Shown here piece by piece: positions 1-64,000 of a DNA stretch of 64,000 nt; positions within the stretch are counted from its first letter, which is position 1, and the number at the start of each line of letters is the position of its first letter. The notes beneath the pieces were generated by a model, which saw only the letters and a program-made list of their open reading frames with translations, was not told where the DNA came from and ran no database searches. Where the stretch lies: assembly GCF_030505395.1 (NCBI RefSeq), contig NZ_CP130044.1:977001-1041000 (forward strand). Reading direction: 5' to 3'. A program made the translations under genes and the position numbers. This DNA comes from Asticcacaulis sp. ZE23SCel15 (GTDB taxonomy: Bacteria > Pseudomonadota > Alphaproteobacteria > Caulobacterales > Caulobacteraceae).

Positions 1-400
1 TTTTTATTAGAGGTGAAACAATATTAATGTCAATTTGATCATATTTTATATTCATATATTTTAACAACTTATGCGCCTCTGAATCAGAGTAAACTGTAGT
101 ATTTGCTATTATCAACTGACAATAATATATTAAATAAGCACAATTTATATCGTTTTTGTATTCATCTGAATTTAATTGCGCAACAGCAACCAAGCATGCC
201 TCGTATGCTCTCAATTTATCATAATTCAAACATATCGATGCGTATAAAATGTTTGCGTAAGGGTGAAACCTAGCAGACGGCCCTCCTCCGTAAACATCAA
301 AAGCCAAGTTCATAAAACTCTCAGCGTCTTGGAAATTATTTTTACGGCGAGCACTTTTCGCTTTTGCCACCAAAACTGCGTATTTGATCTTCCGAAACAT
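1..400 (-). CDS. Partial hypothetical protein, AT-rich, running off the left edge
   Basis: An uninterrupted frame reads leftward from an ATG at 400 to the window edge, about 133 codons with no stop. The product begins MFRKIKYAVLVAKAKSARRK and continues with segments such as NNFQDAESFMNLAFDVYGGG and YANILYASICLNYDKLRAYE. The alternating helical, Tyr/Leu/Ala-rich pattern resembles TPR-like helical hairpins, but I do not recognise a family. The DNA is strikingly AT-rich compared with everything to its right, which suggests acquired DNA. An out-of-frame ATG at 416 opens only a short reading frame beginning MSVSTYVSED, so either the N-terminus or a frameshift is uncertain here. No good ribosome binding site is visible. 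The function is unknown, and the C-terminus lies outside the window. Confidence 0.6.
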   Translation of the reverse strand, partial: MFRKIKYAVLVAKAKSARRKNNFQDAESFMNLAFDVYGGGPSARFHPYANILYASICLNYDKLRAYEACLVAVAQLNSDEYKNDINCAYLIYYCQLIIANTTVYSDSEAHKLLKYMNIKYDQIDINIVSPLIK

Positions 401-432
401 AGGTGGATACCGACATATTCCAGTTACGGGGT

Positions 433-453
433 CAAGGGGTCCGCGACCCCTTG
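433..453. repeat. REP-like palindrome downstream of the partial gene
   Basis: CAAGGGGTCCGCGACCCCTTG is a near-perfect inverted repeat with a GGGTC/GACCC core. That core is shared with the dispersed REP-like family described elsewhere in this window. It sits at the border between the AT-rich left-edge gene and the pnp terminator. Confidence 0.6.
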
Positions 454-464
454 CCTTAGCCTGA

Positions 465-506
465 AACTAAAAAAGGGTGACCTCATAAGGCCACCCTTTT
501 TTAGTT
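465..506. terminator. Bidirectional rho-independent terminator after pnp
   Basis: The arms AACTAAAAAAGGGTG (465-479) and CACCCTTTTTTAGTT (492-506) are perfectly complementary around a 12-base loop. The A-run on one side and T-run on the other give a U-tract in either direction. It lies about 45 bases beyond the pnp stop and can end pnp transcription from the right. Confidence 0.85.
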
Positions 507-520
507 TTAAGATTAAAGAT

Positions 521-539
521 GAGGGGCCATAGGCCCCTC
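521..539. repeat. REP-like palindrome abutting the pnp stop
   Basis: GAGGGGCC and GGCCCCTC pair around a short loop. Read with pnp, the stop is TAA of TAAGTTATGGGG, followed by this palindrome. This is the tail-first orientation of the REP-like unit and matches the arrangement at the argG stop (31817-31846). Confidence 0.6.
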
Positions 540-549
540 GCCCCATAAC

Positions 550-2790
550 TTAGTCGCGGCGCGGACGGCGCGGCGGACGGCGGTCGCCGCGATCACCACG
601 GTCGGAGCGCTCGGCACGCTCTTCTGAAGGCACTTCCTCACCGGCTTCGATGCGGGCCGCGCGTTCAGCCGCCAGCTTTTCCGAGAGGTCTTCGCCGGTT
701 TCCTGATCGACGACCTTCATCGACAACTTAGTCTTGCCGCGATCGTCAAAGCCCATAAACTTGACCTTGACTTCGTCGCCTTCTTTCAGAACGTCGGCAA
801 CCGTGGCGACCTTTTCGTTCTTGATCTGGGAGACGTGGACCAGGCCGTCCTTGGCCCCGAAGAAGTTCACGAACGCGCCGAAATCGACGACCTTCACGAC
901 CTTACCGTTATAGATAGCGCCAACTTCGGGCTCAGAGGCAATCGACTTGACCCACTCGCGGGCGGCGTCGATCTTGGACTGCTCAGAGGCCGAGATCTTG
1001 ATGGTGCCGTCGTCAGCAATATCTATCTTCGCGCCGGTCTTTTCGACGATTTCGCGAATGACCTTACCGCCGGTGCCGATCACTTCACGGATCTTGTCCG
1101 TCGCGATCTTGATGGTTTCGATCTTAGGCGCAAACTCACCCAGCTCTTCACGGGCACCGGAAATGGCCTTGTTCATCTCTTCCAGGATATGCAGACGGCC
1201 TTCGTTAGCCTGACGCAGCGCCTTGGTCATGATTTCCTCGGTGATGCCGGGAACCTTGATGTCCATTTGCAGCGAGGTGATACCGTTGACGGTACCCGCG
1301 ACCTTAAAGTCCATGTCGCCCAGATGATCTTCGTCACCCAAAATGTCCGACAGAACCGCAAAGCCGTCTTTCTCTAAGATGAGACCCATGGCGATACCGG
1401 ATACCGGCGATTTCAGCGGCACACCGGCATCCATCAGCGCCAGCGACGTACCACAGACGGTGGCCATCGAGGATGAGCCGTTGGATTCGGTGATCTCAGA
1501 GACTACGCGCACGGTGTACGGGAACTCTTCCGCCGACGGCAGCATCGGACGGATCGCACGCCAGGCCAGCTTACCGTGACCGATTTCGCGACGGCCGGGC
1601 GAGCCCATACGGCCGGTTTCACCCACTGAGTATGGAGGGAAGTTATAGTGCAGAAGGAACTTTTCTTTGTAGGTGCCTTCCAGGCTGTCGATGAACTGCT
1701 CATCATCGCCGGTGCCAAGGGTGGCAACGACCAGCGCCTGAGTTTCGCCGCGGGTAAACAGGGCCGAACCGTGGGTGCGCGGCAAAATGCCGACTTCCGA
1801 CACGATCTGACGGACCTTATCGACCGGACGACCGTCAACGCGGCGGCCATGATCGATGATGTCGCGGCGCAGAACGTCGGCTTCACATTCCTTAAAGGCC
1901 GAACCGAAGATGGCGGCATCGACGCCGTCCGGGTTTTCATCGGACTTTACAAGCGCGGCAGCGGCCTTTTTCTTGGCGTCGCCGACGGCATTGCGGCGCT
2001 GCTCTTTACCCTGATGGGTATAGGCTTCGCGGATGTCATTGCCGACCAGACCCTTGATCTCGGTCACGACCCCTGAGAAGTCTTCGGCTTCAAACTCAAA
2101 CGGCTCCTTGGCAGCGTGTTCGGCCATTTCGATAATGGCCTCGATGACCGGCTGCATACCGGCATGGGCGAACATCAAAGCACCCAGCATCTTGTCTTCG
2201 CCCAGTTCCTGAGCTTCGGATTCAACCATCATCAGGGCGTCTTGCGTTCCGGCCACGACCAGATCAAGCGAGGATTCCTTGGTTTGATCAACGGTCGGGT
2301 TCAGAACATATTCGTCATTGATCAGGGCCACGCGGGCACCACCGATGGGGCCCATGAACGGCACACCCGACAGGGTAAGCGCCGCAGAGGTCGCGACCAT
2401 CGCCAGAATGTCCGGATCATTTTCCATGTCGTGCGACAGGACGGTGACCACAACCTGAACTTCGTTCTTGAAGCCCTTAACGAACAGCGGGCGGATCGGA
2501 CGATCGATCAGACGCGACACCAGGGTTTCTTTTTCAGACGGGCGGCCTTCGCGCTTGAAGTAACCACCGGGGATCTTGCCGGCGGCGAAGGTCTTTTCCT
2601 GATAGTTGACGGTCAGCGGGAAGAAGTCCTGACCCGGCTTTGGCGAGCGTGCGTACACGACCGTGGCCAAAACTGTGGTTTCCCCGTAGGTAGCCAGAAC
2701 CGCAGCATCTGCCTGACGCGCGATACGGCCGGTCTCAAGGGTCAGCTTACGGCCGGCCCAGTCAATTGTTTTTCTTTTGATATCAAACAT
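550..2790 (-). CDS. pnp: Polyribonucleotide nucleotidyltransferase (PNPase)
   Basis: Phosphorolytic 3'-5' exoribonuclease of mRNA decay and part of the alphaproteobacterial RNA degradosome. The 746-aa product has the usual order: first RNase PH-like core from residue 1 ([20 protein letters not shown]), an all-helical linker, second RNase PH core at about 320-460, a KH domain around 560-610 with the GTGGK loop, and an S1 domain around 620-690 ([18 protein letters not shown]). The last 25 or so residues are Arg/Asp-rich ([13 protein letters not shown]), typical of a flexible tail. The ATG at 2790 is preceded only by a weak purine stretch. It is the last gene of the rbfA-truB-rpsO-pnp group. A terminator lies between rpsO and pnp, so pnp may have its own promoter or be read by leak-through. 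Confidence 0.97.
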
Positions 2791-3020
2791 ATGTTTTTCT
2801 TTCAGTTCCCACCAGGCCCATTCCCAATGGTGCGAAGCGCTATCCGAAAAGTGCCCGTGTGTTGTTTTGGGGATTTTCGGAATCGAAGCGCGACATTTTA
2901 GATGTGCATCGATATTTTAACTATGCCCGCGCCCAATATCGCATTTTACGCGAAAGTGCCATTGAACTTTTTGTTGAGGGGCGGATAGCCGTGACTTCGC
3001 GATGATAACGCGCGAATAAG
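2791..3020 (-). promoter_or_regulatory. pnp leader / promoter region
   Basis: This 230-base gap lies between the rpsO terminator and pnp. It holds no convincing ORF. In many bacteria the pnp 5' leader is the target of PNPase autoregulation after RNase III cleavage, so a structured leader is expected. I could not identify a specific promoter or a conserved leader fold by eye. Confidence 0.35.
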
Positions 3021-3057
3021 CAAAAAGGGCTTGAGGTTTGGCCCCAAGCCCTTTTTG
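3021..3057 (-). terminator. Rho-independent terminator after rpsO
   Basis: AAAAAGGGCTTG pairs with CAAGCCCTTTTT around an 11-base loop. On the minus strand the hairpin is followed by a T-run, 18 bases after the rpsO stop. It should end most rpsO transcription before pnp. Confidence 0.9.
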
Positions 3058-3074
3058 TGATGTGTCCGCAAGGA

Positions 3075-3344
3075 TTAGCGGCGGATACCCAGAGTCTCGA
3101 TGATCGCCTTATAACGTTCGGTGTCACGAGAAATGAGGTAGTCCAGAAGACGACGACGCTGCGAAACCATCTTCAGAAGGCCGCGGCGGCTGTGGTTGTC
3201 TTTTTTGTGCGTCTTGAAGTGTTCGGTCAGATTGGTGATGCGCTCGGTGAGGATTGCAATCTGGACTTCAGCGCCACCCGTATCGGCTTCGCCGCGGGCG
3301 TGGGTATGGATCAGTTCGGCCTTACGGTCGGGAGTGATCGACAT
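3075..3344 (-). CDS. rpsO: 30S ribosomal protein S15
   Basis: Primary 16S rRNA-binding protein of the platform of the small subunit. The 89-aa length is the family norm. Conserved S15 segments are visible: [19 protein letters not shown] in the N-terminal half and [20 protein letters not shown] in the rRNA-binding helix-turn region. A strong ribosome binding site, AAGGAG, precedes the ATG. It follows truB by 22 bases and is ended by the hairpin at 3021-3057. The truB-rpsO-pnp order is conserved across proteobacteria. Confidence 0.97.
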
Positions 3345-3366
3345 CGGGTTTCTCCTTATTGAGAAA

Positions 3367-4320
3367 TTAAGGGTTTAAAATCCGGGTGGGCCATAACTGG
3401 CCTGCCCGCAATTCGCACAGGGCCTGAACCTCGCCTTCGTGACGCGCCTGAACCGTTCTGAGGTGCTCTTTGCGGCCCGCCTCACGACGGATTTCAAAGG
3501 CACTTTTGAGCAGGTCTACCTGACGCGGCAGAAGGGTCAAAGCCTGACCCCGCTTGAGCTTAAAAGCCTCATCTTCGGTCACAGGCAACGCCGGGATGTC
3601 GTCCAGCGCCGTCTCAACCGGAAGCAAAGCCTCCAAGGAGGCGGCTCTATGCACCATTTCCGTCAGATTATCCAGTGTTTTTGTGTTGGTCAGGTCAAAG
3701 GCCCCGACGCGCTCCCGGCGCAGGTACGAGACATGGCCGCACGCCCCCAGATCAAGACAGATATCGCGCGCCATTGAACGCACATAAGTGCCCTTTCCGC
3801 AATGGAGCATAAATTCGGCTTCATCGGGGCTGATGATCGCCTCTAAGTGCAGATCAAACACCCGTACCGTGCGCGCCTCCAGCTCAACCTCAACGCCCTC
3901 ACGGGCCAGATCATAGGCGCGTTTACCGTCGACCTTGATGGCCGAAAAGGCGGGCGGCACCTGCTCGATATCGCCGATATAGGCGGGCAGAGCCTTAACG
4001 ATGGCCGCCTCATCCGGACGCACATCGGACGCGGCCGTGACCGCACCCTCAGCGTCATAGGTGTTGGTGGTCTGACCCCATTTGATGCGGAATCTGTAAA
4101 CCTTATCGGCTTCCATCAGATAGGGCACGGTCTTGGTCGCTTCACCGAGGGCTATCGGCAAAATCCCCGACGCCAGCGGATCGAGCGTCCCGGCGTGACC
4201 GGCCTTCTGGGCATTAAACAGTCGGCGGATTTTAGAGACCGCGTCGGTCGATCCCATATCATAGGGCTTATCGAGACAGACCCAGCCGCTGACCGGATCG
4301 CCTTTTTTAGTGCGCCCCAT
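3367..4320 (-). CDS. truB: tRNA pseudouridine-55 synthase TruB
   Basis: Makes pseudouridine 55 in the T-loop of tRNAs. The 317-aa product carries the TruB motif [15 protein letters not shown] with the catalytic Asp at residue 47, and the downstream KxYxF-like segment [22 protein letters not shown]-terminal PUA-like region follows ([20 protein letters not shown]). Its ATG overlaps the rbfA stop by one base, which implies translational coupling. It is part of the rbfA-truB-rpsO-pnp group. Confidence 0.95.
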
Positions 4321-4778
4321 CAGTCTTGGTCATCTTCATCATGCGCCAAATCCTGCGCCACTTCCGGGCGGGAGAACAGCGCATTGAGGCGCGAGGCTTC
4401 GTTGAAGCTTTCGTCATGCAGGAATTTAAGCGCGGGCGTGAACTTCATGTCGATCATGCGGCCCAGAACGCCGCGCATAAACTTGGCATGGCGGTTCAGC
4501 GCATCAATGGCAGGCTTGACCTTCTCAGGAGAAACCCCCGTTAGCAGCCCCGCCCCCAGCGGCTCGACAAAGATAGTCGCATGACGCAGATCAGGCGAAC
4601 AGCGCACTTCGGTCACAGTGATCGACACCCCGTGCAGGGCTTCGTCATGGATCTCTTCTTCGCGCAGGATTTCAACCAGCGCATGGCGGACCAGTTCCCC
4701 GGCGCGTAATTGCCGCTGTGTAGGGCCTATAGCTTCGGCCTTTTGGCCTTTGCCGGATGTATAAGATGCTCGTTTCAT
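4320..4778 (-). CDS. rbfA: 30S ribosome-binding factor A
   Basis: Late-stage 30S maturation and cold-adaptation factor that binds near the 16S 5' helix. The KH-like core is recognisable (ITVTEVRCSPDLRHATIFVE and the following FMRGVLGRMIDMKFTPALKF). I prefer the ATG at 4778, giving MKRASYTSGKG and about 152 aa, because AAGG sits 5-8 bases upstream. An upstream ATG at 4796 would add six residues. The acidic tail HDEDDQD is short. It is the first gene of its group, and infB, its usual upstream neighbour, lies 6 kb away beyond an unrelated block. Confidence 0.93.
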   Translation of the reverse strand: MKRASYTSGKGQKAEAIGPTQRQLRAGELVRHALVEILREEEIHDEALHGVSITVTEVRCSPDLRHATIFVEPLGAGLLTGVSPEKVKPAIDALNRHAKFMRGVLGRMIDMKFTPALKFLHDESFNEASRLNALFSRPEVAQDLAHDEDDQD

Positions 4779-4796
4779 CCGCGCCTTATAAATCAT

Positions 4797-5019
4797 TTTA
4801 ATTAAAGCGCATCCAAAAAGTGTGACGCGACTTTGGGCGCCCTATTCGCATCTATGTTGCGCCGCCGAAATATTTCTGCTTTTTAAGATGTGTAGGGTAG
4901 TGACGACCACATAAGGCTTCATCGCTGACAAAACTTCTGAAAGTCCCGATATTTAACACGGTCCTTGGTATGGGATTTGCAGTAACCACGGTTCAATAGA
5001 CCCGACACCGGATTATCGC
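4797..5019. promoter_or_regulatory. Divergent promoter region, rbfA / acyltransferase fusion
   Basis: This 223-base gap separates the start of the rbfA group (minus) from the fusion gene at 5020 (plus). Both must have promoters here. I see no convincing operator. A direct ribosome binding site for the 5020 gene is not obvious. Confidence 0.4.
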
Positions 5020-7779
5020 ATGGCCACCGCCTCGTTTTTCAGTTTGACACACCCTGCGCGCTCGATCGCCCTGATCGATGGTGATGTCAAAATCAGCTAC
5101 GGCGACCTGTCGGCGCGTTGCGATGATCTGATGCAGCACCTGAAAACCTGCCTGCCGGGTCAGCGGGCGCTGGTGTTTTTAAGCGTGCGCAATGATACCA
5201 AATCGGTCGTGCGCTATCTGGCCTGTCTGCGGGCAGGCTATGCCGTCCATCTGTTTTCGGACTATGAGCCAGCGCGTCTGGATGATCTGATTGCGCGCTA
5301 TAATCCGCATTTCGTGATCCGGCCCGAAGCGGCTGACCATGATATCACGGCCCGCCACGCTCAGGATCTGGGCCTGCATCCGGACGTCAGTGTTTTATTG
5401 TCAACATCAGGCTCAACCGGCACGGCCAAGCTGGTCAAGTTGTCGGTTAAGAACCTACAAGCCAATGCCCACTCGATTGTACAATATCTTGAACTGACGG
5501 CCAAGGACCGGGGGCTGCTCAATCTCAAATTCAGCTATTCCTTCGGCCTGTCGATCCTGCACAGCCATCTGTTGTGCGGTGGATCGGTCGTCTTAAGCGA
5601 AGCTTCGGTCACCGACGCTGACCTGTGGCAGGCGGTTAAGACCCACAAGGTTACCGGCCTGTCCGGCGTGCCCTATAGTTTTGAAGTGCTGGAACGCAGC
5701 CGATACCTCGATCATCTGAAAACCCTACGCTATGTCACTCAGGCGGGCGGCAAACTGTCGCCTGCGCTGGTCACCCGCTATGCCGCACTCAGCCAACAAC
5801 AGGGCTGGAAGTTCTATGTGATGTACGGCCAGACCGAGGCCGCCCCGCGCATGGCCTATCTGCCGCCTGATATGGCGACCCGCTACCCTGACTGTATCGG
5901 TCGCGCCGTCCCCGGTGGCCGCCTGTGGCTTAAGGGCGAAGACGGTACGGAAATCACCACCCCTGATACGCCCGGCGAACTGGTCTATGAGGGCGACAAC
6001 GTCATGATGGGCTATGCTGAGGCCCTGCCCGATCTTGCCCGTGACGACCAACTTGACCATCTTCTGACCGGCGACATCGCCTGCCGCAACGCGGACGGCC
6101 TGTTCTATATTATTGGCCGCGCCAAGCGCTTTATCAAACCGTTCGGTGTGCGGCTGAACCTTGATGATGTCGAACACAGGCTGCGGGAACGGCTGGGCGA
6201 GGTTGCCTGCACCGGCACGGACGATAAGATCGTCATCGCCACCACCGCCGATACCGACATAGACGCTTTGAGCGCATGGGTCTGTGAAACCTATAAACTG
6301 CCAGCCTTTATGGTGTCGGTGCTTAAGGTTGAGGCTATTCCGCGTCTGTCCAATGGCAAGACCGACTATCAGACCCTGTTGCGTCAGGCCGAACAGCCAA
6401 AGACAATAGCCAATGGCCATTCGGCGCCCAAATCACGCTGGGCCAGCATTGAAGCCATATACACGGCCCTGTCAGGTGCCAAAGCGCTGGATGGTAGCTC
6501 CACCTTTGCGTCGCTATCCGGGGATTCGCTGTCCTATGTGCAGATATCTCTGGCGATCGAGGACTATCTCGGCTTCCTGCCCGAAGACTGGGAAGCGCAG
6601 ACCATAGATGCCCTCGAAGCCATGCGGGGTCAGGTGGTGCCTGAGACCGCAGGCAACCGGTTGCATTATCTCAATACCTGCCGCGTGCTGATGCTGCTGA
6701 TGGGGATTCCCTACCACGCCGCTATGGTGTTCAGCGAACATAAGGACTGGCTGATCACCTCAGCCCACACCTCACATTTTGCGACCATTTTTGCCGCCAC
6801 CACCCACAGCTTTCGGATGTTCGCCTTCTTTTTCATCAGCGGCTGTTTCTCGCTGCTGATCCTGAAGCGCACCGGGGTCAGAAAATGGTTCGACCGTCAG
6901 TTCGTGCGTCTGGGCGTACCGGTTATTCTGGGCAGCCTGCTGCTGGCCCCGCTTGAGATGGCCGCCATGTCAGTCACACCCGGCCGGGAAGGTCCGCCCG
7001 CCTTTGAATATTGGCTCAGCATGGTCACCACCTTGTCGCCGCAATGGATCACGCACCGCTGGTTCCTGATTACGCTTTTGGCTCTGATTGGCCTGCTGGC
7101 ACTGGTCTGGGGACTACATAAGCGCGGTCTGACCGGCCATTTGCCGCAGCGCTTGCTCGATAAGGTCAGCGCCAGACCCAATCTGGTCTGGTGTCTGATG
7201 CTGGTCTTTCTGTCCGGTTGGGGGCTTGGGCTGGCGGCTTTGGGCCGGATTTTGAGCGCGGAACATGACCTGCTGTTCGGTGTGTATGAATATCGCTCGA
7301 TACTGGCGTTCGGCCCGGCCTTCTTTCTGGGGGCCATACTGGCGGGGCAACCTAAGCTGTTTAACTGGTTCCTCAAGCCGTCAGCCTTTGCCTATGTCTT
7401 GGGGGCCGCGCTGATCTGTGTCTTTGTATATTTCGATCACTCCCATACGTTCATTGGTAAGATTGCCCAAAACATCAACTGGTTGCCGTGCGGCCTTTTG
7501 GGGACGCAGATCTTCCTCAGTCTGATGCACAAATGGGCCAATAAACCCCACCCGATGGTGGCGCGCCTGCTCGATGCCTCCTTCGTCATCTATCTGTGGC
7601 ACATGGTGTTTGTACTGGTGTTTAGTGGCATATGTATTGAGCTTGATATTGATCCGCTGCTGTCGATTGCCCTGACCACCACAGGCACCCTGATCTGTTC
7701 CTGGGGCGTTTATCTGGGCATTGCCCGCTCAAAGATTTTAAGCTTCATCTTCAACGGCGGGCCATTGCGGACGGTTTGA
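5020..7779 (+). CDS. Adenylation / acyl-carrier / acyltransferase-3 fusion protein
   Basis: A 919-aa three-part protein. Residues 1 to about 455 are an ANL adenylate-forming domain: P-loop motif LLSTSGSTGTAK at 127-137, YGQTE at 269-273, GD at 351-352, the hinge segment GRAKRFIKPFGVRLN, and the catalytic-type lysine in LSNGK at residue 447. Residues about 475-540 look like an acyl-carrier domain with the phosphopantetheine Ser at 503 in GDSLS. From about 546 to the end is a multi-pass acyltransferase-3 / OpgC-like domain (start LHYLNTCRVLMLLMGIPYHA, HSFRMFAFFFISGC, late YLWHMVF). The inferred role is to activate a carboxylic acid, load it on the built-in carrier, and pass it across or at the membrane to a glycan or lipid. 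The substrate is unknown. The DUF418 gene follows 57 bases later on the same strand. Confidence 0.8.
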   Translation: MATASFFSLTHPARSIALIDGDVKISYGDLSARCDDLMQHLKTCLPGQRALVFLSVRNDTKSVVRYLACLRAGYAVHLFSDYEPARLDDLIARYNPHFVIRPEAADHDITARHAQDLGLHPDVSVLLSTSGSTGTAKLVKLSVKNLQANAHSIVQYLELTAKDRGLLNLKFSYSFGLSILHSHLLCGGSVVLSEASVTDADLWQAVKTHKVTGLSGVPYSFEVLERSRYLDHLKTLRYVTQAGGKLSPALVTRYAALSQQQGWKFYVMYGQTEAAPRMAYLPPDMATRYPDCIGRAVPGGRLWLKGEDGTEITTPDTPGELVYEGDNVMMGYAEALPDLARDDQLDHLLTGDIACRNADGLFYIIGRAKRFIKPFGVRLNLDDVEHRLRERLGEVACTGTDDKIVIATTADTDIDALSAWVCETYKLPAFMVSVLKVEAIPRLSNGKTDYQTLLRQAEQPKTIANGHSAPKSRWASIEAIYTALSGAKALDGSSTFASLSGDSLSYVQISLAIEDYLGFLPEDWEAQTIDALEAMRGQVVPETAGNRLHYLNTCRVLMLLMGIPYHAAMVFSEHKDWLITSAHTSHFATIFAATTHSFRMFAFFFISGCFSLLILKRTGVRKWFDRQFVRLGVPVILGSLLLAPLEMAAMSVTPGREGPPAFEYWLSMVTTLSPQWITHRWFLITLLALIGLLALVWGLHKRGLTGHLPQRLLDKVSARPNLVWCLMLVFLSGWGLGLAALGRILSAEHDLLFGVYEYRSILAFGPAFFLGAILAGQPKLFNWFLKPSAFAYVLGAALICVFVYFDHSHTFIGKIAQNINWLPCGLLGTQIFLSLMHKWANKPHPMVARLLDASFVIYLWHMVFVLVFSGICIELDIDPLLSIALTTTGTLICSWGVYLGIARSKILSFIFNGGPLRTV

Positions 7780-7836
7780 CCCCGTCTGGCCCGACGCTCC
7801 AAATCCTGTTATACGGCTAAAAAACCGCCTGAATAA

Positions 7837-9066
7837 ATGGGCGAAATAACAGATATGGGAAATACCGTGGCGGCCACCAAACCTGAGTTCACCCCGCGCA
7901 TGGAGGGTCTCGACGCTCTGCGCGGCTTTGCCCTGTTTGGGCTGTTCATCGTCCATATGCCGGAACTGTTCGAGCTTTACTGGGCTCATCCGGTCACCGA
8001 TCCGGCTCAGCTTATCTGGCACGATGTTATCTTCACAGTATTTGCCGGTAAGGCCTTTGCGCTGCTGGCCCTGTGTTTTGGGGTATCGTTCTTTATTATT
8101 ATGGATCGTGCCGCCGAAAAAGGCGTCGATTTCACCGGCCGGTTTATCTGGCGGTTGACGGTTCTGTTGCTCATCGGCTGTGCGCACGCTGTCTGGTATC
8201 GCGGCGATGTGCTGGAAGTTCTGGCGGTTATGGGCCTGTGCCTGCTGCCGTTTTACCGCGTGAAATCCAATGTCGTGATCGCCGTCATCGGCGTGTTTTT
8301 CCTATTGCAGCCCTTGATGTGGATGCAGATCATTAGCGGCCTGAACGGTGCCGACTGGGCCAATCAGTCGTTAAAATTCTGGAGCGCAAAGATCCCCGAA
8401 GCTTACCTAAGCGGCGGGTTTGCTGAGACCATCGCCATGAACATCAGCGATGGCCACGCCTTTAAATGGCTATTTATGTACGAATCCGGTCGCCTGAGCC
8501 AGATTCTGGGTCTGTCCCTGATCGGCATGGTGTTGGGCCGGATCGGCTTTTTCCGCGAGCCTGCCCGCTTTTCCGGCGTGCGTCTGACGGGGCTGATCAT
8601 CGCGCTGATCGCCGCCATCGGGCTTTATTTTAGTCGCGAATCCATCACCGACCTCATGCCCGCGACCGAGGCCATGTTCATGCCCCGTAACCTGTTTGGG
8701 TCGGTCGTCTCCAGCCTGTTTGACCTGAGCCTCATGGCGGCACTTATGCTGGGGTTCATGAGCCTTTATTACAGCTTTGCCCACAAGGCGCTGAATGTGC
8801 TGGCCCCTGCCGGTCGGATGACTCTGACGCTCTATGTGACGCAATCGCTGATTTTCGTGCCGGTGTTTTATGGTTATGGATTGGGGATGCACGCCACCAT
8901 GACCCAGTCCGAGGCCGTACTGATCGGGCTTGCCGCCTTCGCCGCTCAGGTCGCCTTTGCCCATCTGTGGTTCAAGGCGTTTTGGTATGGCCCGCTGGAA
9001 TGGCTATGGCGGGCGGCAACCTATCTGACACTAAAAGTGCCATTCACGAAGTCAAAAACGCCCTGA
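7837..9066 (+). CDS. DUF418 (YeiB-like) integral membrane protein
   Basis: This 409-aa polytopic protein has the DUF418 signature pattern: LDALRGFALFGLFIVHM near the N-terminus, AGKAFALLALCFGVSFF, and near the C-terminus APAGRMTLTLYVTQSLI and FWYGPLEWLWR. Around ten hydrophobic segments are apparent. DUF418 proteins are distant relatives of membrane acyltransferases and their biochemical role is not established. The position directly after the acyltransferase fusion suggests a shared pathway, by inference. An alternative in-frame ATG is at 7855. The 3' end overlaps the convergent gene at 9044 by 23 bases. Confidence 0.85.
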   Translation: MGEITDMGNTVAATKPEFTPRMEGLDALRGFALFGLFIVHMPELFELYWAHPVTDPAQLIWHDVIFTVFAGKAFALLALCFGVSFFIIMDRAAEKGVDFTGRFIWRLTVLLLIGCAHAVWYRGDVLEVLAVMGLCLLPFYRVKSNVVIAVIGVFFLLQPLMWMQIISGLNGADWANQSLKFWSAKIPEAYLSGGFAETIAMNISDGHAFKWLFMYESGRLSQILGLSLIGMVLGRIGFFREPARFSGVRLTGLIIALIAAIGLYFSRESITDLMPATEAMFMPRNLFGSVVSSLFDLSLMAALMLGFMSLYYSFAHKALNVLAPAGRMTLTLYVTQSLIFVPVFYGYGLGMHATMTQSEAVLIGLAAFAAQVAFAHLWFKAFWYGPLEWLWRAATYLTLKVPFTKSKTP

Positions 9067-9742
9067 GCGGCACATATAGCCCCAGCCGGTTATTCCACGC
9101 CGCCCGCTGCATCAAGGCACTCAGCCAAGCCACATAGGCCTGTGCCATCATGAATGACAGGTCGTAATAGGCACGGATCATATCGCTTAAGGCATCGACA
9201 TGTGGCACCGACATCTCAACCTCGTCGGCCACCGGCTGAAACCGGATAGGTTGGGCGGGCGAACCTTCTGCGGGCTTTAGCCCCATCGACAAACCGTGGC
9301 GGACATAGGCCTCCAGGCCTGCGCCGTCATAGGTTCGCAAATGCGCCTCTGCCTCCGGCTGAGTTTGCCGGCCGGCATCAAAGGCGTAATAACCAAGGAT
9401 GGCCCGGCATACCGCCATATCATAGGTATGCTGGATGCGGCCCTTATGGCTCATGACGCGGTGAGGGCTTGGGCGGTTTTCATTGACCGTTTCAAGCCGC
9501 GCCTTAATCGCCCGTATGCGCGGCTTATCGGTGTGCCAGTCGGCGCTGATCGTGCCGATATGGGCGTTTTGCACCCCGCATAACCGCGCCAGCCCCCGCT
9601 GAGTCAGATAGAGGCTGTCATCACTAAGACAGCCCATGCCAACGCCATCATATTCGCCGTAAAGCGTTATATAAAGATTTGAAATCTGGGGTTGTTTTCG
9701 CTTACGCCCTTTTTTAACAACCGTTTTGACGGCATCGGACAT
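9044..9742 (-). CDS. Unrecognised protein with a helix-turn-helix-like segment
   Basis: This 232-aa product starts at ATG 9742 (MSDAVKTVVKKGRKRKQPQ). An upstream in-frame TTG at 9784 is less likely because GAGGGG lies about 9 bases before the ATG. A very basic N-terminus is followed by YLTQRGLARLCGVQNAHIGT, which resembles a helix-turn-helix, so DNA binding is possible. The rest (RVMSHKGRIQHTYDMAVCRA, YDLSFMMAQAYVAWLSALMQ) matches nothing I recognise. Some phage anti-repressor-like proteins have a similar look, but this is weak. A perfect CtrA box lies 63-77 bases upstream, and a palindrome covers the ribosome binding site. It overlaps the convergent DUF418 gene by 23 bases. Confidence 0.7.
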   Translation of the reverse strand: MSDAVKTVVKKGRKRKQPQISNLYITLYGEYDGVGMGCLSDDSLYLTQRGLARLCGVQNAHIGTISADWHTDKPRIRAIKARLETVNENRPSPHRVMSHKGRIQHTYDMAVCRAILGYYAFDAGRQTQPEAEAHLRTYDGAGLEAYVRHGLSMGLKPAEGSPAQPIRFQPVADEVEMSVPHVDALSDMIRAYYDLSFMMAQAYVAWLSALMQRAAWNNRLGLYVPLRAFLTS

Positions 9743-9749
9743 GACTTTA

Positions 9750-9768
9750 GACCCCTCTGTAGGGGGTC
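9750..9768. promoter_or_regulatory. Palindrome covering the ribosome binding site of the 9742 gene
   Basis: GACCCC and GGGGTC pair around a 7-base loop. On the minus strand one arm contains the GAGGGG that would act as the ribosome binding site, so a hairpin here could limit translation. Alternatively it is an operator. Both are inference. Confidence 0.45.
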
Positions 9769-9804
9769 GATACTGCAACGCCAAATTGCGCCTGACAAGG
9801 GCAA

Positions 9805-9819
9805 TTAACCTCTTGTTAA
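9805..9819. promoter_or_regulatory. Candidate CtrA-binding box (perfect TTAA-N7-TTAA)
   Basis: TTAACCTCTTGTTAA matches the full CtrA recognition pattern known from Caulobacter. It lies 63 bases upstream of the ATG of the unrecognised gene at 9742 and just beyond the 3' end of purU. The position suits a cell-cycle-controlled promoter for the 9742 gene. Confidence 0.6.
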
Positions 9820-9847
9820 GAGAATATTTTGCGCATGCTCACACGGC

Positions 9848-10727
9848 TCAGGAGAAGACAACCGTTTTACTGCCATTGATAATCACCCGCCGTTCCGCGT
9901 GCCAGGTCACCGCGCGCGCAAGTACCCGCGCCTCGATATCCTGACCGATGGCGACAAGCTGTTCCGGCGTGTGGCCGTGGTGAACGCGCTGCACGTCCTG
10001 TTCGATAATCGGGCCTTCATCGAGGTCTGAGGTCACATAATGCGCCGTCGCTCCGATGATCTTCACGCCGCGCTGATGGGCCTGATGATAGGGCTTGGCG
10101 CCCTTGAATGACGGCAGGAACGAGTGGTGAATATTGATGCAGCGCCCATCCAGTTTGCGGCTCATCTCATCGGACAGAATCTGCATGTAGCGCGCCAGCA
10201 CCACCAGATCGACATTGTGGTCATCGATCAGTTTCAGGAACTGCGCTTCCTGTTCGGCCTTGGTGTCCTTGGTGATCGGCAGATGGACATAGGACAGGCC
10301 GTTCCATTCCACAAAGGATCGCATATCGTCGTGGTTTGAGACCACCGCCGCGATATCGACCGGCAGCAAACCCGCCCGCCAGCGGTGCAGCAACTCATAA
10401 AGGCAGTGACCGAATTTCGACACGGCAATCAGCACCTTGGGCTTGACGCTTAAGTTATGGATTTTCCATTCCATCGCAAAGCGGTGCGCGATGGGCTTAA
10501 ATCCTTCTTCGAGTATCTGCATCGGCGGCATACGCCCGCCCGCCTGACGGAACACGACGCGAACGTAAAACGTATCACCTTGCGCGTCATTGAACTGGTT
10601 CGAACTCGACGATCGAAATATCGTTGTCGTTCAGATAGCCCGACACCGCCGCGACGATACCGCGCGTATCCGGGCATTTGATGATCAGGACATAATGGGA
10701 CGGATCGAAAAAGGTCGTATCAGGCAC
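9848..10727 (-). pseudogene. purU: Formyltetrahydrofolate deformylase with a one-base frameshift
   Basis: PurU hydrolyses 10-formyl-THF to formate and THF. The C-terminal formyl-transferase-like domain is intact (KPKVLIAVSKFGHCLYELLH, INIHHSFLPSFKGAKPYHQA). The N-terminal ACT domain reads from a GTG at 10727 (PDTTFFDPSHYVLIIKCPDT, then GYLNDNDISIVEFE) and then breaks at a GG pair at 10597-10598. Reading one base fewer restores the expected FNDAQGDTFYVRVVFRQ and joins the downstream frame. As written, a separate 235-aa reading frame can only start at a GTG at 10555. This is either a true frameshift or a one-base sequencing or assembly error in a G pair. No ATG exists for the full-length form. 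Confidence 0.85.
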
Positions 10728-10805
10728 AGGCGTATTCCAAAGGTTTCCCCGCTATAGCAGGCAAATCTTGCGAAAAGTCAAAGGTTTCAATTGAAAGAAA
10801 AAGGC

Positions 10806-10824
10806 GTGGGGTCACAGACCCCAC
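10806..10824. repeat. REP-like palindrome between infB and purU
   Basis: GTGGGGTCACAGACCCCAC is a perfect palindrome around a 3-base centre. It is followed by ACCCCTT, a variant of the REP tail. It lies downstream of the infB stop and may help end infB transcription. Confidence 0.7.
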
Positions 10825-10856
10825 ACCCCTTAAATCATAGTTTTAGCCTTTGACAA

Positions 10857-13800
10857 CTAGAGCGTTCTTTTAATCTCTTCGACGGTGAAACATTCGATGA
10901 AGTCACCGGCCTTAAGATCCTGGAAGCCGTTGAACGCCATACCACATTCCTGGCCGACCACCACCGAATTGACCTCGTCCTTGAAACGCTTGAGCGTCGA
11001 GAGGACGCCCATTTCCTGAATGACGATGTTGTCGCGCAGGATACGCACACGCGCCCCCTTCTCGACCCGGCCTTCGGTAACGCGACAGCCCGCAACCCGG
11101 CCAACCTTGGAGATGTCAAACACCTCAAGGACTTCGGCATTGCCGAGGAAGGTTTCGCGCTGGATCGGCGCCAGCATGCCTGACAGCACGCCTTTGATAT
11201 CATCGATCAGGTCGTAGATGATCGCGTAATAGCGAATTTCCACACCTTCACGTTCGGCCAGATCACGCGCCTGCTTGGAGGCCCGGACGTTAAAGCCGAT
11301 GATCGGAGAGTTGGAACCCTTGGCCAGTTGGACATCAAATTCCGTAATCGCACCAGCACCCGAATGGATGATCCGTGCACGGACTTCGTCAGTCGCCAGC
11401 TTATCGAGCGAGCCGATAATCGCTTCGGTCGAGCCCTGAACATCAGATTTGATGATCAGCGGCAGTTCCTTAAGGCGCTTATCCTGAAGCTTCGACATCA
11501 TGTCGGTCAGAGAGACCGCACCGACCGGAGCCACCATCTTTTCACGACGAACGCGCTGACGGTACTCGGTAATCTCACGGGCACGGGCGTCGCTTTCAAC
11601 CACGGCCAGAGTATCACCGGGATCAGGCGCGCCGTCCAGACCGAGGATTTCGACTGGCTCAGACGGACCGGCCTCAGCCAGTTGTTCATTGCGCTCATTA
11701 ATAAGCGCGCGCACGCGGCCCCAGCTAGAGCCGGCCACCACAATGTCGCCACGCTTCAGCGTACCGCGCTTGACCAGAACCGTTGCCACCGGACCCCGGC
11801 CCTTATCGAGCTTGGCTTCGATGACCACGCCTTCGGCGGTACGGTCAGGATTGGCGCGCAGATCAAGCACTTCGGCCTGCAGCAACAGAGCTTCGATCAG
11901 ATTGTCAAGGCCGAGACCGGTCTTGGCCGAGACTTCGATAATCTGCGTGTCACCGCCCAGAGCTTCCACCACCACTTCATGTTGCAGAAGCTCGTTGATG
12001 ATGCGCTGCGGATTGGCTTCGTGCTTATCCATCTTGTTGACAGCCACGATCAGCGGCGTCTTGGCGGCACGGGCATGGTTGATGGCTTCGATCGTCTGCG
12101 GCATGACGCCGTCATCGGCTGCCACCACCAGCACCACGATATCGGTTACATTGGCACCACGGGCACGCATAGCCGAGAAGGCGGCGTGACCTGGGGTATC
12201 CAGGAAAGTGACCTTTTCACCCGCAGGCAAACGCACCTGATAGGCACCGATATGCTGGGTGATGCCACCGGCTTCGCCCGCAGCCACATCAGCTTTACGC
12301 AAAGCATCCAGCAGCGAGGTCTTACCGTGGTCAACGTGACCCATAACCGCCACGACCGGCGGACGCACAACGGTGTCGTCCGAATGGTCTTCGGCATCAA
12401 TAAAGCCTTCTTCGACGTCGGATTCCGAAACGCGCTTAACGGTGTGACCAAATTCGGTCGCGACCAATTCGGCAGTGTCAGTATCAATGATGTCGTTGAT
12501 CTTGAGCATCATGCCCTGCTTCATCAACATCTTGATGATGTCAACGGCACGGACAGCCATCCGGTTGGACAGTTCCTGCACGGTAATCACGTCAGGAATA
12601 ATGACCTCACGCGCCGCACGGGTCTGCTCGGCCTGTGAACCCTTACGCTTTTCGCGCTCACGTTCACGGGCACGGCGCACCGACGCCAGTGAGCGCATCC
12701 GGTCGGCCGAGCCCTCACCGTCACCGACAACAGCTTGCAGGGTCAGGCGGCCTTCGCGACGCTTAGGTTCACCACGGGTTTGCGAGACGGCCTTGACGGG
12801 CGCGCCCGCCTTGCCGCGCTTGCCGCGGGCGTCATCATCTTCACCGACGCGGCCACGGACATCAGCCGGCTTACCGGCAGGGACAGCGCCGCGCGATGAA
12901 CGGATGCGGTCAACTTCGGGTGTCGCGGGCGCATTGGCCGAAACGCCTACGCCAGGACGCGGCGGACGCGGCGAATTGGCAGAATAACGAACGGTTTCAC
13001 CACCGGCAGGTCTTGGACGATCGCCTTGCGGTCTGTCGCCCTGCGGACGGTCACGGTTAAACGGCGGACGATCCCCTTGAGGACGATCACCCTGCGGGCG
13101 GTTGCCCTGATAACCCGGACGATCCCCTTGTGGACGATCACGGTTAAACGGCGGACGGTCACCTTGTGGCCTATCACCCTGGGGGCGGTCGCCTTGCGGA
13201 CGATTACCCTGATAGCCCGGACGATCCCCTTGCGGGCGGTCACGGTTAAATGGTGGCCTATCACCCTGGGGACGGTCGCCTTGCGGACGATTACCCTGAT
13301 AGCCCGGACGATCCCCTTGAGGACGGTCGCCTTGCGGGCGGTCGCGGCCAGCTTGATAGGTCGTGGTTGGCCGATCCCCTTGCGGGCGGTCATTGCGGCT
13401 ATCGGGGGCGCGCTGATCATAGCGCGGACGCGGTTGATCTTCGCGCGGCGCACGGGCCGGACGCGACAGGGCCTGATCGATAGCCGGGTTAAGCTGAACC
13501 GAAGGCGCTTCCGCCTTAACGGGCTCAGGGGCCGGTGTCGGGGCGGGTGCCGCCACAGGCGCAGACGCCTCTGACTTAACAGGCTCAGCCGCAGGTGCCG
13601 GCTTTGACGCGTCTTCGGCGGCGCGGCGGGCGGCATCGGCCTGCTGACGCTGACGGGTTTCCGTCTCACGGCGCTCCTGATCGACGCGCGCTTGCTCGAT
13701 CACGCGGCGACGGGCATCCAGTTCTTCCTGACGCAAACCGCCGGGATTGCTGCCCTGGGGCGGACGCCCACCTTGGGGACGTTGCTGGCCCTGATTTTGT

Positions 13801-14036
13801 GTATTTTGCGGCTTGGGCGCGGCCATATTGCCTTCGATACGCGACCCGCCACCGGCTGGCGGCGGCACACCAATACGGCGCTTGGTTTCCACCACCACGG
13901 TCTTGGAACGGCCATGGCTGAAGCTTTGCTTCACCGTGCCGGTCGACACACTGCCGCCGACACGCGGCTTCAGGGTGAGAGGTGCCCGTGTATTGTCGCC
14001 TTTCGGCCCGTCGTTCTTATCGTTCGCGTCGCTCAT
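10857..14036 (-). CDS. infB: Translation initiation factor IF-2
   Basis: GTPase that brings fMet-tRNA to the 30S subunit. The 1059-aa protein is long for the family because of its N-terminal extension. From about residue 210 to 345 there are 14 copies of QGDRP, interspersed with three GYQGNRP and three PFNRDRP blocks. The conserved core follows: an IF2-N-like segment ([20 protein letters not shown]), the G domain with [12 protein letters not shown] (about 560-572), DTPGH and NKMDK, then domains II-IV ([20 protein letters not shown]). The ATG at 14036 has AAAGGA upstream at a long spacing. It follows ylxR after a 185-base leader with hairpins. The stop is TAG. Confidence 0.96.
13015..13405 (-). 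repeat. Tandem repeat inside infB encoding QGDRP units
   Basis: In-frame DNA repeats encode 14 QGDRP pentapeptides in a higher-order unit of roughly 29-34 residues that includes GYQGNRP and PFNRDRP. Such a tract is prone to copy-number change by slippage or recombination. Confidence 0.85.
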
Positions 14037-14221
14037 TCGCTAGCTTATAATCCTTTAGGAAACGAAGATCGTTTCGCTCAACTACCAAGTCCGCAATATT
14101 GCCAAAAATGCAGGCTATAGCCCGCTTAAGCAATGAATTGTGGCGTTCTCATACTGCCTTGGGCCTCAAAATACTAGGCATAATAGCCCCAAGGTCGATA
14201 ATTCATCCGCGCATTAGCGTA
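14037..14221 (-). promoter_or_regulatory. infB leader with hairpins
   Basis: This 185-base gap between ylxR and infB holds an inverted repeat at 14157-14194 (CCTTGGG with CCCAAGG) and a GAAACGA/TCGTTTC hairpin close to the infB start. It could contain an internal promoter or an attenuator-like leader. No ORF is seen. Confidence 0.4.
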
Positions 14222-15004
14222 TTAATCGGGTGCTGTGGCCTGCGCACCCTCCGTATAGTTCCAGCCCAGTGGCACCAGCGGCACAAACCCTGACAAGCGC
14301 GTCACTTCATGCTTCCAGCGCCTGATGCGTTTACCGTTCACCAGCGCCAGATGGACCGCATTCTCAAGGCCCAGCGCCAGACTTAGCTCGTCATTACTGA
14401 ATAGTCCGCACACCTTCGGCGAAACCGAAGCCCCCCCGCCCTCAGCCCTTGAGCCCACAGCTCTGGCCAGCGCCAAAATCTTTGAACGTCCGTCATCGGC
14501 ACTATCCGTCGCTTCGATAATCCACGCGGCCTTACCGGAGCGGATACCCGCCATGACTTTTTCAAAGCCTGAGATAATCTCGCCTTCACGACGCGCCATC
14601 CCCAGCAGATCAAGACACCGCCTGCGCAACAGATGACATACTGTGTCCGCCAGATCGGCATTCGCCTTGACCTGACGCTTAGCCGCACGGGCAAACAGGT
14701 TCTTTTTGACGGCCAGATCAAGGCTGTCACGCGACGCCTTAACCCACAGGCCACGGCCCGGCAGCTTTTGCAGCAAATCCGGCGTCACCTGCCCGTCCGG
14801 GCCAATGACAAAGCGGATCAGGCCCGCAACATCCGCCGCTTCACCAGAGGCGATGTCACGACGCTTCAGCCCCTTCACATGGGCAGGCTCGCACAGGATT
14901 TCAACCCCGTCCTCGGCAATCCGTTCAAAATCGGACGCCGAAGACAGGTTAAGATCGTTATGAGGGGTTACAACCGGATCATTGTTCGGGTTCGGCGACG
15001 TCAT
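14222..15004 (-). CDS. ylxR: YlxR-family RNA-binding protein with L7Ae-like C-terminal part
   Basis: The N-terminal half has the DUF448/YlxR core (LKRRDIASGE with LIRFVIGPDGQVTPDLLQKL and the PGRGLWVKASRD motif). The C-terminal half (LDLLGMARREGEIISGFEKV, GKAAWIIEATDSADDGRSKI) is an L7Ae/YlxQ-like RNA-binding fold. This fusion is normal in alphaproteobacteria. The ATG at 15004 is chosen because AAGGGAG precedes it by about 9 bases. That gives 260 aa and an overlap with nusA, whose stop is at 14979. The role is inferred to be RNA binding in the rimP-nusA-infB operon. Confidence 0.88.
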   Translation of the reverse strand: MTSPNPNNDPVVTPHNDLNLSSASDFERIAEDGVEILCEPAHVKGLKRRDIASGEAADVAGLIRFVIGPDGQVTPDLLQKLPGRGLWVKASRDSLDLAVKKNLFARAAKRQVKANADLADTVCHLLRRRCLDLLGMARREGEIISGFEKVMAGIRSGKAAWIIEATDSADDGRSKILALARAVGSRAEGGGASVSPKVCGLFSNDELSLALGLENAVHLALVNGKRIRRWKHEVTRLSGFVPLVPLGWNYTEGAQATAPD

Positions 15005-16685
15005 CTGCGGTCGCGCTCCCTTCATCATCTACGCCTTCGACAGCCGAGTCATCAAGACCGGCATCGTCAAGACTGGCGTCATCAAGATCGGCATCCTCAA
15101 ACTCAGGCTCAGGCGGGGCTTCAGGGGCTTCGATCCAGCCAGCAGCGACGCGGGCATTGAGGATCAAGCTTTCCGCATCCGGCACCGACAGGCTGAAGCT
15201 TTCCAGCGCACCGGCAATCTTGACCCGGTCAGCGCCGCGCTGCTCATAGCCGCCGCGGATTTCATCGGTCGCCAGATCGGCCAGATCCTCAACCGTCTTC
15301 ACACCCGCTTCACCCAGCGCCACAGCCATGGCCAGGGTGAGACCATTGACGGTCAGCAGATCGTCATCGACGCCCAGAGCGACACGTTTGGCATCCAGTT
15401 CCGCCACTTCTTTTTCAAGGAAGTCACGGGCGCGGGCCTGAAGTTCGGAGGCGGTATCTTCGTCAAAGCCTTCGATGACGGCGATTTCGTTTTCATCGAT
15501 ATAGGCCAGATCTTCTACCGTCGTGAAGCCTTCGGTCACCAGAAGCTGAGCGATAACTTCATCGACATCGAGCGCTTCCTGGAACAGGGCGGTACGCTCG
15601 GCAAATTCCTTCTGGCGGCGCTCAGAGTCCTGGGATTCGGTGATGATATCGACCTGCCAGCCGGTAAGCTGGGAGGCCAGACGCACGTTCTGACCACGGC
15701 GACCGATAGCCAGCGACAGTTGCTCGTCCGGCACGACTACTTCGACGCGGTCTTCTTCTTCGTCCAGAACCACCTTGGACACTTCGGCCGGCGCCAAAGC
15801 GTTGACGATGAAGGTCGCGTCATCCGGCGACCACTGGATGATATCAACTTTTTCGTTTTGCAGTTCGGCAACCACCGCCTGAACGCGCGAACCGCGCATA
15901 CCGACGCAGGCCCCGACAGGATCGATCGATGAGTCGTTTGAGAAGACGGCCATCTTGGCGCGCGAACCGGGGTCACGCGATACCGACTTGATTTCGATCA
16001 CGCCGTCATAAACTTCCGGCACTTCCTGGGCGAACAGCTTGGCCATGAAGCCGCCATGAGCACGCGACAGCATGATCTGCGGGCCCTTGGTCTCACGGCG
16101 CACGTCATAGATATAGGCGCGGATGCGGTCATTGATCTGGAAGGCTTCGCGCGGGATCGACTGATCGCGGCGCATGATGCCTTCGCCGCGACCAAGGTCA
16201 ACCACGACATTGCCGTATTCGACCCGCTTAACCGTGCCGCTGATGATTTCACCGACGCGGTCTTTATATTCATCGTACTGCCGCTCACGTTCGGCTTCGC
16301 GCACCTTATGGGTGACCACTTGACGAGCCATCTGGGTCTGGACGCGGCCCAGTTCAAACGGCGGCAAAACCTCTTCGTAAGTCTTATCGACAAAGGCTTC
16401 TTTGTCGTCTTTCAGAGCGTCGGTCAGGGATTTCTGAGCATATTCGTTTTCCAGCTCTTCGTCCGGCACCACGGTCACATAGCGGGTGATGGCCATTTCG
16501 CCGGTCTTGGTATCGATCTTGACGCGGATGTCGTGATCAGCGCCGTAACGCGAGCGCGCGGCCTTTTGAATAGCCTCTTCGATGGATTCAATAACCACAT
16601 CCTTGCTGATCTGCTTTTCGCGCGCGACCGCGTCGGCGATTTGCAGCAGCTCAAGGCGGTTGGCGCTAATTCCGGTAAAGCTCAT
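14979..16685 (-). CDS. nusA: Transcription termination/antitermination protein NusA
   Basis: RNA polymerase-binding factor for pausing, termination and rRNA antitermination. The 568-aa product has the N-terminal RNAP-binding domain, an S1 domain ([20 protein letters not shown]), two KH domains ([40 protein letters not shown]), and C-terminal helix-hairpin-helix repeats ([40 protein letters not shown]). The last 45 or so residues are Asp/Glu-rich with a repeated LDDA motif. Its ATG overlaps the rimP stop as ATGA. Confidence 0.96.
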
Positions 16686-17362
16686 TGGGTGCGATCCTTA
16701 TCGTCTTCATTATCTTGTTCGTCATCGAAGTCGTCATCATCAAACGCTTCGTCATCAAAATCTTCGTCGTCATTGGCAACGACACCATCATCGGCGTCAT
16801 CGCCCTCGTCAAAATCGTCTTCGTCCTCACCGGCTTCCCGGCGCGCGGCGGCTTTTTCAGCACCCTGCTTCAACAGTTCGTCGGTCAGGATCAGCTTGGC
16901 CTCAACCACCCACGCGAACGGCATGAGCGCGGTTTCTTCTTCGCCCTCAAGGTCGATGGCGACATGATCATCTTCGATACCGGCCAGAATCCCGCGAAAG
17001 CGCTTACGTCCTTCTGCCAGCCGGTCAAGCTCGATACGGGCTTCTAATCCCTCATAGGTCACAAAATCCTTAAGGCGCGTCAGCGGCCGGTCGATACCGG
17101 GCGACGACACTTCAAGAATATATTCGCCGGTGATCGGATCGGCTTCGTCCATATAGGCCGAAATGGCCCGCGACAGACGCGCGCACTGGGCCACATTTAT
17201 GTCACCGTCGGTTTTACGTTCCGCCATGACCTGCAACCGGCGCGCCCCGTCGGGCTTATTGGAGCCCATCAGGCGCACCCGCACGATATCAAGGCCCAAA
17301 GCCTCGGCAATCGGGTCGAATATCTCGATAAGCTTACGATCTTCGGTCGTTTTGGCGCGCAC
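16682..17362 (-). CDS. rimP: Ribosome maturation factor RimP
   Basis: 30S assembly factor. The core matches RimP ([60 protein letters not shown]). At 226 aa it is longer than the usual 150-170 aa. The excess is a strongly acidic C-terminal tail of about 50 residues made mostly of Asp and Glu ([15 protein letters not shown]). The start is GTG at 17362. It is the first gene of the rimP-nusA-ylxR-infB operon and overlaps nusA by four bases. Confidence 0.93.
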
Positions 17363-17605
17363 GCTAGGTACTGTCTCCGTTAGAATAGTCCGGTTTGTGC
17401 ATCATTTCGTTGCGCTAACGCTTCAGTGTTTGAGCATTAGGCAACAAAAAAGCGGCTGGCCTTTCTATGGGCCGCCGCCGATGGCCCGAAGGCATCCGGT
17501 CGATGTTGAAGCCTATATAGAACCGGATTTCGCATTTGCCAAGTTCTTTCTTAAAGACGCGATTTCAATCCAGCGTGTGATCAAACTTGCGACAGGGCCG
17601 CTTTT
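17363..17605. promoter_or_regulatory. Divergent promoter region, rimP / murJ
   Basis: This 243-base gap must drive the rimP operon leftward and murJ rightward. No operator or RNA element could be identified by eye. Confidence 0.4.
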
Positions 17606-19246
17606 ATGGTTTGGCTGAGCGCTCATTTTACGGACGCCACTACCTTGTCTCAGACCGAACTGCCTGCGGAATCCAAAGCCCCTAAATCGACCGGATTGGT
17701 CAAGTCGTCGATGATCTATTCGGGCTTTACCCTGATCAGCCGGTTCATGGGTCTGGCGCGCGATCTGGTGGTGACCGCAGCCTTGGGGGCCTCCGGCACG
17801 ATCATGGCCGATGCCTATGCGACCGCCATCAGTTTCCCCAACCTGTTCCGCCGTATCTTTGCCGAAGGCGCCTTTACCGCCGCCTTTGTCCCGGCCTATT
17901 CGCAGGTGCTGGAAAAAGACGGCAAGGACGCCGCCGATAAGCTGGCCCGCGATGCGCTGGCGACCCTTAGCGCCTTTACGATTGCCCTTACCGTTATCAT
18001 CCAACTGGCCATGCCGTGGCTGATGACGGTCTATTCGTCAGGCTATCTCGACAATGTCGAAAAGTTCAACTGGGCGGTATTACTGACCCAGATCACCATG
18101 CCCTATCTGCCGTGCATGGTGATCGTGGCTTTGCTATCCGGTGTTTTGAACGCGCGGGGGCGGTTCATTGTTTCGGCCGTTGCCCCAACCGTCATGAACC
18201 TGTTCATGCTGCTGGCCGTCCTGCCATTCCGCCATGATCCGCAGGACGCCGCCGTTGCCCTGTGTTGGGCCGCCGCCGCCTCAGGCGTCGCTCAAGCCGC
18301 CCTTCTGGTCTGGGGCTGCCGCCGAACCGGCGCAACGATTGGTCTGGCCCGCCCGACCCTGAGCCCCGAAATCAAGGGCCTAATTGTTCTGGCGGTGCCC
18401 GGCGCTTTGGCCGCCGCCGCCACCCAGATCAATATCTTTGTCTCACAATGGTTTTCCGGCAATGTCGATGGGGCCCGGACCTGGATGAGCGTGGCCGACC
18501 GGCTCTATCAGTTGCCGCTGGGTCTAGTTGGCGTGGCCATCGGTGTAGCGTTGCTGCCCACCCTGTCAAAAGCCGTGCAGGCGCAAGATCACGACCGCGC
18601 CCAGACCGCCATGGACGAGGCGATGGTGTTTTCCATGGCCTTGACCCTGCCCGCCGCCGCCGCCCTTTTGTTCATGCCGTTCTTCCTGATCGACGGCCTG
18701 TTTTCACGCGGGCTGTTTACGGCCCATGACGCGATGGAAACCGGCAAGTTATTGTTCCATTACGGCTGGGGCGTTCCCGCCTTTGTGCTGACCCGCGTCC
18801 TGACCCCGGCTTTTTTTGCGCGCCGGGACACGAAGGGGCCGATGAAGTTCGCGCTGGTGTCGGTAGCGCTCAATGTCGCCCTGTGTGTTGCGCTTTATCC
18901 CATCATGGGCGTGCCGGGACTGGTGGTCGCGACCTCGGCATCGGCATGGTCGAACGTCATACTGATGGTCATCACCCTGATGCGCCGTAAGGTCTGGTCG
19001 CCGTCGCTAAAGGCGCAAGCGTCACTGCTGAAAATAATCATAGCGGGCCTCGGCATGGGTGCGTTCTGCGCCGCCGCCAGCTATTTCAGGCCCCTTATCG
19101 AAGCTCCCCTACCCGATGCCGCCTCTAAGGAAATCGCCATTTTAGGCGTTTGTTTCGCGGGCGTTTTGGTTTATGGCGGTCTTCTGATCCTGACCGGCGC
19201 GGTTCGCCCTGCCGATCTCAAACGCATTATGAAACGTCAAAAGTAA
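17606..19246 (+). CDS. murJ: Lipid II flippase MurJ
   Basis: Polytopic MOP-superfamily flippase for the peptidoglycan precursor lipid II in the inner membrane. Recognisable segments are [20 protein letters not shown], the conserved [31 protein letters not shown], and [20 protein letters not shown] late in the protein. About 14 membrane segments are expected and visible as hydrophobic blocks. The ATG at 17606 gives 546 aa. A TTG at 17645 or the later ATG at MIYSGFTL would give a more typical N-terminus, so the start is uncertain. It is followed by trpS after 4 bases, so the two are probably co-transcribed. Confidence 0.93.
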
Positions 19247-19250
19247 ACTC

Positions 19251-20255
19251 ATGGCCACGCAACGCATCCTGTCCGGCATTCAGGCGTCCGGTTCGCTCCA
19301 CCTCGGCAACTATCTGGGCGCGCTCAAGAAATTCGCCGACATGCAGTCTCTTGACGCTGAGCGCTACTATATGATCGCCGATCTGCACGCCATTACGGTC
19401 TGGCAGGACCCGGCGCAGTTGTTGTCTCAGACCCGCGAAATCGCCGCCTGCTACCTCGCCGCCGGGGTTGACCCGTCAAAGTCGGTGATCTTCCCGCAAT
19501 CAGCCGTGCCGGGCCATGTTGAACTGGGCTGGTTGTTCAACTGCGTGGCGCGTCTGGGCTGGCTCGACCGCATGACCCAGTTCAAGGATAAGGCCGGTAA
19601 GGACAAAGAGCGCGCCTCAATCGGGCTCTATACCTATCCGGTGCTGCAGGCCGCCGATATCCTGCTGTATAAAGCCACCCACGTCCCGGTCGGCGACGAC
19701 CAGCGCCAGCACCTTGAGCTGACCCGCGACGTGGCCAAGAAGTTCAACCACGACTATAAGGTCGATTATTTCCCCCTGCCGGAAACCCTCTATCAGGGGC
19801 CGGGCGCGCGCATCATGTCGCTTCGGGACGGCACGGCCAAGATGTCGAAATCCGATCCTTCGGACAATTCGCGCATCAACCTGACTGATGATGCAGACAC
19901 CATCGCCTCCAAGATCAAGAAGGCCAAGTCCGACGCCGAAGTCCTGCCGTCCGAAGAGGCGGGCCTCGAAGGCCGCGCCGAAGCCAAAAATCTGGTCGGT
20001 ATCTATGCGGCTTTGGCGGGCGTATCGGTGGCGGACGTGCTTAACGATTTTGGCGGCAAGGGCTTTGGGGCGTTCAAACCCGCTCTGGCTGAGGTGGTGG
20101 TGGACAAGATGTCACCTATCTCTGAGCGTCTGCGCGCGCTATTAGATGACCCCGCTGAAATCGACCGTGTGCTACGCGCCGGTGCCGATAAGGCGATTGC
20201 AGTGTCCGCGCCCGTAGTAGCTGAGACTAAGAAGATCATGGGTCTTTGGAACTAA
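19251..20255 (+). CDS. trpS: Tryptophanyl-tRNA synthetase
   Basis: Class I synthetase that charges tRNA-Trp. The 334-aa protein has the HIGH-type motif in [10 protein letters not shown] (residues 14-23) and the KMSKS motif in [11 protein letters not shown] around residue 200. Further family segments are [20 protein letters not shown] and [20 protein letters not shown]. It sits 4 bases after murJ and 13 bases before the copper chaperone gene, all on one strand. Confidence 0.97.
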
Positions 20256-20268
20256 GGGAATTGGGATT

Positions 20269-20823
20269 ATGAAGCGTTTTTTAGCCTTAAGTGTTTTAGC
20301 CCTCGCCCTCGGTGCCTGCTCTGACACCCAAAAGACCGACGGCAAAGTCTCCGAAGTCATCGGCATATCCGTCTCCGAAGACAAGGGCGTCATTAAAGTC
20401 ACCTCAACGGTAGACAAAAATGGGTCTAAGATTAAGGCTGAGTTTGTCCTGACGAATTACGGCGTGCGCACGCCGCTGGGCCAAAACCCCAATACCGGCG
20501 CCTATGTCACGATTGAGAATAAGGGCAAAACCGACGACCGATTAGTCTCGGCATCCTGCGCTTGCGCGGCGCGTACCGAATTGCACACCATGTCGATGTC
20601 TGACGGCCAAATGTCGATGTCCGCCGTCCCCGAAGGCTTTGAAATCAAGGCTGGCGAAAAACTGGTGCTTGCCCCCGGCGGCAATCATATCATGCTGTTT
20701 GACCTGACCACCCGGCCTGCCGAAGGGGCCACTCAGAAAGTCACCCTCGTGTTTGAAAAAGCCGGTGAGATCACGATAGATATGCCGGTATCCATGACCC
20801 CCGCCGCACCCGCCGGGCACTAG
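20269..20823 (+). CDS. Periplasmic copper chaperone PCu(A)C family lipoprotein
   Basis: This 184-aa protein begins with a lipoprotein signal peptide ending ALALGAC (Cys 17). The PCu(A)C metal motif of His and Met residues is present: H106 and nearby Met residues in ELHTMSMSDGQMSMS, and H140 with M142 in GGNHIMLF. Family members deliver Cu(I) to cytochrome oxidase CuA. Two extra cysteines lie in ASCACAA just before the motif. GGGA precedes the ATG. The stop TAG is the first three bases of a palindromic repeat (20821-20871). It is likely co-transcribed with murJ and trpS. Confidence 0.88.
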   Translation: MKRFLALSVLALALGACSDTQKTDGKVSEVIGISVSEDKGVIKVTSTVDKNGSKIKAEFVLTNYGVRTPLGQNPNTGAYVTIENKGKTDDRLVSASCACAARTELHTMSMSDGQMSMSAVPEGFEIKAGEKLVLAPGGNHIMLFDLTTRPAEGATQKVTLVFEKAGEITIDMPVSMTPAAPAGH

Positions 20824-20871
20824 ATCATTATGATTTCTGGTAGAAACATAATGATCCAGATTTTGTTTTAA
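20821..20871 (+). repeat. TAGAGC-type palindromic repeat, copy 1 (TAGATC variant)
   Basis: ATCATTATG (20824-20832) pairs with CATAATGAT (20847-20855), and TTTCT pairs with AGAAA inside. The unit starts with TAG, the stop codon of the copper chaperone gene. The core ATGATTTCTGGT is shared with the inverted copy at 20927-20961. Confidence 0.75.
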
Positions 20872-20926
20872 GTCCCTCGCCGGGCGGTGGCTCCGCCACC
20901 TTGGCCGCCGCCGCAATGGCGGCTTG
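20872..20926 (+). repeat. 55-bp double-hairpin repeat, copy A
   Basis: The unit starts GTCCCTCGCCGG and contains two GC-rich hairpins (GGTGGCTCCGCCACC; CCGCC with GGCGG), ending GGCTTG. A second copy in inverse orientation is at 23230-23283. The stem of the second hairpin is kept although the bases differ. Confidence 0.75.
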
Positions 20927-20961
20927 AGCGGAATGATGCCACCAGAAATCATTCCGCTCTA
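20927..20961 (-). repeat. TAGAGC-type palindromic repeat, copy 2
   Basis: AGCGGAATGAT pairs with ATCATTCCGCT. On the minus strand the unit starts TAGAGCGG, where TAG is the stop codon of the hydrolase gene at 20959. Its interior ATGATTTCTGGT matches copy 1. Confidence 0.75.
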
Positions 20962-21696
20962 AATCCCTTTCAGGAAATCCACAAAGGCGGCGATGGTGTC
21001 TTTGGTGGCCTCGGCATGATGACGCATGGGCTGGTTCGGCGGCCAGTCGATGGCAAAGCCCGGCTCATCATAGGCATGGGTGGCGTCAAAATTTCTGATC
21101 TCGAGCGGCAAGCCTTGCGCCTTAAGATCCCCAAACACCGAATGGGTAAAGTCTTTGGCCGTAATGTGGTCCTGACCTGAGACGATCAGCATCGTCTTCG
21201 GCCACCACCGCCAGCCATGTGTCGGCGTGCGCGATTTTGGCCCGATATACGGATAGACCAGAAATAGCCCCCCAACCCCGTGCAGCAGATCAGACGTTTC
21301 CGGCTCCAGCGTCATCAGGTCCATGATCGTCCAGCTCCCGTGGCTCCATCCGGCCAGCACGATCCGGTTTAGGTCGATATCGGCACGCTGCTTGACCCCC
21401 CACAGGGCGGCCCGCACATCGACCGTGCGTTCATGGCCATGAAATAAGATCAGTGTACTGATGAATATAAACGAGAACCAGCGCTTCCAGCCGCGGTGAC
21501 CGTAGGAATCGACCACAAACGCCCGCCACCCGGCCGTGGCGGCCGCCTTAGCATAGTCATGCAGATGCGACCTTATCCCGCCGGAGCCATGAAACAACAG
21601 TACTGCCGGACGCGCAATATCATCCTCCGGCCCGTAGACGGCTATATGCGGCTCAAGCTGTGCCCAAAGGCCTTTTAATTCAGGGCTATTTGACAT
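20959..21696 (-). CDS. Dienelactone-hydrolase-like alpha/beta hydrolase (paralogue 1)
   Basis: This 245-aa alpha/beta hydrolase has the family's conserved features: an oxyanion region RPAVLLFHGSGGIRSHLHDY, the nucleophile Ser in AGWSHGSW, a likely Asp in VSGQDHI and a His in DATHAYDEPGF. The substrate cannot be told from sequence. It is a clear paralogue of the next gene, with the same layout throughout. The two lie 27 bases apart on the same strand, so they are a tandem duplication and likely co-transcribed. The TAG stop is part of a repeat. Confidence 0.85.
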   Translation of the reverse strand: MSNSPELKGLWAQLEPHIAVYGPEDDIARPAVLLFHGSGGIRSHLHDYAKAAATAGWRAFVVDSYGHRGWKRWFSFIFISTLILFHGHERTVDVRAALWGVKQRADIDLNRIVLAGWSHGSWTIMDLMTLEPETSDLLHGVGGLFLVYPYIGPKSRTPTHGWRWWPKTMLIVSGQDHITAKDFTHSVFGDLKAQGLPLEIRNFDATHAYDEPGFAIDWPPNQPMRHHAEATKDTIAAFVDFLKGI

Positions 21697-21723
21697 GTTA
21701 GACGCCTTACGAATGCGTTCTAA

Positions 21724-22491
21724 TTATCCGGGTATCTGTGGCAAATCAAAGACCCGGTCGATAAATTCCATCATGGCCTGAAGTGAAGCCTCCGTCGCCG
21801 CCTGATCATATTTCATGATCGCATTGCCAAAGCTTTCTTCCTCAAACGCATGGGTGGCCTTGAGTGTCAGGGTCTCAATCGGCACCCCATCGTCTTTCAG
21901 GCGCTGGTAGACCTTCTGCGCACCCTTCACCGCCGACAGGTGATCCTTATCGGCCATGACCGCAAAGGTTTCAGGCTTATAGTGCCAGTTACGGCTGATG
22001 CTGCGCGCGGGAAAATTGAGATAGCTATAGACCAGAAACAGTCCCGCCACGGATTTCAAAATCTCAGGATCGGGATCAGCTAGCCCGGCCTCGCCCTTAC
22101 GCGTCAGTTTGTGGGTCATCAGGTCCATGATCGACCAGCCGCCGTGGCTCCACCCGGCCAGCATGATCTTATCAGTTATCACATCCGCCCGACTCGCGAC
22201 ACCCCACAGGGCCGCCAGCACATCCCCCGCCCGCTCATCGCCCTGAAACACCGCCCCCGAACACACCATACTGGTCGCAAATAACCGGCCCCAGCCCCTG
22301 GGCGCAAAGGAGTCGACCACAAACGCTCGCACCCCCGCCAGCACCGCCGTTTCCGCATAGAGATGGATATGGGGCCGCATGCCGCCGCAGCCATGAAACA
22401 GGAGGATCGCCGGACGCGGCAGATCATCCTTCGGGCCAAAAACCTCTATATAGGGTTCCAGCTTGTGATAGCGTGCACTAACCGTATCCAA
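21724..22491 (-). CDS. Dienelactone-hydrolase-like alpha/beta hydrolase (paralogue 2)
   Basis: This 255-aa product is paralogous to the gene at 20959: RPAILLFHGCGGMRPHIHLY, AGWSHGGWSIMDLMT with the nucleophile Ser, MADKDHL and KATHAFEEESF. The start codon is TTG at 22491 with GGGGG a few bases upstream. The next in-frame ATG would cut off the oxyanion-hole region, so TTG is preferred. It is the first gene of the pair. Enzyme activity is inferred from the triad, and the substrate is unknown. Confidence 0.83.
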   Translation of the reverse strand: MDTVSARYHKLEPYIEVFGPKDDLPRPAILLFHGCGGMRPHIHLYAETAVLAGVRAFVVDSFAPRGWGRLFATSMVCSGAVFQGDERAGDVLAALWGVASRADVITDKIMLAGWSHGGWSIMDLMTHKLTRKGEAGLADPDPEILKSVAGLFLVYSYLNFPARSISRNWHYKPETFAVMADKDHLSAVKGAQKVYQRLKDDGVPIETLTLKATHAFEEESFGNAIMKYDQAATEASLQAMMEFIDRVFDLPQIPG

Positions 22492-22599
22492 AACACCCCC
22501 ATAAACTCAGCGAAAACCGCCACATTCACGGTTGCCATTCAATCTATGTTGTCATCATAGTGCCTGCCTACCCATATCTGTCAATCGGACGCGCCCAAA

Positions 22600-23190
22600 A
22601 TGACCACGCCCAGAACCGCCCAACACCCGATCCTGCCTATGTTTACCGACCGCTGGTCGCCCCGTGCATTTTCGGAAAAGGCGGTAACCGAATCCGAAAT
22701 CCTGACCCTGCTGGAAGCCGCGCGCTGGGCACCCTCGGCGTCAAATCTGCAGCCGTGGCGGTTTATTTACAGCCTCAAAGGTACGCCCGAGTTCGATCAG
22801 ATGGTTGAGCTTTTGGTGCCGTTCAATCAGGGCTGGGCGAAATCTGCGGCGGCTTTGATCTTTACCGCCGCCGTCACCACCTTTGATGGTGAACGCCCAA
22901 TCCCCACCCATGCCTTTGATGCCGGGGCGGCGTGGATGTCGCTGGCGCTTCAGGCCCACAGCATGGGCCTGTCCACCCACGGCATGGGCGGGGTTGAGTT
23001 TGATAAGGCAACAGCGGCCCTGAACCTGCCTGATAATCTGAAACTGATCATGGGCGTGGCGGTCGGCTATCAGGGCGATCCGGCCACCCTGTCTGAAAAG
23101 CTACAGGCGCGGGAAATGCCGTCCGACCGGCAACCGCTGGAGGCCATGGCCTTCAAAGGCACGTTCTCCGGTGAGATCAAGGCCCCATAA
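22600..23190 (+). CDS. Nitroreductase-family FMN protein
   Basis: This 196-aa protein has the N-terminal FMN-binding pattern FTDRWSPRAFSEKAV followed by LLEAARWAPSASNLQPWRFI, the classic nitroreductase signature, then a segment AFDAGAAWMSLALQAHSMGL. Such enzymes reduce nitro compounds, quinones or enals with NAD(P)H. The substrate is unknown. It stands alone on the plus strand, divergent from the hydrolase pair and ended by the hairpin at 23196-23222. Confidence 0.9.
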   Translation: MTTPRTAQHPILPMFTDRWSPRAFSEKAVTESEILTLLEAARWAPSASNLQPWRFIYSLKGTPEFDQMVELLVPFNQGWAKSAAALIFTAAVTTFDGERPIPTHAFDAGAAWMSLALQAHSMGLSTHGMGGVEFDKATAALNLPDNLKLIMGVAVGYQGDPATLSEKLQAREMPSDRQPLEAMAFKGTFSGEIKAP

Positions 23191-23195
23191 GACGT

Positions 23196-23222
23196 AAAGG
23201 GCGGGAATGATCCCACCCTTTT
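23196..23222 (+). terminator. Terminator after the nitroreductase gene
   Basis: AAAGGGCGGGA pairs with TCCCACCCTTT, with one mismatch, around ATGA and is followed by a T-run. It starts 6 bases after the stop. Confidence 0.8.
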
Positions 23223-23229
23223 TTCTAAT

Positions 23230-23283
23230 CAAGCCGCCACCCCGGCGGTGGCCAAGGTGGCGGAGCCACCGCCGGCGAGGGAC
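23230..23283 (-). repeat. 55-bp double-hairpin repeat, copy B
   Basis: In reverse orientation this starts GTCCCTCGCCGG and ends GGCGGCTTG, matching copy A at 20872-20926 closely. The purH stop TAG at 23288-23290 lies four bases before it, in the sequence TAGATTAGTCCC. Confidence 0.75.
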
Positions 23284-23287
23284 TAAT

Positions 23288-24901
23288 CTAGTGGCGGAAC
23301 ACGCGGATGCCGGTAAAGGCCATAGCCAAGCCCGCCTCATCGGCCGCCGCAATAACATCGGCATCCTTGATCGACCCACCCGGCTGAATAACGGCCGTAG
23401 CACCCGCCGCCGCCGCCTCAAGCAAACCGTCCGGGAACGGAAAGAAGGCTTCGGACGCACAGGCCGAACCCTTAGCCAGCGAATCCAACAGACCGAGCCC
23501 CTCCGCCGCTTCTTTGGCGCGCAAGGAGGCGATGCGGGTGGAATCGCGCCGGTTCATCTGACCCGCGCCAATGCCCGCCGTGCGGCCATCTTTCGCAAAG
23601 ACAACGGCGTTTGATTTGACGTGCTTAGCGACCGTGAAGGCAAACAGCATGTCCTGAATTTCAGTTGGCGTCGGCTGGCGCTTGGTGACGATCTTAAGAT
23701 CCGCCGGCGTAATGCGGGCCGTGTCGCGCGACTGGATCAGCAGACCGCCAGCGACCGAGCGGAACACATTGCCACCCACCAACGGATCAGGCAGCGAACC
23801 CGTCACCAGCAGACGCAGGTTTTTCTTGGCGGCAAAAACCTCAATCACATCATCATCAACTTCGGGGGCGACGACCACTTCGGTAAAGACCTCAACGATC
23901 TTTTCGGCGGTCTTGCGATCCAGACGACGGTTAAGCGCCACAATCCCGCCAAAGGCCGACACCGGATCGCACTCCAGCGCGCGCTGATAGGCGCTGATCA
24001 GATCCTCACCGACCGCCACACCGCACGGGTTAGCGTGCTTGACGATGACGCAGGCGGCGTGTGCCACCGGATCAAACTCAGCCACCAGCTCAATCGCCGC
24101 ATCGGTATCCGCGACATTGTTGTAGCTTAATTCCTTGCCCTGTAGCTGCCGGGCGGTGGCCACACCCGGACGGTTTTCACCGGTCTTATAGAAAGCCGCG
24201 CTCTGGTGCGGGTTTTCGCCGTAACGCATGGTTTGCAAACGCGACGCCCCGATGGTCAGGCGCTCAGGGGCCGCATCATTCAGTTGAGCCGCAAACCATG
24301 TGGAAACCGCACTATCGTAAGCTGCGGTGCGCGCAAATGCCTTGGCCGCCAATGATTTACGCAACGCCAAGGTCGTGCCACCGGTCTCAGCTATGGCGGC
24401 CAGAACCTGATCAACGCCCGCCTTATCGACGCACACCGCCACATAACCATGGTTCTTGGCGGATGAGCGGATCATGGCCGGGCCGCCAATATCGATGTTT
24501 TCAATCGCCGCCTCAAACGCACCCCCGGCGGCGATGGTTGCTTCAAACGGATAAAGGTCGATCCAGACGATATCGATCGGCGCGATATCATGATCGGTCA
24601 GGGCCTTGGCATGGTCCGGTGCGTCACGATAGGCCAGCAGGCCACCATGCACTTTCGGATGCAGGGTCTTAACCCGGCCATCCATCATTTCCGGAAATTG
24701 CGTCAGATCAGCCACGTCCTTAACCGGCACACCCGCCGCGGCAATGCTGGCGCGCGTCCCGCCGGTGGAGACGATCTCAACCCCCGCCGCGTGCAGGGCC
24801 TGAGCCGCCTCACTCAATCCGGTCTTATCGGACAGCGAAATCAGGGCGCGGACGGGTTTGGCGAAATCGGGTGCAGGGGGAAAATCAGGCGCGGCAGGCA
24901 T
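23288..24901 (-). CDS. purH: Bifunctional AICAR transformylase / IMP cyclohydrolase
   Basis: Catalyses the last two steps of IMP synthesis. The ATG at 24901 gives about 537 aa ([20 protein letters not shown]). The MGS-like cyclohydrolase domain is at the N-terminus ([37 protein letters not shown]) and the AICAR transformylase domain follows ([53 protein letters not shown]). An upstream ATG at 24964 would add 21 unlikely residues. It is the last gene of the minus-strand run htpX-rsmB-rpe-heparinase-purH, separated from its upstream neighbour by a nested palindromic element. Confidence 0.96.
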
Positions 24902-24967
24902 GGGGCATCCATATATGGGGGGAGGAATTGCGCGCGGTTTACAATACAAACACCCGGATGACAAATA

Positions 24968-25109
24968 AGAACTCCCCCTGATGTAGGGGGAGCCTGACTT
25001 TTAAGCCAGAGCTTAAAGGTCAGGAGGGGGTTAAACCCTGGCCCGCAATTACCCCCTCTGACTAAACGCCAGCGTTTACGTCAGCTCCCCCTCCAAGAGG
25101 GGGAGTTCT
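24968..25109. repeat. Nested palindromic element, copy 1 (142 bp)
   Basis: The outer ends are AGAACTCCCCCT and AGGGGGAGTTCT. Inside are at least three more hairpins: CTCCCCCT with AGGGGGAG at the left, CTGACTTTTAAGC with GCTTAAAGGTCAG, and CTCCCCCT with AGAGGGGGAG at the right. It lies between purH and the heparinase gene. A related element is at 56785-56931 and a partial one at 45242-45304. Confidence 0.85.
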
Positions 25110-25126
25110 AAAGGGTTGCAACGGCT

Positions 25127-26857
25127 TTAATCCGCCGGAGCTAACTTCCACCGGACTCTCGTCGGCCCATCTAGACGGCAAACACCTCTGAGGGCCACCG
25201 TCGAGGTTTTGCGCAACTGGCCTTTTTCAAACAGATTGCCATTTTCAATCGTGACCTCTTTGGCATCATGGCGCAGCGTCCAGCCGCGCCCGCTCAAACC
25301 CCGCAGCAACACGCTTTTACGGTCGCGTGACAGCGACACCTGCACATCCGGGTGCAGCAGGAACCGGATCGTGAACGGGGCCGCCATCGGCAGGTCAGGC
25401 TTGGCCTCAACCGGCACCAGCCGGTCTTCGCCGCGCAATTCGTCCTTATGCGGATCAACAAACAGCCGCCGCTCATGTTTCAGGCCGTACTTAGGCCGCC
25501 AGCCTTCGTGTTCCATCTCAAGCAGGGCACCAGATTCATCCGATTCCACCCGGCGACTGCGCACACGGTAACGAAGCCCTTCCAACGTAAACCCCAACAA
25601 TTCAGCAAACTTACCGCTGACCGGATTGAGGATGGCGCTTTCGCCGATCGTGACGGTATTGGCAGCCCCCGCAACCCGAAATTCCTGACGCTCAGACTGC
25701 GGCGGTGACCAGCCCGGCCCGATAATCAGCTTATCAAACCCGCCCGATACCTCAAAGGTCAGCGGGTGATCGCAGGCGCCGTACCCCAGCAGCCCCGATT
25801 TAGGCTCACCGGCATCGGCAAAGACCAGCAAGGATCGTCCATTCAGCCGGTGATAACGGCCATGTTCAAGGAATGTCGCGACCCGCGCCTGCGCATTGGG
25901 GCGGTTATCCTCATGCACCAGAGCCGGTGTCACCTGCTCTGCGGGTAAGGACTCTGAGCCCTGAAACGCACACAGCGATCCGTCCGGGTGGGTCAGGGTG
26001 CGCACGGCCCGCGTCAGTTTTTCGATATAGTCAGCCAGATAGTCCGGCAGGGGCAAACCGCGTTGCGACAGGGCATCTTCGAGCAGCAGCAGATCATAGA
26101 GCAGGTTTAAGCCCTGCTCCGGATTGCGTGACGCATGGCAGCCATCGGGCAGGACGGTGCGCTTCAACGCCTTGGGCAGTAGTCTCAAGCCGGTCTTACG
26201 CAGGTTATCACCGGCCTTACCGCCCAGCACACAGCCGACCAGCACCAGCGCCACCGCCTTTTGCGCAAACCACGACAGATTGCGCGGCAACCGCAGCAGA
26301 TGACGCGCCTGCTGCACCAGCGACTGGGCCATAACACCAGCCTCTTCCTCACTGGCAAAGGTCGCAATTTTACGCGCAAACACGCTGACATTAATCAGGC
26401 GGCGCGCCAGAATTTCCTGCCCCCACACAAACGGCGTCCAGGTGCGAAAGGTCTTATGCCACAGCATATAGAGCCGCAGCCCCTCTTTCGCCCCGGCATC
26501 ACCCTGCGTCATCAGGTGCATCAGCCACGAAAACCGGTGCAGCTCTAGCGCAAAACCGCGATTGGGGCTGGGCCGGTTCCACGGATCGCCGGACCCCTGC
26601 ACGCTCATGCGCGCCCCGGCAAAGGCATAACGCCCGGATAGAATGGCTTTGCCGATCTGGCTTGAGGCCGGTCTCACCTCATGGGGCGCGGCCTGAAACC
26701 CGTCAACCGCGGCCCCGCCCAGCGTAAAGCGATAACCGGGCATACCGAACACTTCGGCGCCAATCTGCTTTAAGGCAAAGGCCTTGACCACGGCCAGCCA
26801 CGGCACGCGGGCACCGGATTGCTGGCTTACAGGGCTGGACGACTCGTAATTCAGCAT
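25127..26857 (-). CDS. Heparinase II/III-family protein
   Basis: This 576-aa protein has an N-terminal helical half (LRLYMLWHKTFRTWTPFVWG, LSWFAQKAVALVLVGCVLGG, HASRNPEQGLNLLYDLLLLE) and a C-terminal beta-sandwich half typical of heparinase II/III-like proteins (LDFADAG-type segment RSLLVFADAGEPKSG, YGLKHERRLFVDPHKDELRG). Alphaproteobacteria commonly carry this gene between rsmB/rpe and purH, as here. The substrate is not known. A lyase acting on an acidic polysaccharide is the family assumption. It lies 7 bases after rpe and so is co-transcribed with it. Confidence 0.88.
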   Translation of the reverse strand: MLNYESSSPVSQQSGARVPWLAVVKAFALKQIGAEVFGMPGYRFTLGGAAVDGFQAAPHEVRPASSQIGKAILSGRYAFAGARMSVQGSGDPWNRPSPNRGFALELHRFSWLMHLMTQGDAGAKEGLRLYMLWHKTFRTWTPFVWGQEILARRLINVSVFARKIATFASEEEAGVMAQSLVQQARHLLRLPRNLSWFAQKAVALVLVGCVLGGKAGDNLRKTGLRLLPKALKRTVLPDGCHASRNPEQGLNLLYDLLLLEDALSQRGLPLPDYLADYIEKLTRAVRTLTHPDGSLCAFQGSESLPAEQVTPALVHEDNRPNAQARVATFLEHGRYHRLNGRSLLVFADAGEPKSGLLGYGACDHPLTFEVSGGFDKLIIGPGWSPPQSERQEFRVAGAANTVTIGESAILNPVSGKFAELLGFTLEGLRYRVRSRRVESDESGALLEMEHEGWRPKYGLKHERRLFVDPHKDELRGEDRLVPVEAKPDLPMAAPFTIRFLLHPDVQVSLSRDRKSVLLRGLSGRGWTLRHDAKEVTIENGNLFEKGQLRKTSTVALRGVCRLDGPTRVRWKLAPAD

Positions 26858-26864
26858 AAGCGGC

Positions 26865-27524
26865 TTAGAGGCCTTTCAGGGTCTTGATATTAGACGCATA
26901 CATCGACGGGCCGCCCTTAAACACAGCCGTACCGGCAACCATGGCCGTAGCGCCGGCGGCAATGCATTTGTGGTAATTCTTATCGTTCACGCCGCCATCG
27001 ACCTGCAGGATCGCCGGATGGCCGACGCGGTCAAGTTTGGTGCGGATCGTCTCGATCTTACGCAATTGATCGTCGATAAAGCTCTGGCCGCCAAAGCCCG
27101 GATTGACGCTCATGACCAGAATGAGGTCGAGGTCATCCATGATCCATTCCAGCCCCTCAATCGGAGTCGCCGGATTAAGCACGACACCGGCCTTGGCCCC
27201 CAAAGTGCGGATCTGGCGCAAAGTGCGGTGCAGGTGCGCGCCGGATTCCGGATGCACGCTCATGATGTCGGCCCCGGCGGCGCGAAACGCCTCAAGATAC
27301 GGATCGACGGGCGCTATCATCAGATGCACATCGAACGGCAGGTGTGAGTGGGGACGCAGCGCCTTAACCACATCCGGCCCGATGGTGATGTTGGGCACGA
27401 AATGGCCGTCCATGACATCGATATGCACCCAGTCGGCGCCCGCTTCGGTAATGGCGCGCACTTCTTCGCCGAGCTTGGCAAAGTCGGAGGCAAGGATCGA
27501 TGGGCAAATGAGAGGTGTGGTCAT
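26865..27524 (-). CDS. rpe: Ribulose-phosphate 3-epimerase
   Basis: Interconverts ribulose 5-phosphate and xylulose 5-phosphate. The 219-aa TIM barrel has the expected residues: LICPSILASDFAKLGEEV, the metal/acid motif HIDVMDGHFVPNITIGP, MSVNPGFGGQSF and LQVDGGVNDKN. The length is normal. It is 97 bases downstream of rsmB and directly before the heparinase gene. Confidence 0.96.
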   Translation of the reverse strand: MTTPLICPSILASDFAKLGEEVRAITEAGADWVHIDVMDGHFVPNITIGPDVVKALRPHSHLPFDVHLMIAPVDPYLEAFRAAGADIMSVHPESGAHLHRTLRQIRTLGAKAGVVLNPATPIEGLEWIMDDLDLILVMSVNPGFGGQSFIDDQLRKIETIRTKLDRVGHPAILQVDGGVNDKNYHKCIAAGATAMVAGTAVFKGGPSMYASNIKTLKGL

Positions 27525-27621
27525 GACAGGCTCGGGTGGTATCAGGTTAAAGACAGTGGGCGGCAGATGGTAAATGAATGGCTAACACAGCCGGATGACG
27601 GCTATATCATCACACTCTTTC

Positions 27622-28986
27622 TTAGAGGATGCGCTTGAGATGCGCGACAAAGAATCCGTCCTGACCGCCTTTGCGATGATGGGGCAGAAGCCGTAACCAG
27701 CCTTCAGCCGTCACATCGCGGGCATCTAACCCCAGTTGGTCCTGCGCAAAAGCGGTATCAACGGCGGCGGTAGTAAAGTCTTTGTTACGACGCAGGAAAG
27801 CCAGAATTTGCGTTTCGCCCTCTTCGCGCTCCAGTGAGCAGGTCGCATAGACCAGACTGCCGCCCGGTTTGACGCGCGTGGCCACGGCATCGAGCATCCG
27901 GTGCTGAACATCGGCCAGCTTTGAGACTTCTGAGGGCTTGGCCGCCCATAGCACATCGGGCTGACGGCGGAAGGTACCCGTGGCCGAACACGGCGCATCC
28001 AGCAGCACCACGTCGAATTGGCGCTCATCGTCAAAGCTTTCCGCGTCGACGCAGTGGGTTTCAGCGCTGAATTTCAGGCGCGTCAGGTTTTCTTCAACGC
28101 GCTTCAGGCGGTTTTTGGAACGATCCAGCGCCACAACCTCAGCCCCCTTGGCCAGCAGTTGCAGGGTCTTTCCGCCCGGTGCCGCGCAAATATCGATGGC
28201 GGTTTTACCGTTCAGATCACCCAGCAAGGCGACCGGGATCGCGGCCGCCGCATCCTGCACCCACCACACACCGTCGTCATAGCCTGACCAGGTGCGCACA
28301 TCGCCGCGCAGATTTGAGCGCAGGGTCAGTCCGCCGATAGCTTCGCCTTCCAGCGCCTCCGTGTGAGCCTTGAGCGCATCCATATCGCGGAAGGTCAGGT
28401 CAGTCGCCGGTTCCTCGGTCAGGGCCATAGCAATGCCACCCGCAGATTCTTCGCCGTAAGTCGCCTTCCAGCGCTGCCACAGCCAGTCGGGCACCAGCCG
28501 CTGCGGATTGACATCTTTAAGGCCGCCCTCACGGATCAGGCCGCGCAGAATGGCGTTGATCAGGCCCTTAAACGGGCGGGTATTGTTATTGCGCTCGGCC
28601 AGCTTGACGGTCGTAGAAACGGCGGCGAAATCCGGCACCTGCATGAAGAAAATCTGCGCCATGCCGATCCGCAATAGGGCCTTGGGCGCATCGGGCGGCA
28701 TTTTCTGGGTTTTCTTAGCGATGATAAAATCAAGCTGACCTAACCGGCGCAGCACCAGCAAGGCCAGCGCACGGGCAAAGGCGCGCTCGGATTCGCTTAA
28801 AGCCATAAATTCTGCCGACGATCCGGCCTCATCAAACCCGTTGCGCTTGGTTTGCGCCGCCGCGATCAGATCAAGGGCGGCAATCCGCGCCCGCAAACCG
28901 ATATCGTTATCCAGCGTTTCAGCATCATCCGGAATACGGGGATTAGGTTTGCCACCCGATTTCGGGGCAGAACGCGGTTTTGACAT
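27622..28986 (-). CDS. rsmB: 16S rRNA (cytosine-C5)-methyltransferase RsmB
   Basis: Methylates C967 (E. coli numbering) of 16S rRNA. The 454-aa protein has an N-terminal NusB-like RNA-binding domain (ARALALLVLRRLGQLDFIIA) and a C-terminal SAM methyltransferase with AIDICAAPGGKTLQLLAKGA. The two catalytic cysteines lie in LLDAPCSATGTFRRQPDV and LVYATCSLEREEGE. The C-terminal end HHRKGGQDGFFVAHLKR is typical. It is downstream of htpX with a hairpin between them. Confidence 0.95.
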   Translation of the reverse strand: MSKPRSAPKSGGKPNPRIPDDAETLDNDIGLRARIAALDLIAAAQTKRNGFDEAGSSAEFMALSESERAFARALALLVLRRLGQLDFIIAKKTQKMPPDAPKALLRIGMAQIFFMQVPDFAAVSTTVKLAERNNNTRPFKGLINAILRGLIREGGLKDVNPQRLVPDWLWQRWKATYGEESAGGIAMALTEEPATDLTFRDMDALKAHTEALEGEAIGGLTLRSNLRGDVRTWSGYDDGVWWVQDAAAAIPVALLGDLNGKTAIDICAAPGGKTLQLLAKGAEVVALDRSKNRLKRVEENLTRLKFSAETHCVDAESFDDERQFDVVLLDAPCSATGTFRRQPDVLWAAKPSEVSKLADVQHRMLDAVATRVKPGGSLVYATCSLEREEGETQILAFLRRNKDFTTAAVDTAFAQDQLGLDARDVTAEGWLRLLPHHRKGGQDGFFVAHLKRIL

Positions 28987-29029
28987 AAAAGAAGATCCTT
29001 GGAATACCTGATTAGTCGCGCATAGTAAG

Positions 29030-29056
29030 AGCCGTCCTTTACAGGAAAGGACGGCT
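29030..29056. terminator. Perfect 11-bp hairpin between htpX and rsmB
   Basis: AGCCGTCCTTT and AAAGGACGGCT pair around a 5-base loop. It lacks a clear T-run on the minus strand, so it may be a weak terminator or an RNA-stability hairpin for htpX. Confidence 0.6.
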
Positions 29057-29091
29057 TGACTTCAACCATACAACTATAATTAACCGCCAGA

Positions 29092-29991
29092 TTAAACGGT
29101 CGGCACGCTGGTATAGTCCTGTGGCTTACGGCTGGCCCCCATGCGACCGGCCAGTTCAAACAGCGCCTTAACGCGGTTATCGGTATTGGGGTGGGTCGAA
29201 AACAGATTGTCCATACGCTGCCCCGACAACGGATTGATGATAAACATGTGCGCTGAGGCCGGATTGTGCTCGGCCTGATGATTGACGATGCCGCGCGCAT
29301 AGGCTTCGATTTTCTTCAGGGCGCGCGCCAGACTTTCCGGATCGCCACAGATTTCCGCCCCCATCCGGTCGGCATCATATTCACGGGCGCGCGAAATCGC
29401 CATCTGCACGATCATAGCGGCGATTGGCGCCAGAACCGCCATCAACAGTACGACCACGATATTGGGCCGGTCTTCGTCATCGCCGCCGCCAAAGAACATA
29501 GCGAAATTGGCGAGGGATGAGATGGCCCCGGCCAGAGTTGCGGTCACTGTCATGATCAGGGTATCGCGGTTTTTAACGTGGGCCAGTTCGTGGGCCATCA
29601 CACCGCGGATTTCATCGCGATCCAGAATTTGCAACAGGCCGGTCGTCGCCGCCACAGCCGCATTTTCAGGGTTGCGGCCCGTCGCAAAGGCATTGGGCTG
29701 ATCGTTCTGGATGATATAGACCTTGGGCATCGGCAGGTTGGCCCGGTGCGCCAATTCCACAATATCGTCGTAATAGTTGCGCACCAGCGATGACGGCGCA
29801 TTTGGCCCGACCTCTTCGGCGCGATACGCCTTAAGCACCATCTTATCCGAATTCCAGTAGGCGAAAATGTTGAGCGCCAGCGCCAAGCCCAAAGCGATCA
29901 GCATCCCCGTAGGCCCCGCCAAGGTCAGGCCGATCACGCCGAACACGGCGGTCATCCCTGCCAGAAGCATAAAGGTCTTTAACGGGTTCAT
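29092..29991 (-). CDS. htpX: Membrane zinc metalloprotease HtpX
   Basis: Inner-membrane M48 peptidase that degrades misfolded membrane proteins. The 299-aa protein has two N-terminal membrane segments ([20 protein letters not shown]), the zinc motif HELAH in [16 protein letters not shown], two further membrane segments, and the third ligand region [15 protein letters not shown]. It is the first gene of the minus-strand run and divergent from the SDHAF4-like gene. Confidence 0.95.
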
Positions 29992-30072
29992 CGGGTGGTA
30001 TCTCCTTGTGAGAATGGGGGTACAGGTTTAGATATTGCGATGAACCCCGGCGATTTCAAGAGGATCACACCT

Positions 30073-30300
30073 ATGGCCAGCGATAAACCCGACACCGCTT
30101 CTGAAACGCCGGAACCTTTGCCCGCTAAGGTTTTAACGCCGGAAGCGCAACGCGCGCTCGCCGAAGCGGCTGAGCGCCGCGCACAGGCCGATGCACTGGA
30201 GCAGGCCCGCCTGAAAGACATCGAAGAAGGTGGCCCCGCAGGCTTAGAACCCACCCGCTACGGCGACTGGGAACGCAAGGGCATCGTCACAGATTTTTAG
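30073..30300 (+). CDS. DUF1674 / succinate dehydrogenase assembly factor 4-like protein
   Basis: This small protein of 75 aa starts from the ATG at 30073, chosen because AGAGGA lies about 10 bases upstream; an upstream start would add 26 residues. The C-terminus GGPAGLEPTRYGDWERKGIV is the DUF1674 signature shared with the SDHAF4 family, which helps mature the flavinylated succinate dehydrogenase subunit. The N-terminal half is a charged Ala/Glu-rich helix. It is divergent from htpX, a placement seen in other alphaproteobacteria. The stop TAG overlaps a REP-like repeat. Confidence 0.85.
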   Translation: MASDKPDTASETPEPLPAKVLTPEAQRALAEAAERRAQADALEQARLKDIEEGGPAGLEPTRYGDWERKGIVTDF

Positions 30301-30330
30301 CAGGGTCACAGACCCTGCACCCTGAACTTG
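30298..30330 (+). repeat. REP-like repeat on the TAG stop of the SDHAF4-like gene
   Basis: TAGCAGGGTC starts the unit and TAG is the stop codon. The palindrome GCAGGGTCACAGACCCTGC is followed by the tail ACCCTGAACTT. Confidence 0.8.
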
Positions 30331-30354
30331 GAGCAAACCCGTCATGAGTTTTGA

Positions 30355-30384
30355 GTATCGGGGTGCAGGGGACGAGTCCCCTGC
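30355..30384 (-). repeat. REP-like repeat, inverted partner
   Basis: The palindrome GCAGGGGACGAGTCCCCTGC at 30365-30384 has its tail GGGGT on the left. It is therefore in inverse orientation to the copy at 30298, forming a pair between convergent genes. Confidence 0.75.
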
Positions 30385-30398
30385 GAAATCCCTCATAA

Positions 30399-30968
30399 TT
30401 ACTTCGCCACCGGGCGGACGATACGCGGTTCAAGGTTTTGCTTCACCTCGCGCGCATCAAAGGCCATGGCATCATTCGCAGGCTTCGGGCCCTTACCGAA
30501 GATAACCTCGGCATTGGCTTCGTAGCGGCGGAATTCCTGGGTATCGACCTCATCAAAGGCGCTGTAGCCAAAGCCCCAGCGGCTCCAGCGGTTGCGCTGA
30601 TAATAGCGCCACGACAAAGATCCATAAAACGGGCTGTAGAACGGATCGCGGCTGACGGTGGTGCGATAGGTCTTGTTCTCTTCGGTATTGCGATGCGCCA
30701 GCGTAAACCAGTCATAGCCGTTTTCCAACGTCAACTCTGCCGCGCGGAACAGCATATAATCTTCAACCGTTTCGCGCGGGGTTGAGGTATTGCCGGAGAA
30801 GCTCAGGCGGTAGCGATTGCTCTCAATCCGCTGCTCCTGATAGCCACGGGCAAAGCTGGCCGACGATTTCGGGTCTGCCGGCTGATAAGGGGTCGGTGTC
30901 GCACAGGCCGCGAGCGTCAGGGCGGCAACACTTGTAAGGGCCAGTAAAATTTTACGAATTGGTTTCAT
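30399..30968 (-). CDS. Putative lipoprotein, CC0125/CC1285-like
   Basis: This 189-aa protein has a lipoprotein signal peptide ending LTLAAC. The mature part has the segments DYMLFRAAELTLENGYDWFT and YSPFYGSLSWRYYQRNRWSR. These resemble the Caulobacterales CC0125/CC1285 lipoprotein family, an assignment made from memory. The function is unknown. It is transcribed alone on the minus strand, convergent with the SDHAF4-like gene, with a pair of REP-like repeats between them. Confidence 0.75.
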   Translation of the reverse strand: MKPIRKILLALTSVAALTLAACATPTPYQPADPKSSASFARGYQEQRIESNRYRLSFSGNTSTPRETVEDYMLFRAAELTLENGYDWFTLAHRNTEENKTYRTTVSRDPFYSPFYGSLSWRYYQRNRWSRWGFGYSAFDEVDTQEFRRYEANAEVIFGKGPKPANDAMAFDAREVKQNLEPRIVRPVAK

Positions 30969-31043
30969 GTCAAATTCCCCCGCTGTATGCGGTTATACTA
31001 TCTCCCCCAAAGCTTATACGTCAATGTGGCTTTAATAGGTCAC

Positions 31044-31715
31044 TTATAAAGGCTGCATCATCAGTAGCTCGTGGGCCGCATGGTAAAAGATCATGGCGGC
31101 GATCCCCATCAGCAGCACGCCGACCAGCAGATCAAACTTTTGTTTGTTGTGCGGATCATTGAGCACTTTCGCCAGTCCTACCGCGCCCAGGCCGTAGGCG
31201 GTCATGGAAATCATATCCATGCCAATGGTTGTGGCGGCAAACACACTCATCTGGGCAGGCATGGGCAGGGTGATATCGACAAACGGCGGCAGGACGGCGC
31301 TGAAAAATAGCGTTACCTTGGGATTCAGAATCTGTACGCCAAACCCTCGTTTAAAGGTTAGCCACAGGCTATCTGAAATCATGGTCGCGGGCAGGGCTAT
31401 CGTTTCCCCGGCAAGGTTTAGCCCGCCTTTGAAGGTATTAAACCCGATCCAGCCGAGATAGAGCGCGCCCAACACCGCGATAAGCTGAAACACCAGCGGC
31501 ACGGCCAGTATCAGCAAGTGCAGCCCAAAGGCGGCGGCGATAAACCAGATCAGGGTCGCGGCATTCAATCCGGCCACCGCTGAAAAGACATGGGCGGACT
31601 TACCCGAACGGCCCGTGGCTATGGCAAACAGATTGGCAGGCCCCGGCGCTATCGCCATGACGAACATGGTGACCAGAAAGGCTGAAAACTTGGATGGATC
31701 GACGGGCGGGGTCAT
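31044..31715 (-). CDS. LysE/RhtB-family amino-acid exporter
   Basis: This 223-aa inner-membrane protein has the LysE pattern: FLVTMFVMAIAPGPANLFAI near the N-terminus, then GKSAHVFSAVAGLNAATLIW, LYLGWIGFNTFKGGL and a segment LTFKRGFGVQILNPKVTLFF. Six membrane segments are expected. The substrate cannot be assigned. It stands alone between the putative lipoprotein and argG, with a REP-like repeat just upstream. Confidence 0.88.
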   Translation of the reverse strand: MTPPVDPSKFSAFLVTMFVMAIAPGPANLFAIATGRSGKSAHVFSAVAGLNAATLIWFIAAAFGLHLLILAVPLVFQLIAVLGALYLGWIGFNTFKGGLNLAGETIALPATMISDSLWLTFKRGFGVQILNPKVTLFFSAVLPPFVDITLPMPAQMSVFAATTIGMDMISMTAYGLGAVGLAKVLNDPHNKQKFDLLVGVLLMGIAAMIFYHAAHELLMMQPL

Positions 31716-31736
31716 GCGGGTGCTACGTTATGGGGC

Positions 31737-31755
31737 GCGGGGTCTGAGACCCCGC
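31737..31755. repeat. REP-like palindrome upstream of the LysE-family gene
   Basis: GCGGGGTCTGAGACCCCGC is a perfect palindrome, 22 bases upstream of the exporter start. Together with 31817-31846 it flanks the argG terminator. Confidence 0.75.
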
Positions 31756-31763
31756 AGTTACTA

Positions 31764-31807
31764 TTCAATAGAAAAGCCCGACCTAATGGCCGGGCTTTTC
31801 TATTGAA
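31764..31807. terminator. Terminator after argG
   Basis: Arms of 17 bases, TTCAATAGAAAAGCCCG and CGGGCTTTTCTATTGAA, are perfectly complementary around a 10-base loop. It lies 39 bases past the argG stop and can act in both directions. Confidence 0.88.
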
Positions 31808-31816
31808 GGATAAAGG

Positions 31817-31845
31817 CTGGGGCCACAAGCCCCAGACCCCGGAAC

Positions 31846-31848
<3 letters not shown>
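31817..31848 (-). repeat. REP-like repeat on the TAA stop of argG
   Basis: On the minus strand the argG stop begins TAAGTTCCGGGG and runs directly into the palindrome CTGGGG...CCCCAG at 31817-31835. This is the tail-first orientation of the REP-like unit. Confidence 0.7.
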
Positions 31849-33081
<1,233 letters not shown>

Positions 33082-33181
33082 GGGGCAAAACCGCCTTAAC
33101 AAGAGGGGACAAACTATGTCCGCGCGTTTAAAGCCCCAACCCCCAAGATGCAAGTTGTTTTGCACCCTTAAACCTTATGGA

Positions 33182-33299
33182 TAACCCGCTGTGAGGCGGC
33201 GAAAAGTTCTGGCTTTTGAGCACTGCCGCGCAGCGTACATGGGTACGTGAGCAGCAGAGCGGAAAAAGACGGGATTTTGCAGCTCCTCACAGATAGGGT
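33182..33299. repeat. Nested inverted-repeat element between kup and argG
   Basis: The ends AACCCGCTGTGAGG and CCTCACAGATAGGGTT are complementary apart from a small internal mismatch. The centre holds CGTAC/GTACG around ATGG, flanked by further near-complementary stretches. The region looks like one long hairpin of about 118 bases. No ORF is credible here. Confidence 0.6.
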
Positions 33300-33310
33300 T
33301 AGGCGAAGGT

Positions 33311-35410
33311 TTACACAGTGACTTGCGTTCCGAGTTCGACCACCCGTCCCGGCGGAATATGGAAATATTCGGTCGGATTTGCGGCGTTCTTCATCAGGAA
33401 GATATAGAGCTTGTCCTGCCACAGCGGCATACCGGAATTGGCCGACGGCACCACCGAGCGCCGCCCCAGAAAGAACGAAGTCGACATGATGTCGAACTTC
33501 AGCCCCTGTTTGCGGCATAGGCCCAGCGCCTTGGGCAGGTTCGGGCTTTCCATAAAGCCGTAGGCAATCACCACTTTTTTGAAATCGGCATTGATGATTT
33601 CAATCGTCACCCGGTCTTCGGGGGCGACGCGCGGGGTGTTGGCGGTCTTGACGGTCAGGATGACGTTTTTCTCATGCAGAACCTTATTGTGCTTAAGGTT
33701 GTGCATCAGGGCGACCGGCGCCACATCAGGGTCTGAGGTCAGGAAAATAGCCGTGCCTGACGCGCGGTGGGGCGGGCGGGCCTGCATCATATCGACCAGA
33801 TCATTGAGCCCAACACTGTCGCGGCGGGTCTTTTCGGTCAGGATCTGCGTGCCGCGCACCCAAGTCGCCATGACAATAAACAAGGCCGTGGCGATCAGGA
33901 TCGGCAGCCAGCCGCCGGTGAAGAAACGCAGCATATTGGCCGTAAGAAATGCCAGATCAAGGATCATAAACGGGATGAGGAAGGCCAGTACCTGCGCCCA
34001 GCGCCACTTCCATAACTGGCGCATGACAATGGCCGCCATCGCGGTGGTGACCACCATCGTCCCGGTTACCGCCAGGCCGTAAGCATGGGCCAGAGCCGAA
34101 GAGGTCTGGAAGCTCAGCATGACCACCAACACCCCGATCAGCAGCATGGAATTGATCTGCGGCACGAAAATCTGACCCGACTGGGTCTCCGACGTGCGCA
34201 GCACATCCAGTCGCGGCAGGAGGCCAAGCTGTATCGCTTGCTGCGTCAGGGAAAACGCGCCCGTAATCACGGCCTGAGAGGCAATAAAGGTCGCCGCACC
34301 GGCCAGCAGCACCAGCGGCAGACGCAAGGCCAGCGGGGCCATCTCAAAGAACCAGTTCAGCTCCTGAAACGGCGCGCCACTTTCGATCGACATATCCAGC
34401 ATCGACAGGGCCAAGGCGCCCTGACCCAGATAGTTGACCGCCAGACACGGCAGCACAAAAAACAGCCACGCCGCCTGAATGGGCCAGCGCCCAAAGTGAC
34501 CCATATCGGCCGTCAGAGCTTCGGCCCCGGTCACGGTCAGGAACACCGCCCCCAGCACGATAAAGCCCGCCAGACCATGTTCGGCCAGAAATTTCACAGC
34601 ATAATAGGGGCTGATCGCCAGCATAATATCAGGATGGGTGATGAGCTGACCGACACCGAGCGCTGCCATAACCGCAAACCAGACCATACAGATCGGTCCA
34701 AAGAACCGCCCGACCTTTTCTGTACCGTGGCTCTGGATAAAGAACAGCCCCAGCAACATGATGATGGCAATCAGCATCACCATCTGGGTGCTGATGGAAT
34801 CTTCAAGGCCCGGAATGGTGCGCAGGCCTTCAACCGCCGACAGAACCGAAATCGCCGGTGTAATCACGGCATCGCCGTAAAACAGCGCCGCCCCAATGAC
34901 CCCCAGCACAAAAATAAACGGCGTGCGTTTACCCATCGCCCGCATGGCCAGGGCCATCAGCGACAGCACCCCGCCTTCGCCTTTGTTGTCGGCTCGCATG
35001 ATGAAAAAGACGTACTTAACCGTCACCACCAGTATCAGCGCCCACAGGGCCAGTGACACCACACCCAAGATCTCAGAGCGCGTTACCCCGTCATGGGCGG
35101 CGGCATGAAGCGCTTCTTTGAACGCGTACAGGGGCGATGTGCCGATATCGCCGAACACAACCCCGACCGAGCCGATGGCCAGCGCCAGAAACCCGGCACC
35201 TTTCGCAGCCCCGTGACCACCACCATGCCCAGACGCAGCGGATTCGCCCGCACTTTTGCCATCACCGCAATCTGTTTTTGCAGCCGCCTCTTTATTCGAG
35301 GCCGCAACATCCTTAGATATAGCAGTGTGAGAAATAGTTTCGCCCGAAGTGGCTCCGGGTGTTGGCGACGCGGAGGAGGCGGCGTCGTCCTTTGGGGTAT
35401 CCCCGATCAT
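33311..35410 (-). CDS. kup: Potassium uptake protein Kup
   Basis: Low-affinity proton-coupled K+ importer. The ATG at 35410 gives about 699 aa, chosen because AGGAG lies about 10 bases upstream. About 70 residues of low-complexity, Ala/Ser/Gly-rich cytosolic sequence precede the first conserved segment ALAIGSVGVVFGDIGTSPLY. Other family marks are KYVFFIMRADNKGEGGVLSL, GDAVITPAISVLSAVEGL and QGALALSMLDMSIESGAPFQ. About 12 membrane segments and a soluble C-terminal domain follow. It is divergent from the Rrf2 gene. Confidence 0.96.
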   Translation of the reverse strand: MIGDTPKDDAASSASPTPGATSGETISHTAISKDVAASNKEAAAKTDCGDGKSAGESAASGHGGGHGAAKGAGFLALAIGSVGVVFGDIGTSPLYAFKEALHAAAHDGVTRSEILGVVSLALWALILVVTVKYVFFIMRADNKGEGGVLSLMALAMRAMGKRTPFIFVLGVIGAALFYGDAVITPAISVLSAVEGLRTIPGLEDSISTQMVMLIAIIMLLGLFFIQSHGTEKVGRFFGPICMVWFAVMAALGVGQLITHPDIMLAISPYYAVKFLAEHGLAGFIVLGAVFLTVTGAEALTADMGHFGRWPIQAAWLFFVLPCLAVNYLGQGALALSMLDMSIESGAPFQELNWFFEMAPLALRLPLVLLAGAATFIASQAVITGAFSLTQQAIQLGLLPRLDVLRTSETQSGQIFVPQINSMLLIGVLVVMLSFQTSSALAHAYGLAVTGTMVVTTAMAAIVMRQLWKWRWAQVLAFLIPFMILDLAFLTANMLRFFTGGWLPILIATALFIVMATWVRGTQILTEKTRRDSVGLNDLVDMMQARPPHRASGTAIFLTSDPDVAPVALMHNLKHNKVLHEKNVILTVKTANTPRVAPEDRVTIEIINADFKKVVIAYGFMESPNLPKALGLCRKQGLKFDIMSTSFFLGRRSVVPSANSGMPLWQDKLYIFLMKNAANPTEYFHIPPGRVVELGTQVTV

Positions 35411-35575
35411 ATGGTGTACTCTCCTGAGGGCGGAAACTACGTTACGCACACACGCACTACGTAAATACCCTCGTTTGAACGGCGGGGCTATTACGCCCTT
35501 TTTAAGATGGTTTCAATCGTTCTCCCTGCTTTTCGCTAGGAACCGGCCCAAAATTATCGTAACAATGTTTTGATC

Positions 35576-35995
35576 ATGTCTGACAGTCAAAGATTTCCCG
35601 TTGCCGCCCATACGCTGGCTTATCTGGCTCACAGAGGCGCCTATTCACGCGAACAGGCGGTGTCATCGTCTGTGCTGGCCGCCTCCATTCCAACCAATCC
35701 GGTGGTGATCCGCCGCATGACGACCCAGCTTTCCAAGGCCGGGCTTGTGGCGACCTGTTCAGGGGTCTCCGGTGGAGCGTGGCTATTGAAAAAAGCCGAC
35801 GCTATCCATCTGGATGAAGTCCTGTCCGCCGTGCATGGCTGCGCGCATTTGGGCAGCGCCCCACCGGGTGCCAAGGGCTGCCCCGTCGGACAAGCTATCC
35901 CCAAGGCGGTCAATGAGGCCATGAAGGTCGCCAATAGTGCGGCGTCCGGGGCTTTGTCCAAAATCACCGTGGCCGATCTGATTAACAGCATCTGA
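35576..35995 (+). CDS. Rrf2-family transcriptional regulator
   Basis: This 139-aa product starts from the ATG at 35576; a TTG at 35570 is a possible alternative. The N-terminal winged helix (FPVAAHTLAYLAHRGAYSRE, NPVVIRRMTTQLSKAGLVAT) is typical of Rrf2/BadM regulators. Cysteines occur in VATCSG, VHGCAH and KGCPVG. The last two could bind metal or sense redox state, but the spacing is not the standard three-Cys iron-sulfur loop, so the signal is unclear. The SDR gene follows after 7 bases and is the obvious partner. Confidence 0.85.
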   Translation: MSDSQRFPVAAHTLAYLAHRGAYSREQAVSSSVLAASIPTNPVVIRRMTTQLSKAGLVATCSGVSGGAWLLKKADAIHLDEVLSAVHGCAHLGSAPPGAKGCPVGQAIPKAVNEAMKVANSAASGALSKITVADLINSI

Positions 35996-36002
35996 GGTTC
36001 CC

Positions 36003-36800
36003 GTGTCGCGACGTCTCGTTTTAATCACAGGCGCTTCCGCTGGTATCGGTCTGGCGTTCGCGCGCGTCTATGCCTCCCACGGCTGGGATGTCGTGGTTAC
36101 CGGCAGACGGGCTGACCGGTTGGAAAAGCTGGCCGAAGAAATCAAATTGCGCTTTGGCGTCGAAGCCTTTGCCGTGCCGGGTGACCTGTCCGATCCGGCC
36201 ACCCCTGAAAAGCTGATGGCTGCCATAACCGCCCTAGGCCGTCAGGTCGACGGGTTAGTCAATAACGCGGGCTACAGTATCCCCGAAGGCTTTGTCGGCA
36301 ATGTCTGGGACAGCCACCGCCATTTCCTTCAGGTGCTGCTGCACGCACCGACCGAATTGGCCCACCGCGTTTTACCGGGGATGATTGAGCGTAAGTTCGG
36401 CCGTATTATCAACGTGGCTTCACTGGCCGCGTACCTGCCCGGATCACCCGGCGATACGCTGTACGGGCCGGTCAAATCCTATCTGCTGAAGTTCTCGCAA
36501 GGGCTTCATCTGGAAACCCGCGACCACGGCGTCCATGTCTCGGCCCTGTGCCCCGGCTGGACCTATTCTGAGTTCCATGACGTCAACGGCACGCGCTCAA
36601 AGCTGTCGCAGTCGTTTCCGGAATGGGTGTGGATGGGCGCTGACGAAGTCGCCCGCGAAGGCTATCTGGCGGCTGAGGCCAACCGCGCGGCGTGCGTGCC
36701 CGGTGCGCCCAATAAGGTGGCGGCGGCGGTGCTCAAAGTTCTGCCCGACGACTGGACGCTGGAGTTCGCCTCCGACCGCCTGCGCAAAATCAACCGGTAA
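36003..36800 (+). CDS. Short-chain dehydrogenase/reductase
   Basis: NAD(P)-dependent oxidoreductase, 265 aa, starting with GTG. The Rossmann motif is TGASAGIG near the N-terminus, VNNAG lies further on, and the catalytic Ser and YxxxK are in NVASLAAYLPG and LYGPVKSYL. The GRRADRL segment after strand 2 suggests NADP preference, by inference. The substrate is unknown. It sits 7 bases behind an Rrf2 regulator that probably controls it. Confidence 0.87.
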   Translation: MSRRLVLITGASAGIGLAFARVYASHGWDVVVTGRRADRLEKLAEEIKLRFGVEAFAVPGDLSDPATPEKLMAAITALGRQVDGLVNNAGYSIPEGFVGNVWDSHRHFLQVLLHAPTELAHRVLPGMIERKFGRIINVASLAAYLPGSPGDTLYGPVKSYLLKFSQGLHLETRDHGVHVSALCPGWTYSEFHDVNGTRSKLSQSFPEWVWMGADEVAREGYLAAEANRAACVPGAPNKVAAAVLKVLPDDWTLEFASDRLRKINR

Positions 36801-36812
36801 CGGCTACTGAAT

Positions 36813-37541
36813 TTACGCCCCATGCGCCGTCGCATAAGGATGGGCGGCGGAAGGCGTAATGATATCCTGTGTGATGACGCTTAAAGACGAGATAATGATC
36901 TGAATAGCCAGCGCACACAAGATCAACCCCAGCACCCGAATAACCACCACCATGCCAACCCGGCCCAGCAGTTTTGAGATCGTGCCGGTAAAAAAGAACG
37001 TCAAAAAGATCGCCACAGCCGTCGACAAAATTGCCCCCAGACCGACCAACATCCCGGCCCAGCCATATTTTTGAGCTTCCCCGGCCTGAATGATAACGGT
37101 CGAAATGGCGCCCGGCCCGATCAGCAACGGAATCGCAAACGGCACGACCAGCTTTTCAAAGCTGATATTGGCCGACGCCCGACCGGTCAGGATTTTGACC
37201 TGCTTGTCTGCGTCCGGCTTTTCATTGACGTGCTCAACCTCTTCGAACATGGCCAAAAAGTCGCCGCGCGTCATATCAAGGCCCAACAGGAACAGCAAAA
37301 TGCCGCCGGCAATGCGGAACGCATCCATCGAAATGCCGAAAAATTGCAGCAGTTTCAGGCCTGTAAAGAAAAAGAAGCTTAAGAACAACGCCGAAAATAT
37401 CGCGATATAAAAGGTCAGCCACTTCCGCGTCGATTTTGAGTGCGACCGCGTCGCCGCCGCGAAAATCGGCACATTGCCAATCGGGTCAAGCAGGGCGAAC
37501 AGGGTGATAAAAAAGTTGACGTAAAACTCAACCAGGTTCAT
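36813..37541 (-). CDS. MarC-family integral membrane protein
   Basis: This 242-aa product starts from the ATG at 37541 (MNLVEFYVNFFITLFALLDP); an upstream start would add 30 poorly matching residues. Six membrane segments are visible, with the MarC-typical LLDPIGNVPIFAAAT and LVVPFAIPLLIGPGAISTVI. The function of the family is not settled. It is convergent with the SDR gene and divergent from pyrF. Confidence 0.88.
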   Translation of the reverse strand: MNLVEFYVNFFITLFALLDPIGNVPIFAAATRSHSKSTRKWLTFYIAIFSALFLSFFFFTGLKLLQFFGISMDAFRIAGGILLFLLGLDMTRGDFLAMFEEVEHVNEKPDADKQVKILTGRASANISFEKLVVPFAIPLLIGPGAISTVIIQAGEAQKYGWAGMLVGLGAILSTAVAIFLTFFFTGTISKLLGRVGMVVVIRVLGLILCALAIQIIISSLSVITQDIITPSAAHPYATAHGA

Positions 37542-37636
37542 GGGTGACCCGAATTTTGATAAGGCGAAGCAGGGATTTCGCGACCCTATCAAATCCCACC
37601 GTTCGGTTACAGCAGAAACTTTGAGGATCACCTTAC

Positions 37637-38353
37637 ATGAGCCAATTGATCAAAGCTGATCCCAGACTTTCTGATCCAAGACTGATCGTAGCCCTTGATG
37701 AGCCGACCCTTGATGGTGCGCGCGATCTGGCTAAGCGATTGGGTGATCAGGTCAGCTTTTTCAAGATCGGCCTGACCCTGATGGCGCAGGGTGGCTTAAA
37801 GCTGGCCTACGAACTGCGCGATCAGGGCAAGATGGTGTTTCAGGACTGGAAGCTGCACGATATCGGCGCGCAGGTCGAAGGCGCGGCCCGCGCGGCCTCT
37901 TTGGGCGCTTGCGATTTCCTGACCGTTCATGCCGAGCCGCAGGTGATGCGCGCTGCCGTCAAAGGCCGTGGATCGTCGAACACCAAGCTTTTGGGCGTCA
38001 CCGTCATGACCACCCTGACCGATGCCGACCTCTTTGAAATGGGGTATACGGACAAAGCGCTTGATCTGGTGCTGAAACGTGTCGATCAGGCGCTGGATTG
38101 CGGCATGGACGGTGTGGTCGCCTCGCCGCTGGAGGCCAAAATCATCCGCTCCCGCGTGCCTGCGGACTTCCTGATCGTCACCCCCGGTGTGCGCCCGATC
38201 TGGGCCGCCGCCAATGATCAGCAACGGATCGCCACCCCGGAACAGGCGCTAGGCGACGGCGCATCTCACCTTGTGGTCGGTCGCCCGATTACCGCGGCGG
38301 CTGATCCGGTCGAGGCGGCACAAAAGATTTTGGCGGCTATAAGTAAAGTATAA
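37637..38353 (+). CDS. pyrF: Orotidine 5'-phosphate decarboxylase
   Basis: Last step of UMP synthesis. The 238-aa TIM barrel has the catalytic Asp-Lys-Asp array in FQDWKLHDIG (D70, K72, D75), and the phosphate-binding end VTPGVRP and LVVGRPIT. GAGGA precedes the ATG. It appears to be monocistronic, ended near a pair of REP-like repeats. Confidence 0.96.
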   Translation: MSQLIKADPRLSDPRLIVALDEPTLDGARDLAKRLGDQVSFFKIGLTLMAQGGLKLAYELRDQGKMVFQDWKLHDIGAQVEGAARAASLGACDFLTVHAEPQVMRAAVKGRGSSNTKLLGVTVMTTLTDADLFEMGYTDKALDLVLKRVDQALDCGMDGVVASPLEAKIIRSRVPADFLIVTPGVRPIWAAANDQQRIATPEQALGDGASHLVVGRPITAAADPVEAAQKILAAISKV

Positions 38354-38358
38354 GACTT

Positions 38359-38390
38359 GCAGGGGACTTGTCCCCTGCACCCCGCAACCA
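38359..38390 (+). repeat. REP-like repeat after pyrF
   Basis: The palindrome GCAGGGGACTTGTCCCCTGC is followed by the tail ACCCCGCAACC. It is not fused to the stop codon, which lies six bases earlier. Confidence 0.7.
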
Positions 38391-38419
38391 TTCGGTCTCC
38401 ATCGGCTGAGATTCAGCAC

Positions 38420-38452
38420 CAAGTTATGGGTGCAGGGTCTGCGACCCTGCTA
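38420..38452 (-). repeat. REP-like repeat on the TAG stop of the DUF6065-like gene
   Basis: On the minus strand the gene ends AAGAGGTAG and the unit reads TAGCAGGGTC. The palindrome is GCAGGGTCTGCGACCCTGC on the plus strand, with the tail AAGTTATGGGT on its left. It forms an inverted pair with the copy at 38359. Confidence 0.8.
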
Positions 38453-39217
38453 CCTCTTCTTACCCAAAGTCGGACGCGGTGCATTCACCGGCGACTTCAA
38501 CCGCCGGCGCACCATATGCTCTGCCGGTGCATCGGCATCTTCGACCGGAATCTCGCCCTTGAAGTAAAAGCGCTGCCAGGCCTGCTTCATCGTCTCCGGG
38601 TCACGTTCTTCCAGCTTGGCATTGAACTCGGTGCGCTTTTCGGTCCAGACCTGATATTGCTTGAGCAACTCCGGATCGGCATCGAGATATTTCAGCACCG
38701 GCTGCACCGCGTCCATCTTTTGATGCTCGATCAGATTGATAAAGCAGAACGGCTCGCCCTTATTGAAATAGACCCGCCCCGGCCGGGTCATGATCCAGTT
38801 CATCGTAAACGGAAACGGCAGCCAGTCGGTCTCGATCAGGCCCTCCAGCGCCTGCACCCCATCCTTGACGTGGTTGGGCGCGCCGGAACACCACACCGCC
38901 CACCCCGGCGGCGTGCGAAACAGATAACCCGTGTGCATGGTCAAAATGCCGTGCGTAAAATGCGACTGCACGAAATGGCCAAGGCTGTCATTGGGATCGA
39001 GCGGCGTCAGTTTCAGGTCTTCGTTACGCGGGCCACCGTTCCATTCGGCCATGAAATCGACTGGACACAAGATTTCCCAGCCCGTCGTATTGGCCATGGT
39101 CAGCGGCAGGCAGCGGTAAGGAAAGCGCGACTGAAAGCTATCCATCCAGGCGCGGTCGGGCCGTCCAGGCACGATTTCCGGCGCGGGGTCCTGCATCCTG
39201 AAGCACTCTAATTCCAT
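38450..39217 (-). CDS. DUF6065-like protein
   Basis: This 255-aa protein begins [18 protein letters not shown], then [20 protein letters not shown] and [21 protein letters not shown] associate this pattern with the DUF6065 family, from memory only. No enzyme motif is evident. A charged C-terminal tail ([11 protein letters not shown]) follows a segment on its likely helical part ([20 protein letters not shown]). Its start abuts that of the divergent YbaK/ProX-like gene, so the two promoters must lie inside each other's coding sequence or very close. Confidence 0.65.
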
Positions 39218-39249
39218 TGGCCAATTCCCTAATGCGGTACACTCATGTA

Positions 39250-39810
39250 ATGACCTTTCAAACCATTACCCTTAGCGAAAATCAACCTGCGAAAATGCCA
39301 CACACTCAGGATAGCTTACTGTCGGTTCTCAACGATCTAGGTCTGGATGCCACAACCCTCGAACACGAAGCCGTTTTCAAGGTCGGCGAAGGCGATGACA
39401 TTAAGGCAGGTCTTAAGGGCGCCCACACCAAAAACCTGTTCCTCAAGGACGATAAGGGTAAACTGTGGCTGATCAGCGCCGAACAATCGACGACCATCAA
39501 CCTTAAGGCCCTGCCCAAATATATCGGCTCAGGGCGGCTGTCGTTCGGGTCTGAAGATCGGCTTTATGAGGCGTTGGGCGTCAGGCCCGGATCGGTGACG
39601 GCACTCGGCCTGATCAACGATCCCGACCAGCGGGTGCAGTTTATCTTGGATAAACATCTGGCGGACGCTGAGTTCGTCAACTTTCATCCGCTGGTCAATA
39701 CCGCCACCACCACCTTATCTCAGGCCGATTTCCGAACATTTATCGCCCATCTAGGTCGCAATCTTAAGGTATTTGATTTTGATCAGGTCGAAGCCCGTCC
39801 GATTAGCTAA
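39250..39810 (+). CDS. YbaK/ProX-family aminoacyl-tRNA deacylase
   Basis: Trans-editing domain that removes misacylated amino acids from tRNA, of the ProX/PrdX type. The segment [20 protein letters not shown] and [20 protein letters not shown] with the conserved Lys is typical, as are [20 protein letters not shown] and [13 protein letters not shown]. The start is uncertain: ATGs at 39232, 39250 and 39295 are in frame, none with a clear ribosome binding site. The 39295 start gives the usual length of about 171 aa. Confidence 0.85.
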
Positions 39811-39891
39811 GGCCACCACTTAAACCCTTGCGCCGGTTGCGGCCGCACCCCATCTTGATGTAAACAAACTTTCCAATTCACAGGTACCCCA

Positions 39892-40767
39892 ATGGCCGAC
39901 AGCGACCTTATTATCGATGGCTCCGACGCCAATTTTCTGGCCGACGTCATCGAAGAATCCAAAATCCGTCCGGTAATCGTCGATTTCTGGGCGACCTGGT
40001 GCGGGCCGTGTCGGCAGTTAACTCCGGCGCTGGAAAAGGTCGTCAGGGATGCCAAGGGTGCGGTTAAGCTGGTCAAGATCGACGTCGATAAAAACCCGAT
40101 GATCGCCGGTCAGTTGCGCGTGCAGTCCATCCCCACCGTCTATGCCTTTGTGGACGGTAAGCCGATGGACGGCTTTTTGGGTGCAAAGTCCGAATCCGAA
40201 CTACGTACCTTTATCGAACGCCTCGGTGTCGGCGGTGCCGGTGATGGCCCAACCATTGATGACGCGCTCGAACTGGCCGCGCAATCGGCCACTCAGGGCG
40301 ATGTCACCAGCGCTATGGAAGCGTTTAGTTTCGTGCTGGAACAAGACCCGCAAAACCTGAAAGCCATAGCGGGCGTTGCCCGCCTCTACCTCAAGGTCGG
40401 TGAACCTGATCAGGCCAAGGGCTTCCTCGATATGGCTCCTGCCGACACCAAGGACAGCGATATTTTGAGCCTGCGCGCCGCCCTCGAACTGGCCGAAGAT
40501 GCGCCCGCCGATCTGTCGCCATTCTACGATGCCATTCAGGCCGATCCGGCCAACCATCAGGCCCGCTTTGATCTGGCCAAGGGCCTTGCCGCCCACGGTG
40601 ATATGGAAAAGGCGGTCGATGAACTGCTGACCATCATCAAGGCATCGCCCGACTGGAACGACAGCGCCGCCCGCGATTATCTGGTCAAGATTTTCTTTGC
40701 CATCGGCCAGATGTCGGAATTGGCCAAGTCCGGCCGCCGCCGTTTGTCATCCATTCTGTTTAGCTAG
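39892..40767 (+). CDS. CnoX-like thioredoxin with TPR tail
   Basis: This 291-aa protein has a thioredoxin domain at residues 1 to about 110 with the active site WCGPC (C37, C40) and the cis-Pro in [12 protein letters not shown]-like helical C-terminal half follows ([40 protein letters not shown]). This layout matches CnoX/YbbN, a redox chaperone that works with GroEL and DnaK. The stop TAG is the first part of a palindromic repeat. The Trm112-like gene follows 62 bases later. Confidence 0.9.
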
Positions 40768-40812
40768 AGCGTTTTCCTTTCAGGTGGTTTCACCTGACAG
40801 ATCAGAAAGAGC
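40765..40812 (+). repeat. TAGAGC-type palindromic repeat, copy 3
   Basis: TAGAGCG starts the unit and TAG is the cnoX-like stop. TCAGGTG pairs with CACCTGA around GTTT (40780-40797), and GAAAGAGC closes it. The layout matches the copies at 20821 and 20927, with different stem bases. Confidence 0.65.
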
Positions 40813-40829
40813 GACAAAAAAGAGCCCTC

Positions 40830-41039
40830 ATGACCGACACGACCGAAAAACCGAATATCGAGATCGATCCACGCCTGCTGGAGGTTCTGGTCTGTCCGGT
40901 CACGCGCCGCCCGCTGACCTATGACCGCGTCGCTCAGGAACTGATCAGCCCGACCACCGGTCTGGCCTTCCCGATCCGCTCCGGCGTGCCGATCATGCTG
41001 GTCGATCAGGCCCGTAAGTTCGAGCCACAGAAAAGTTAG
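40830..41039 (+). CDS. Trm112-family protein
   Basis: This 69-aa Trm112-like protein has the conserved [18 protein letters not shown] and the C-terminal [20 protein letters not shown]. In bacteria the family's partners are uncertain; in eukaryotes Trm112 activates methyltransferases. Only one Cys of the usual zinc-binding set is present. It is downstream of the thioredoxin-TPR gene and 15 bases before the next small gene, so probably in one transcript. Confidence 0.88.
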
Positions 41040-41054
41040 GCAAGAGACATAGTG

Positions 41055-41342
41055 ATGTCTGACTGGCGCGACTTTCCCTTTATTTTTGGCCGTGTAGCGA
41101 CACAACAGGATTTTGAAGCAGGACTGGCAGTCTATTATCAAGAGCCTCCTAGCACTGCCTATACCGAAATCAATTTACCCATCTTGGCAGAGCTGAAAAC
41201 TGAAACGGGCGAACTAAAGACGGTCGTTATCTTACAAACTGAAAATCACTCAGATAATTGCGATGTCGTCGTTGGTTACAGAACACTTGCGGGGGATAAA
41301 GGTGTGGCACTATTAAGCGAATTTAAGGCGTTGCCATTATAG
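41055..41342 (+). CDS. Small hypothetical protein
   Basis: This 95-aa product starts from the ATG at 41055; a GTG three bases earlier is possible. It begins MSDWRDFPFIFGRVATQQDF and ends YRTLAGDKGVALLSEFKALP. I do not recognise a family. It has an alternating beta-like pattern in the middle and its codon use is somewhat less GC-rich than that of its neighbours. It lies 15 bases after the Trm112-like gene and converges with the UbiH-like gene. Confidence 0.65.
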   Translation: MSDWRDFPFIFGRVATQQDFEAGLAVYYQEPPSTAYTEINLPILAELKTETGELKTVVILQTENHSDNCDVVVGYRTLAGDKGVALLSEFKALPL

Positions 41343-41362
41343 CTGTGATTGCCAACAGATCG

Positions 41363-42610
41363 CTAAATTGATTTGCCCATTAGTAATTTTGGCAAATCGC
41401 CGGTGGCACCTCCGGCATCTTCCATAAAAAATCGCCGGAACACACCGATCTTATTGACCATGCCCATGCCGAGCCCGCGCAGGGGTCGCAGGATCGGGTT
41501 GTTGTTGGAAAACAGGTGCACAAACCCGTCGGTGGCCAGCGAGGTCGTCACATTGTCGAACCGCCGCCATTTGGCATAGCGTTCCAGCACCAGTTCTGAA
41601 CCGATATCTTCACCCAGACGCGCCGCTTCAATCACCACTTCGGCCAGAGCCGCCACGTCTTTCAGGCCCAGATTTAACCCTTGGCCCGCAATCGGGTGAA
41701 TACCGTGGGCGGAGTCTCCCAAAAGCGCCAACCGACCTTTGTGCATATCTTCGGCAAGGCTTAAACCGAGCGGATAGATGAACTTTGGCCCGACCAGTTC
41801 GATCTCTCCCAAAAACTCCCCGAACCGTTCCTGAAAATGGGCGAAAAACAGCTCATCGCGCACGCCCATCAACGCCTTGGCCTTATCATGGCTTTCCGAC
41901 CAGACGATGCAGGCGCGATTATCGGTCAGCGGCAGGATCGCAAACGGGCCGGACGTGAGGAAATACTCATAGGCGACGTGGTTATGCGGATGTTGCATTT
42001 TCACCGTCACCACCACAGCACTTTGGCCATAGTCCCAGGCGATATTGCGGATACCGGCCCACTCCCTAAGCTTCGATTGCCGCCCTTCGGCCCCGACCAG
42101 CAGCGGCGCACTTAAAACGTCGCCGGTGTTCAGCGTCACCGAAATACGCGATGGGTGTTCTTCAATGGTTTCAATGCTGGCAGGAGCGATAACCTCAATT
42201 CCCGCCGCGGTGATCCCGTCATAGAGGGCGGTGCGGATATGGCGGTTTTCGACCATATAGCCCAGCGGTTCATCGCCGGAACGGTCAGATATTTCCTGTG
42301 ACCGGAAATGCAGATAAAACGGCAAGGGCGCTTTGGTCGCCGCCCCCGGCAGATGGCCATCCGTGACCATGATTTCATCCATCCGGCACGACAGCGGCGC
42401 CAGCTTTTCCCCGACACCCAGCACATTCCATTGCCGGAAGCAGCTATAGGCGATGGCCGACGCCCGCCCGTCATAGCCCGCATCAAGCTGATCGGTCACC
42501 GGCTGGCGCTCGATCAGAACGGGCTTTAGGCCATTTTGCGCCAGAGCCAGCGCCAAGGTCATGCCCGCCATGCCGGCACCGGAAATGATTACGTCACAGG
42601 TTTTTTCCAT
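41363..42610 (-). CDS. UbiH/COQ6-family FAD-dependent hydroxylase
   Basis: Aromatic-ring monooxygenase of ubiquinone synthesis. The product from the ATG at 42610 is about 415 aa. The FAD-binding motif is ISGAGMAGMTLALALAQNG at the N-terminus, the GD motif is ALLGDSAHGIHPIAGQGLNL, and the DG-type middle motif region is present (VGAEGRQSKLREWAGI). Which ring position it hydroxylates (UbiH, UbiF or UbiI role) cannot be told. An upstream start at 42649 is less likely. It is divergent from ftsK. Confidence 0.92.
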   Translation of the reverse strand: MEKTCDVIISGAGMAGMTLALALAQNGLKPVLIERQPVTDQLDAGYDGRASAIAYSCFRQWNVLGVGEKLAPLSCRMDEIMVTDGHLPGAATKAPLPFYLHFRSQEISDRSGDEPLGYMVENRHIRTALYDGITAAGIEVIAPASIETIEEHPSRISVTLNTGDVLSAPLLVGAEGRQSKLREWAGIRNIAWDYGQSAVVVTVKMQHPHNHVAYEYFLTSGPFAILPLTDNRACIVWSESHDKAKALMGVRDELFFAHFQERFGEFLGEIELVGPKFIYPLGLSLAEDMHKGRLALLGDSAHGIHPIAGQGLNLGLKDVAALAEVVIEAARLGEDIGSELVLERYAKWRRFDNVTTSLATDGFVHLFSNNNPILRPLRGLGMGMVNKIGVFRRFFMEDAGGATGDLPKLLMGKSI

Positions 42611-42674
42611 AGCGGTTGATACCACTTTCAGCCGATGAAAACAGGTCAAAAAACCATAGGCTTTTTTTGATTTC

Positions 42675-42690
42675 GTAAACAGCTCTTAAC
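42675..42690 (+). promoter_or_regulatory. Candidate CtrA box upstream of ftsK
   Basis: GTAA-ACAGCTC-TTAAC, followed by CAT, has one mismatch to TTAA-N7-TTAAC and includes the favoured half-site TTAACCAT. It lies 56 bases upstream of the preferred ftsK start. Confidence 0.5.
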
Positions 42691-42745
42691 CATATCCGTG
42701 GCAAATAACCGCATATGTATATGTTTAAAACCTTCGACTGAACCT

Positions 42746-45211
42746 ATGGCCAGCCTGACCGCGACGATTATCACTCAACTGGAAACCCATGCCCGCCTGA
42801 TCTGGCGCGCCGCCGCCGTGGCGCGTCTGCGCGGCGCGTTTGTCATGTTGCTCGGACTGGCCTGCCTGTTTGCGTTCGTAAGCTTTGATGCCAACGACCC
42901 CAGCCTGAACACGGCTTCATCGCAATCACCGCATAATATCCTGGGCGGATTTGGCGCGATCATCGCCGATTTGGGCCTGCAATCTCTGGGCGTGGCCGCG
43001 TGGCCGATGGCGCTGTTCATGGCCTATTTCGGCTTTTTGCGCATGATGGAAACCGACCCTGACGCGACCCGCAATTTCCTGCGTCGCCACAGTTTCTGGT
43101 CGTTCCTGTTTGGTCTGGCGCTGGCCGCGACGCTGGCCCCCATCCACACCGGCAACCCCGATCCGGTACTGGCCCAAAGTTGGGGAGGGTTCTGGGGCGA
43201 AGGTATCCATGGCCTGTTGGCCAGCCTGTTTGCCTTTATGAAGCTGCCATACGGCGACATCATCGCCGCCGTTATCTTTGCCGGTCTGGGCTTGTGGTGT
43301 TTCAATAACGCCCTGCGTCTGAACGGCGACACCTATATGAAGATCGGCGCCAAGGTCGCCTTTGGCATCCAGAATTTCGCCGCCACGATTGGCGTCAAAG
43401 CTCACGATCCTGACGCCGATTTTGATGAGCCGGTACGCAAGAAACCCAAGGCCAAGGCGACCAAAACCTTTATCGACGACACCCCGCCATTCGATGTCAC
43501 CCCACAAACCGAACCGATGGTCGCCACCCGCGATGCCGCACCGTTTGACGATGACGACACCGATATCCCGCCCTATGACGACTACGTCATCCCCGCACCG
43601 CTGCCATCGGCATCTCATGAACCCAAGCTCGCCATCAAAATGCCCAAGGCCCCAAAGCCGGTGGTTGATGAGCGCCAATCCAGCTTTGAGTTCTTAAAAC
43701 CCGGCAATTTCCGCCTGCCGGAGCTAAATATCCTGTCAAAGCCCAAGCCGCGCGCCACCAGCTTTGACGAAGACGCCCTGCGCCAGAACGCCCGTATGCT
43801 GGAAAGCGTGCTGGCCGAATTCGGCGTCAAGGGCGTGATCGACCAAATCCGCCCCGGCCCGGTCGTCACCCTGTATGAACTTGCCCCGGCTGCGGGTGTC
43901 AAAGGTGCGCGGGTTGTGGCTCTGGCCGATGATATCGCCCGCAACATGTCGGCCCGCTCCTGCCGCGTCTCGATCGTTCAGGGTCGTAACGCCATCGGTA
44001 TCGAACTGCCCAACGCCGTGCGCGAAACGGTTTACCTGCGCGATATGCTGGCCTCGGCCGAGTTTGAAAAGGCCGGACACATCCTGCCGATGGTTTTGGG
44101 TGAAAATATCGGCGGCGAGCCCTATGTCACTGATCTGGCCAAAATGCCCCACCTTTTGATTGCCGGGACCACCGGTTCGGGTAAGTCGGTCGGCGTCAAC
44201 GCCATGATCCTGTCGATCCTCTATCGCCTCGATCCGGAACAATGCAAGTTCATCATGATCGACCCTAAGATGCTGGAATTGTCGGTTTATGACGGCATCC
44301 CGCACCTAATCGCGCCCGTGGTGACCGACCCGAAAAAGGCCGTGGTCGCGCTCAAATGGACGGTCAAGGAGATGGAAGACCGCTATCGCCGCATGTCCAA
44401 GATCGGCGTGCGTAACGTCGCCTCCTTTAATGAACGCGCCAAGGCCACAGCGGCTGAGGGTAAAAACTTCATCCGCAAAGTCCAGACCGGCTTTGATGAT
44501 AGCGGCCAGCCGATCTTTGAGACCGAGGAAATGGTGCCTGAGCCCATGCCCTATATCGTCGTGATCATCGACGAAGTGGCCGACCTGATGATGGTCGCAG
44601 GTAAAGATATCGAAGGGGCCGTTCAGCGTCTGGCTCAGATGGCCCGTGCCGCCGGTATTCACCTGATTATGGCCACGCAGCGTCCGTCGGTTGACGTGAT
44701 CACCGGCACCATCAAGGCCAACTTCCCGACCCGGATTTCGTTCCAGGTCACCTCGAAAATCGATTCCCGCACCATTCTGGGGGAACAGGGCGCCGAGCAA
44801 CTGCTGGGTCAGGGCGACATGCTTTATATGGCCGGGGGTGGCCGCATCACCCGTCTGCACGGCCCGTTTGTCGCGGATGGCGAAGTCGAAGCGGTGGCTG
44901 AATATCTGCGCTCGCAAGGCTCCCCGCAGTATCTCGAAGACATCACCGCCGGTGGCGACGATGACAGTGACAGCAGCGGTGACGGCGGCATGGGTGAAGG
45001 CGGTGGCTCCGGCGACGACCTTTATGATAAGGCCGTCTACTACGTTACCTTCGACCGTAAAGCCTCGACCTCCTACATTCAGAGAAAACTCCAGATCGGC
45101 TACAACCGCGCTGCCTCTCTAATGGAAAAGATGGAACTGGAGGGCGTGGTCGGCCCCGCCAACCATGTCGGCAAACGCGATATCCTGGTCGGCCCACCCC
45201 CCGGTCACTAG
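42746..45211 (+). CDS. ftsK: DNA translocase FtsK
   Basis: Septal DNA pump for chromosome dimer resolution. The ATG at 42746 gives about 821 aa, whereas the upstream GTG at 42698 adds 16. Four N-terminal membrane segments (GAFVMLLGLACLFAFVSFDA and others) are followed by a short Asp/Pro-rich linker. The motor domain has the Walker A motif AGTTGSGKSVGVNAMI and Walker B-like YIVVIIDEVADLMMVAG. A C-terminal gamma winged helix (YITFDRKAS-type segment, SYIQRKLQIGYNRAASLMEK) reads KOPS. The stop TAG is fused to a REP-like repeat. Confidence 0.96.
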   Translation: MASLTATIITQLETHARLIWRAAAVARLRGAFVMLLGLACLFAFVSFDANDPSLNTASSQSPHNILGGFGAIIADLGLQSLGVAAWPMALFMAYFGFLRMMETDPDATRNFLRRHSFWSFLFGLALAATLAPIHTGNPDPVLAQSWGGFWGEGIHGLLASLFAFMKLPYGDIIAAVIFAGLGLWCFNNALRLNGDTYMKIGAKVAFGIQNFAATIGVKAHDPDADFDEPVRKKPKAKATKTFIDDTPPFDVTPQTEPMVATRDAAPFDDDDTDIPPYDDYVIPAPLPSASHEPKLAIKMPKAPKPVVDERQSSFEFLKPGNFRLPELNILSKPKPRATSFDEDALRQNARMLESVLAEFGVKGVIDQIRPGPVVTLYELAPAAGVKGARVVALADDIARNMSARSCRVSIVQGRNAIGIELPNAVRETVYLRDMLASAEFEKAGHILPMVLGENIGGEPYVTDLAKMPHLLIAGTTGSGKSVGVNAMILSILYRLDPEQCKFIMIDPKMLELSVYDGIPHLIAPVVTDPKKAVVALKWTVKEMEDRYRRMSKIGVRNVASFNERAKATAAEGKNFIRKVQTGFDDSGQPIFETEEMVPEPMPYIVVIIDEVADLMMVAGKDIEGAVQRLAQMARAAGIHLIMATQRPSVDVITGTIKANFPTRISFQVTSKIDSRTILGEQGAEQLLGQGDMLYMAGGGRITRLHGPFVADGEVEAVAEYLRSQGSPQYLEDITAGGDDDSDSSGDGGMGEGGGSGDDLYDKAVYYVTFDRKASTSYIQRKLQIGYNRAASLMEKMELEGVVGPANHVGKRDILVGPPPGH

Positions 45212-45241
45212 CAGGGTCGCGGACCCTGCACCCGGAACTTA
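45209..45241 (+). repeat. REP-like repeat on the TAG stop of ftsK
   Basis: TAGCAGGGTC with the palindrome GCAGGGTCGCGGACCCTGC, then the tail ACCCGGAACTTA. This is the fullest form of the REP-like unit. The start of a nested element follows immediately. Confidence 0.8.
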
Positions 45242-45304
45242 AGAACCTCCCCTGATTTCAGGGGAGGGTGGATGCGAGCGCAGCGAAGCAGACGGGTGGG
45301 GTTA
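45242..45304. repeat. Partial nested palindromic element
   Basis: AGAACCTCCCCTG with CAGGGGAGG forms the left hairpin of the element family seen at 24968 and 56785. The rest is degenerate and ends GGGTGGGGTTA at the stop codon of the ParE gene. Confidence 0.65.
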
Positions 45305-45619
45305 AATGTTAGCCTGTAACTGCGCCGGTATATCCATCTGCTGATGCAAAACCCTTAGCACATCCATGTAGGCGGGCTGTTCGATGTAGAAAACGACATA
45401 GGGAAATCGCGTTAATAAGCGATGCTGCAGTCCCGGTATATCAAGCTGCTCACCATAGTGATTTGATCCAGCGTCCGGGTATTGTTCAATATGGCTGAAC
45501 AGCGCATCAACGGCTTCAACAAAATCACAGGCGACGGCACCACCCGCCTCGCGCAAATAATATGAAAACGCCGTTTCAATATCGATATCGGCAAGCCTGC
45601 GGGTAATAACGGGCTTCAT
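45302..45619 (-). CDS. parE: ParE/RelE-superfamily toxin
   Basis: This 105-aa protein has the ParE-like fold pattern: KPVITRRLADIDIETAFSYY, DFVEAVDALFSHIEQYPDAG, and GLQHRLLTRFPYVVFYIEQP near the C-terminus. ParE toxins inhibit DNA gyrase. Target and activity here are inferred. It overlaps the upstream antitoxin gene by 4 bases (ATGA), as is usual for such pairs. The ATG is at 45619. Confidence 0.88.
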   Translation of the reverse strand: MKPVITRRLADIDIETAFSYYLREAGGAVACDFVEAVDALFSHIEQYPDAGSNHYGEQLDIPGLQHRLLTRFPYVVFYIEQPAYMDVLRVLHQQMDIPAQLQANI

Positions 45620-45858
45620 TCAGGTGAGTTTTTGGCACGCTTCAGGAGTTCAGCCTTCGTTTCCGCCCACGGACGCCCCACAGGCGAATTTAGCCCGTCC
45701 ATGATAAGGCCGCGCATTTTTTCTTTGTCGGCTTCGATAGCGTCTTTACGCACCAAATCACGCAAATATTCGCTATGTGAACCATAGCCGCGTGCCTTAA
45801 CCCGCTCATCAATAAACGACTTCAAAGTGTCTGGCAGAGATATATTCATGGTGGACAT
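45616..45858 (-). CDS. parD: ParD-like antitoxin
   Basis: This 80-aa ribbon-helix-helix antitoxin begins MSTMNISLPDTLKSFIDERV and GYGSHSEYLRDLVRKDAIEA, the standard ParD N-terminus, with a C-terminal toxin-binding arm (GRPWAETKAELLKRAKNSPE). It precedes and overlaps the toxin gene, and the pair is expected to repress its own promoter. Confidence 0.9.
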   Translation of the reverse strand: MSTMNISLPDTLKSFIDERVKARGYGSHSEYLRDLVRKDAIEADKEKMRGLIMDGLNSPVGRPWAETKAELLKRAKNSPE

Positions 45859-46017
45859 GTGCGGAGATTAACACCAATGGCAAAATTTGCCAACCTAACT
45901 ATAGGCCCACCCGATTATTCACGCCCCATTCAGGCCCAATCCGCTAAACCATAAATCACCGTCGAAAAAATGCCGTTCTAACCGTTTAAGGCATTCGATA
46001 ATTATGATTTTGGATTT

Positions 46018-46689
46018 ATGGGTAAGCTTATGACGCAACATACCAAACGCGCTTTCATCGCAGGACTGGCAGCGCTTGCCGCCACGCCTGCGCTCGCCCA
46101 GAACAAGACCACCGGCACGACGTTCGTGCGTGTGCCAACCTTTGCGGCTGAGGATCAGGCCCGCATCAAACGCGCCACCGCCTATCTACAAGCCTTAAGC
46201 GCCGCCTCCGGCCGCTTCGAGCAGACTGATTTTCGGGGTCGCGTAACCTCCGGTCAGTGGTGGCTGCAACGACCGGGCAAGATCCGCTTTGAATATGACG
46301 CGCCCTATTCCGTGCTGGTCGTGGCCGATGGCAAGAACGTCAATATGTGGGACCCGCGCCTAAAATCGTTTGATCAGTACCCGCTGTCGTTCACGCCGTT
46401 GTCGCTGTTTCTGTCCAAGCAAATCCGTCTGGATCAGGGCGTGATCGTCACCGAAGTCACCCGCACTACGGACGGTTTCCGCCTGAAAGCCCGCGATCGC
46501 CGCAAAGACGTCGAGGGCGCCATCACCATGACCTTCCGCGATCAGGCCGGTAAGCTAACCCTCGGCGACTGGACCGTGGTGGATGCGCAGGGCAAATCGA
46601 CCCGCGTCAATTTGCTGACGCTCAATACCGCCACCTCCCTGAAACCGTCACTGTTTGTGCTCAATAAACCGTCGGCCTCCAAAAACTGA
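46018..46689 (+). CDS. lolA: Outer-membrane lipoprotein carrier LolA-like protein
   Basis: Periplasmic chaperone that ferries lipoproteins to the outer membrane. The 223-aa protein starts with a signal peptide ending in TPALAQ. The mature part has the LolA features: ASGRFEQTDFRGRVTSGQWW, LQRPGKIRFEYDAPYSVLVV and FTPLSLFLSKQIRLDQGVIV. A second ATG at 46030 (MTQHTKRAF) is possible. It is probably monocistronic. Confidence 0.88.
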   Translation: MGKLMTQHTKRAFIAGLAALAATPALAQNKTTGTTFVRVPTFAAEDQARIKRATAYLQALSAASGRFEQTDFRGRVTSGQWWLQRPGKIRFEYDAPYSVLVVADGKNVNMWDPRLKSFDQYPLSFTPLSLFLSKQIRLDQGVIVTEVTRTTDGFRLKARDRRKDVEGAITMTFRDQAGKLTLGDWTVVDAQGKSTRVNLLTLNTATSLKPSLFVLNKPSASKN

Positions 46690-46726
46690 CGCCCCAATGA
46701 GGCGAATTTAGCGCTTGCGGAAATAT

Positions 46727-46739
46727 GTAACGGTGTTAC
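46727..46739. promoter_or_regulatory. Short palindrome GTAAC-N3-GTTAC
   Basis: GTAACGGTGTTAC is a perfect palindrome in the gap between lolA and xth, near a TTGCGG and a TAGCTAT that could be promoter elements. It may be an operator for a transcript that ends at 46883. Confidence 0.35.
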
Positions 46740-46849
46740 GGTTTAGCTATGTGCTAAGCGGGTTTGATCAGGTTTGCGGCCTGTAACCCTATCGGCGCAT
46801 CTCTCTTGTGTGCATTTCCTTACGCTTTCGTGTTAAATGCCAATCCTTT

Positions 46850-46883
46850 AAGGCCCGCCCTGTTTGCAGAGCGGGCTTTTTTC
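46850..46883 (+). terminator. Rho-independent terminator between lolA and xth
   Basis: GCCCGC pairs with GCGGGC around a 13-base loop, followed by a T-run. It lies 160 bases beyond lolA and 38 bases before xth. It therefore ends either a long lolA 3' UTR or a separate short transcript. Confidence 0.75.
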
Positions 46884-46920
46884 TTTATGGAATGGGGAAA
46901 TAAGTCGGTTAGGAAATTAA

Positions 46921-47721
46921 ATGCGATTGTCAGTGGTGTCATGGAACGTCAATTCGGTGCGTCTGCGCATGGAGCAGATCGCCAAATTCCTGAACGCCAT
47001 TGATGCCGACGTCATCTGCCTGCAGGAAATCAAGTGCCAGGAGCATGAGTTCCCGCGTCAGGCCTTTGCTGACATAGGTTTCCCGCACATCCATATCGCC
47101 GGTCAAAAAGGCTGGCACGGTGTCGCCATCGCCTCCCGCTATCCGTTTGAAGCTAATGAACTTTTACCTTTTTGCCGCCGCGGTGAAGCGCGCGTTCAGG
47201 CCATTGTGGTAAGTGGCGTCGAAATCTGGAATTTCTATATCCCAGCCGGCGGCGATGTGCCGGATCGTACCGCCAACGACAAATTCGACCACAAATTAGA
47301 GTTTTATGAGCGGGTCAGCGCCCATCTGAAAACCCGCAATAAGGACCATCCGCTGTTGATCTGCGGCGACCTCAATATCGCCCCCGGTGAGTTCGATGTC
47401 TGGAGCCATCGCCAGATGCTCAAAATCGTCAGCCACACCCCGCAGGAGATTGACGCCTTTAGTGAGTTTATAACTTCCGGCGAACTGTATGATCCGTTCC
47501 GCGACACCTATCCGCTGCCGGAAAAAATCTTTACCTGGTGGAGTTACCGCGCCGCCGATTTCCGTAAATCCAATCGCGGCTTGAGGCTTGATCACATCCT
47601 GCTTAATCCGGCGCTCAAAGCCCGCGCCACCGGCGATATTACCGCCAAAATCCACGACTGGGTGCGCGAATGGGAGCGCCCCTCTGACCACGCCCCTATA
47701 CAGGTAGAGTTTACGATATGA
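46921..47721 (+). CDS. xth: Exodeoxyribonuclease III
   Basis: AP endonuclease/3'-exonuclease of base excision repair. The 266-aa protein has the family residues: SWNVNSVRLRMEQI, the metal ligand Glu in CLQEIKCQ (E36), GDLNIAP and the C-terminal SDHAPI. The length is typical. It overlaps the next gene by four bases (ATGA). Confidence 0.95.
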   Translation: MRLSVVSWNVNSVRLRMEQIAKFLNAIDADVICLQEIKCQEHEFPRQAFADIGFPHIHIAGQKGWHGVAIASRYPFEANELLPFCRRGEARVQAIVVSGVEIWNFYIPAGGDVPDRTANDKFDHKLEFYERVSAHLKTRNKDHPLLICGDLNIAPGEFDVWSHRQMLKIVSHTPQEIDAFSEFITSGELYDPFRDTYPLPEKIFTWWSYRAADFRKSNRGLRLDHILLNPALKARATGDITAKIHDWVREWERPSDHAPIQVEFTI

Positions 47722-48173
47722 CCGACACCCCTTTAGAAGCCCAATTGCCCGCCCATATCTTAGCCAAGGCTGATGTTCAGCACGGCGAATATGCGTGGAA
47801 AGTCAAAGACATCCCCGAAGTCGTCAAAGCGGCGGCCGATATGAACCTGTTGAACTTAGGTGGGCAGCTTCAGGTGCGCATCCCCGGCTGCATTGGTGAA
47901 TGTGATTGGGTCGATGCCGATCCGGCAGCTATGGTGCCGCCCGATTTACCGTGGGAAGTGCGCGTGCGCATGGCGGCGGAACTGTCCCATCAGGAAATGG
48001 CCGACCTGCAACAGCACTTTGATTTTCATCAGCAAATCCGCGAGGCCTTCCCCGTCCACGTTGAGCCCTATCTGGCCAGCGGCGGCACAATCGAAGACGC
48101 CACCTGGTTTGTCTGGTACGTGATGGACGAAGCGGGTGACGCAGAGCATCAGGCGTCGCTTACGGAAGAATAG
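47718..48173 (+). CDS. Hypothetical acidic protein, coupled to xth
   Basis: This 151-aa protein starts inside the xth stop codon (ATGA). It has VKDIPEVVKAAADMNLLNLG and GGQLQVRIPGCIGECDWVDA, then an acidic helical C-terminal half (IEDATWFVWYVMDEAGDAEH). I do not recognise the family. Translational coupling suggests a role linked to xth, but this is weak evidence. Confidence 0.75.
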   Translation: MTDTPLEAQLPAHILAKADVQHGEYAWKVKDIPEVVKAAADMNLLNLGGQLQVRIPGCIGECDWVDADPAAMVPPDLPWEVRVRMAAELSHQEMADLQQHFDFHQQIREAFPVHVEPYLASGGTIEDATWFVWYVMDEAGDAEHQASLTEE

Positions 48174-48194
48174 TTGCTGGCCGCTGGCTAGACC

Positions 48195-48431
48195 TTACTG
48201 AATATCTCTAAGCAAAACTCTTTGGCGAGCGGTGTTCAAATGATCACGGTAAGCCGGGTCAAATGGCGTAACCAATTGCTTTTCCAGAATGGCGATTAGC
48301 CGGGATGCCACTCGATATTCAGGCGTTTGCTGGCAGCCATCAGATGCATTTTCATAATAGCTGGAGAGCGCTTCAAACATGATCAGCGCTTCGTCTCCGC
48401 TAATGCTAAAAGTTACGGCCTGTTCCTGCAT
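48195..48431 (-). CDS. Small hypothetical protein
   Basis: This 78-aa product begins MQEQAVTFSISGDEALIMFE and includes YENASDGCQQTPEYRVASRL. No family is recognised. It looks like a compact helical protein. It is convergent with the 47718 gene and follows the cenR terminator on the same strand. Confidence 0.65.
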   Translation of the reverse strand: MQEQAVTFSISGDEALIMFEALSSYYENASDGCQQTPEYRVASRLIAILEKQLVTPFDPAYRDHLNTARQRVLLRDIQ

Positions 48432-48439
48432 TACACCCC

Positions 48440-48472
48440 CTAAAAAACCGGCACCCTATTATGATGCCGGTT
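48440..48472 (-). terminator. Terminator after cenR
   Basis: AACCGGCA and TGCCGGTT (48446-48472) pair, and on the minus strand the hairpin is followed by a run of six T. It lies about 40 bases beyond the cenR stop. Confidence 0.82.
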
Positions 48473-48484
48473 ACTTATCCTGAA

Positions 48485-48517
48485 CAACTAATGGGTGCAG
48501 GGTCTGAGACCCTGCTA
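48485..48517 (-). repeat. REP-like repeat on the TAG stop of cenR
   Basis: On the minus strand cenR ends CAATTTTAG and the unit reads TAGCAGGGTC. The palindrome GCAGGGTCTGAGACCCTGC is at 48497-48515, with the tail to its left. Confidence 0.8.
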
Positions 48518-49201
48518 AAATTGAAGGCGATACCCGCCCGCGTCGGTCATCAGCAGGCGCGCATTGGCCGGATCGGGTTCGATCTTCTGACGCAGACGAT
48601 AGACGTGGGTTTCAAGCGTATGGGTGGTAACGCCGGCATTGTAACCCCAAACCTCCGTCAGCAGTTCTTCGCGCGTGATCGGCTTGCCGCCCGCCCGATA
48701 GAGATATTTGAGGATATTGGTTTCTTTCTCGGTCAGGCGGACTTTTTTCTGAGCCTGATCGATCAGCAGCTTCAGCGCCGGTTTGAACTCATACGGCCCG
48801 ATGCGGAAGGTGGCGTCCTCGCTCGTCTCATGTGAGCGCACCTGAGCGCGGATACGGGCCAGCAGGACGGCAAAGCGAAACGGCTTCGTCACATAGTCAT
48901 TGGCGCCCGCGTCCAGTCCCAAAATCTGATCAGAGTCGGTCGATTGCCCGGTCAGCATGATCACCGGCGTGGTCAGCCCGGATTTACGCAGCAGCCGACA
49001 GGCCTCACGCCCGTCCATGTCCGGCAAATCAACGTCCAGCAAAATGATATCGGCATTGATCGTCTTACCCAGCCGAATGCCTTCGGTGCCGTTATTGGCC
49101 TGGGTCACTTTGAACTCTTCGTGCAGCTCAAGCTGTTCGGCCAGAGCTTCGCGCAGTTCATCGTCGTCATCAACTATAAGCAGGGTTTTTTGTTGCACCA
49201 T
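48515..49201 (-). CDS. cenR: OmpR-family response regulator, probable CenR
   Basis: This 228-aa product from the ATG at 49201 (MVQQKTLLIVDDDDELREAL) has AGGA just upstream. The receiver domain has the acidic pocket DDDD (11-14), phosphorylatable Asp 56 in DIILLDVDLPDMDG, and Lys in YVTKPF. The C-terminal winged helix is TEKETNILKYLYRAGGKPIT and TLETHVYRLRQKIEPD. In Caulobacter, CenR is an essential cell-envelope regulator a few genes from parB, and the local gene order here matches. The identity rests on that context. Confidence 0.8.
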   Translation of the reverse strand: MVQQKTLLIVDDDDELREALAEQLELHEEFKVTQANNGTEGIRLGKTINADIILLDVDLPDMDGREACRLLRKSGLTTPVIMLTGQSTDSDQILGLDAGANDYVTKPFRFAVLLARIRAQVRSHETSEDATFRIGPYEFKPALKLLIDQAQKKVRLTEKETNILKYLYRAGGKPITREELLTEVWGYNAGVTTHTLETHVYRLRQKIEPDPANARLLMTDAGGYRLQF

Positions 49202-49249
49202 ATTCCTGTAACTTATTTTTCTTTGAGTTTTGCCAACAATAGTGACGAA

Positions 49250-49783
49250 ATGGTCAAGATTTTTACCGCAACCGCCCATGATATACCAGAGCAAAACCGC
49301 GGCGAGGTCGCTCTAAACCAACATAGGGTGCGTTGCGCGCTGGGGAAAGAGGGCGTTATTGCCGCAAATGACAAAAGAGAGGGCGATTTGCGCTCTCCGC
49401 TAGGGGTCTGGCCGATCCGGTTCGTCTACTACCGGCCTGACCGAATTGATGCGCCCAAGACCGTGCTGCCGCTTTTGGCGCTCACGCCCGATGACGGCTG
49501 GTGCGATGATGCGGCGGATGCGGCCTACAACCAGCCGGTCAAGCTGCCCTATAAGGGCCGCACGGAAAGCCTTTGGCGTGAAGACCATGTCTATGATGTC
49601 ATTATCGTGCTGGGCTATAATGATGATCCGGTCGTGGCGGGGCACGGTTCCGCGATTTTTGCCCACGTCGCGCGCGAGGGATATGTCGGCACTGAGGGCT
49701 GCGTGGCGATGAAAATCGAAGATGTTCTGATGCTGCTGGAGCTGGCCGAACCGGACAGCGCTATTGAGATCAAATCTGCGTGA
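49250..49783 (+). CDS. YkuD-like L,D-transpeptidase family protein
   Basis: This 177-aa product starts from the ATG at 49250 (MVKIFTATAHDI). The YkuD active-site pattern is present with H132 or H139 and catalytic Cys 151 in GTEGCVAM. No signal peptide is visible, so export is unclear. Family members cross-link or edit peptidoglycan. It is divergent from cenR with a 48-base gap, so they share a promoter region. Confidence 0.85.
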   Translation: MVKIFTATAHDIPEQNRGEVALNQHRVRCALGKEGVIAANDKREGDLRSPLGVWPIRFVYYRPDRIDAPKTVLPLLALTPDDGWCDDAADAAYNQPVKLPYKGRTESLWREDHVYDVIIVLGYNDDPVVAGHGSAIFAHVAREGYVGTEGCVAMKIEDVLMLLELAEPDSAIEIKSA

Positions 49784-49800
49784 AGGTGGTTGGGTACGGT

Positions 49801-50484
49801 TTAACGACTGCCAAATATCGCCGTACCGACCCGAATTTCGTCCGACCCAAACCGTAAGGCGACCTCGAAATCATCGCTCATCCCGTAAGACAGGTGCGGG
49901 ATACCGTTGCGGGCGGCGATCTTTTGCATCAGGGCATAGTAGGGGCCTTTCGGGCCATCGACCGGCGGGATGCACATCAGCCCTTCGATAGTCAGGCCGT
50001 AGTCACGCACAGTTTTTTGCAAGAATGTATCTGCCTCGTTCGGTAAAATCCCTGCTTTTTGAGGCTCTTCGCCGATATTAACCTGCACAAACAGGCGCGG
50101 ACAGCGGTCTTTTTTTTGCGCCGCATCAGCAATGGCGCGGGCGATTTTGTCGCGATCGACGGTTTCGATCACATCGAAAAAGCCGACCGCTTCTTCGGCC
50201 TTATTCGACTGCAACGGCCCGATCAGGCGCAGGTCAAGACCGCTATAGACATCATCCCGCACCGGTTCCCAGCGCTCGATCGCCTCCTGCACGCGGTTCT
50301 CGCCAAAGGTGCGGTGACCGGCCAGTAATACCGGCTCAATCACCTCCCAGGGCTGGTTTTTGGACACGGCGGTCAAGCGCGCAGCATCTGTCGGGCGACC
50401 AGCAAGCTTTAAGGCCTTCGACATTTGCGCTACAATGCGATTGTAAGCGACGGCCGATGCCGCCGGTTGGGTGCTGATGACCAT
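49801..50484 (-). CDS. YggS-family pyridoxal-phosphate homeostasis protein
   Basis: PLP-binding protein with an alanine-racemase-like barrel, 227 aa. The PLP-binding Lys is at position 42 in LTAVSKNQPWEV. Other family marks are AGHRTFGENRVQEA, DLRLIGPLQSNKAEEA, FVQVNIGEEPQKAGI and LSYGMSDDFEVALRFGSDEI. It is divergent from the ThiE-like gene, whose 5' end overlaps it. Confidence 0.93.
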   Translation of the reverse strand: MVISTQPAASAVAYNRIVAQMSKALKLAGRPTDAARLTAVSKNQPWEVIEPVLLAGHRTFGENRVQEAIERWEPVRDDVYSGLDLRLIGPLQSNKAEEAVGFFDVIETVDRDKIARAIADAAQKKDRCPRLFVQVNIGEEPQKAGILPNEADTFLQKTVRDYGLTIEGLMCIPPVDGPKGPYYALMQKIAARNGIPHLSYGMSDDFEVALRFGSDEIRVGTAIFGSR

Positions 50485-51184
50485 GACCTACAAAACCCGT
50501 TTTGCGTATATGATGAACAAGGCCAAAGACATAGCCCGAAGCGCGCATATGTCCAGCCCCCTGATACATCTTAATGGCCACGCCCCAAAGGGCCAGGGCC
50601 ATGAACCTGCGTCTGATCTGCCGCCCTTGTTTTTCTTTACCGACCCTGAGCGCACCCCGCACCCGGAAGATGTGGCCAGCCTCCTGCCCACAGATTGCGG
50701 CATCATCTATCGCAGCTTTGGTGACAAACACGCCCCCGCCCATGCCCGTGTGCTCAAAAGCATAGCGCAACAGCGCGGGTTGAAACTTTTCATCGGCAAT
50801 GATGTCGATCTGGCGTTAGAAGTCGGTGCCGATGGCGTGCATTTGCCGGAGCGCAATCTGGAGGCGGCGACAGACATACGTCGCTTACACCCGCAGCTTT
50901 ACATCACCGCCGCCTGTCATAGCCTGAAGACTCTGGACAACGACGGGATCAATGCGCTCGATGCCGTGTTTATTTCGCCAGTGTTTGCCTCGAACAGCCC
51001 GTCCGCCCATGGGATTGAGCCTTTGGGCGCCAAGGGGGTTAAGGCCTTTTGCGAACTGTCGCCGGTGCCGGTTTATGGTCTGGGTGGTATCGGTGTGGAT
51101 ACGGTCGACGCGTTAATGGGCACGGGTTTACGCGGCTTAGGCGCGGTCGATGCCTTCATGATGGAAGATGAGATGAGGGTTTAA
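50483..51184 (+). CDS. Thiamine-phosphate synthase-like (ThiE/TenI family) protein
   Basis: This 233-aa product starts from the ATG at 50483; starts at 50471 and 50477 are also in frame. A TIM-barrel pattern with LPPLFFFTDPERTPHPEDVA, DLALEVGADGVHLPERNLEA, AACHSLKTLDNDGINALDAV, FISPVFASNSPSAHG and VPVYGLGGIGVDTVDALMGT is typical of the ThiE/TenI family. Without neighbouring thiamine genes, TenI-like or regulatory roles are possible. The 5' end overlaps the yggS-like gene on the other strand. Confidence 0.85.
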   Translation: MTYKTRFAYMMNKAKDIARSAHMSSPLIHLNGHAPKGQGHEPASDLPPLFFFTDPERTPHPEDVASLLPTDCGIIYRSFGDKHAPAHARVLKSIAQQRGLKLFIGNDVDLALEVGADGVHLPERNLEAATDIRRLHPQLYITAACHSLKTLDNDGINALDAVFISPVFASNSPSAHGIEPLGAKGVKAFCELSPVPVYGLGGIGVDTVDALMGTGLRGLGAVDAFMMEDEMRV

Positions 51185-51209
51185 GCGCGAAATGGCTTAA
51201 AAGCGCCGC

Positions 51210-51662
51210 TTAAAACTTGAAGCGGGTTTCCAGACGAACGCGCGGCTTATCTTCGGCGTCCTGCTGTTGCTTGGTGACCGGCTTCAAAGCATTGGTCTTT
51301 TCGCCAAAACCGACCGAACCGCCGACGCGCAGCTTTGGGTTCACCTTATAAAAGGCCCCGGCTTCGACATCGTTCCAGCCCGAAGGCCGAACGGGTTGTT
51401 CGCTGACATCGACCTGCACGCCCCAGCGGCCACGTCCGTTGAGCTGGATCGACTTGGATTGCGGCTTGTTGAAGTTCGACGCCGGACTGGCCGCGGGCTC
51501 AGTCGTCACATTGGACGCCAGCGCCAGAGTGGCCTCAGACAGGCCTGAAACCTGAGTAGATGCGGATGGTTTAGCTGATTTGCCTTGAGCACGCGCAGGC
51601 ATGGCCGAACCAGCTAACGCCAGTACCGCAACTCCCGCCAAAATTTGCCCAAACCGTTTCAT
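51210..51662 (-). CDS. ntrZ: NtrZ-family periplasmic regulatory protein
   Basis: This 150-aa protein has a cleavable signal peptide ending MPARAQ. The C-terminal half has LNGRGRWGVQVDVSEQPV, WNDVEAGAFYKVNPKLRVGG and DKPRVRLETRFKF, a pattern I associate with NtrZ. In Caulobacter, NtrZ acts in the periplasm on the NtrY sensor kinase, and it lies just upstream of the DUF3576-leuS-lptE-holA-parB genes as here. The assignment rests on sequence pattern plus synteny. Confidence 0.82.
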   Translation of the reverse strand: MKRFGQILAGVAVLALAGSAMPARAQGKSAKPSASTQVSGLSEATLALASNVTTEPAASPASNFNKPQSKSIQLNGRGRWGVQVDVSEQPVRPSGWNDVEAGAFYKVNPKLRVGGSVGFGEKTNALKPVTKQQQDAEDKPRVRLETRFKF

Positions 51663-52093
51663 CTTTTTATACTCGTTAAACGCGCTACACGACCTGAATA
51701 TCGTCTGTATCTGAGCCTAAAAATAACGCGTGTCACCCTTAGTCAGATTTTGCGACGGATATATGTCAAAAATCAATTAAGTCTGATCATATCAGTGGTC
51801 AAGCCAATCACGAAGAGTCAAACAGGGCTGTTCGGATTCCCTTAGACAATGTGTCACTTTGGCAACGCCTTATGGCTAACCATCGCTTAACGCCGCTTAA
51901 CCGTACCGTTCTGCGCTCAAGTTCACGAAACGCTTGTCAGACCCCCGTATCCCCATGCTATAGAACCGCAAACGGCAATCAAACAGGGTTTGGCGGCTGT
52001 TACAAGGCGGCCTATAATCATGACACACTTAAGTCCAGTTTGGCGACGATAAGGGTGACTATCCTAAAAGACTAATGCGGAGTGATCCTTCAG
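51663..52093. promoter_or_regulatory. Long intergenic region, ntrZ / DUF3576
   Basis: This 431-base gap holds divergent promoters for ntrZ and the DUF3576-leuS operon. I see no credible ORF and no strong terminator hairpin. A CtrA-like box lies at 51876-51891. The first 120 bases are AT-richer than the surroundings. Confidence 0.5.
51876..51891 (+). promoter_or_regulatory. Candidate CtrA box upstream of the DUF3576-leuS operon
   Basis: CTAA-CCATCGC-TTAAC has one mismatch to TTAA-N7-TTAAC. A further TTAA follows six bases later at 51897. It is about 200 bases upstream of the first gene. Confidence 0.4.
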
Positions 52094-52597
52094 ATGACCA
52101 TTATTCGTAGCGCTGTGTTTGGTTTTACCGCGTTATCCCTGTCGCTTTCTTTGAGCGCCTGCGCCATGATTGGCAAAAAAGACGACACCGGCCCCGTCGC
52201 CGTATCGTCTGAAAACAAAGGTTTTTTAGGAATGTTCAAAGGCAGCCAGCCGACTGCCAACACTACCGAAGCCGGTATCGGGGTCAATGCCTATCTGTGG
52301 CGCGCCTCGCTTGACACCATTTCCTTTATGCCGCTGACCTCGGCTGATCCCTGGGGCGGCGTGATCATTTCTGACTGGTACGCCAACCCTGAAAAGCCGG
52401 ATGAGCGTTTCAAGACCACGGTCTATATTCTGGACTCGCGTCTGCGCGCCGATGCGCTCAACGTCACGGTCAATAAGCAGATCATGCAAAATGGCGGCTG
52501 GATTAACTCGGCGGTATCGGCCCAGACCGAAATCGACGTGGAAAACGCCATCCTGACCCGTGCCCGTCAGTTGCGCCTGTCCAACGTCAGTAAGTAA
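52094..52597 (+). CDS. DUF3576 lipoprotein
   Basis: This 167-aa product starts from the ATG at 52094 with GGAG 12 bases upstream; a GTG at 52082 is an alternative. The lipoprotein signal peptide ends LSLSAC (Cys 23). The mature part has GIGVNAYLWRASLDTISFMP and DPWGGVIISDWYANPEKPDE, the DUF3576 signature. It commonly precedes leuS-lptE-holA in alphaproteobacteria. The function is unknown, likely envelope-related. leuS starts 47 bases after it. Confidence 0.88.
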   Translation: MTIIRSAVFGFTALSLSLSLSACAMIGKKDDTGPVAVSSENKGFLGMFKGSQPTANTTEAGIGVNAYLWRASLDTISFMPLTSADPWGGVIISDWYANPEKPDERFKTTVYILDSRLRADALNVTVNKQIMQNGGWINSAVSAQTEIDVENAILTRARQLRLSNVSK

Positions 52598-52644
52598 AAC
52601 CAGACCGCCTTTAAAGCCTTAACTTCCCAAAACCGACCGGTTTA

Positions 52645-55221
52645 ATGTCACGTTATAATCCCAAAGAGTCCGAACCCCGTCAGCGTCAAAGATGGGATGA
52701 TAAAGGCGTGTTTCTGACGCGCACCCCCGAAGAGGCAGAAGCTAAGGATAAGTACTATGTCCTTGAAATGTTTCCCTATCCTTCGGGCCGGATTCACATG
52801 GGCCATGTGCGCAATTACGCGATGGGTGACCTTGTCGCTCGTTATAAGCGCGCGCGCGGCTTTAACGTGTTGCACCCGATGGGCTGGGACGCCTTTGGTA
52901 TGCCGGCGGAAAACGCGGCTATGGAGCGTGGCATCCACCCCAAGGGCTGGACCTACGACAACATAGCCGCCATGCGCGCGCAGTTGCAACGCTTAGGCCT
53001 GTCGATTGACTGGACGCGCGAATTTGCGACCTGTGACGCCGCCTACTACGGTAAGCAGCAAAAGTGGTTCCTTGACCTGCTGAAGCACGAACTGGTCTAC
53101 CGCAAGGAAAGCGTCGTTAACTGGGACCCGGTCGACAATACAGTGCTGGCCAATGAGCAGGTTATCGACGGTAAGGGCTGGCGTTCCGGTGCGGTGGTCG
53201 AAAAGAAAAAACTGACCCAGTGGTTTTTGAAAATCACTCAGTATGCCGATGATCTGACCGAAGGTTTGGAGACGCTCGACCGCTGGCCGGATAAGGTGCG
53301 CCTGATGCAGGCCAACTGGATCGGACGATCCAAGGGCTTGCGCTTTAAATTTCAGTTTTCTGAGCCGCGTACCGACCTGTTTGAAACGGGCTTAGAGGTC
53401 TATACCACCCGCCCGGATACGCTTTATGGGGCCGGCTTTGTGGCGGTGGCGGCTGATCACCCGCTGGTCAAGACCTTACCGCAAACCCCTGAATTGACAG
53501 CGTTTCTGGAGACGGTTAAACGCGGCGGCACCACTCAGGAAGAGATCGACACCGGCGAAAAGCTTGGGTTCAATACCGGCCTTAAGGTCGCGCACCCGTT
53601 CGATTCCCATAAGACACTCGACATCTGGATCGCCAATTTCGTCCTGATGGACTATGGCACCGGCGCCATTTTCGGCTGTCCGGCCCACGATCAGCGCGAT
53701 CTTGATTTCGCCCGCAAATACGACCTGCCGGTCACTGAAGTGGTTCTTCCGCACGGTGAAAATCCGGAGACTTTCAAGGTTGGTGATGAGGCCTATACCG
53801 GCCCCGGCAGTATCTTTAATTCCGGCTTTCTCGACGGTCTCGAAATTGAGGCCGCCAAAGAAACGGCGATTGCCGCCATTGAAGCCAAGCATCTCGGGCG
53901 CGGCGCAACCGTCTATCGCCTGCGCGACTGGGGTGTATCGCGTCAGCGCTATTGGGGTTGTCCGATTCCGGTCATTCACTGCGAAGACTGCGGCGTCGTG
54001 CCCGTGCCGGACGATCAACTTCCTGTGGTGTTGCCCGAAGACGTGACCTTCGATGTCCCCGGCAATCCGCTTGATCGCCACCCGACCTGGAAGCACGTCA
54101 AATGCCCGCACTGCCAAAAAGACGCGCGCCGCGAAACCGACACGCTCGATACCTTTGTCAACTCGTCTTGGTACTTTGCCCGCTTTACCGACCCTAAGGC
54201 GGATGCCCCGATTGATAAGGCCGCGGCCGATTACTGGCTGCCGGTCGATCAATATATTGGCGGCATCGAGCACGCTATCCTGCACCTGCTCTATTCGCGC
54301 TTCATTACCCGCGCGCTCAATACCTGCGGCTATCTGGATGTGAAGGAGCCGTTTGCCGGTTTGTTCACCCAAGGCATGCTGACGCACGAGACCTATAAGA
54401 CCGCGTCCGGCGATTGGGTTGAACCGGCTGATGTCGAACTGACGGCTGAGGGCAATAAACGCAGCGCCATCAAACTCTCGACCGGCGAAACGCTAAAAAT
54501 CGGCGACATTGAAAAGATGTCGAAGTCGAAAAAGAACGTCGTCGCCCCCGAAGACATTTTCGATACCTACGGCGTCGATGCTGCGCGTCTGTTCGTGCTG
54601 TCGGACTCACCGCCTGAGCGCGACGTGCAATGGACCGCGTCCGGCGTCGAAGGGTCATGGCGCTTTACCTCGCGCGTCTGGGATCAGGTTGACAGTTTTC
54701 CGGCGGATCATATTACCGCAAAAAACGAGGCTGTCGCGCAGGAAATCCGCAAGGCCGCACATAAGGCCGCCAAATTCGTGACAGACGGTTTCGAGTCGTT
54801 CCGCTTTAACTCGGCCATCGCAAAACTCTATGAATTTGTTAATGTTTTGCGCAATTCCGACGTCAATGAGACCGGCACCGACGCCCGCCGTGAAGCCCTC
54901 ACGATCCTTGCCGGACTGATCGCGCCGGTCACGCCGCACTTGGCTGAGGAATGCTGGACACGCCTCGGTCATGACGGCCTGATCGTAGACGCCGCCTGGC
55001 CGAAGTTCGATCCGGCGCTGGCGCAGGACGATGTCTACACCCTGCCGGTTCAGGTCAATGGTAAGAAGCGCGGTGAGCTTCTGGTCAGGCTTGGGGCGAC
55101 CGAAGATGAAATCCGCACATTGGCGCTTGAAGACGAAGCCGTTAAGCGACATCTTGAAGGCGTTACGATCCGTAAGGTCGTGGTGGTGCCGAACCGCATC
55201 CTGAACTTTGTCGTAGGATAA
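52645..55221 (+). CDS. leuS: Leucyl-tRNA synthetase
   Basis: Class Ia synthetase, 858 aa. The HIGH motif is [15 protein letters not shown] near residue 45, the editing domain is in the middle ([20 protein letters not shown]), and KMSKSKKNV appears near residue 625. Metal-binding cysteine pairs are present (CEDCG; CPHCQ). It follows the DUF3576 gene by 47 bases and precedes lptE by 6. Confidence 0.97.
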
Positions 55222-55227
55222 CAGGTC

Positions 55228-55728
55228 ATGATAAAGCCCGCAAAACTGGTCGTGGCGACCCTGATGGGGCTCAGCCTCTTCGGCGTAAGCGCCTGTGGGT
55301 TTCAGCCGCTCTATGCCGATCGCGCTCTGGTGACCTCATTGTCGCAAGTGGACATCGTGGTGCCCGATACCCGCACCGGCTATTTCCTGAAACAGGATCT
55401 GTCCAAGGGCCTGCTTGAGGATTCCAAGGCCGCCAAGCGCTATAAACTCGACGTCACCCTGACCGAGCGCCGCTTTGCCGTGGGTCTGGGGCTGGATGAC
55501 ACGGCGTCGCGCTACGAAATATCAAACGTCGTCGCCTATAGCCTGACCGATCTTTCGACCCGGCAAGTGGTCTATAAATCGAGCTTTGTCGACGCCACCA
55601 CCTATGACGCCGCCGAAAGCCCCTATGCGTCAATGGCGTCTCAACAGGACGGGCAAGAGCGCGCCGCAGTTGGTATCTCCCAGAAAATTCAAGCCGATCT
55701 GGCGCTCTATTTCCACAATAAAAAATGA
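55228..55728 (+). CDS. lptE: LPS-assembly lipoprotein LptE
   Basis: Outer-membrane plug of the LptD barrel. The 166-aa protein has a lipoprotein signal peptide ending FGVSAC, followed by the typical GFQPLYA. The rest is variable, as is usual for LptE. It overlaps holA by four bases (ATGA) and follows leuS by 6, the conserved leuS-lptE-holA order. Confidence 0.9.
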   Translation: MIKPAKLVVATLMGLSLFGVSACGFQPLYADRALVTSLSQVDIVVPDTRTGYFLKQDLSKGLLEDSKAAKRYKLDVTLTERRFAVGLGLDDTASRYEISNVVAYSLTDLSTRQVVYKSSFVDATTYDAAESPYASMASQQDGQERAAVGISQKIQADLALYFHNKK

Positions 55729-56777
55729 AACTGGTCAAACGGCCTGAGATCGAGGCTTTTCTGGCCAAGCCGCAAGCGCCTATCAATGCCTGCCTGATCT
55801 ACGGTAAGGATCGCGGGCAGGTTTTAGAGCGCGCTAATCTGCTGGCCTCAAAGATCGTCGCCGATCCGAAAGACCCGTTCAACGTCTCCATCCTGACCGA
55901 CAGCGATATTGACCATGATCCGGCCAAGCTTGATGACGAACTGACGGCGCAGTCCCTGATGGGTGGTCGGCGTCTGGTGCGGATCAAATTCAGTTCCGAA
56001 AAAGCCACGCTTGATAAAACCATTGCCGCCAGCCTCAAGGCGCACGCCGCCGGTGAGTTTAACCCGGACGCCTTTTTCCTGATCGAAGCTGGGGGCTTAG
56101 GCACGGATTCCGCCCTGCGCCGGCAGGCTGATAACGACAAACATGTCGCCTCCATCGCCTGCTATGAGGACGAGGCCGGGGACGTGGCGCGCATGACCCG
56201 TGAAACCCTACAACAAAACGAGGTCAGCCTCAGCCCCGAAGCCCTCGATATCTTCGTCGCCCGCCTGCCGCGTGAACGCGGTGTGGCGCGTCAGGAGATT
56301 GAGCGCCTGTGTCTGTTTATCGGGCCGGGTTCCAAACGCACGCTCGATGCCAAGACCTTAGAGGATTTCTTAGGCGTTGAGCCCGAAGCGTCTCTGTTTC
56401 AGGCCGCCCAAGATGCCTTTGGCGGCAAGATGAAGCCCGCGCAAGCCGCCCTGCGCCGGGCCTTTGCCGAAGGTGAAGCCGGAACCGACGCGGTGCGCGC
56501 CTTAAGCGGCCATTTCGCCAAGATCCGCCTGATCCAGACCCTGATCGGGCAAGGCATCGGCGCGAAAGAAGCCGCCAAATCGGCAGGTGTGTTCTGGAAA
56601 CAAGAAGCTGAATTTCTACGTCAGGTCAGGTCGTGGCGCGAGGATGTGCTTGATCCGATCGCCCGCGAACTGATTGAAACCGACAAGGCTTGTAAATCGA
56701 CCGGTATGCCCGACCTGCTGATATCCGAACGCCTCTATATGAGCATTGCCGGTCGCGCCAAGCGTTTGGGGCTATAA
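55725..56777 (+). CDS. holA: DNA polymerase III subunit delta
   Basis: Clamp-loader subunit that opens the beta clamp. The 350-aa product has the N-terminal AAA-like part (INACLIYGKDRGQVLERANL, LIEAGGLGTDSALRRQADND) and the helical C-terminal collar (FGGKMKPAQAALRRAFAEGE). It is translationally coupled to lptE and is the last gene of its operon. A nested palindromic element separates it from the convergent parB. Confidence 0.93.
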   Translation: MKLVKRPEIEAFLAKPQAPINACLIYGKDRGQVLERANLLASKIVADPKDPFNVSILTDSDIDHDPAKLDDELTAQSLMGGRRLVRIKFSSEKATLDKTIAASLKAHAAGEFNPDAFFLIEAGGLGTDSALRRQADNDKHVASIACYEDEAGDVARMTRETLQQNEVSLSPEALDIFVARLPRERGVARQEIERLCLFIGPGSKRTLDAKTLEDFLGVEPEASLFQAAQDAFGGKMKPAQAALRRAFAEGEAGTDAVRALSGHFAKIRLIQTLIGQGIGAKEAAKSAGVFWKQEAEFLRQVRSWREDVLDPIARELIETDKACKSTGMPDLLISERLYMSIAGRAKRLGL

Positions 56778-56784
56778 GCCTCTA

Positions 56785-56931
56785 AGAACTCCCCCTGTTG
56801 CAGGGGGACGGGGCCGCCCGTGCGGCTTTCGTTTGATGTAAATCAAATGAAAGAGGGGGTAAACTATCCGAAGCATTAACCCCACCTCCGGCCCTTTAGG
56901 CCTCCTCCTCCCCTGCATCAGGGGAGGTTCT
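56785..56931. repeat. Nested palindromic element, copy 2 (147 bp)
   Basis: The ends AGAACTCCCCCT and AGGGGAGGTTCT are complementary. Inner hairpins include GATGTAAATCAAAT-like AT-rich pairing and GGCCTCC-type GC pairing. It fills the gap between convergent holA and parB, and may end both transcripts. Confidence 0.82.
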
Positions 56932-56933
56932 AA

Positions 56934-57842
56934 TCACGACATCTTCATCAGGCGGCGGCAGACCTCATCAAGCTGTTCCAGCGACGCATAGCTCAGGCGC
57001 AGTTCGCCCTTGCCGCCTTTGTCGTCCAGACGCACCTTAAGGCCCAGAACATCCTGCAAATCTTGTTGCAAAGCCTTGGTATCGGGGTCATCCCAGTGGC
57101 GAGGCTTTGAGGTCTTAGACGTCGTGCCCTGCCCTTCCTGACGGGCCAGCACCTCAGCCTGACGCACCGACAGGCCTTTTGCGATAATCAGCTCAGCTAG
57201 TGCCGCCGGATCAGAGGCCGTGGCAATGGCGCGCGCATGACCTGCCGACAACCGCCCTTCCAGTACGTGATCTTGCACGCTTTCGGGCAAGTTCAACAGA
57301 CGCAGCATATTGGCGATATGGGAGCGGCTCTTGGACACCACCTGCGCCACCGCATCCTGCGTGCGCCCGAAGCGTTCCATCAGCACCTTATAGGCCTTAG
57401 CCTCTTCGATCGCATTGAGGTCTTCACGTTGAACATTCTCAATAATGCCAATTTCCAGCACCTCAAGATCATCCAGATCGCGCACCAGCACCGGCACATT
57501 GCGCAGGCCCGCTTTTTGCGCGGCCCGCCAGCGGCGTTCCCCGGCAATGATCTGAAATTCGTTCGTGCCCGCAATCGCGCGCACCAGAATGGGCTGAAGC
57601 ACCCCTTTTTCCTTGATCGAAGCCGCCAGACTGTCGATTTCAGCCTCGCTAAAAACCTTACGCGGCTGATCCGGATTGCGTTTCAGCAACTCAATCGGCT
57701 GTTCCAGGCTCATCGATACCGGCCCTACCGGCGCGTCCGTGGATTTGGTTTCAGCCTGCGTCGGTGTGACCGGCACGGGCGTTGCGGCTTCCCCCAACAG
57801 CGCTGACAAACCCCGGCCTAAACCCCTGTGTTTTTCTGACAT
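56934..57842 (-). CDS. parB: Chromosome-partitioning protein ParB
   Basis: CTP-dependent DNA clamp that loads at parS. The 302-aa protein starts MSEKHRGLGRGLSALLGEAA, the usual ParA-stimulating N-terminus. The CTP-binding motif is GERRWRAA at 101-108. The middle helix-turn-helix domain (ENVQREDLNAIEEAKAYKVL, QVVSKSRSHIANMLRLLNLP) binds parS, and the C-terminal dimer domain is present. It follows parA by 23 bases. In Caulobacter this protein also organises MipZ. Confidence 0.96.
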   Translation of the reverse strand: MSEKHRGLGRGLSALLGEAATPVPVTPTQAETKSTDAPVGPVSMSLEQPIELLKRNPDQPRKVFSEAEIDSLAASIKEKGVLQPILVRAIAGTNEFQIIAGERRWRAAQKAGLRNVPVLVRDLDDLEVLEIGIIENVQREDLNAIEEAKAYKVLMERFGRTQDAVAQVVSKSRSHIANMLRLLNLPESVQDHVLEGRLSAGHARAIATASDPAALAELIIAKGLSVRQAEVLARQEGQGTTSKTSKPRHWDDPDTKALQQDLQDVLGLKVRLDDKGGKGELRLSYASLEQLDEVCRRLMKMS

Positions 57843-57865
57843 GTTATTTTCCGTTAGAGTTGGGG

Positions 57866-58684
57866 TTACGCGGCCAGTTGGCGCTTACGGCGTTTTTCAC
57901 GTGTGACCACTTCTTTGGCCAGTTTCAAATAGGCCTGACTGCCCGAGCATTTAAGGTCGTAAATCAGTGCGGGCTTACCAAAAGATGGGGCTTCTGACAC
58001 GCGCACATTACGCGGAATAACCGTCTCATAGACCTTTTCACCGAAGTGACCGCGTACATCTTGGGCCACTTGCCCTGACAGAGCATTACGGCGATCATAC
58101 ATAGTCAGCACAATCCCTTGTATCTCAAGCTTGGGATTAAGGCTGCCACGTACCAGATCTATGGTGCGCATCAACTGCGTCAGACCTTCGAGTGCGAAAA
58201 ACTCACATTGCAGCGGCACCAGAACGGCATCCGCCGCCGACATGGCATTGACGGTCAGCAGGTTCAGCGACGGCGGGCAGTCAATCAGCACATAGGAATA
58301 GAGCATTTCAAATTCTGCCATGCGATCCAGCGCATCCCGCAGCCGGTAAGAACGGCGCTCGGCCTGCCCCAGTTCAATTTCAACACCCGACAAATCTGGG
58401 TCGGACGGCAGGATATAAAGCCCCGGTACCAGAGTTTTAATGGCCATATCGCCGATCGGTTGCTGATCAACAATGACGTCATAGATGGTGGTGGTGCGGG
58501 CAGACCGGGGCACACCGAGGCCGGTCGAGGCATTACCCTGCGGGTCCAAATCGATCAGCAGTACGCGCTCACCGACCGCCGCCAGCGCTGTACCCAGATT
58601 AATCGCGGTCGTGGTTTTGCCGACGCCGCCTTTTTGGTTAGCAATCGCCAGCACGCGGGGTTTTTGGATGGCCTTATCTGACAT
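57866..58684 (-). CDS. parA: Chromosome-partitioning ATPase ParA
   Basis: Walker-type ATPase that moves ParB-parS complexes. The 272-aa protein has the deviant Walker A motif KGGVGKTTT at 18-26, a Walker A' region (RVLLIDLDPQGNASTGLGVP) and Walker B (YVLIDCPPSLNLLTVNAMSA). It overlaps rsmG by 11 bases and precedes parB, the conserved order. Confidence 0.97.
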   Translation of the reverse strand: MSDKAIQKPRVLAIANQKGGVGKTTTAINLGTALAAVGERVLLIDLDPQGNASTGLGVPRSARTTTIYDVIVDQQPIGDMAIKTLVPGLYILPSDPDLSGVEIELGQAERRSYRLRDALDRMAEFEMLYSYVLIDCPPSLNLLTVNAMSAADAVLVPLQCEFFALEGLTQLMRTIDLVRGSLNPKLEIQGIVLTMYDRRNALSGQVAQDVRGHFGEKVYETVIPRNVRVSEAPSFGKPALIYDLKCSGSQAYLKLAKEVVTREKRRKRQLAA

Positions 58685-59324
58685 GTTTCAAACTCCGGAT
58701 ATGCACCACACGCCCGCGCGGGTCGCTTAGAGATGAATACTTGTTTGAGGCGAATTGCCAAGCCTTTTCGGCCTCCATCAGTTCGCTATCCACATTTTCA
58801 CCTTTTAGAAACCATCCTTGCGCACCGCGTTTAAAAAAGCCCTCGGCAAAGCCCAGCAGTTTCGGCAAAGGCGCCATCGCACGGGCGGTCACCACATCAA
58901 CTTTGAGCTTAATGTTTTCAGCCCGGTCGTTGATAACGGTGGCGGGCAGATCGAGTGATGTCACGACTTCAGACAGGAACAGGCAGCGTTTGGTCAGGCT
59001 GTCGATCAGATAGACGTGTGGTGTGATGTCTGAAGGTTCGGCGTGCTTCAAAAGTATGGCCAGCACCACACCAGGAAAACCTGCCCCCGCACCAAGATCA
59101 GCCCAGATTTTAGCTTCCGGCGCGTGGTTGAGTAGCTGGGCGGAATCGAGTACATGCCGTGACCAATAATGCGGCACGGTCGTGGGCCCGACCAGATTCA
59201 TGACCTCGTTCTTGTCAGCCAACACTTGTTGAAACCGCGAGAGATCAGCAATTGCCTCATGTTTCACGTGAAACACCAGATGCGACGCCATCTGTTCAGG
59301 CGTCATAGGTACACTATCCGTCAT
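58674..59324 (-). CDS. rsmG: 16S rRNA (guanine-N7)-methyltransferase RsmG
   Basis: Methylates G527 of 16S rRNA. The 216-aa protein has the SAM-binding motif IWADLGAGAGFPGVVLAILL and the family segment VVTARAMAPLPKLLGFAEGF. Its ATG overlaps the mnmG stop by one base. Residues 18-22 are FHVKH because the codons form a parS site (59260-59275). Confidence 0.95.
   Translation of the reverse strand: MTDSVPMTPEQMASHLVFHVKHEAIADLSRFQQVLADKNEVMNLVGPTTVPHYWSRHVLDSAQLLNHAPEAKIWADLGAGAGFPGVVLAILLKHAEPSDITPHVYLIDSLTKRCLFLSEVVTSLDLPATVINDRAENIKLKVDVVTARAMAPLPKLLGFAEGFFKRGAQGWFLKGENVDSELMEAEKAWQFASNKYSSLSDPRGRVVHIRSLKHVR
59260..59275. promoter_or_regulatory. parS: parS site inside rsmG
   Basis: TGTTTCACGTGAAACA is a perfect match to the canonical parS palindrome. 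It lies in the rsmG coding sequence, about 1.4 kb from the parB start, and encodes FHVKH. Confidence 0.95.
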
Positions 59325-61198
59325 CAGGCGACACGGGCTTTCAGACCACGCACATGGAATAATAGCGCCGTAAGCGCCCCCGGCGTCATACCTTCGATAC
59401 GTCCGGCCTGACCCACAGTTTTCGGACGGATGCGGTTAAGCTTTTCACGCGCCTCGTTCGAGAGCGCGCCGATGACATTGTAATCCAGGTCATCCGGCAG
59501 CTCGAGATTTTCATCCTTACGGAAGGCATTAATCTCGGCTTCCTGGCGACCCAGATAACCGGCATAGAGCGCATCGATTTCGACCTGTTCATATAGGTGA
59601 TCGGCCCAGTCGCGGATTTCCGGCCAGATGGCTTCCAGCTTGGCGCGGTCGCAACTGTCATAGGCCAAAAGCTGCATAACATTACGTTTCTGACCGTCGC
59701 TATTGACCTGAATACCGTGGATGCGGGCCTCATTGGGAGTCAGCTTAAGTTCTCCGGCACGCACCCGAACCGTTTCAAGATCAGCCTTTTTGGTCAGCCA
59801 GTGGGCTTTACGCGCCGCCCCCATCACCCCGATGTTCAGGGCGATATCTGACAAACGCTGATCGGCATTATCGGCCCGCAATTTCAGCCGGAACTCCGCG
59901 CGACTGGTGAAAACCCGGTAAGGTTCCGTAACACCCTTGGTGACCAGATCATCAATCATGACGCCGATATAGGCCTGATCACGACCTAAGATAACCGGGC
60001 TTTTGCCAGCGGCCTGAGCCGCGGCATTGATTCCGGCCATAAGCCCTTGCGCCCCGGCTTCTTCATAGCCGGTCGTGCCATTGATTTGCCCCGCCAGAAA
60101 CAGTCCCGGCACGCGCTTAAGTTCCAGCGTCGGATAGAGTTCGCGCGGATCGACATAGTCATATTCAATGGCGTAGGCGTAGCGTTTGATGACCACATTT
60201 TCCAGACCGACTATCGTGCGCAAAAACGCTTCCTGAGTGGCCTCAGATACCGATGTCGAAATGCCGTTGGGATAGACGGTATCGTCGTCATAGCCTTCTG
60301 GTTCTAAGAAAATCTGATGGCTGGTCTTATCGGCAAAACGCACCACCTTGTCTTCGATGGACGGGCAATAGCGCGGCCCACGGCCCGACAGATAGCCGCC
60401 GTAAACTGCGGATTCATGCAGATGGTCTTCGATAATTTTATGCGTTTGTGCATTGGTATAGGTGATGCCGCAGGTGATTTGCGGGCGCTCAATTGTGTCA
60501 GTCATCATCGAGAAAGGCTGGATATGAGCGTCGCCCTCTTGTTTTTCCAGGATATCCCAGTTGATGGTTTTGCCGTCTAGGCGCGCCGGTGTACCCGTCT
60601 TAAGCCGACCCATATCCAGCTTTAAGTCGTACAGGCGTTGCCCCAAACCATTGGCAGGCTGATCACCAAATCGGCCAGCCGAGGTGCGCTTATCGCCGAT
60701 ATGGATGATCCCGCGCAAAAAGGTGCCAGTCGTCAGCACCACCGCCTTGGCGCGGAACTCAAAACCGTCGGCATCGATCACCCCCACCACCTGATCACCG
60801 TCCAGGATTAGGTCTTCGACGGCAGCGGCGATAATCTCAAGGTTTTCGGTGGCAAACAGTTCCGCCTGCATGGCTTCACGATAAAGCTTGCGATCAATCT
60901 GCGCTCGCGGCCCGCGCACGGCAGGCCCCTTTGATCGGTTCAGCACCTTAAACTGTATCCCGGCCTTATCAGCCATGCGCCCCATGACGCCGTCCATGGC
61001 ATCAATCTCACGCACCAGATGGCCTTTGCCCAAACCACCTATGGCCGGGTTGCACGACATTTCACCGATGGTTTCCAGACGATGGGTCAACAGCAGGGTT
61101 TTGGCACCCATGCGCGCCGATGCGGCCGCAGCTTCGCAGCCGGCATGGCCCGCGCCAACGACAATGACATCCCAAAAGCGCAAAGGGGATTGCGACAT
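59324..61198 (-). CDS. mnmG: tRNA uridine-34 modification enzyme MnmG
   Basis: FAD enzyme that works with MnmE in making carboxymethylaminomethyl-uridine at tRNA position 34. The 624-aa protein has the FAD motif [20 protein letters not shown] (residues 13-32), [20 protein letters not shown] and [19 protein letters not shown]. The C-terminal helical domain is complete. It overlaps rsmG by one base and precedes it in one operon. Confidence 0.97.
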
Positions 61199-61305
61199 AT
61201 TCGGTCAAACTTTCAAACGGTATGAAGGAACGCTGCCTATATCAGATAGGAAGGGGTGCGTCGAATCCTCAGAGGTTAAGCGGGCAATAATCTTCATTAA
61301 CGAAG

Positions 61306-61321
61306 TGTTTCACGTGAAACA
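61306..61321. promoter_or_regulatory. parS: parS site between mnmG and mnmE
   Basis: TGTTTCACGTGAAACA, a perfect parS, in the 185-base gap between mnmG and mnmE. It is the only intergenic copy of the three in this window. Confidence 0.95.
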
Positions 61322-61383
61322 CAGCGGTGTTTGCGCCTCATCTTTATCCAAAAACCGCAAACACTTTTTGGGATGAGGCGGGT

Positions 61384-62727
61384 TTACTTACCAATGCAAA
61401 AGCTTGAGAAAATGTGGTCAAGAACTTGCTCTACATCAGTCCGACCATAAAGCGCATCAAAGCCACTCATGGCTTGACGGATATCCTCAGCCAGCAGTTC
61501 CGGCACTTTGAACCCGATCCCTAAAGCCCGTTCCAAGCTAAGGTCAATATCCCGTAAGCGTTCAAAATGGCGTGCGCGCGTCGCCGCCGGAAATGTTGAC
61601 AATGACAGCGCCTGCTCTAGGTGGCTTTGCAGGGCCGACCTAATGTTTGATACCCCCTGCTCGGTCGTCAGATCCGTTTCAAATATCTTCAGACCCAAAT
61701 CAGAAAGTTCTTGTTTGATACCATCGCGCACTTGCTCCGACGACTGATCGACCTTATTCAGAATAAGATAATCCCCCGCCTGAACCGGCGGCCAGTCAGA
61801 ACTTAGGGACTGTGAACTATCGACCACCCAAATACGCAGATCGGCTTGCTCGCCCCTCACCCGCGCCCGACGGATGCCTTCGGATTCCACCACATCGTCC
61901 GTATCGCGCAAACCGGCGGTGTCATAGATCAGCGCGCTATAGGCTCCGATATGGATCGGCGCTTCAATCACATCACGGGTCGTCCCGGCTATGGGGGTCA
62001 CGATTGCCGTATCCGTTTGCAATAGCGCGTTGAACAGGCTCGACTTACCGGCATTAGGTTGACCTAAGATCGCAATACGGAAGCCTTCACGAATTTGCCG
62101 GCCTTTTTTGGACTCAGTAATAGCCTGACTCAGTTCGGATTTCAGGCGGATGATGTCGCCTATAACCTGATCGGCCAGGGCCTGTGGGATATCTTCATCC
62201 GGGAAATCTATCAGTGCCTCAATGTGAGCCAGAATTTTCAACAGGTCGCTATGCCATGTCTGGTACTGAACCTTCAAGCCACCGTCCAGTTGGGTCAAGG
62301 CTTGACGTCTCTGGGCCTCGGACTCGGCATCGACCAGATCGGCAATCGCTTCGGCTTGCGTCAGATCGAGTTTATTGTTTTCAAACGCTCGCCGGGAAAA
62401 CTCACCAAACTCAGCGTGACGCAGACCCATCTCGTTAAATATATGATAGAGACGATCCAGAACGGCCCGCGATCCATGAACATGAAGTTCGGCGCAGTCT
62501 TCGCCGGTAAAGCTGTGCGGGCCTTTAAAAACCAGCACCAGCGCTTTATCGATCAAATCGCCTTGCCAGGTCAGTTCGCCGTAGCTGGCAAAGCGCGGCT
62601 TTGGCAAACGACCCAGTAAGGCCGTGACCACCTCAAACGCCTGTGAGCCAGAGATACGGATAACTGACACACCAGCGCGGCCCTGTGCGCTAGCCAGAGC
62701 GAAGATCGTATGTTTCACGTGAAACAC
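61384..62727 (-). CDS. mnmE: tRNA modification GTPase MnmE
   Basis: GTPase partner of MnmG. The 447-aa protein has the N-terminal formyl-THF-binding domain (IFALASAQGRAGVSVIRISG), a helical middle, the G domain with ILGQPNAGKSSLFNALLQ and PIAGTTRDVIEAPI, and the C-terminal motif CIGK. The start is a GTG at 62727, directly behind the stop of the previous gene and inside a parS site (62711-62726). The first residues therefore read FHVKH after the initiator. No ribosome binding site has room except within the upstream gene. Confidence 0.95.
   Translation of the reverse strand: MFHVKHTIFALASAQGRAGVSVIRISGSQAFEVVTALLGRLPKPRFASYGELTWQGDLIDKALVLVFKGPHSFTGEDCAELHVHGSRAVLDRLYHIFNEMGLRHAEFGEFSRRAFENNKLDLTQAEAIADLVDAESEAQRRQALTQLDGGLKVQYQTWHSDLLKILAHIEALIDFPDEDIPQALADQVIGDIIRLKSELSQAITESKKGRQIREGFRIAILGQPNAGKSSLFNALLQTDTAIVTPIAGTTRDVIEAPIHIGAYSALIYDTAGLRDTDDVVESEGIRRARVRGEQADLRIWVVDSSQSLSSDWPPVQAGDYLILNKVDQSSEQVRDGIKQELSDLGLKIFETDLTTEQGVSNIRSALQSHLEQALSLSTFPAATRARHFERLRDIDLSLERALGIGFKVPELLAEDIRQAMSGFDALYGRTDVEQVLDHIFSSFCIGK
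62711..62726. promoter_or_regulatory. parS: parS site at the start of mnmE
   Basis: TGTTTCACGTGAAACA, a perfect parS covering codons 1-6 of mnmE. ParB bound here would cover the translation start region of the DNA. Confidence 0.95.
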
Positions 62728-62979
62728 CTACTTTTTGGGAAACCCACTCATACCGGCTGACGCCGACATCTGAAACAGTTTGAGGAAATTGTCCTGCATC
62801 TGAACGCCCAGACCCGACCAGGTCTTAAGCAATTCTTCGGGCTGCATTTGGTGGATGTTCTTCTCAAAGCTGGCGCGGGTTTGTTCAACCAGAAATTCAT
62901 TCAGCGGTGCGACATCCGGCAGGCCCAAAAATGAACGGGCTTCTTCGGGCGTACATTCGCAGTTTATGGTGACTTTCAT
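62728..62979 (-). CDS. DUF6489-like small protein
   Basis: This 83-aa product starts from the ATG at 62979 with GGAG upstream; an earlier start at 63000 is less likely. It begins MKVTINCECTPEEARSFLGL and ends FLKLFQMSASAGMSGFPKK. I associate this with DUF6489, from memory. The second half looks like an amphipathic helix. It sits between rho and mnmE, and its TAG stop touches the GTG of mnmE. Confidence 0.75.
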   Translation of the reverse strand: MKVTINCECTPEEARSFLGLPDVAPLNEFLVEQTRASFEKNIHQMQPEELLKTWSGLGVQMQDNFLKLFQMSASAGMSGFPKK

Positions 62980-63031
62980 ATCTAATCTCCGGGATGGCAA
63001 GAGGCCGGAGATCGTCTCCGGCCCTAACGCA

Positions 63032-64000
63032 TCAGGTATTCATGCTTTGGAAGAATTCGCCATTGGTTTTTGTCTGGCGTAGCTTGTCTATCAGGAACTC
63101 TATCGCATCCTGCGGCCCCATCGGGTTGAGGATACGGCGCAGGACGTAGGTCTTTTGCAGCACATCCTTCGGCGTGAGCAGGTCTTCCTTACGGGTACCG
63201 GACTTGAGGATATCCATCGCCGGGAAGACGCGCTTATCGGCCACTTTCCGATCCAGAACGATTTCCGAGTTACCGGTGCCCTTGAATTCTTCGAAGATAA
63301 CTTCGTCCATACGTGAACCGGTATCGATCAGGGCGGTGGCGATGATGGTCAGCGAGCCGCCTTCTTCGATATTACGCGCGGCCCCAAAGAAACGCTTCGG
63401 ACGTTGCAGAGCATTGGCATCCACACCGCCGGTCAGCACCTTACCCGATGATGGCACAACGGTATTATAGGCACGGCCCAGGCGGGTGATGGAATCGAGC
63501 AGAATGACCACATCGCGCTTATGTTCGACCAGACGTTTGGCCTTTTCGATCACCATTTCCGCGACCTGAACGTGGCGGGTCGCCGGCTCATCAAAGGTCG
63601 AGGCAATGACTTCGCCGCGCACGGTGCGCTGCATGTCGGTCACTTCTTCGGGACGCTCATCGATCAGCAGAACGATCAGGTAACACTCAGGATGGTTGGC
63701 GGCGATGGATTTGGCGATGTTTTGCAACATCATCGTCTTACCCACCCGCGGCGGCGCCACAATCAGACAGCGCTGACCTTTACCAAGCGGGGCTACGATG
63801 TCGATGATCCGGCCGGAGCGATCGCGCACCGTCGGGTCTTCCATTTCCATCGTCATGCGCTCATCAGGATAGAGCGGCGTCAGGTTATCGAAATGGACCT
63901 TATGACGGGTGGCTTCGGGGTCTTCGAAGTTGATGGTCGCGACTTTGAGGAGCGCGAAATAGCGCTCACCCTCACGCGGGCTGCGGATCTGGCCTTCAAT
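63032..64000 (-). CDS. rho: Transcription termination factor Rho (partial)
   Basis: ATP-dependent RNA helicase for Rho-dependent termination. The frame is open from the stop at 63032 to the window edge, 322 codons; an internal ATG at 63856 is not the true start. The visible part begins within the RNA-binding domain ([20 protein letters not shown]) and has the Walker A motif [40 protein letters not shown] and [20 protein letters not shown]. The N-terminal part lies outside the window. Confidence 0.96.

Follow-up and report, generated by a model that had tools for sequence, protein, structure and literature searches.

Can a single polypeptide activate an acid, carry it as a bound acyl group and hand it to an acceptor outside the cytoplasm? 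The question is raised by a gene in the window, by which we mean the whole stretch of 64,000 nucleotides analyzed from Asticcacaulis sp. ZE23SCel15 (contig NZ_CP130044.1, positions 977,001 to 1,041,000). A first-pass annotation had proposed that an ANL adenylation domain, a carrier domain with GDSLS and an OpgC-like AT3 domain are joined here in 919 amino acids, and this reading was confirmed by Pfam, NF003014, a predicted model and the conservation of Ser503. The gene spans positions 5020..7779 of the plus strand, including the stop codon, as judged from its ORF, Pfam matches, orthologues and dN/dS. The ANL domain (5020..6384, plus strand, residues 1-455) matched Pfam AMP-binding above the cut-off, has the catalytic Lys of the C-terminal subdomain, and carries STSGSTG, YGQTEAAPR, GRAKRFIKPFG and Lys447, which we take to be core motifs A3, A5, A8 and A10. 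The acyl-carrier domain (6442..6636, plus strand, residues 475-539) was delimited by family conservation and the predicted model, and the codon of Ser503, the predicted phosphopantetheine site within GDSLS, lies at 6526..6528 of the same strand. The OpgC-like AT3/TmAT domain (6655..7770, plus strand, residues 546-917) was found by Pfam, NF003014 and the predicted model. Its acyltransferase identity, already suggested by the annotation, is borne out by a match to Acyl_transf_3 above the Pfam cut-off and by the TMH1 Arg and His and the TMH9 Tyr; Arg555, His566, Trp681 and Tyr858 are kept. That the ANL-ACP-AT3 architecture resides in one protein is practically certain.

The carrier is the part that Pfam alone would not file, its PP-binding score in the window protein being 14.2 bits, below the gathering threshold of 20.8. 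In a predicted model of the ACP and AT3 parts (pLDDT 85.6, pTM 0.86), Ser503 begins a helix within a small helical carrier fold, at residues 475-540, where the annotation had placed it. Because the fold and the Ser agree, we take the low score as a limit of the Pfam model. A Foldseek search of PDB with the same model gave no match at E≤0.001, and a phosphopantetheinyl transferase profile search of the window genome gave one PF01648 match. When the window gene was compared with four orthologues, dN/dS was 0.06-0.24 for the ANL domain, the linker plus carrier, and the AT3 domain; each of the three domains is under purifying selection.

The distribution of the architecture was analyzed by a profile scan of genome contigs, from which the best 80 of at least 575 confirmed stretches were retained; this set is biased to near relatives, because the best-scoring matches were kept. 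Carrier and AT3 were scored in it with HMMs built in this analysis. ANL, ACP and AT3 were present in a single ORF in 67 of these 80 loci, so a one-off fusion confined to the window lineage was discarded as an explanation. The other 13 comprised six loci with SGNH-type C-termini, L058, L080, four stand-alone ANL-ACP genes and one ANL only. Relatives among the best 80 of at least 575 belong, from titles and taxonomy, to Pseudomonadota, Actinomycetota, Cyanobacteriota, Acidobacteriota and Bacteroidota. Of 385 genomes drawn across the class, 32 matched at E≤1e-30, and ordinary ANLs account for many of these; 12 of the loci were fetched, and a long ORF containing a carrier motif was seen in five, namely the window gene, L041, L042, L045 and, at greater distance, L051. 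Plasmid records gave 102 matches, none covering more than 80% of the query, and the 25 matches listed are annotated as AMP-binding protein or AMP-dependent synthetase. The family is therefore widespread but sparse. A full-text literature search, with most subscription papers and all preprints outside its coverage, found no description of an ANL-ACP-AT3 protein.

Conservation was counted in a non-redundant set of 54 proteins. Lys447, Phe496, Ser503, Pro521 and Trp524 occur in 54/54, so that the phosphopantetheine Ser expected of homologues is invariant, and His566 in 51/54. At E≤0.01, all 54 matched the Pfam family AMP-binding, while 44 matched Acyl_transf_3, 38 matched PP-binding and 4 matched GDSL lipase. 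In a tree of the ANL-ACP part (59 rows), the window fusion and the OpgC-like fusion of Roseomonas fall in different supported groups (3 changes, 2 forced). At one Rubellimicrobium locus (L074) we saw by eye an apparent acpP upstream and fabF downstream of the fusion.

Within the genus, the full fusion is present in 6 of 25 genomes, the window genome included, and the closest named genome record among the matches listed is Asticcacaulis endophyticus (97%). The fusion adjoins the same DUF418 gene in five of these six (90-97% identical), and rbfA and truB lie on its opposite side in four of the five syntenic genomes; in L034 an overlapping ORF was picked at the place expected for them. The sixth full fusion (G021, 50%) adjoins an apparent flippase and glycosyltransferases. 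Other congeners carry variants: ANL-ACP and AT3 as neighboring genes in G011 and G014; an ANL together with SDR and LuxE genes and a 79-aa ACP-like protein encoded on its own in G019; and, in G022 (L039), broken ANL-ACP pieces with stop codons and a membrane-protein ORF alongside. In the window, the DUF418 (YeiB-like) gene directly follows the fusion (7867..9066, plus strand; the start at 7867 is taken from 399-aa orthologues, and 7837 is also possible), and this linkage, a matter of gene order only, is kept in the window and in 4/4 close relatives. PMC12423673 counts DUF418 in the TmAT superfamily, and on that account two proteins of the superfamily are encoded in tandem. In L036, a DUF418 relative of 37% identity is found a few kilobases away from the split pair. 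Two further ORFs of the window were recorded. One (9044-9784, minus strand) encodes a 246-aa protein with no Pfam match that is 86-95% identical in four close congeners. The other is IF2-like (10857-14036), 1055-1067 aa long in the window and three congeners, and shows by eye many repeats of a 13-letter type in its N-terminal part (about 12980-13460, minus strand).

The loci that depart from the single-ORF layout are informative about what the ANL-ACP module works with. All six stand-alone ANL-ACP genes examined have an AT3 gene at most 81 bases away (L036, L037, L059, L061, L063 and L065), and Pfam confirmed the AT3 partners of the first four. Near the ANL-ACP gene of L059 there are two such genes; the 337-aa AT3 is the nearest, but groups with two RxxR-less controls, and the 334-aa AT3 is the likelier partner. 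Fusions of ANL-ACP to an SGNH-type domain (L067, L068, L071, L076, L077 and L128) share, in 6/6, a cluster of MBOAT-type neighbors (Pfam was run on the neighbor in L076). The MBOAT-type gene follows the fusion in L067, L071, L076, L077 and L128, from Photobacterium, Massilia and Pseudoduganella, and in all five, those with a readable C-terminus, the encoded protein ends in FIYFQF. We take this string to be the hexapeptide of DltX and other MBOAT proteins. A C-terminal hexapeptide with a Tyr is common to these proteins according to PMC12148441, which also describes other MBOAT/SGNH pathways as working without a carrier protein. By eye, the C-terminal domain is soluble in L058 and a different membrane domain in L080; that of L058 looked GNAT-like but matched no NCBIfam family, and this assignment was dropped. 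In L125 a gene for an ACPS-family phosphopantetheinyl transferase overlaps the 3′ end of the fusion by 4 bases, an arrangement that favors a phosphopantetheinylated carrier. At no other of the 80 loci was this gene found by a single-sequence search.

The acid was approached through the adenylation pocket, whose positions, presumably those of PheA numbering, were placed via an alignment of the family profile to LgrA. The pocket consists of Gly176, Leu/Met177, Leu/Ile/Val180, Ala/Ser215 (3 exceptions), Thr240 (49/54), Ala242, Met268, Ala/Pro276 (1 exception), Arg277 and Lys447, with Gly176, Ala242, Met268 and Arg277 in 54/54 fusions. The pocket Met and Arg recur in 14/14 relatives of other layouts, versus 1/19 and 0/19 other ANLs, and an ANL encoded in a row of ACP, SDR, ANL and LuxE genes (L038, 8342-11890) has the pocket residues of the fusions. 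The Asp of core A4, which holds the amine of an amino acid, is replaced by Gly176 in 54/54. In this set, which was chosen by similarity, the pocket likely accepts one non-amino acid or a narrow set of them, and our guess is that the Arg would pair well with a hydroxy acid or with an acid that has a second carboxylate. Since the pocket is near-fixed, the acid, once found, may hold for the whole family.

We propose, as the likely reading, that the protein acts by itself as a carrier-dependent transmembrane acyltransferase. Its domains and conserved residues are observed; the chemistry would run as follows. The cytosolic ANL domain would adenylate a small non-amino carboxylic acid and then form a thioester between this acid and the phosphopantetheine arm that Ser503 of the carrier domain bears. 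The AT3 domain would take the acyl group from this arm in cis, at the place where ordinary AT3s take acyl-CoA, and the group would pass through the AT3 pore to be transferred, His566 helping, to a hydroxyl of an extracytoplasmic acceptor.

A glycan is a reasonably likely acceptor. By eye, glycosyltransferase, flippase or nucleotide-sugar genes surround L035, L036 and L037 (genus), and L058, L062, L070, L072 and L084; the window gene and several relatives lie outside glycan clusters. For the window organism, a more specific proposal is that the protein replaces OpgC of an opgG-opgH pair and acylates an osmoregulated periplasmic glucan. This is a tentative idea, on the doubtful side, for which the AT3 part provides the starting point, because it matches NF003014 (MdoC) over positions 3-374 of 386 with 170.8 bits, half of the 338-bit equivalog cut-off for OpgC/MdoC. 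It is also consistent with the presence of opgG in 6 of 25 genus genomes, which include all five with the syntenic fusion. In the window genome, opgG has a large neighbor that fits opgH (L135:7621-11078, minus strand), and by eye no opgC was seen at that locus. However, the five syntenic genomes are closely related, opgG is accompanied by the split form in the sixth genome that has it (G014), and 24 of the 25 genus genomes have some NF003014-like gene. In a further search, opgG was found in 7 of 11 genomes. Co-occurrence with opgG was rejected as a rule, since G021/A. taihuensis and Roseomonas pecuniae have a fusion but no opgG.

Instead of a surface polymer, the same mechanism could acylate a small molecule for export or a lipid (metallophore, antibiotic or glycolipid); this alternative, which we consider unlikely, draws on loci of Actinomycetota. 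Genes for FbpA and FbpB were found within 8 kb in the flanks of 17 of 34 actinobacterial loci (L079, L092, L099, L101, L103, L105, L107, L111, L112, L116, L118, L120, L121, L124, L129, L130 and L131), versus 0 of 46 others; their gene order takes three forms, and the 17 include closely related loci. L144 shows the link as well. The two proteins were placed by phmmer because some neighboring ORFs were mis-called in GC-rich loci. The FbpA of L111 matches ferric-iron binding proteins of solved structure with E down to 3.5e-125, and an NCBIfam search did not name it as an iron protein. On plasmid pMYCCH.01 of M. chubuense NBB4, an iron substrate-binding protein, a permease, an ATPase and the fusion are encoded in one row. 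An AT3 review (PMC9558356) devotes a section to Nod factors and antibiotics. Against a small molecule or lipid stand the glycan clusters seen by eye around relatives of other phyla, and inspection of 19 actinobacterial and other loci revealed no siderophore synthesis genes beside the fusion. A bold reading of the Fbp link, which we hold to be improbable as a whole, is that the family is an unnamed carrier-dependent TmAT/AT3 branch, in which one near-fixed-pocket ANL-ACP module was joined repeatedly to different AT3s, and also to SGNH plus MBOAT, the CoA-gripping motif was then lost and the same small acid is delivered outside, the product in Actinomycetota being a surface-held ferric-iron ligand that feeds the adjacent FbpABC importer.

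We return to the carrier-dependent mechanism and its donor. The AT3 domain might still use acyl-CoA, with ANL-ACP supplying something else and the fusion serving co-regulation only. The shown donor for studied AT3s is CoA, which is argued for over ACP in PMC9558356, and the CoA site includes the TMH3 RxxR, the TMH1 Asp, the TMH2 Phe and the TMH1 Arg/His residues according to PMC12423673; the Asp is described as dispensable in OacB. These residues were compared in 46 fused AT3s (a non-redundant choice from the alignment), 7 partner AT3s and 21 controls, the last a non-random sample of 10 own-genome AT3s (of 14 Pfam matches), three OpgC-like proteins of congeners and eight from other loci. L157 and L159 (wrong-strand ORF) and L052 and L053 (near-duplicates of the window protein) were left out of the RxxR count, and the AT3 gene adjoining the L060 fusion belongs to no group. 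RxxR is intact in 0/46 fused and 0/7 partner AT3s versus 16/21 controls (1, 0 and 16 if any RxxR in the segment is accepted), a contrast with a Fisher p of 3e-12 that ignores relatedness, 37 of the 46 fused AT3s being one group. The Asp (4/46, 1/7 and 16/21) and the Phe (7/46, 0/7 and 17/21) follow the same order of groups. Retained throughout are the TMH1 Arg (45/46, 6/7 and 19/21), the TMH1 His (46/46, 7/7 and 20/21) and Trp681 (46/46, 7/7 and 21/21); the TMH9 Tyr is found in 46/46 fused, 2/7 partner (the other five have Phe) and 17/21 control AT3s. With Asn552 where Asp is usual and an RxxR segment that begins with Gln627 instead of Arg (Gln627-x-x-Arg630), the window AT3 lacks the TMH1 Asp and TMH3 RxxR of CoA-using AT3s. 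RxxR is also missing in 5/21 controls, which have no known carrier, so that its absence is no proof of a carrier donor.

In the AT3 tree the fused members fall into five groups: 37 plus the L037 partner; L070, L091, L108 and L127; L084 plus five partners; window plus L055; and L056 plus L057. For the label fused there are five changes, all forced. Five separate couplings were rejected as a reading of this number, some being changes between fused and partner; with controls set against the rest there are again five changes, three of them forced by supported branches, with gains and losses indistinguishable and several branches long. The coupling of AT3 to the carrier module would thus have arisen several times, with three changes forced. 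The RxxR break also differs: Gln replaces the first Arg in the window and L055, and the second in L056 and L057, and an unfused OpgC-like AT3 (L155) that groups with the window AT3 (98/94) keeps the Asp and RFFR. We read this as a repeated loss of the CoA grip after the carrier took over. Because RxxR has been lost in fused and partner AT3s of several lineages, the donor is probably a carrier-bound acyl group rather than acyl-CoA, which gives independent support to the annotation's proposal that no CoA intermediate is needed. This pattern and the invariant carrier Ser (54/54) make continued use of acyl-CoA quite improbable, even with the TMH1 Arg retained in 45/46. A chance or decayed fusion without function, of which the broken version in G022 might be an example, is practically negligible given the dN/dS of each domain and the 67 fusions among the best 80 of at least 575 loci.

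If the proposed carrier dependence holds, this wide family would add a second donor class to a superfamily held, in PMC9558356, to use acyl-CoA; its tethered donor could be used to capture an AT3 during catalysis; and any adenylatable acid, not only those with CoA esters, could reach the cell surface.

Four known systems lie near the window protein. An NRPS A-PCP didomain (LgrA, or the EntE-EntB fusion) is alike in that an alignment of the family profile with LgrA covers both ANL and carrier; the window protein ends instead in a membrane acyltransferase, and no condensation or release domain was matched in it by Pfam at E≤1, so that it is not an NRPS module. The ACP-SDR-ANL-LuxE-LuxC genes of Aeromonas group II flagellar glycosylation islands, to judge from the gene names in PMC7874193, resemble the L038 row, and differ from the fusion in having a separate ACP gene and LuxE instead of a membrane transferase. 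Among AT3s, OpgC/MdoC, which transfers succinyl groups to periplasmic glucans, is alike in its nearly full-length alignment to NF003014, but the window protein has half the required score, a fused ANL-ACP, and Asn552 and Gln627 at CoA-site positions. AT3-SGNH proteins (OafB, OatA) share the TmAT fold, the TMH1 Arg and His and the TMH9 Tyr; the window protein has no SGNH domain, does not retain RxxR, and its donor is predicted to be carrier-bound.

A fifth system, parallel in logic, is Dlt (DltA ANL, DltC carrier, DltB MBOAT, DltX, DltD SGNH), which the annotation had likened to the window protein with all steps in one chain. As in Dlt, an acid would be adenylated, held as a carrier thioester and used by a membrane acyltransferase. 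The SGNH-type cousins with their FIYFQF-ended MBOAT-type neighbor resemble Dlt in each of its parts, as if DltA, DltC and DltD had been joined and DltB left separate. The comparison holds for the domains and these cousins; it does not hold for the membrane part, which is AT3/TmAT (Acyl_transf_3) and not the MBOAT DltB. The window protein further differs from Dlt in joining activation, carrier and membrane transferase in one chain, and in having Gly176 where an amino-acid (D-Ala) pocket has Asp. We conclude that: i) the window protein would work like Dlt yet does not belong to it, and ii) it contains an AT3 domain but departs from the pattern of the CoA-using AT3s.
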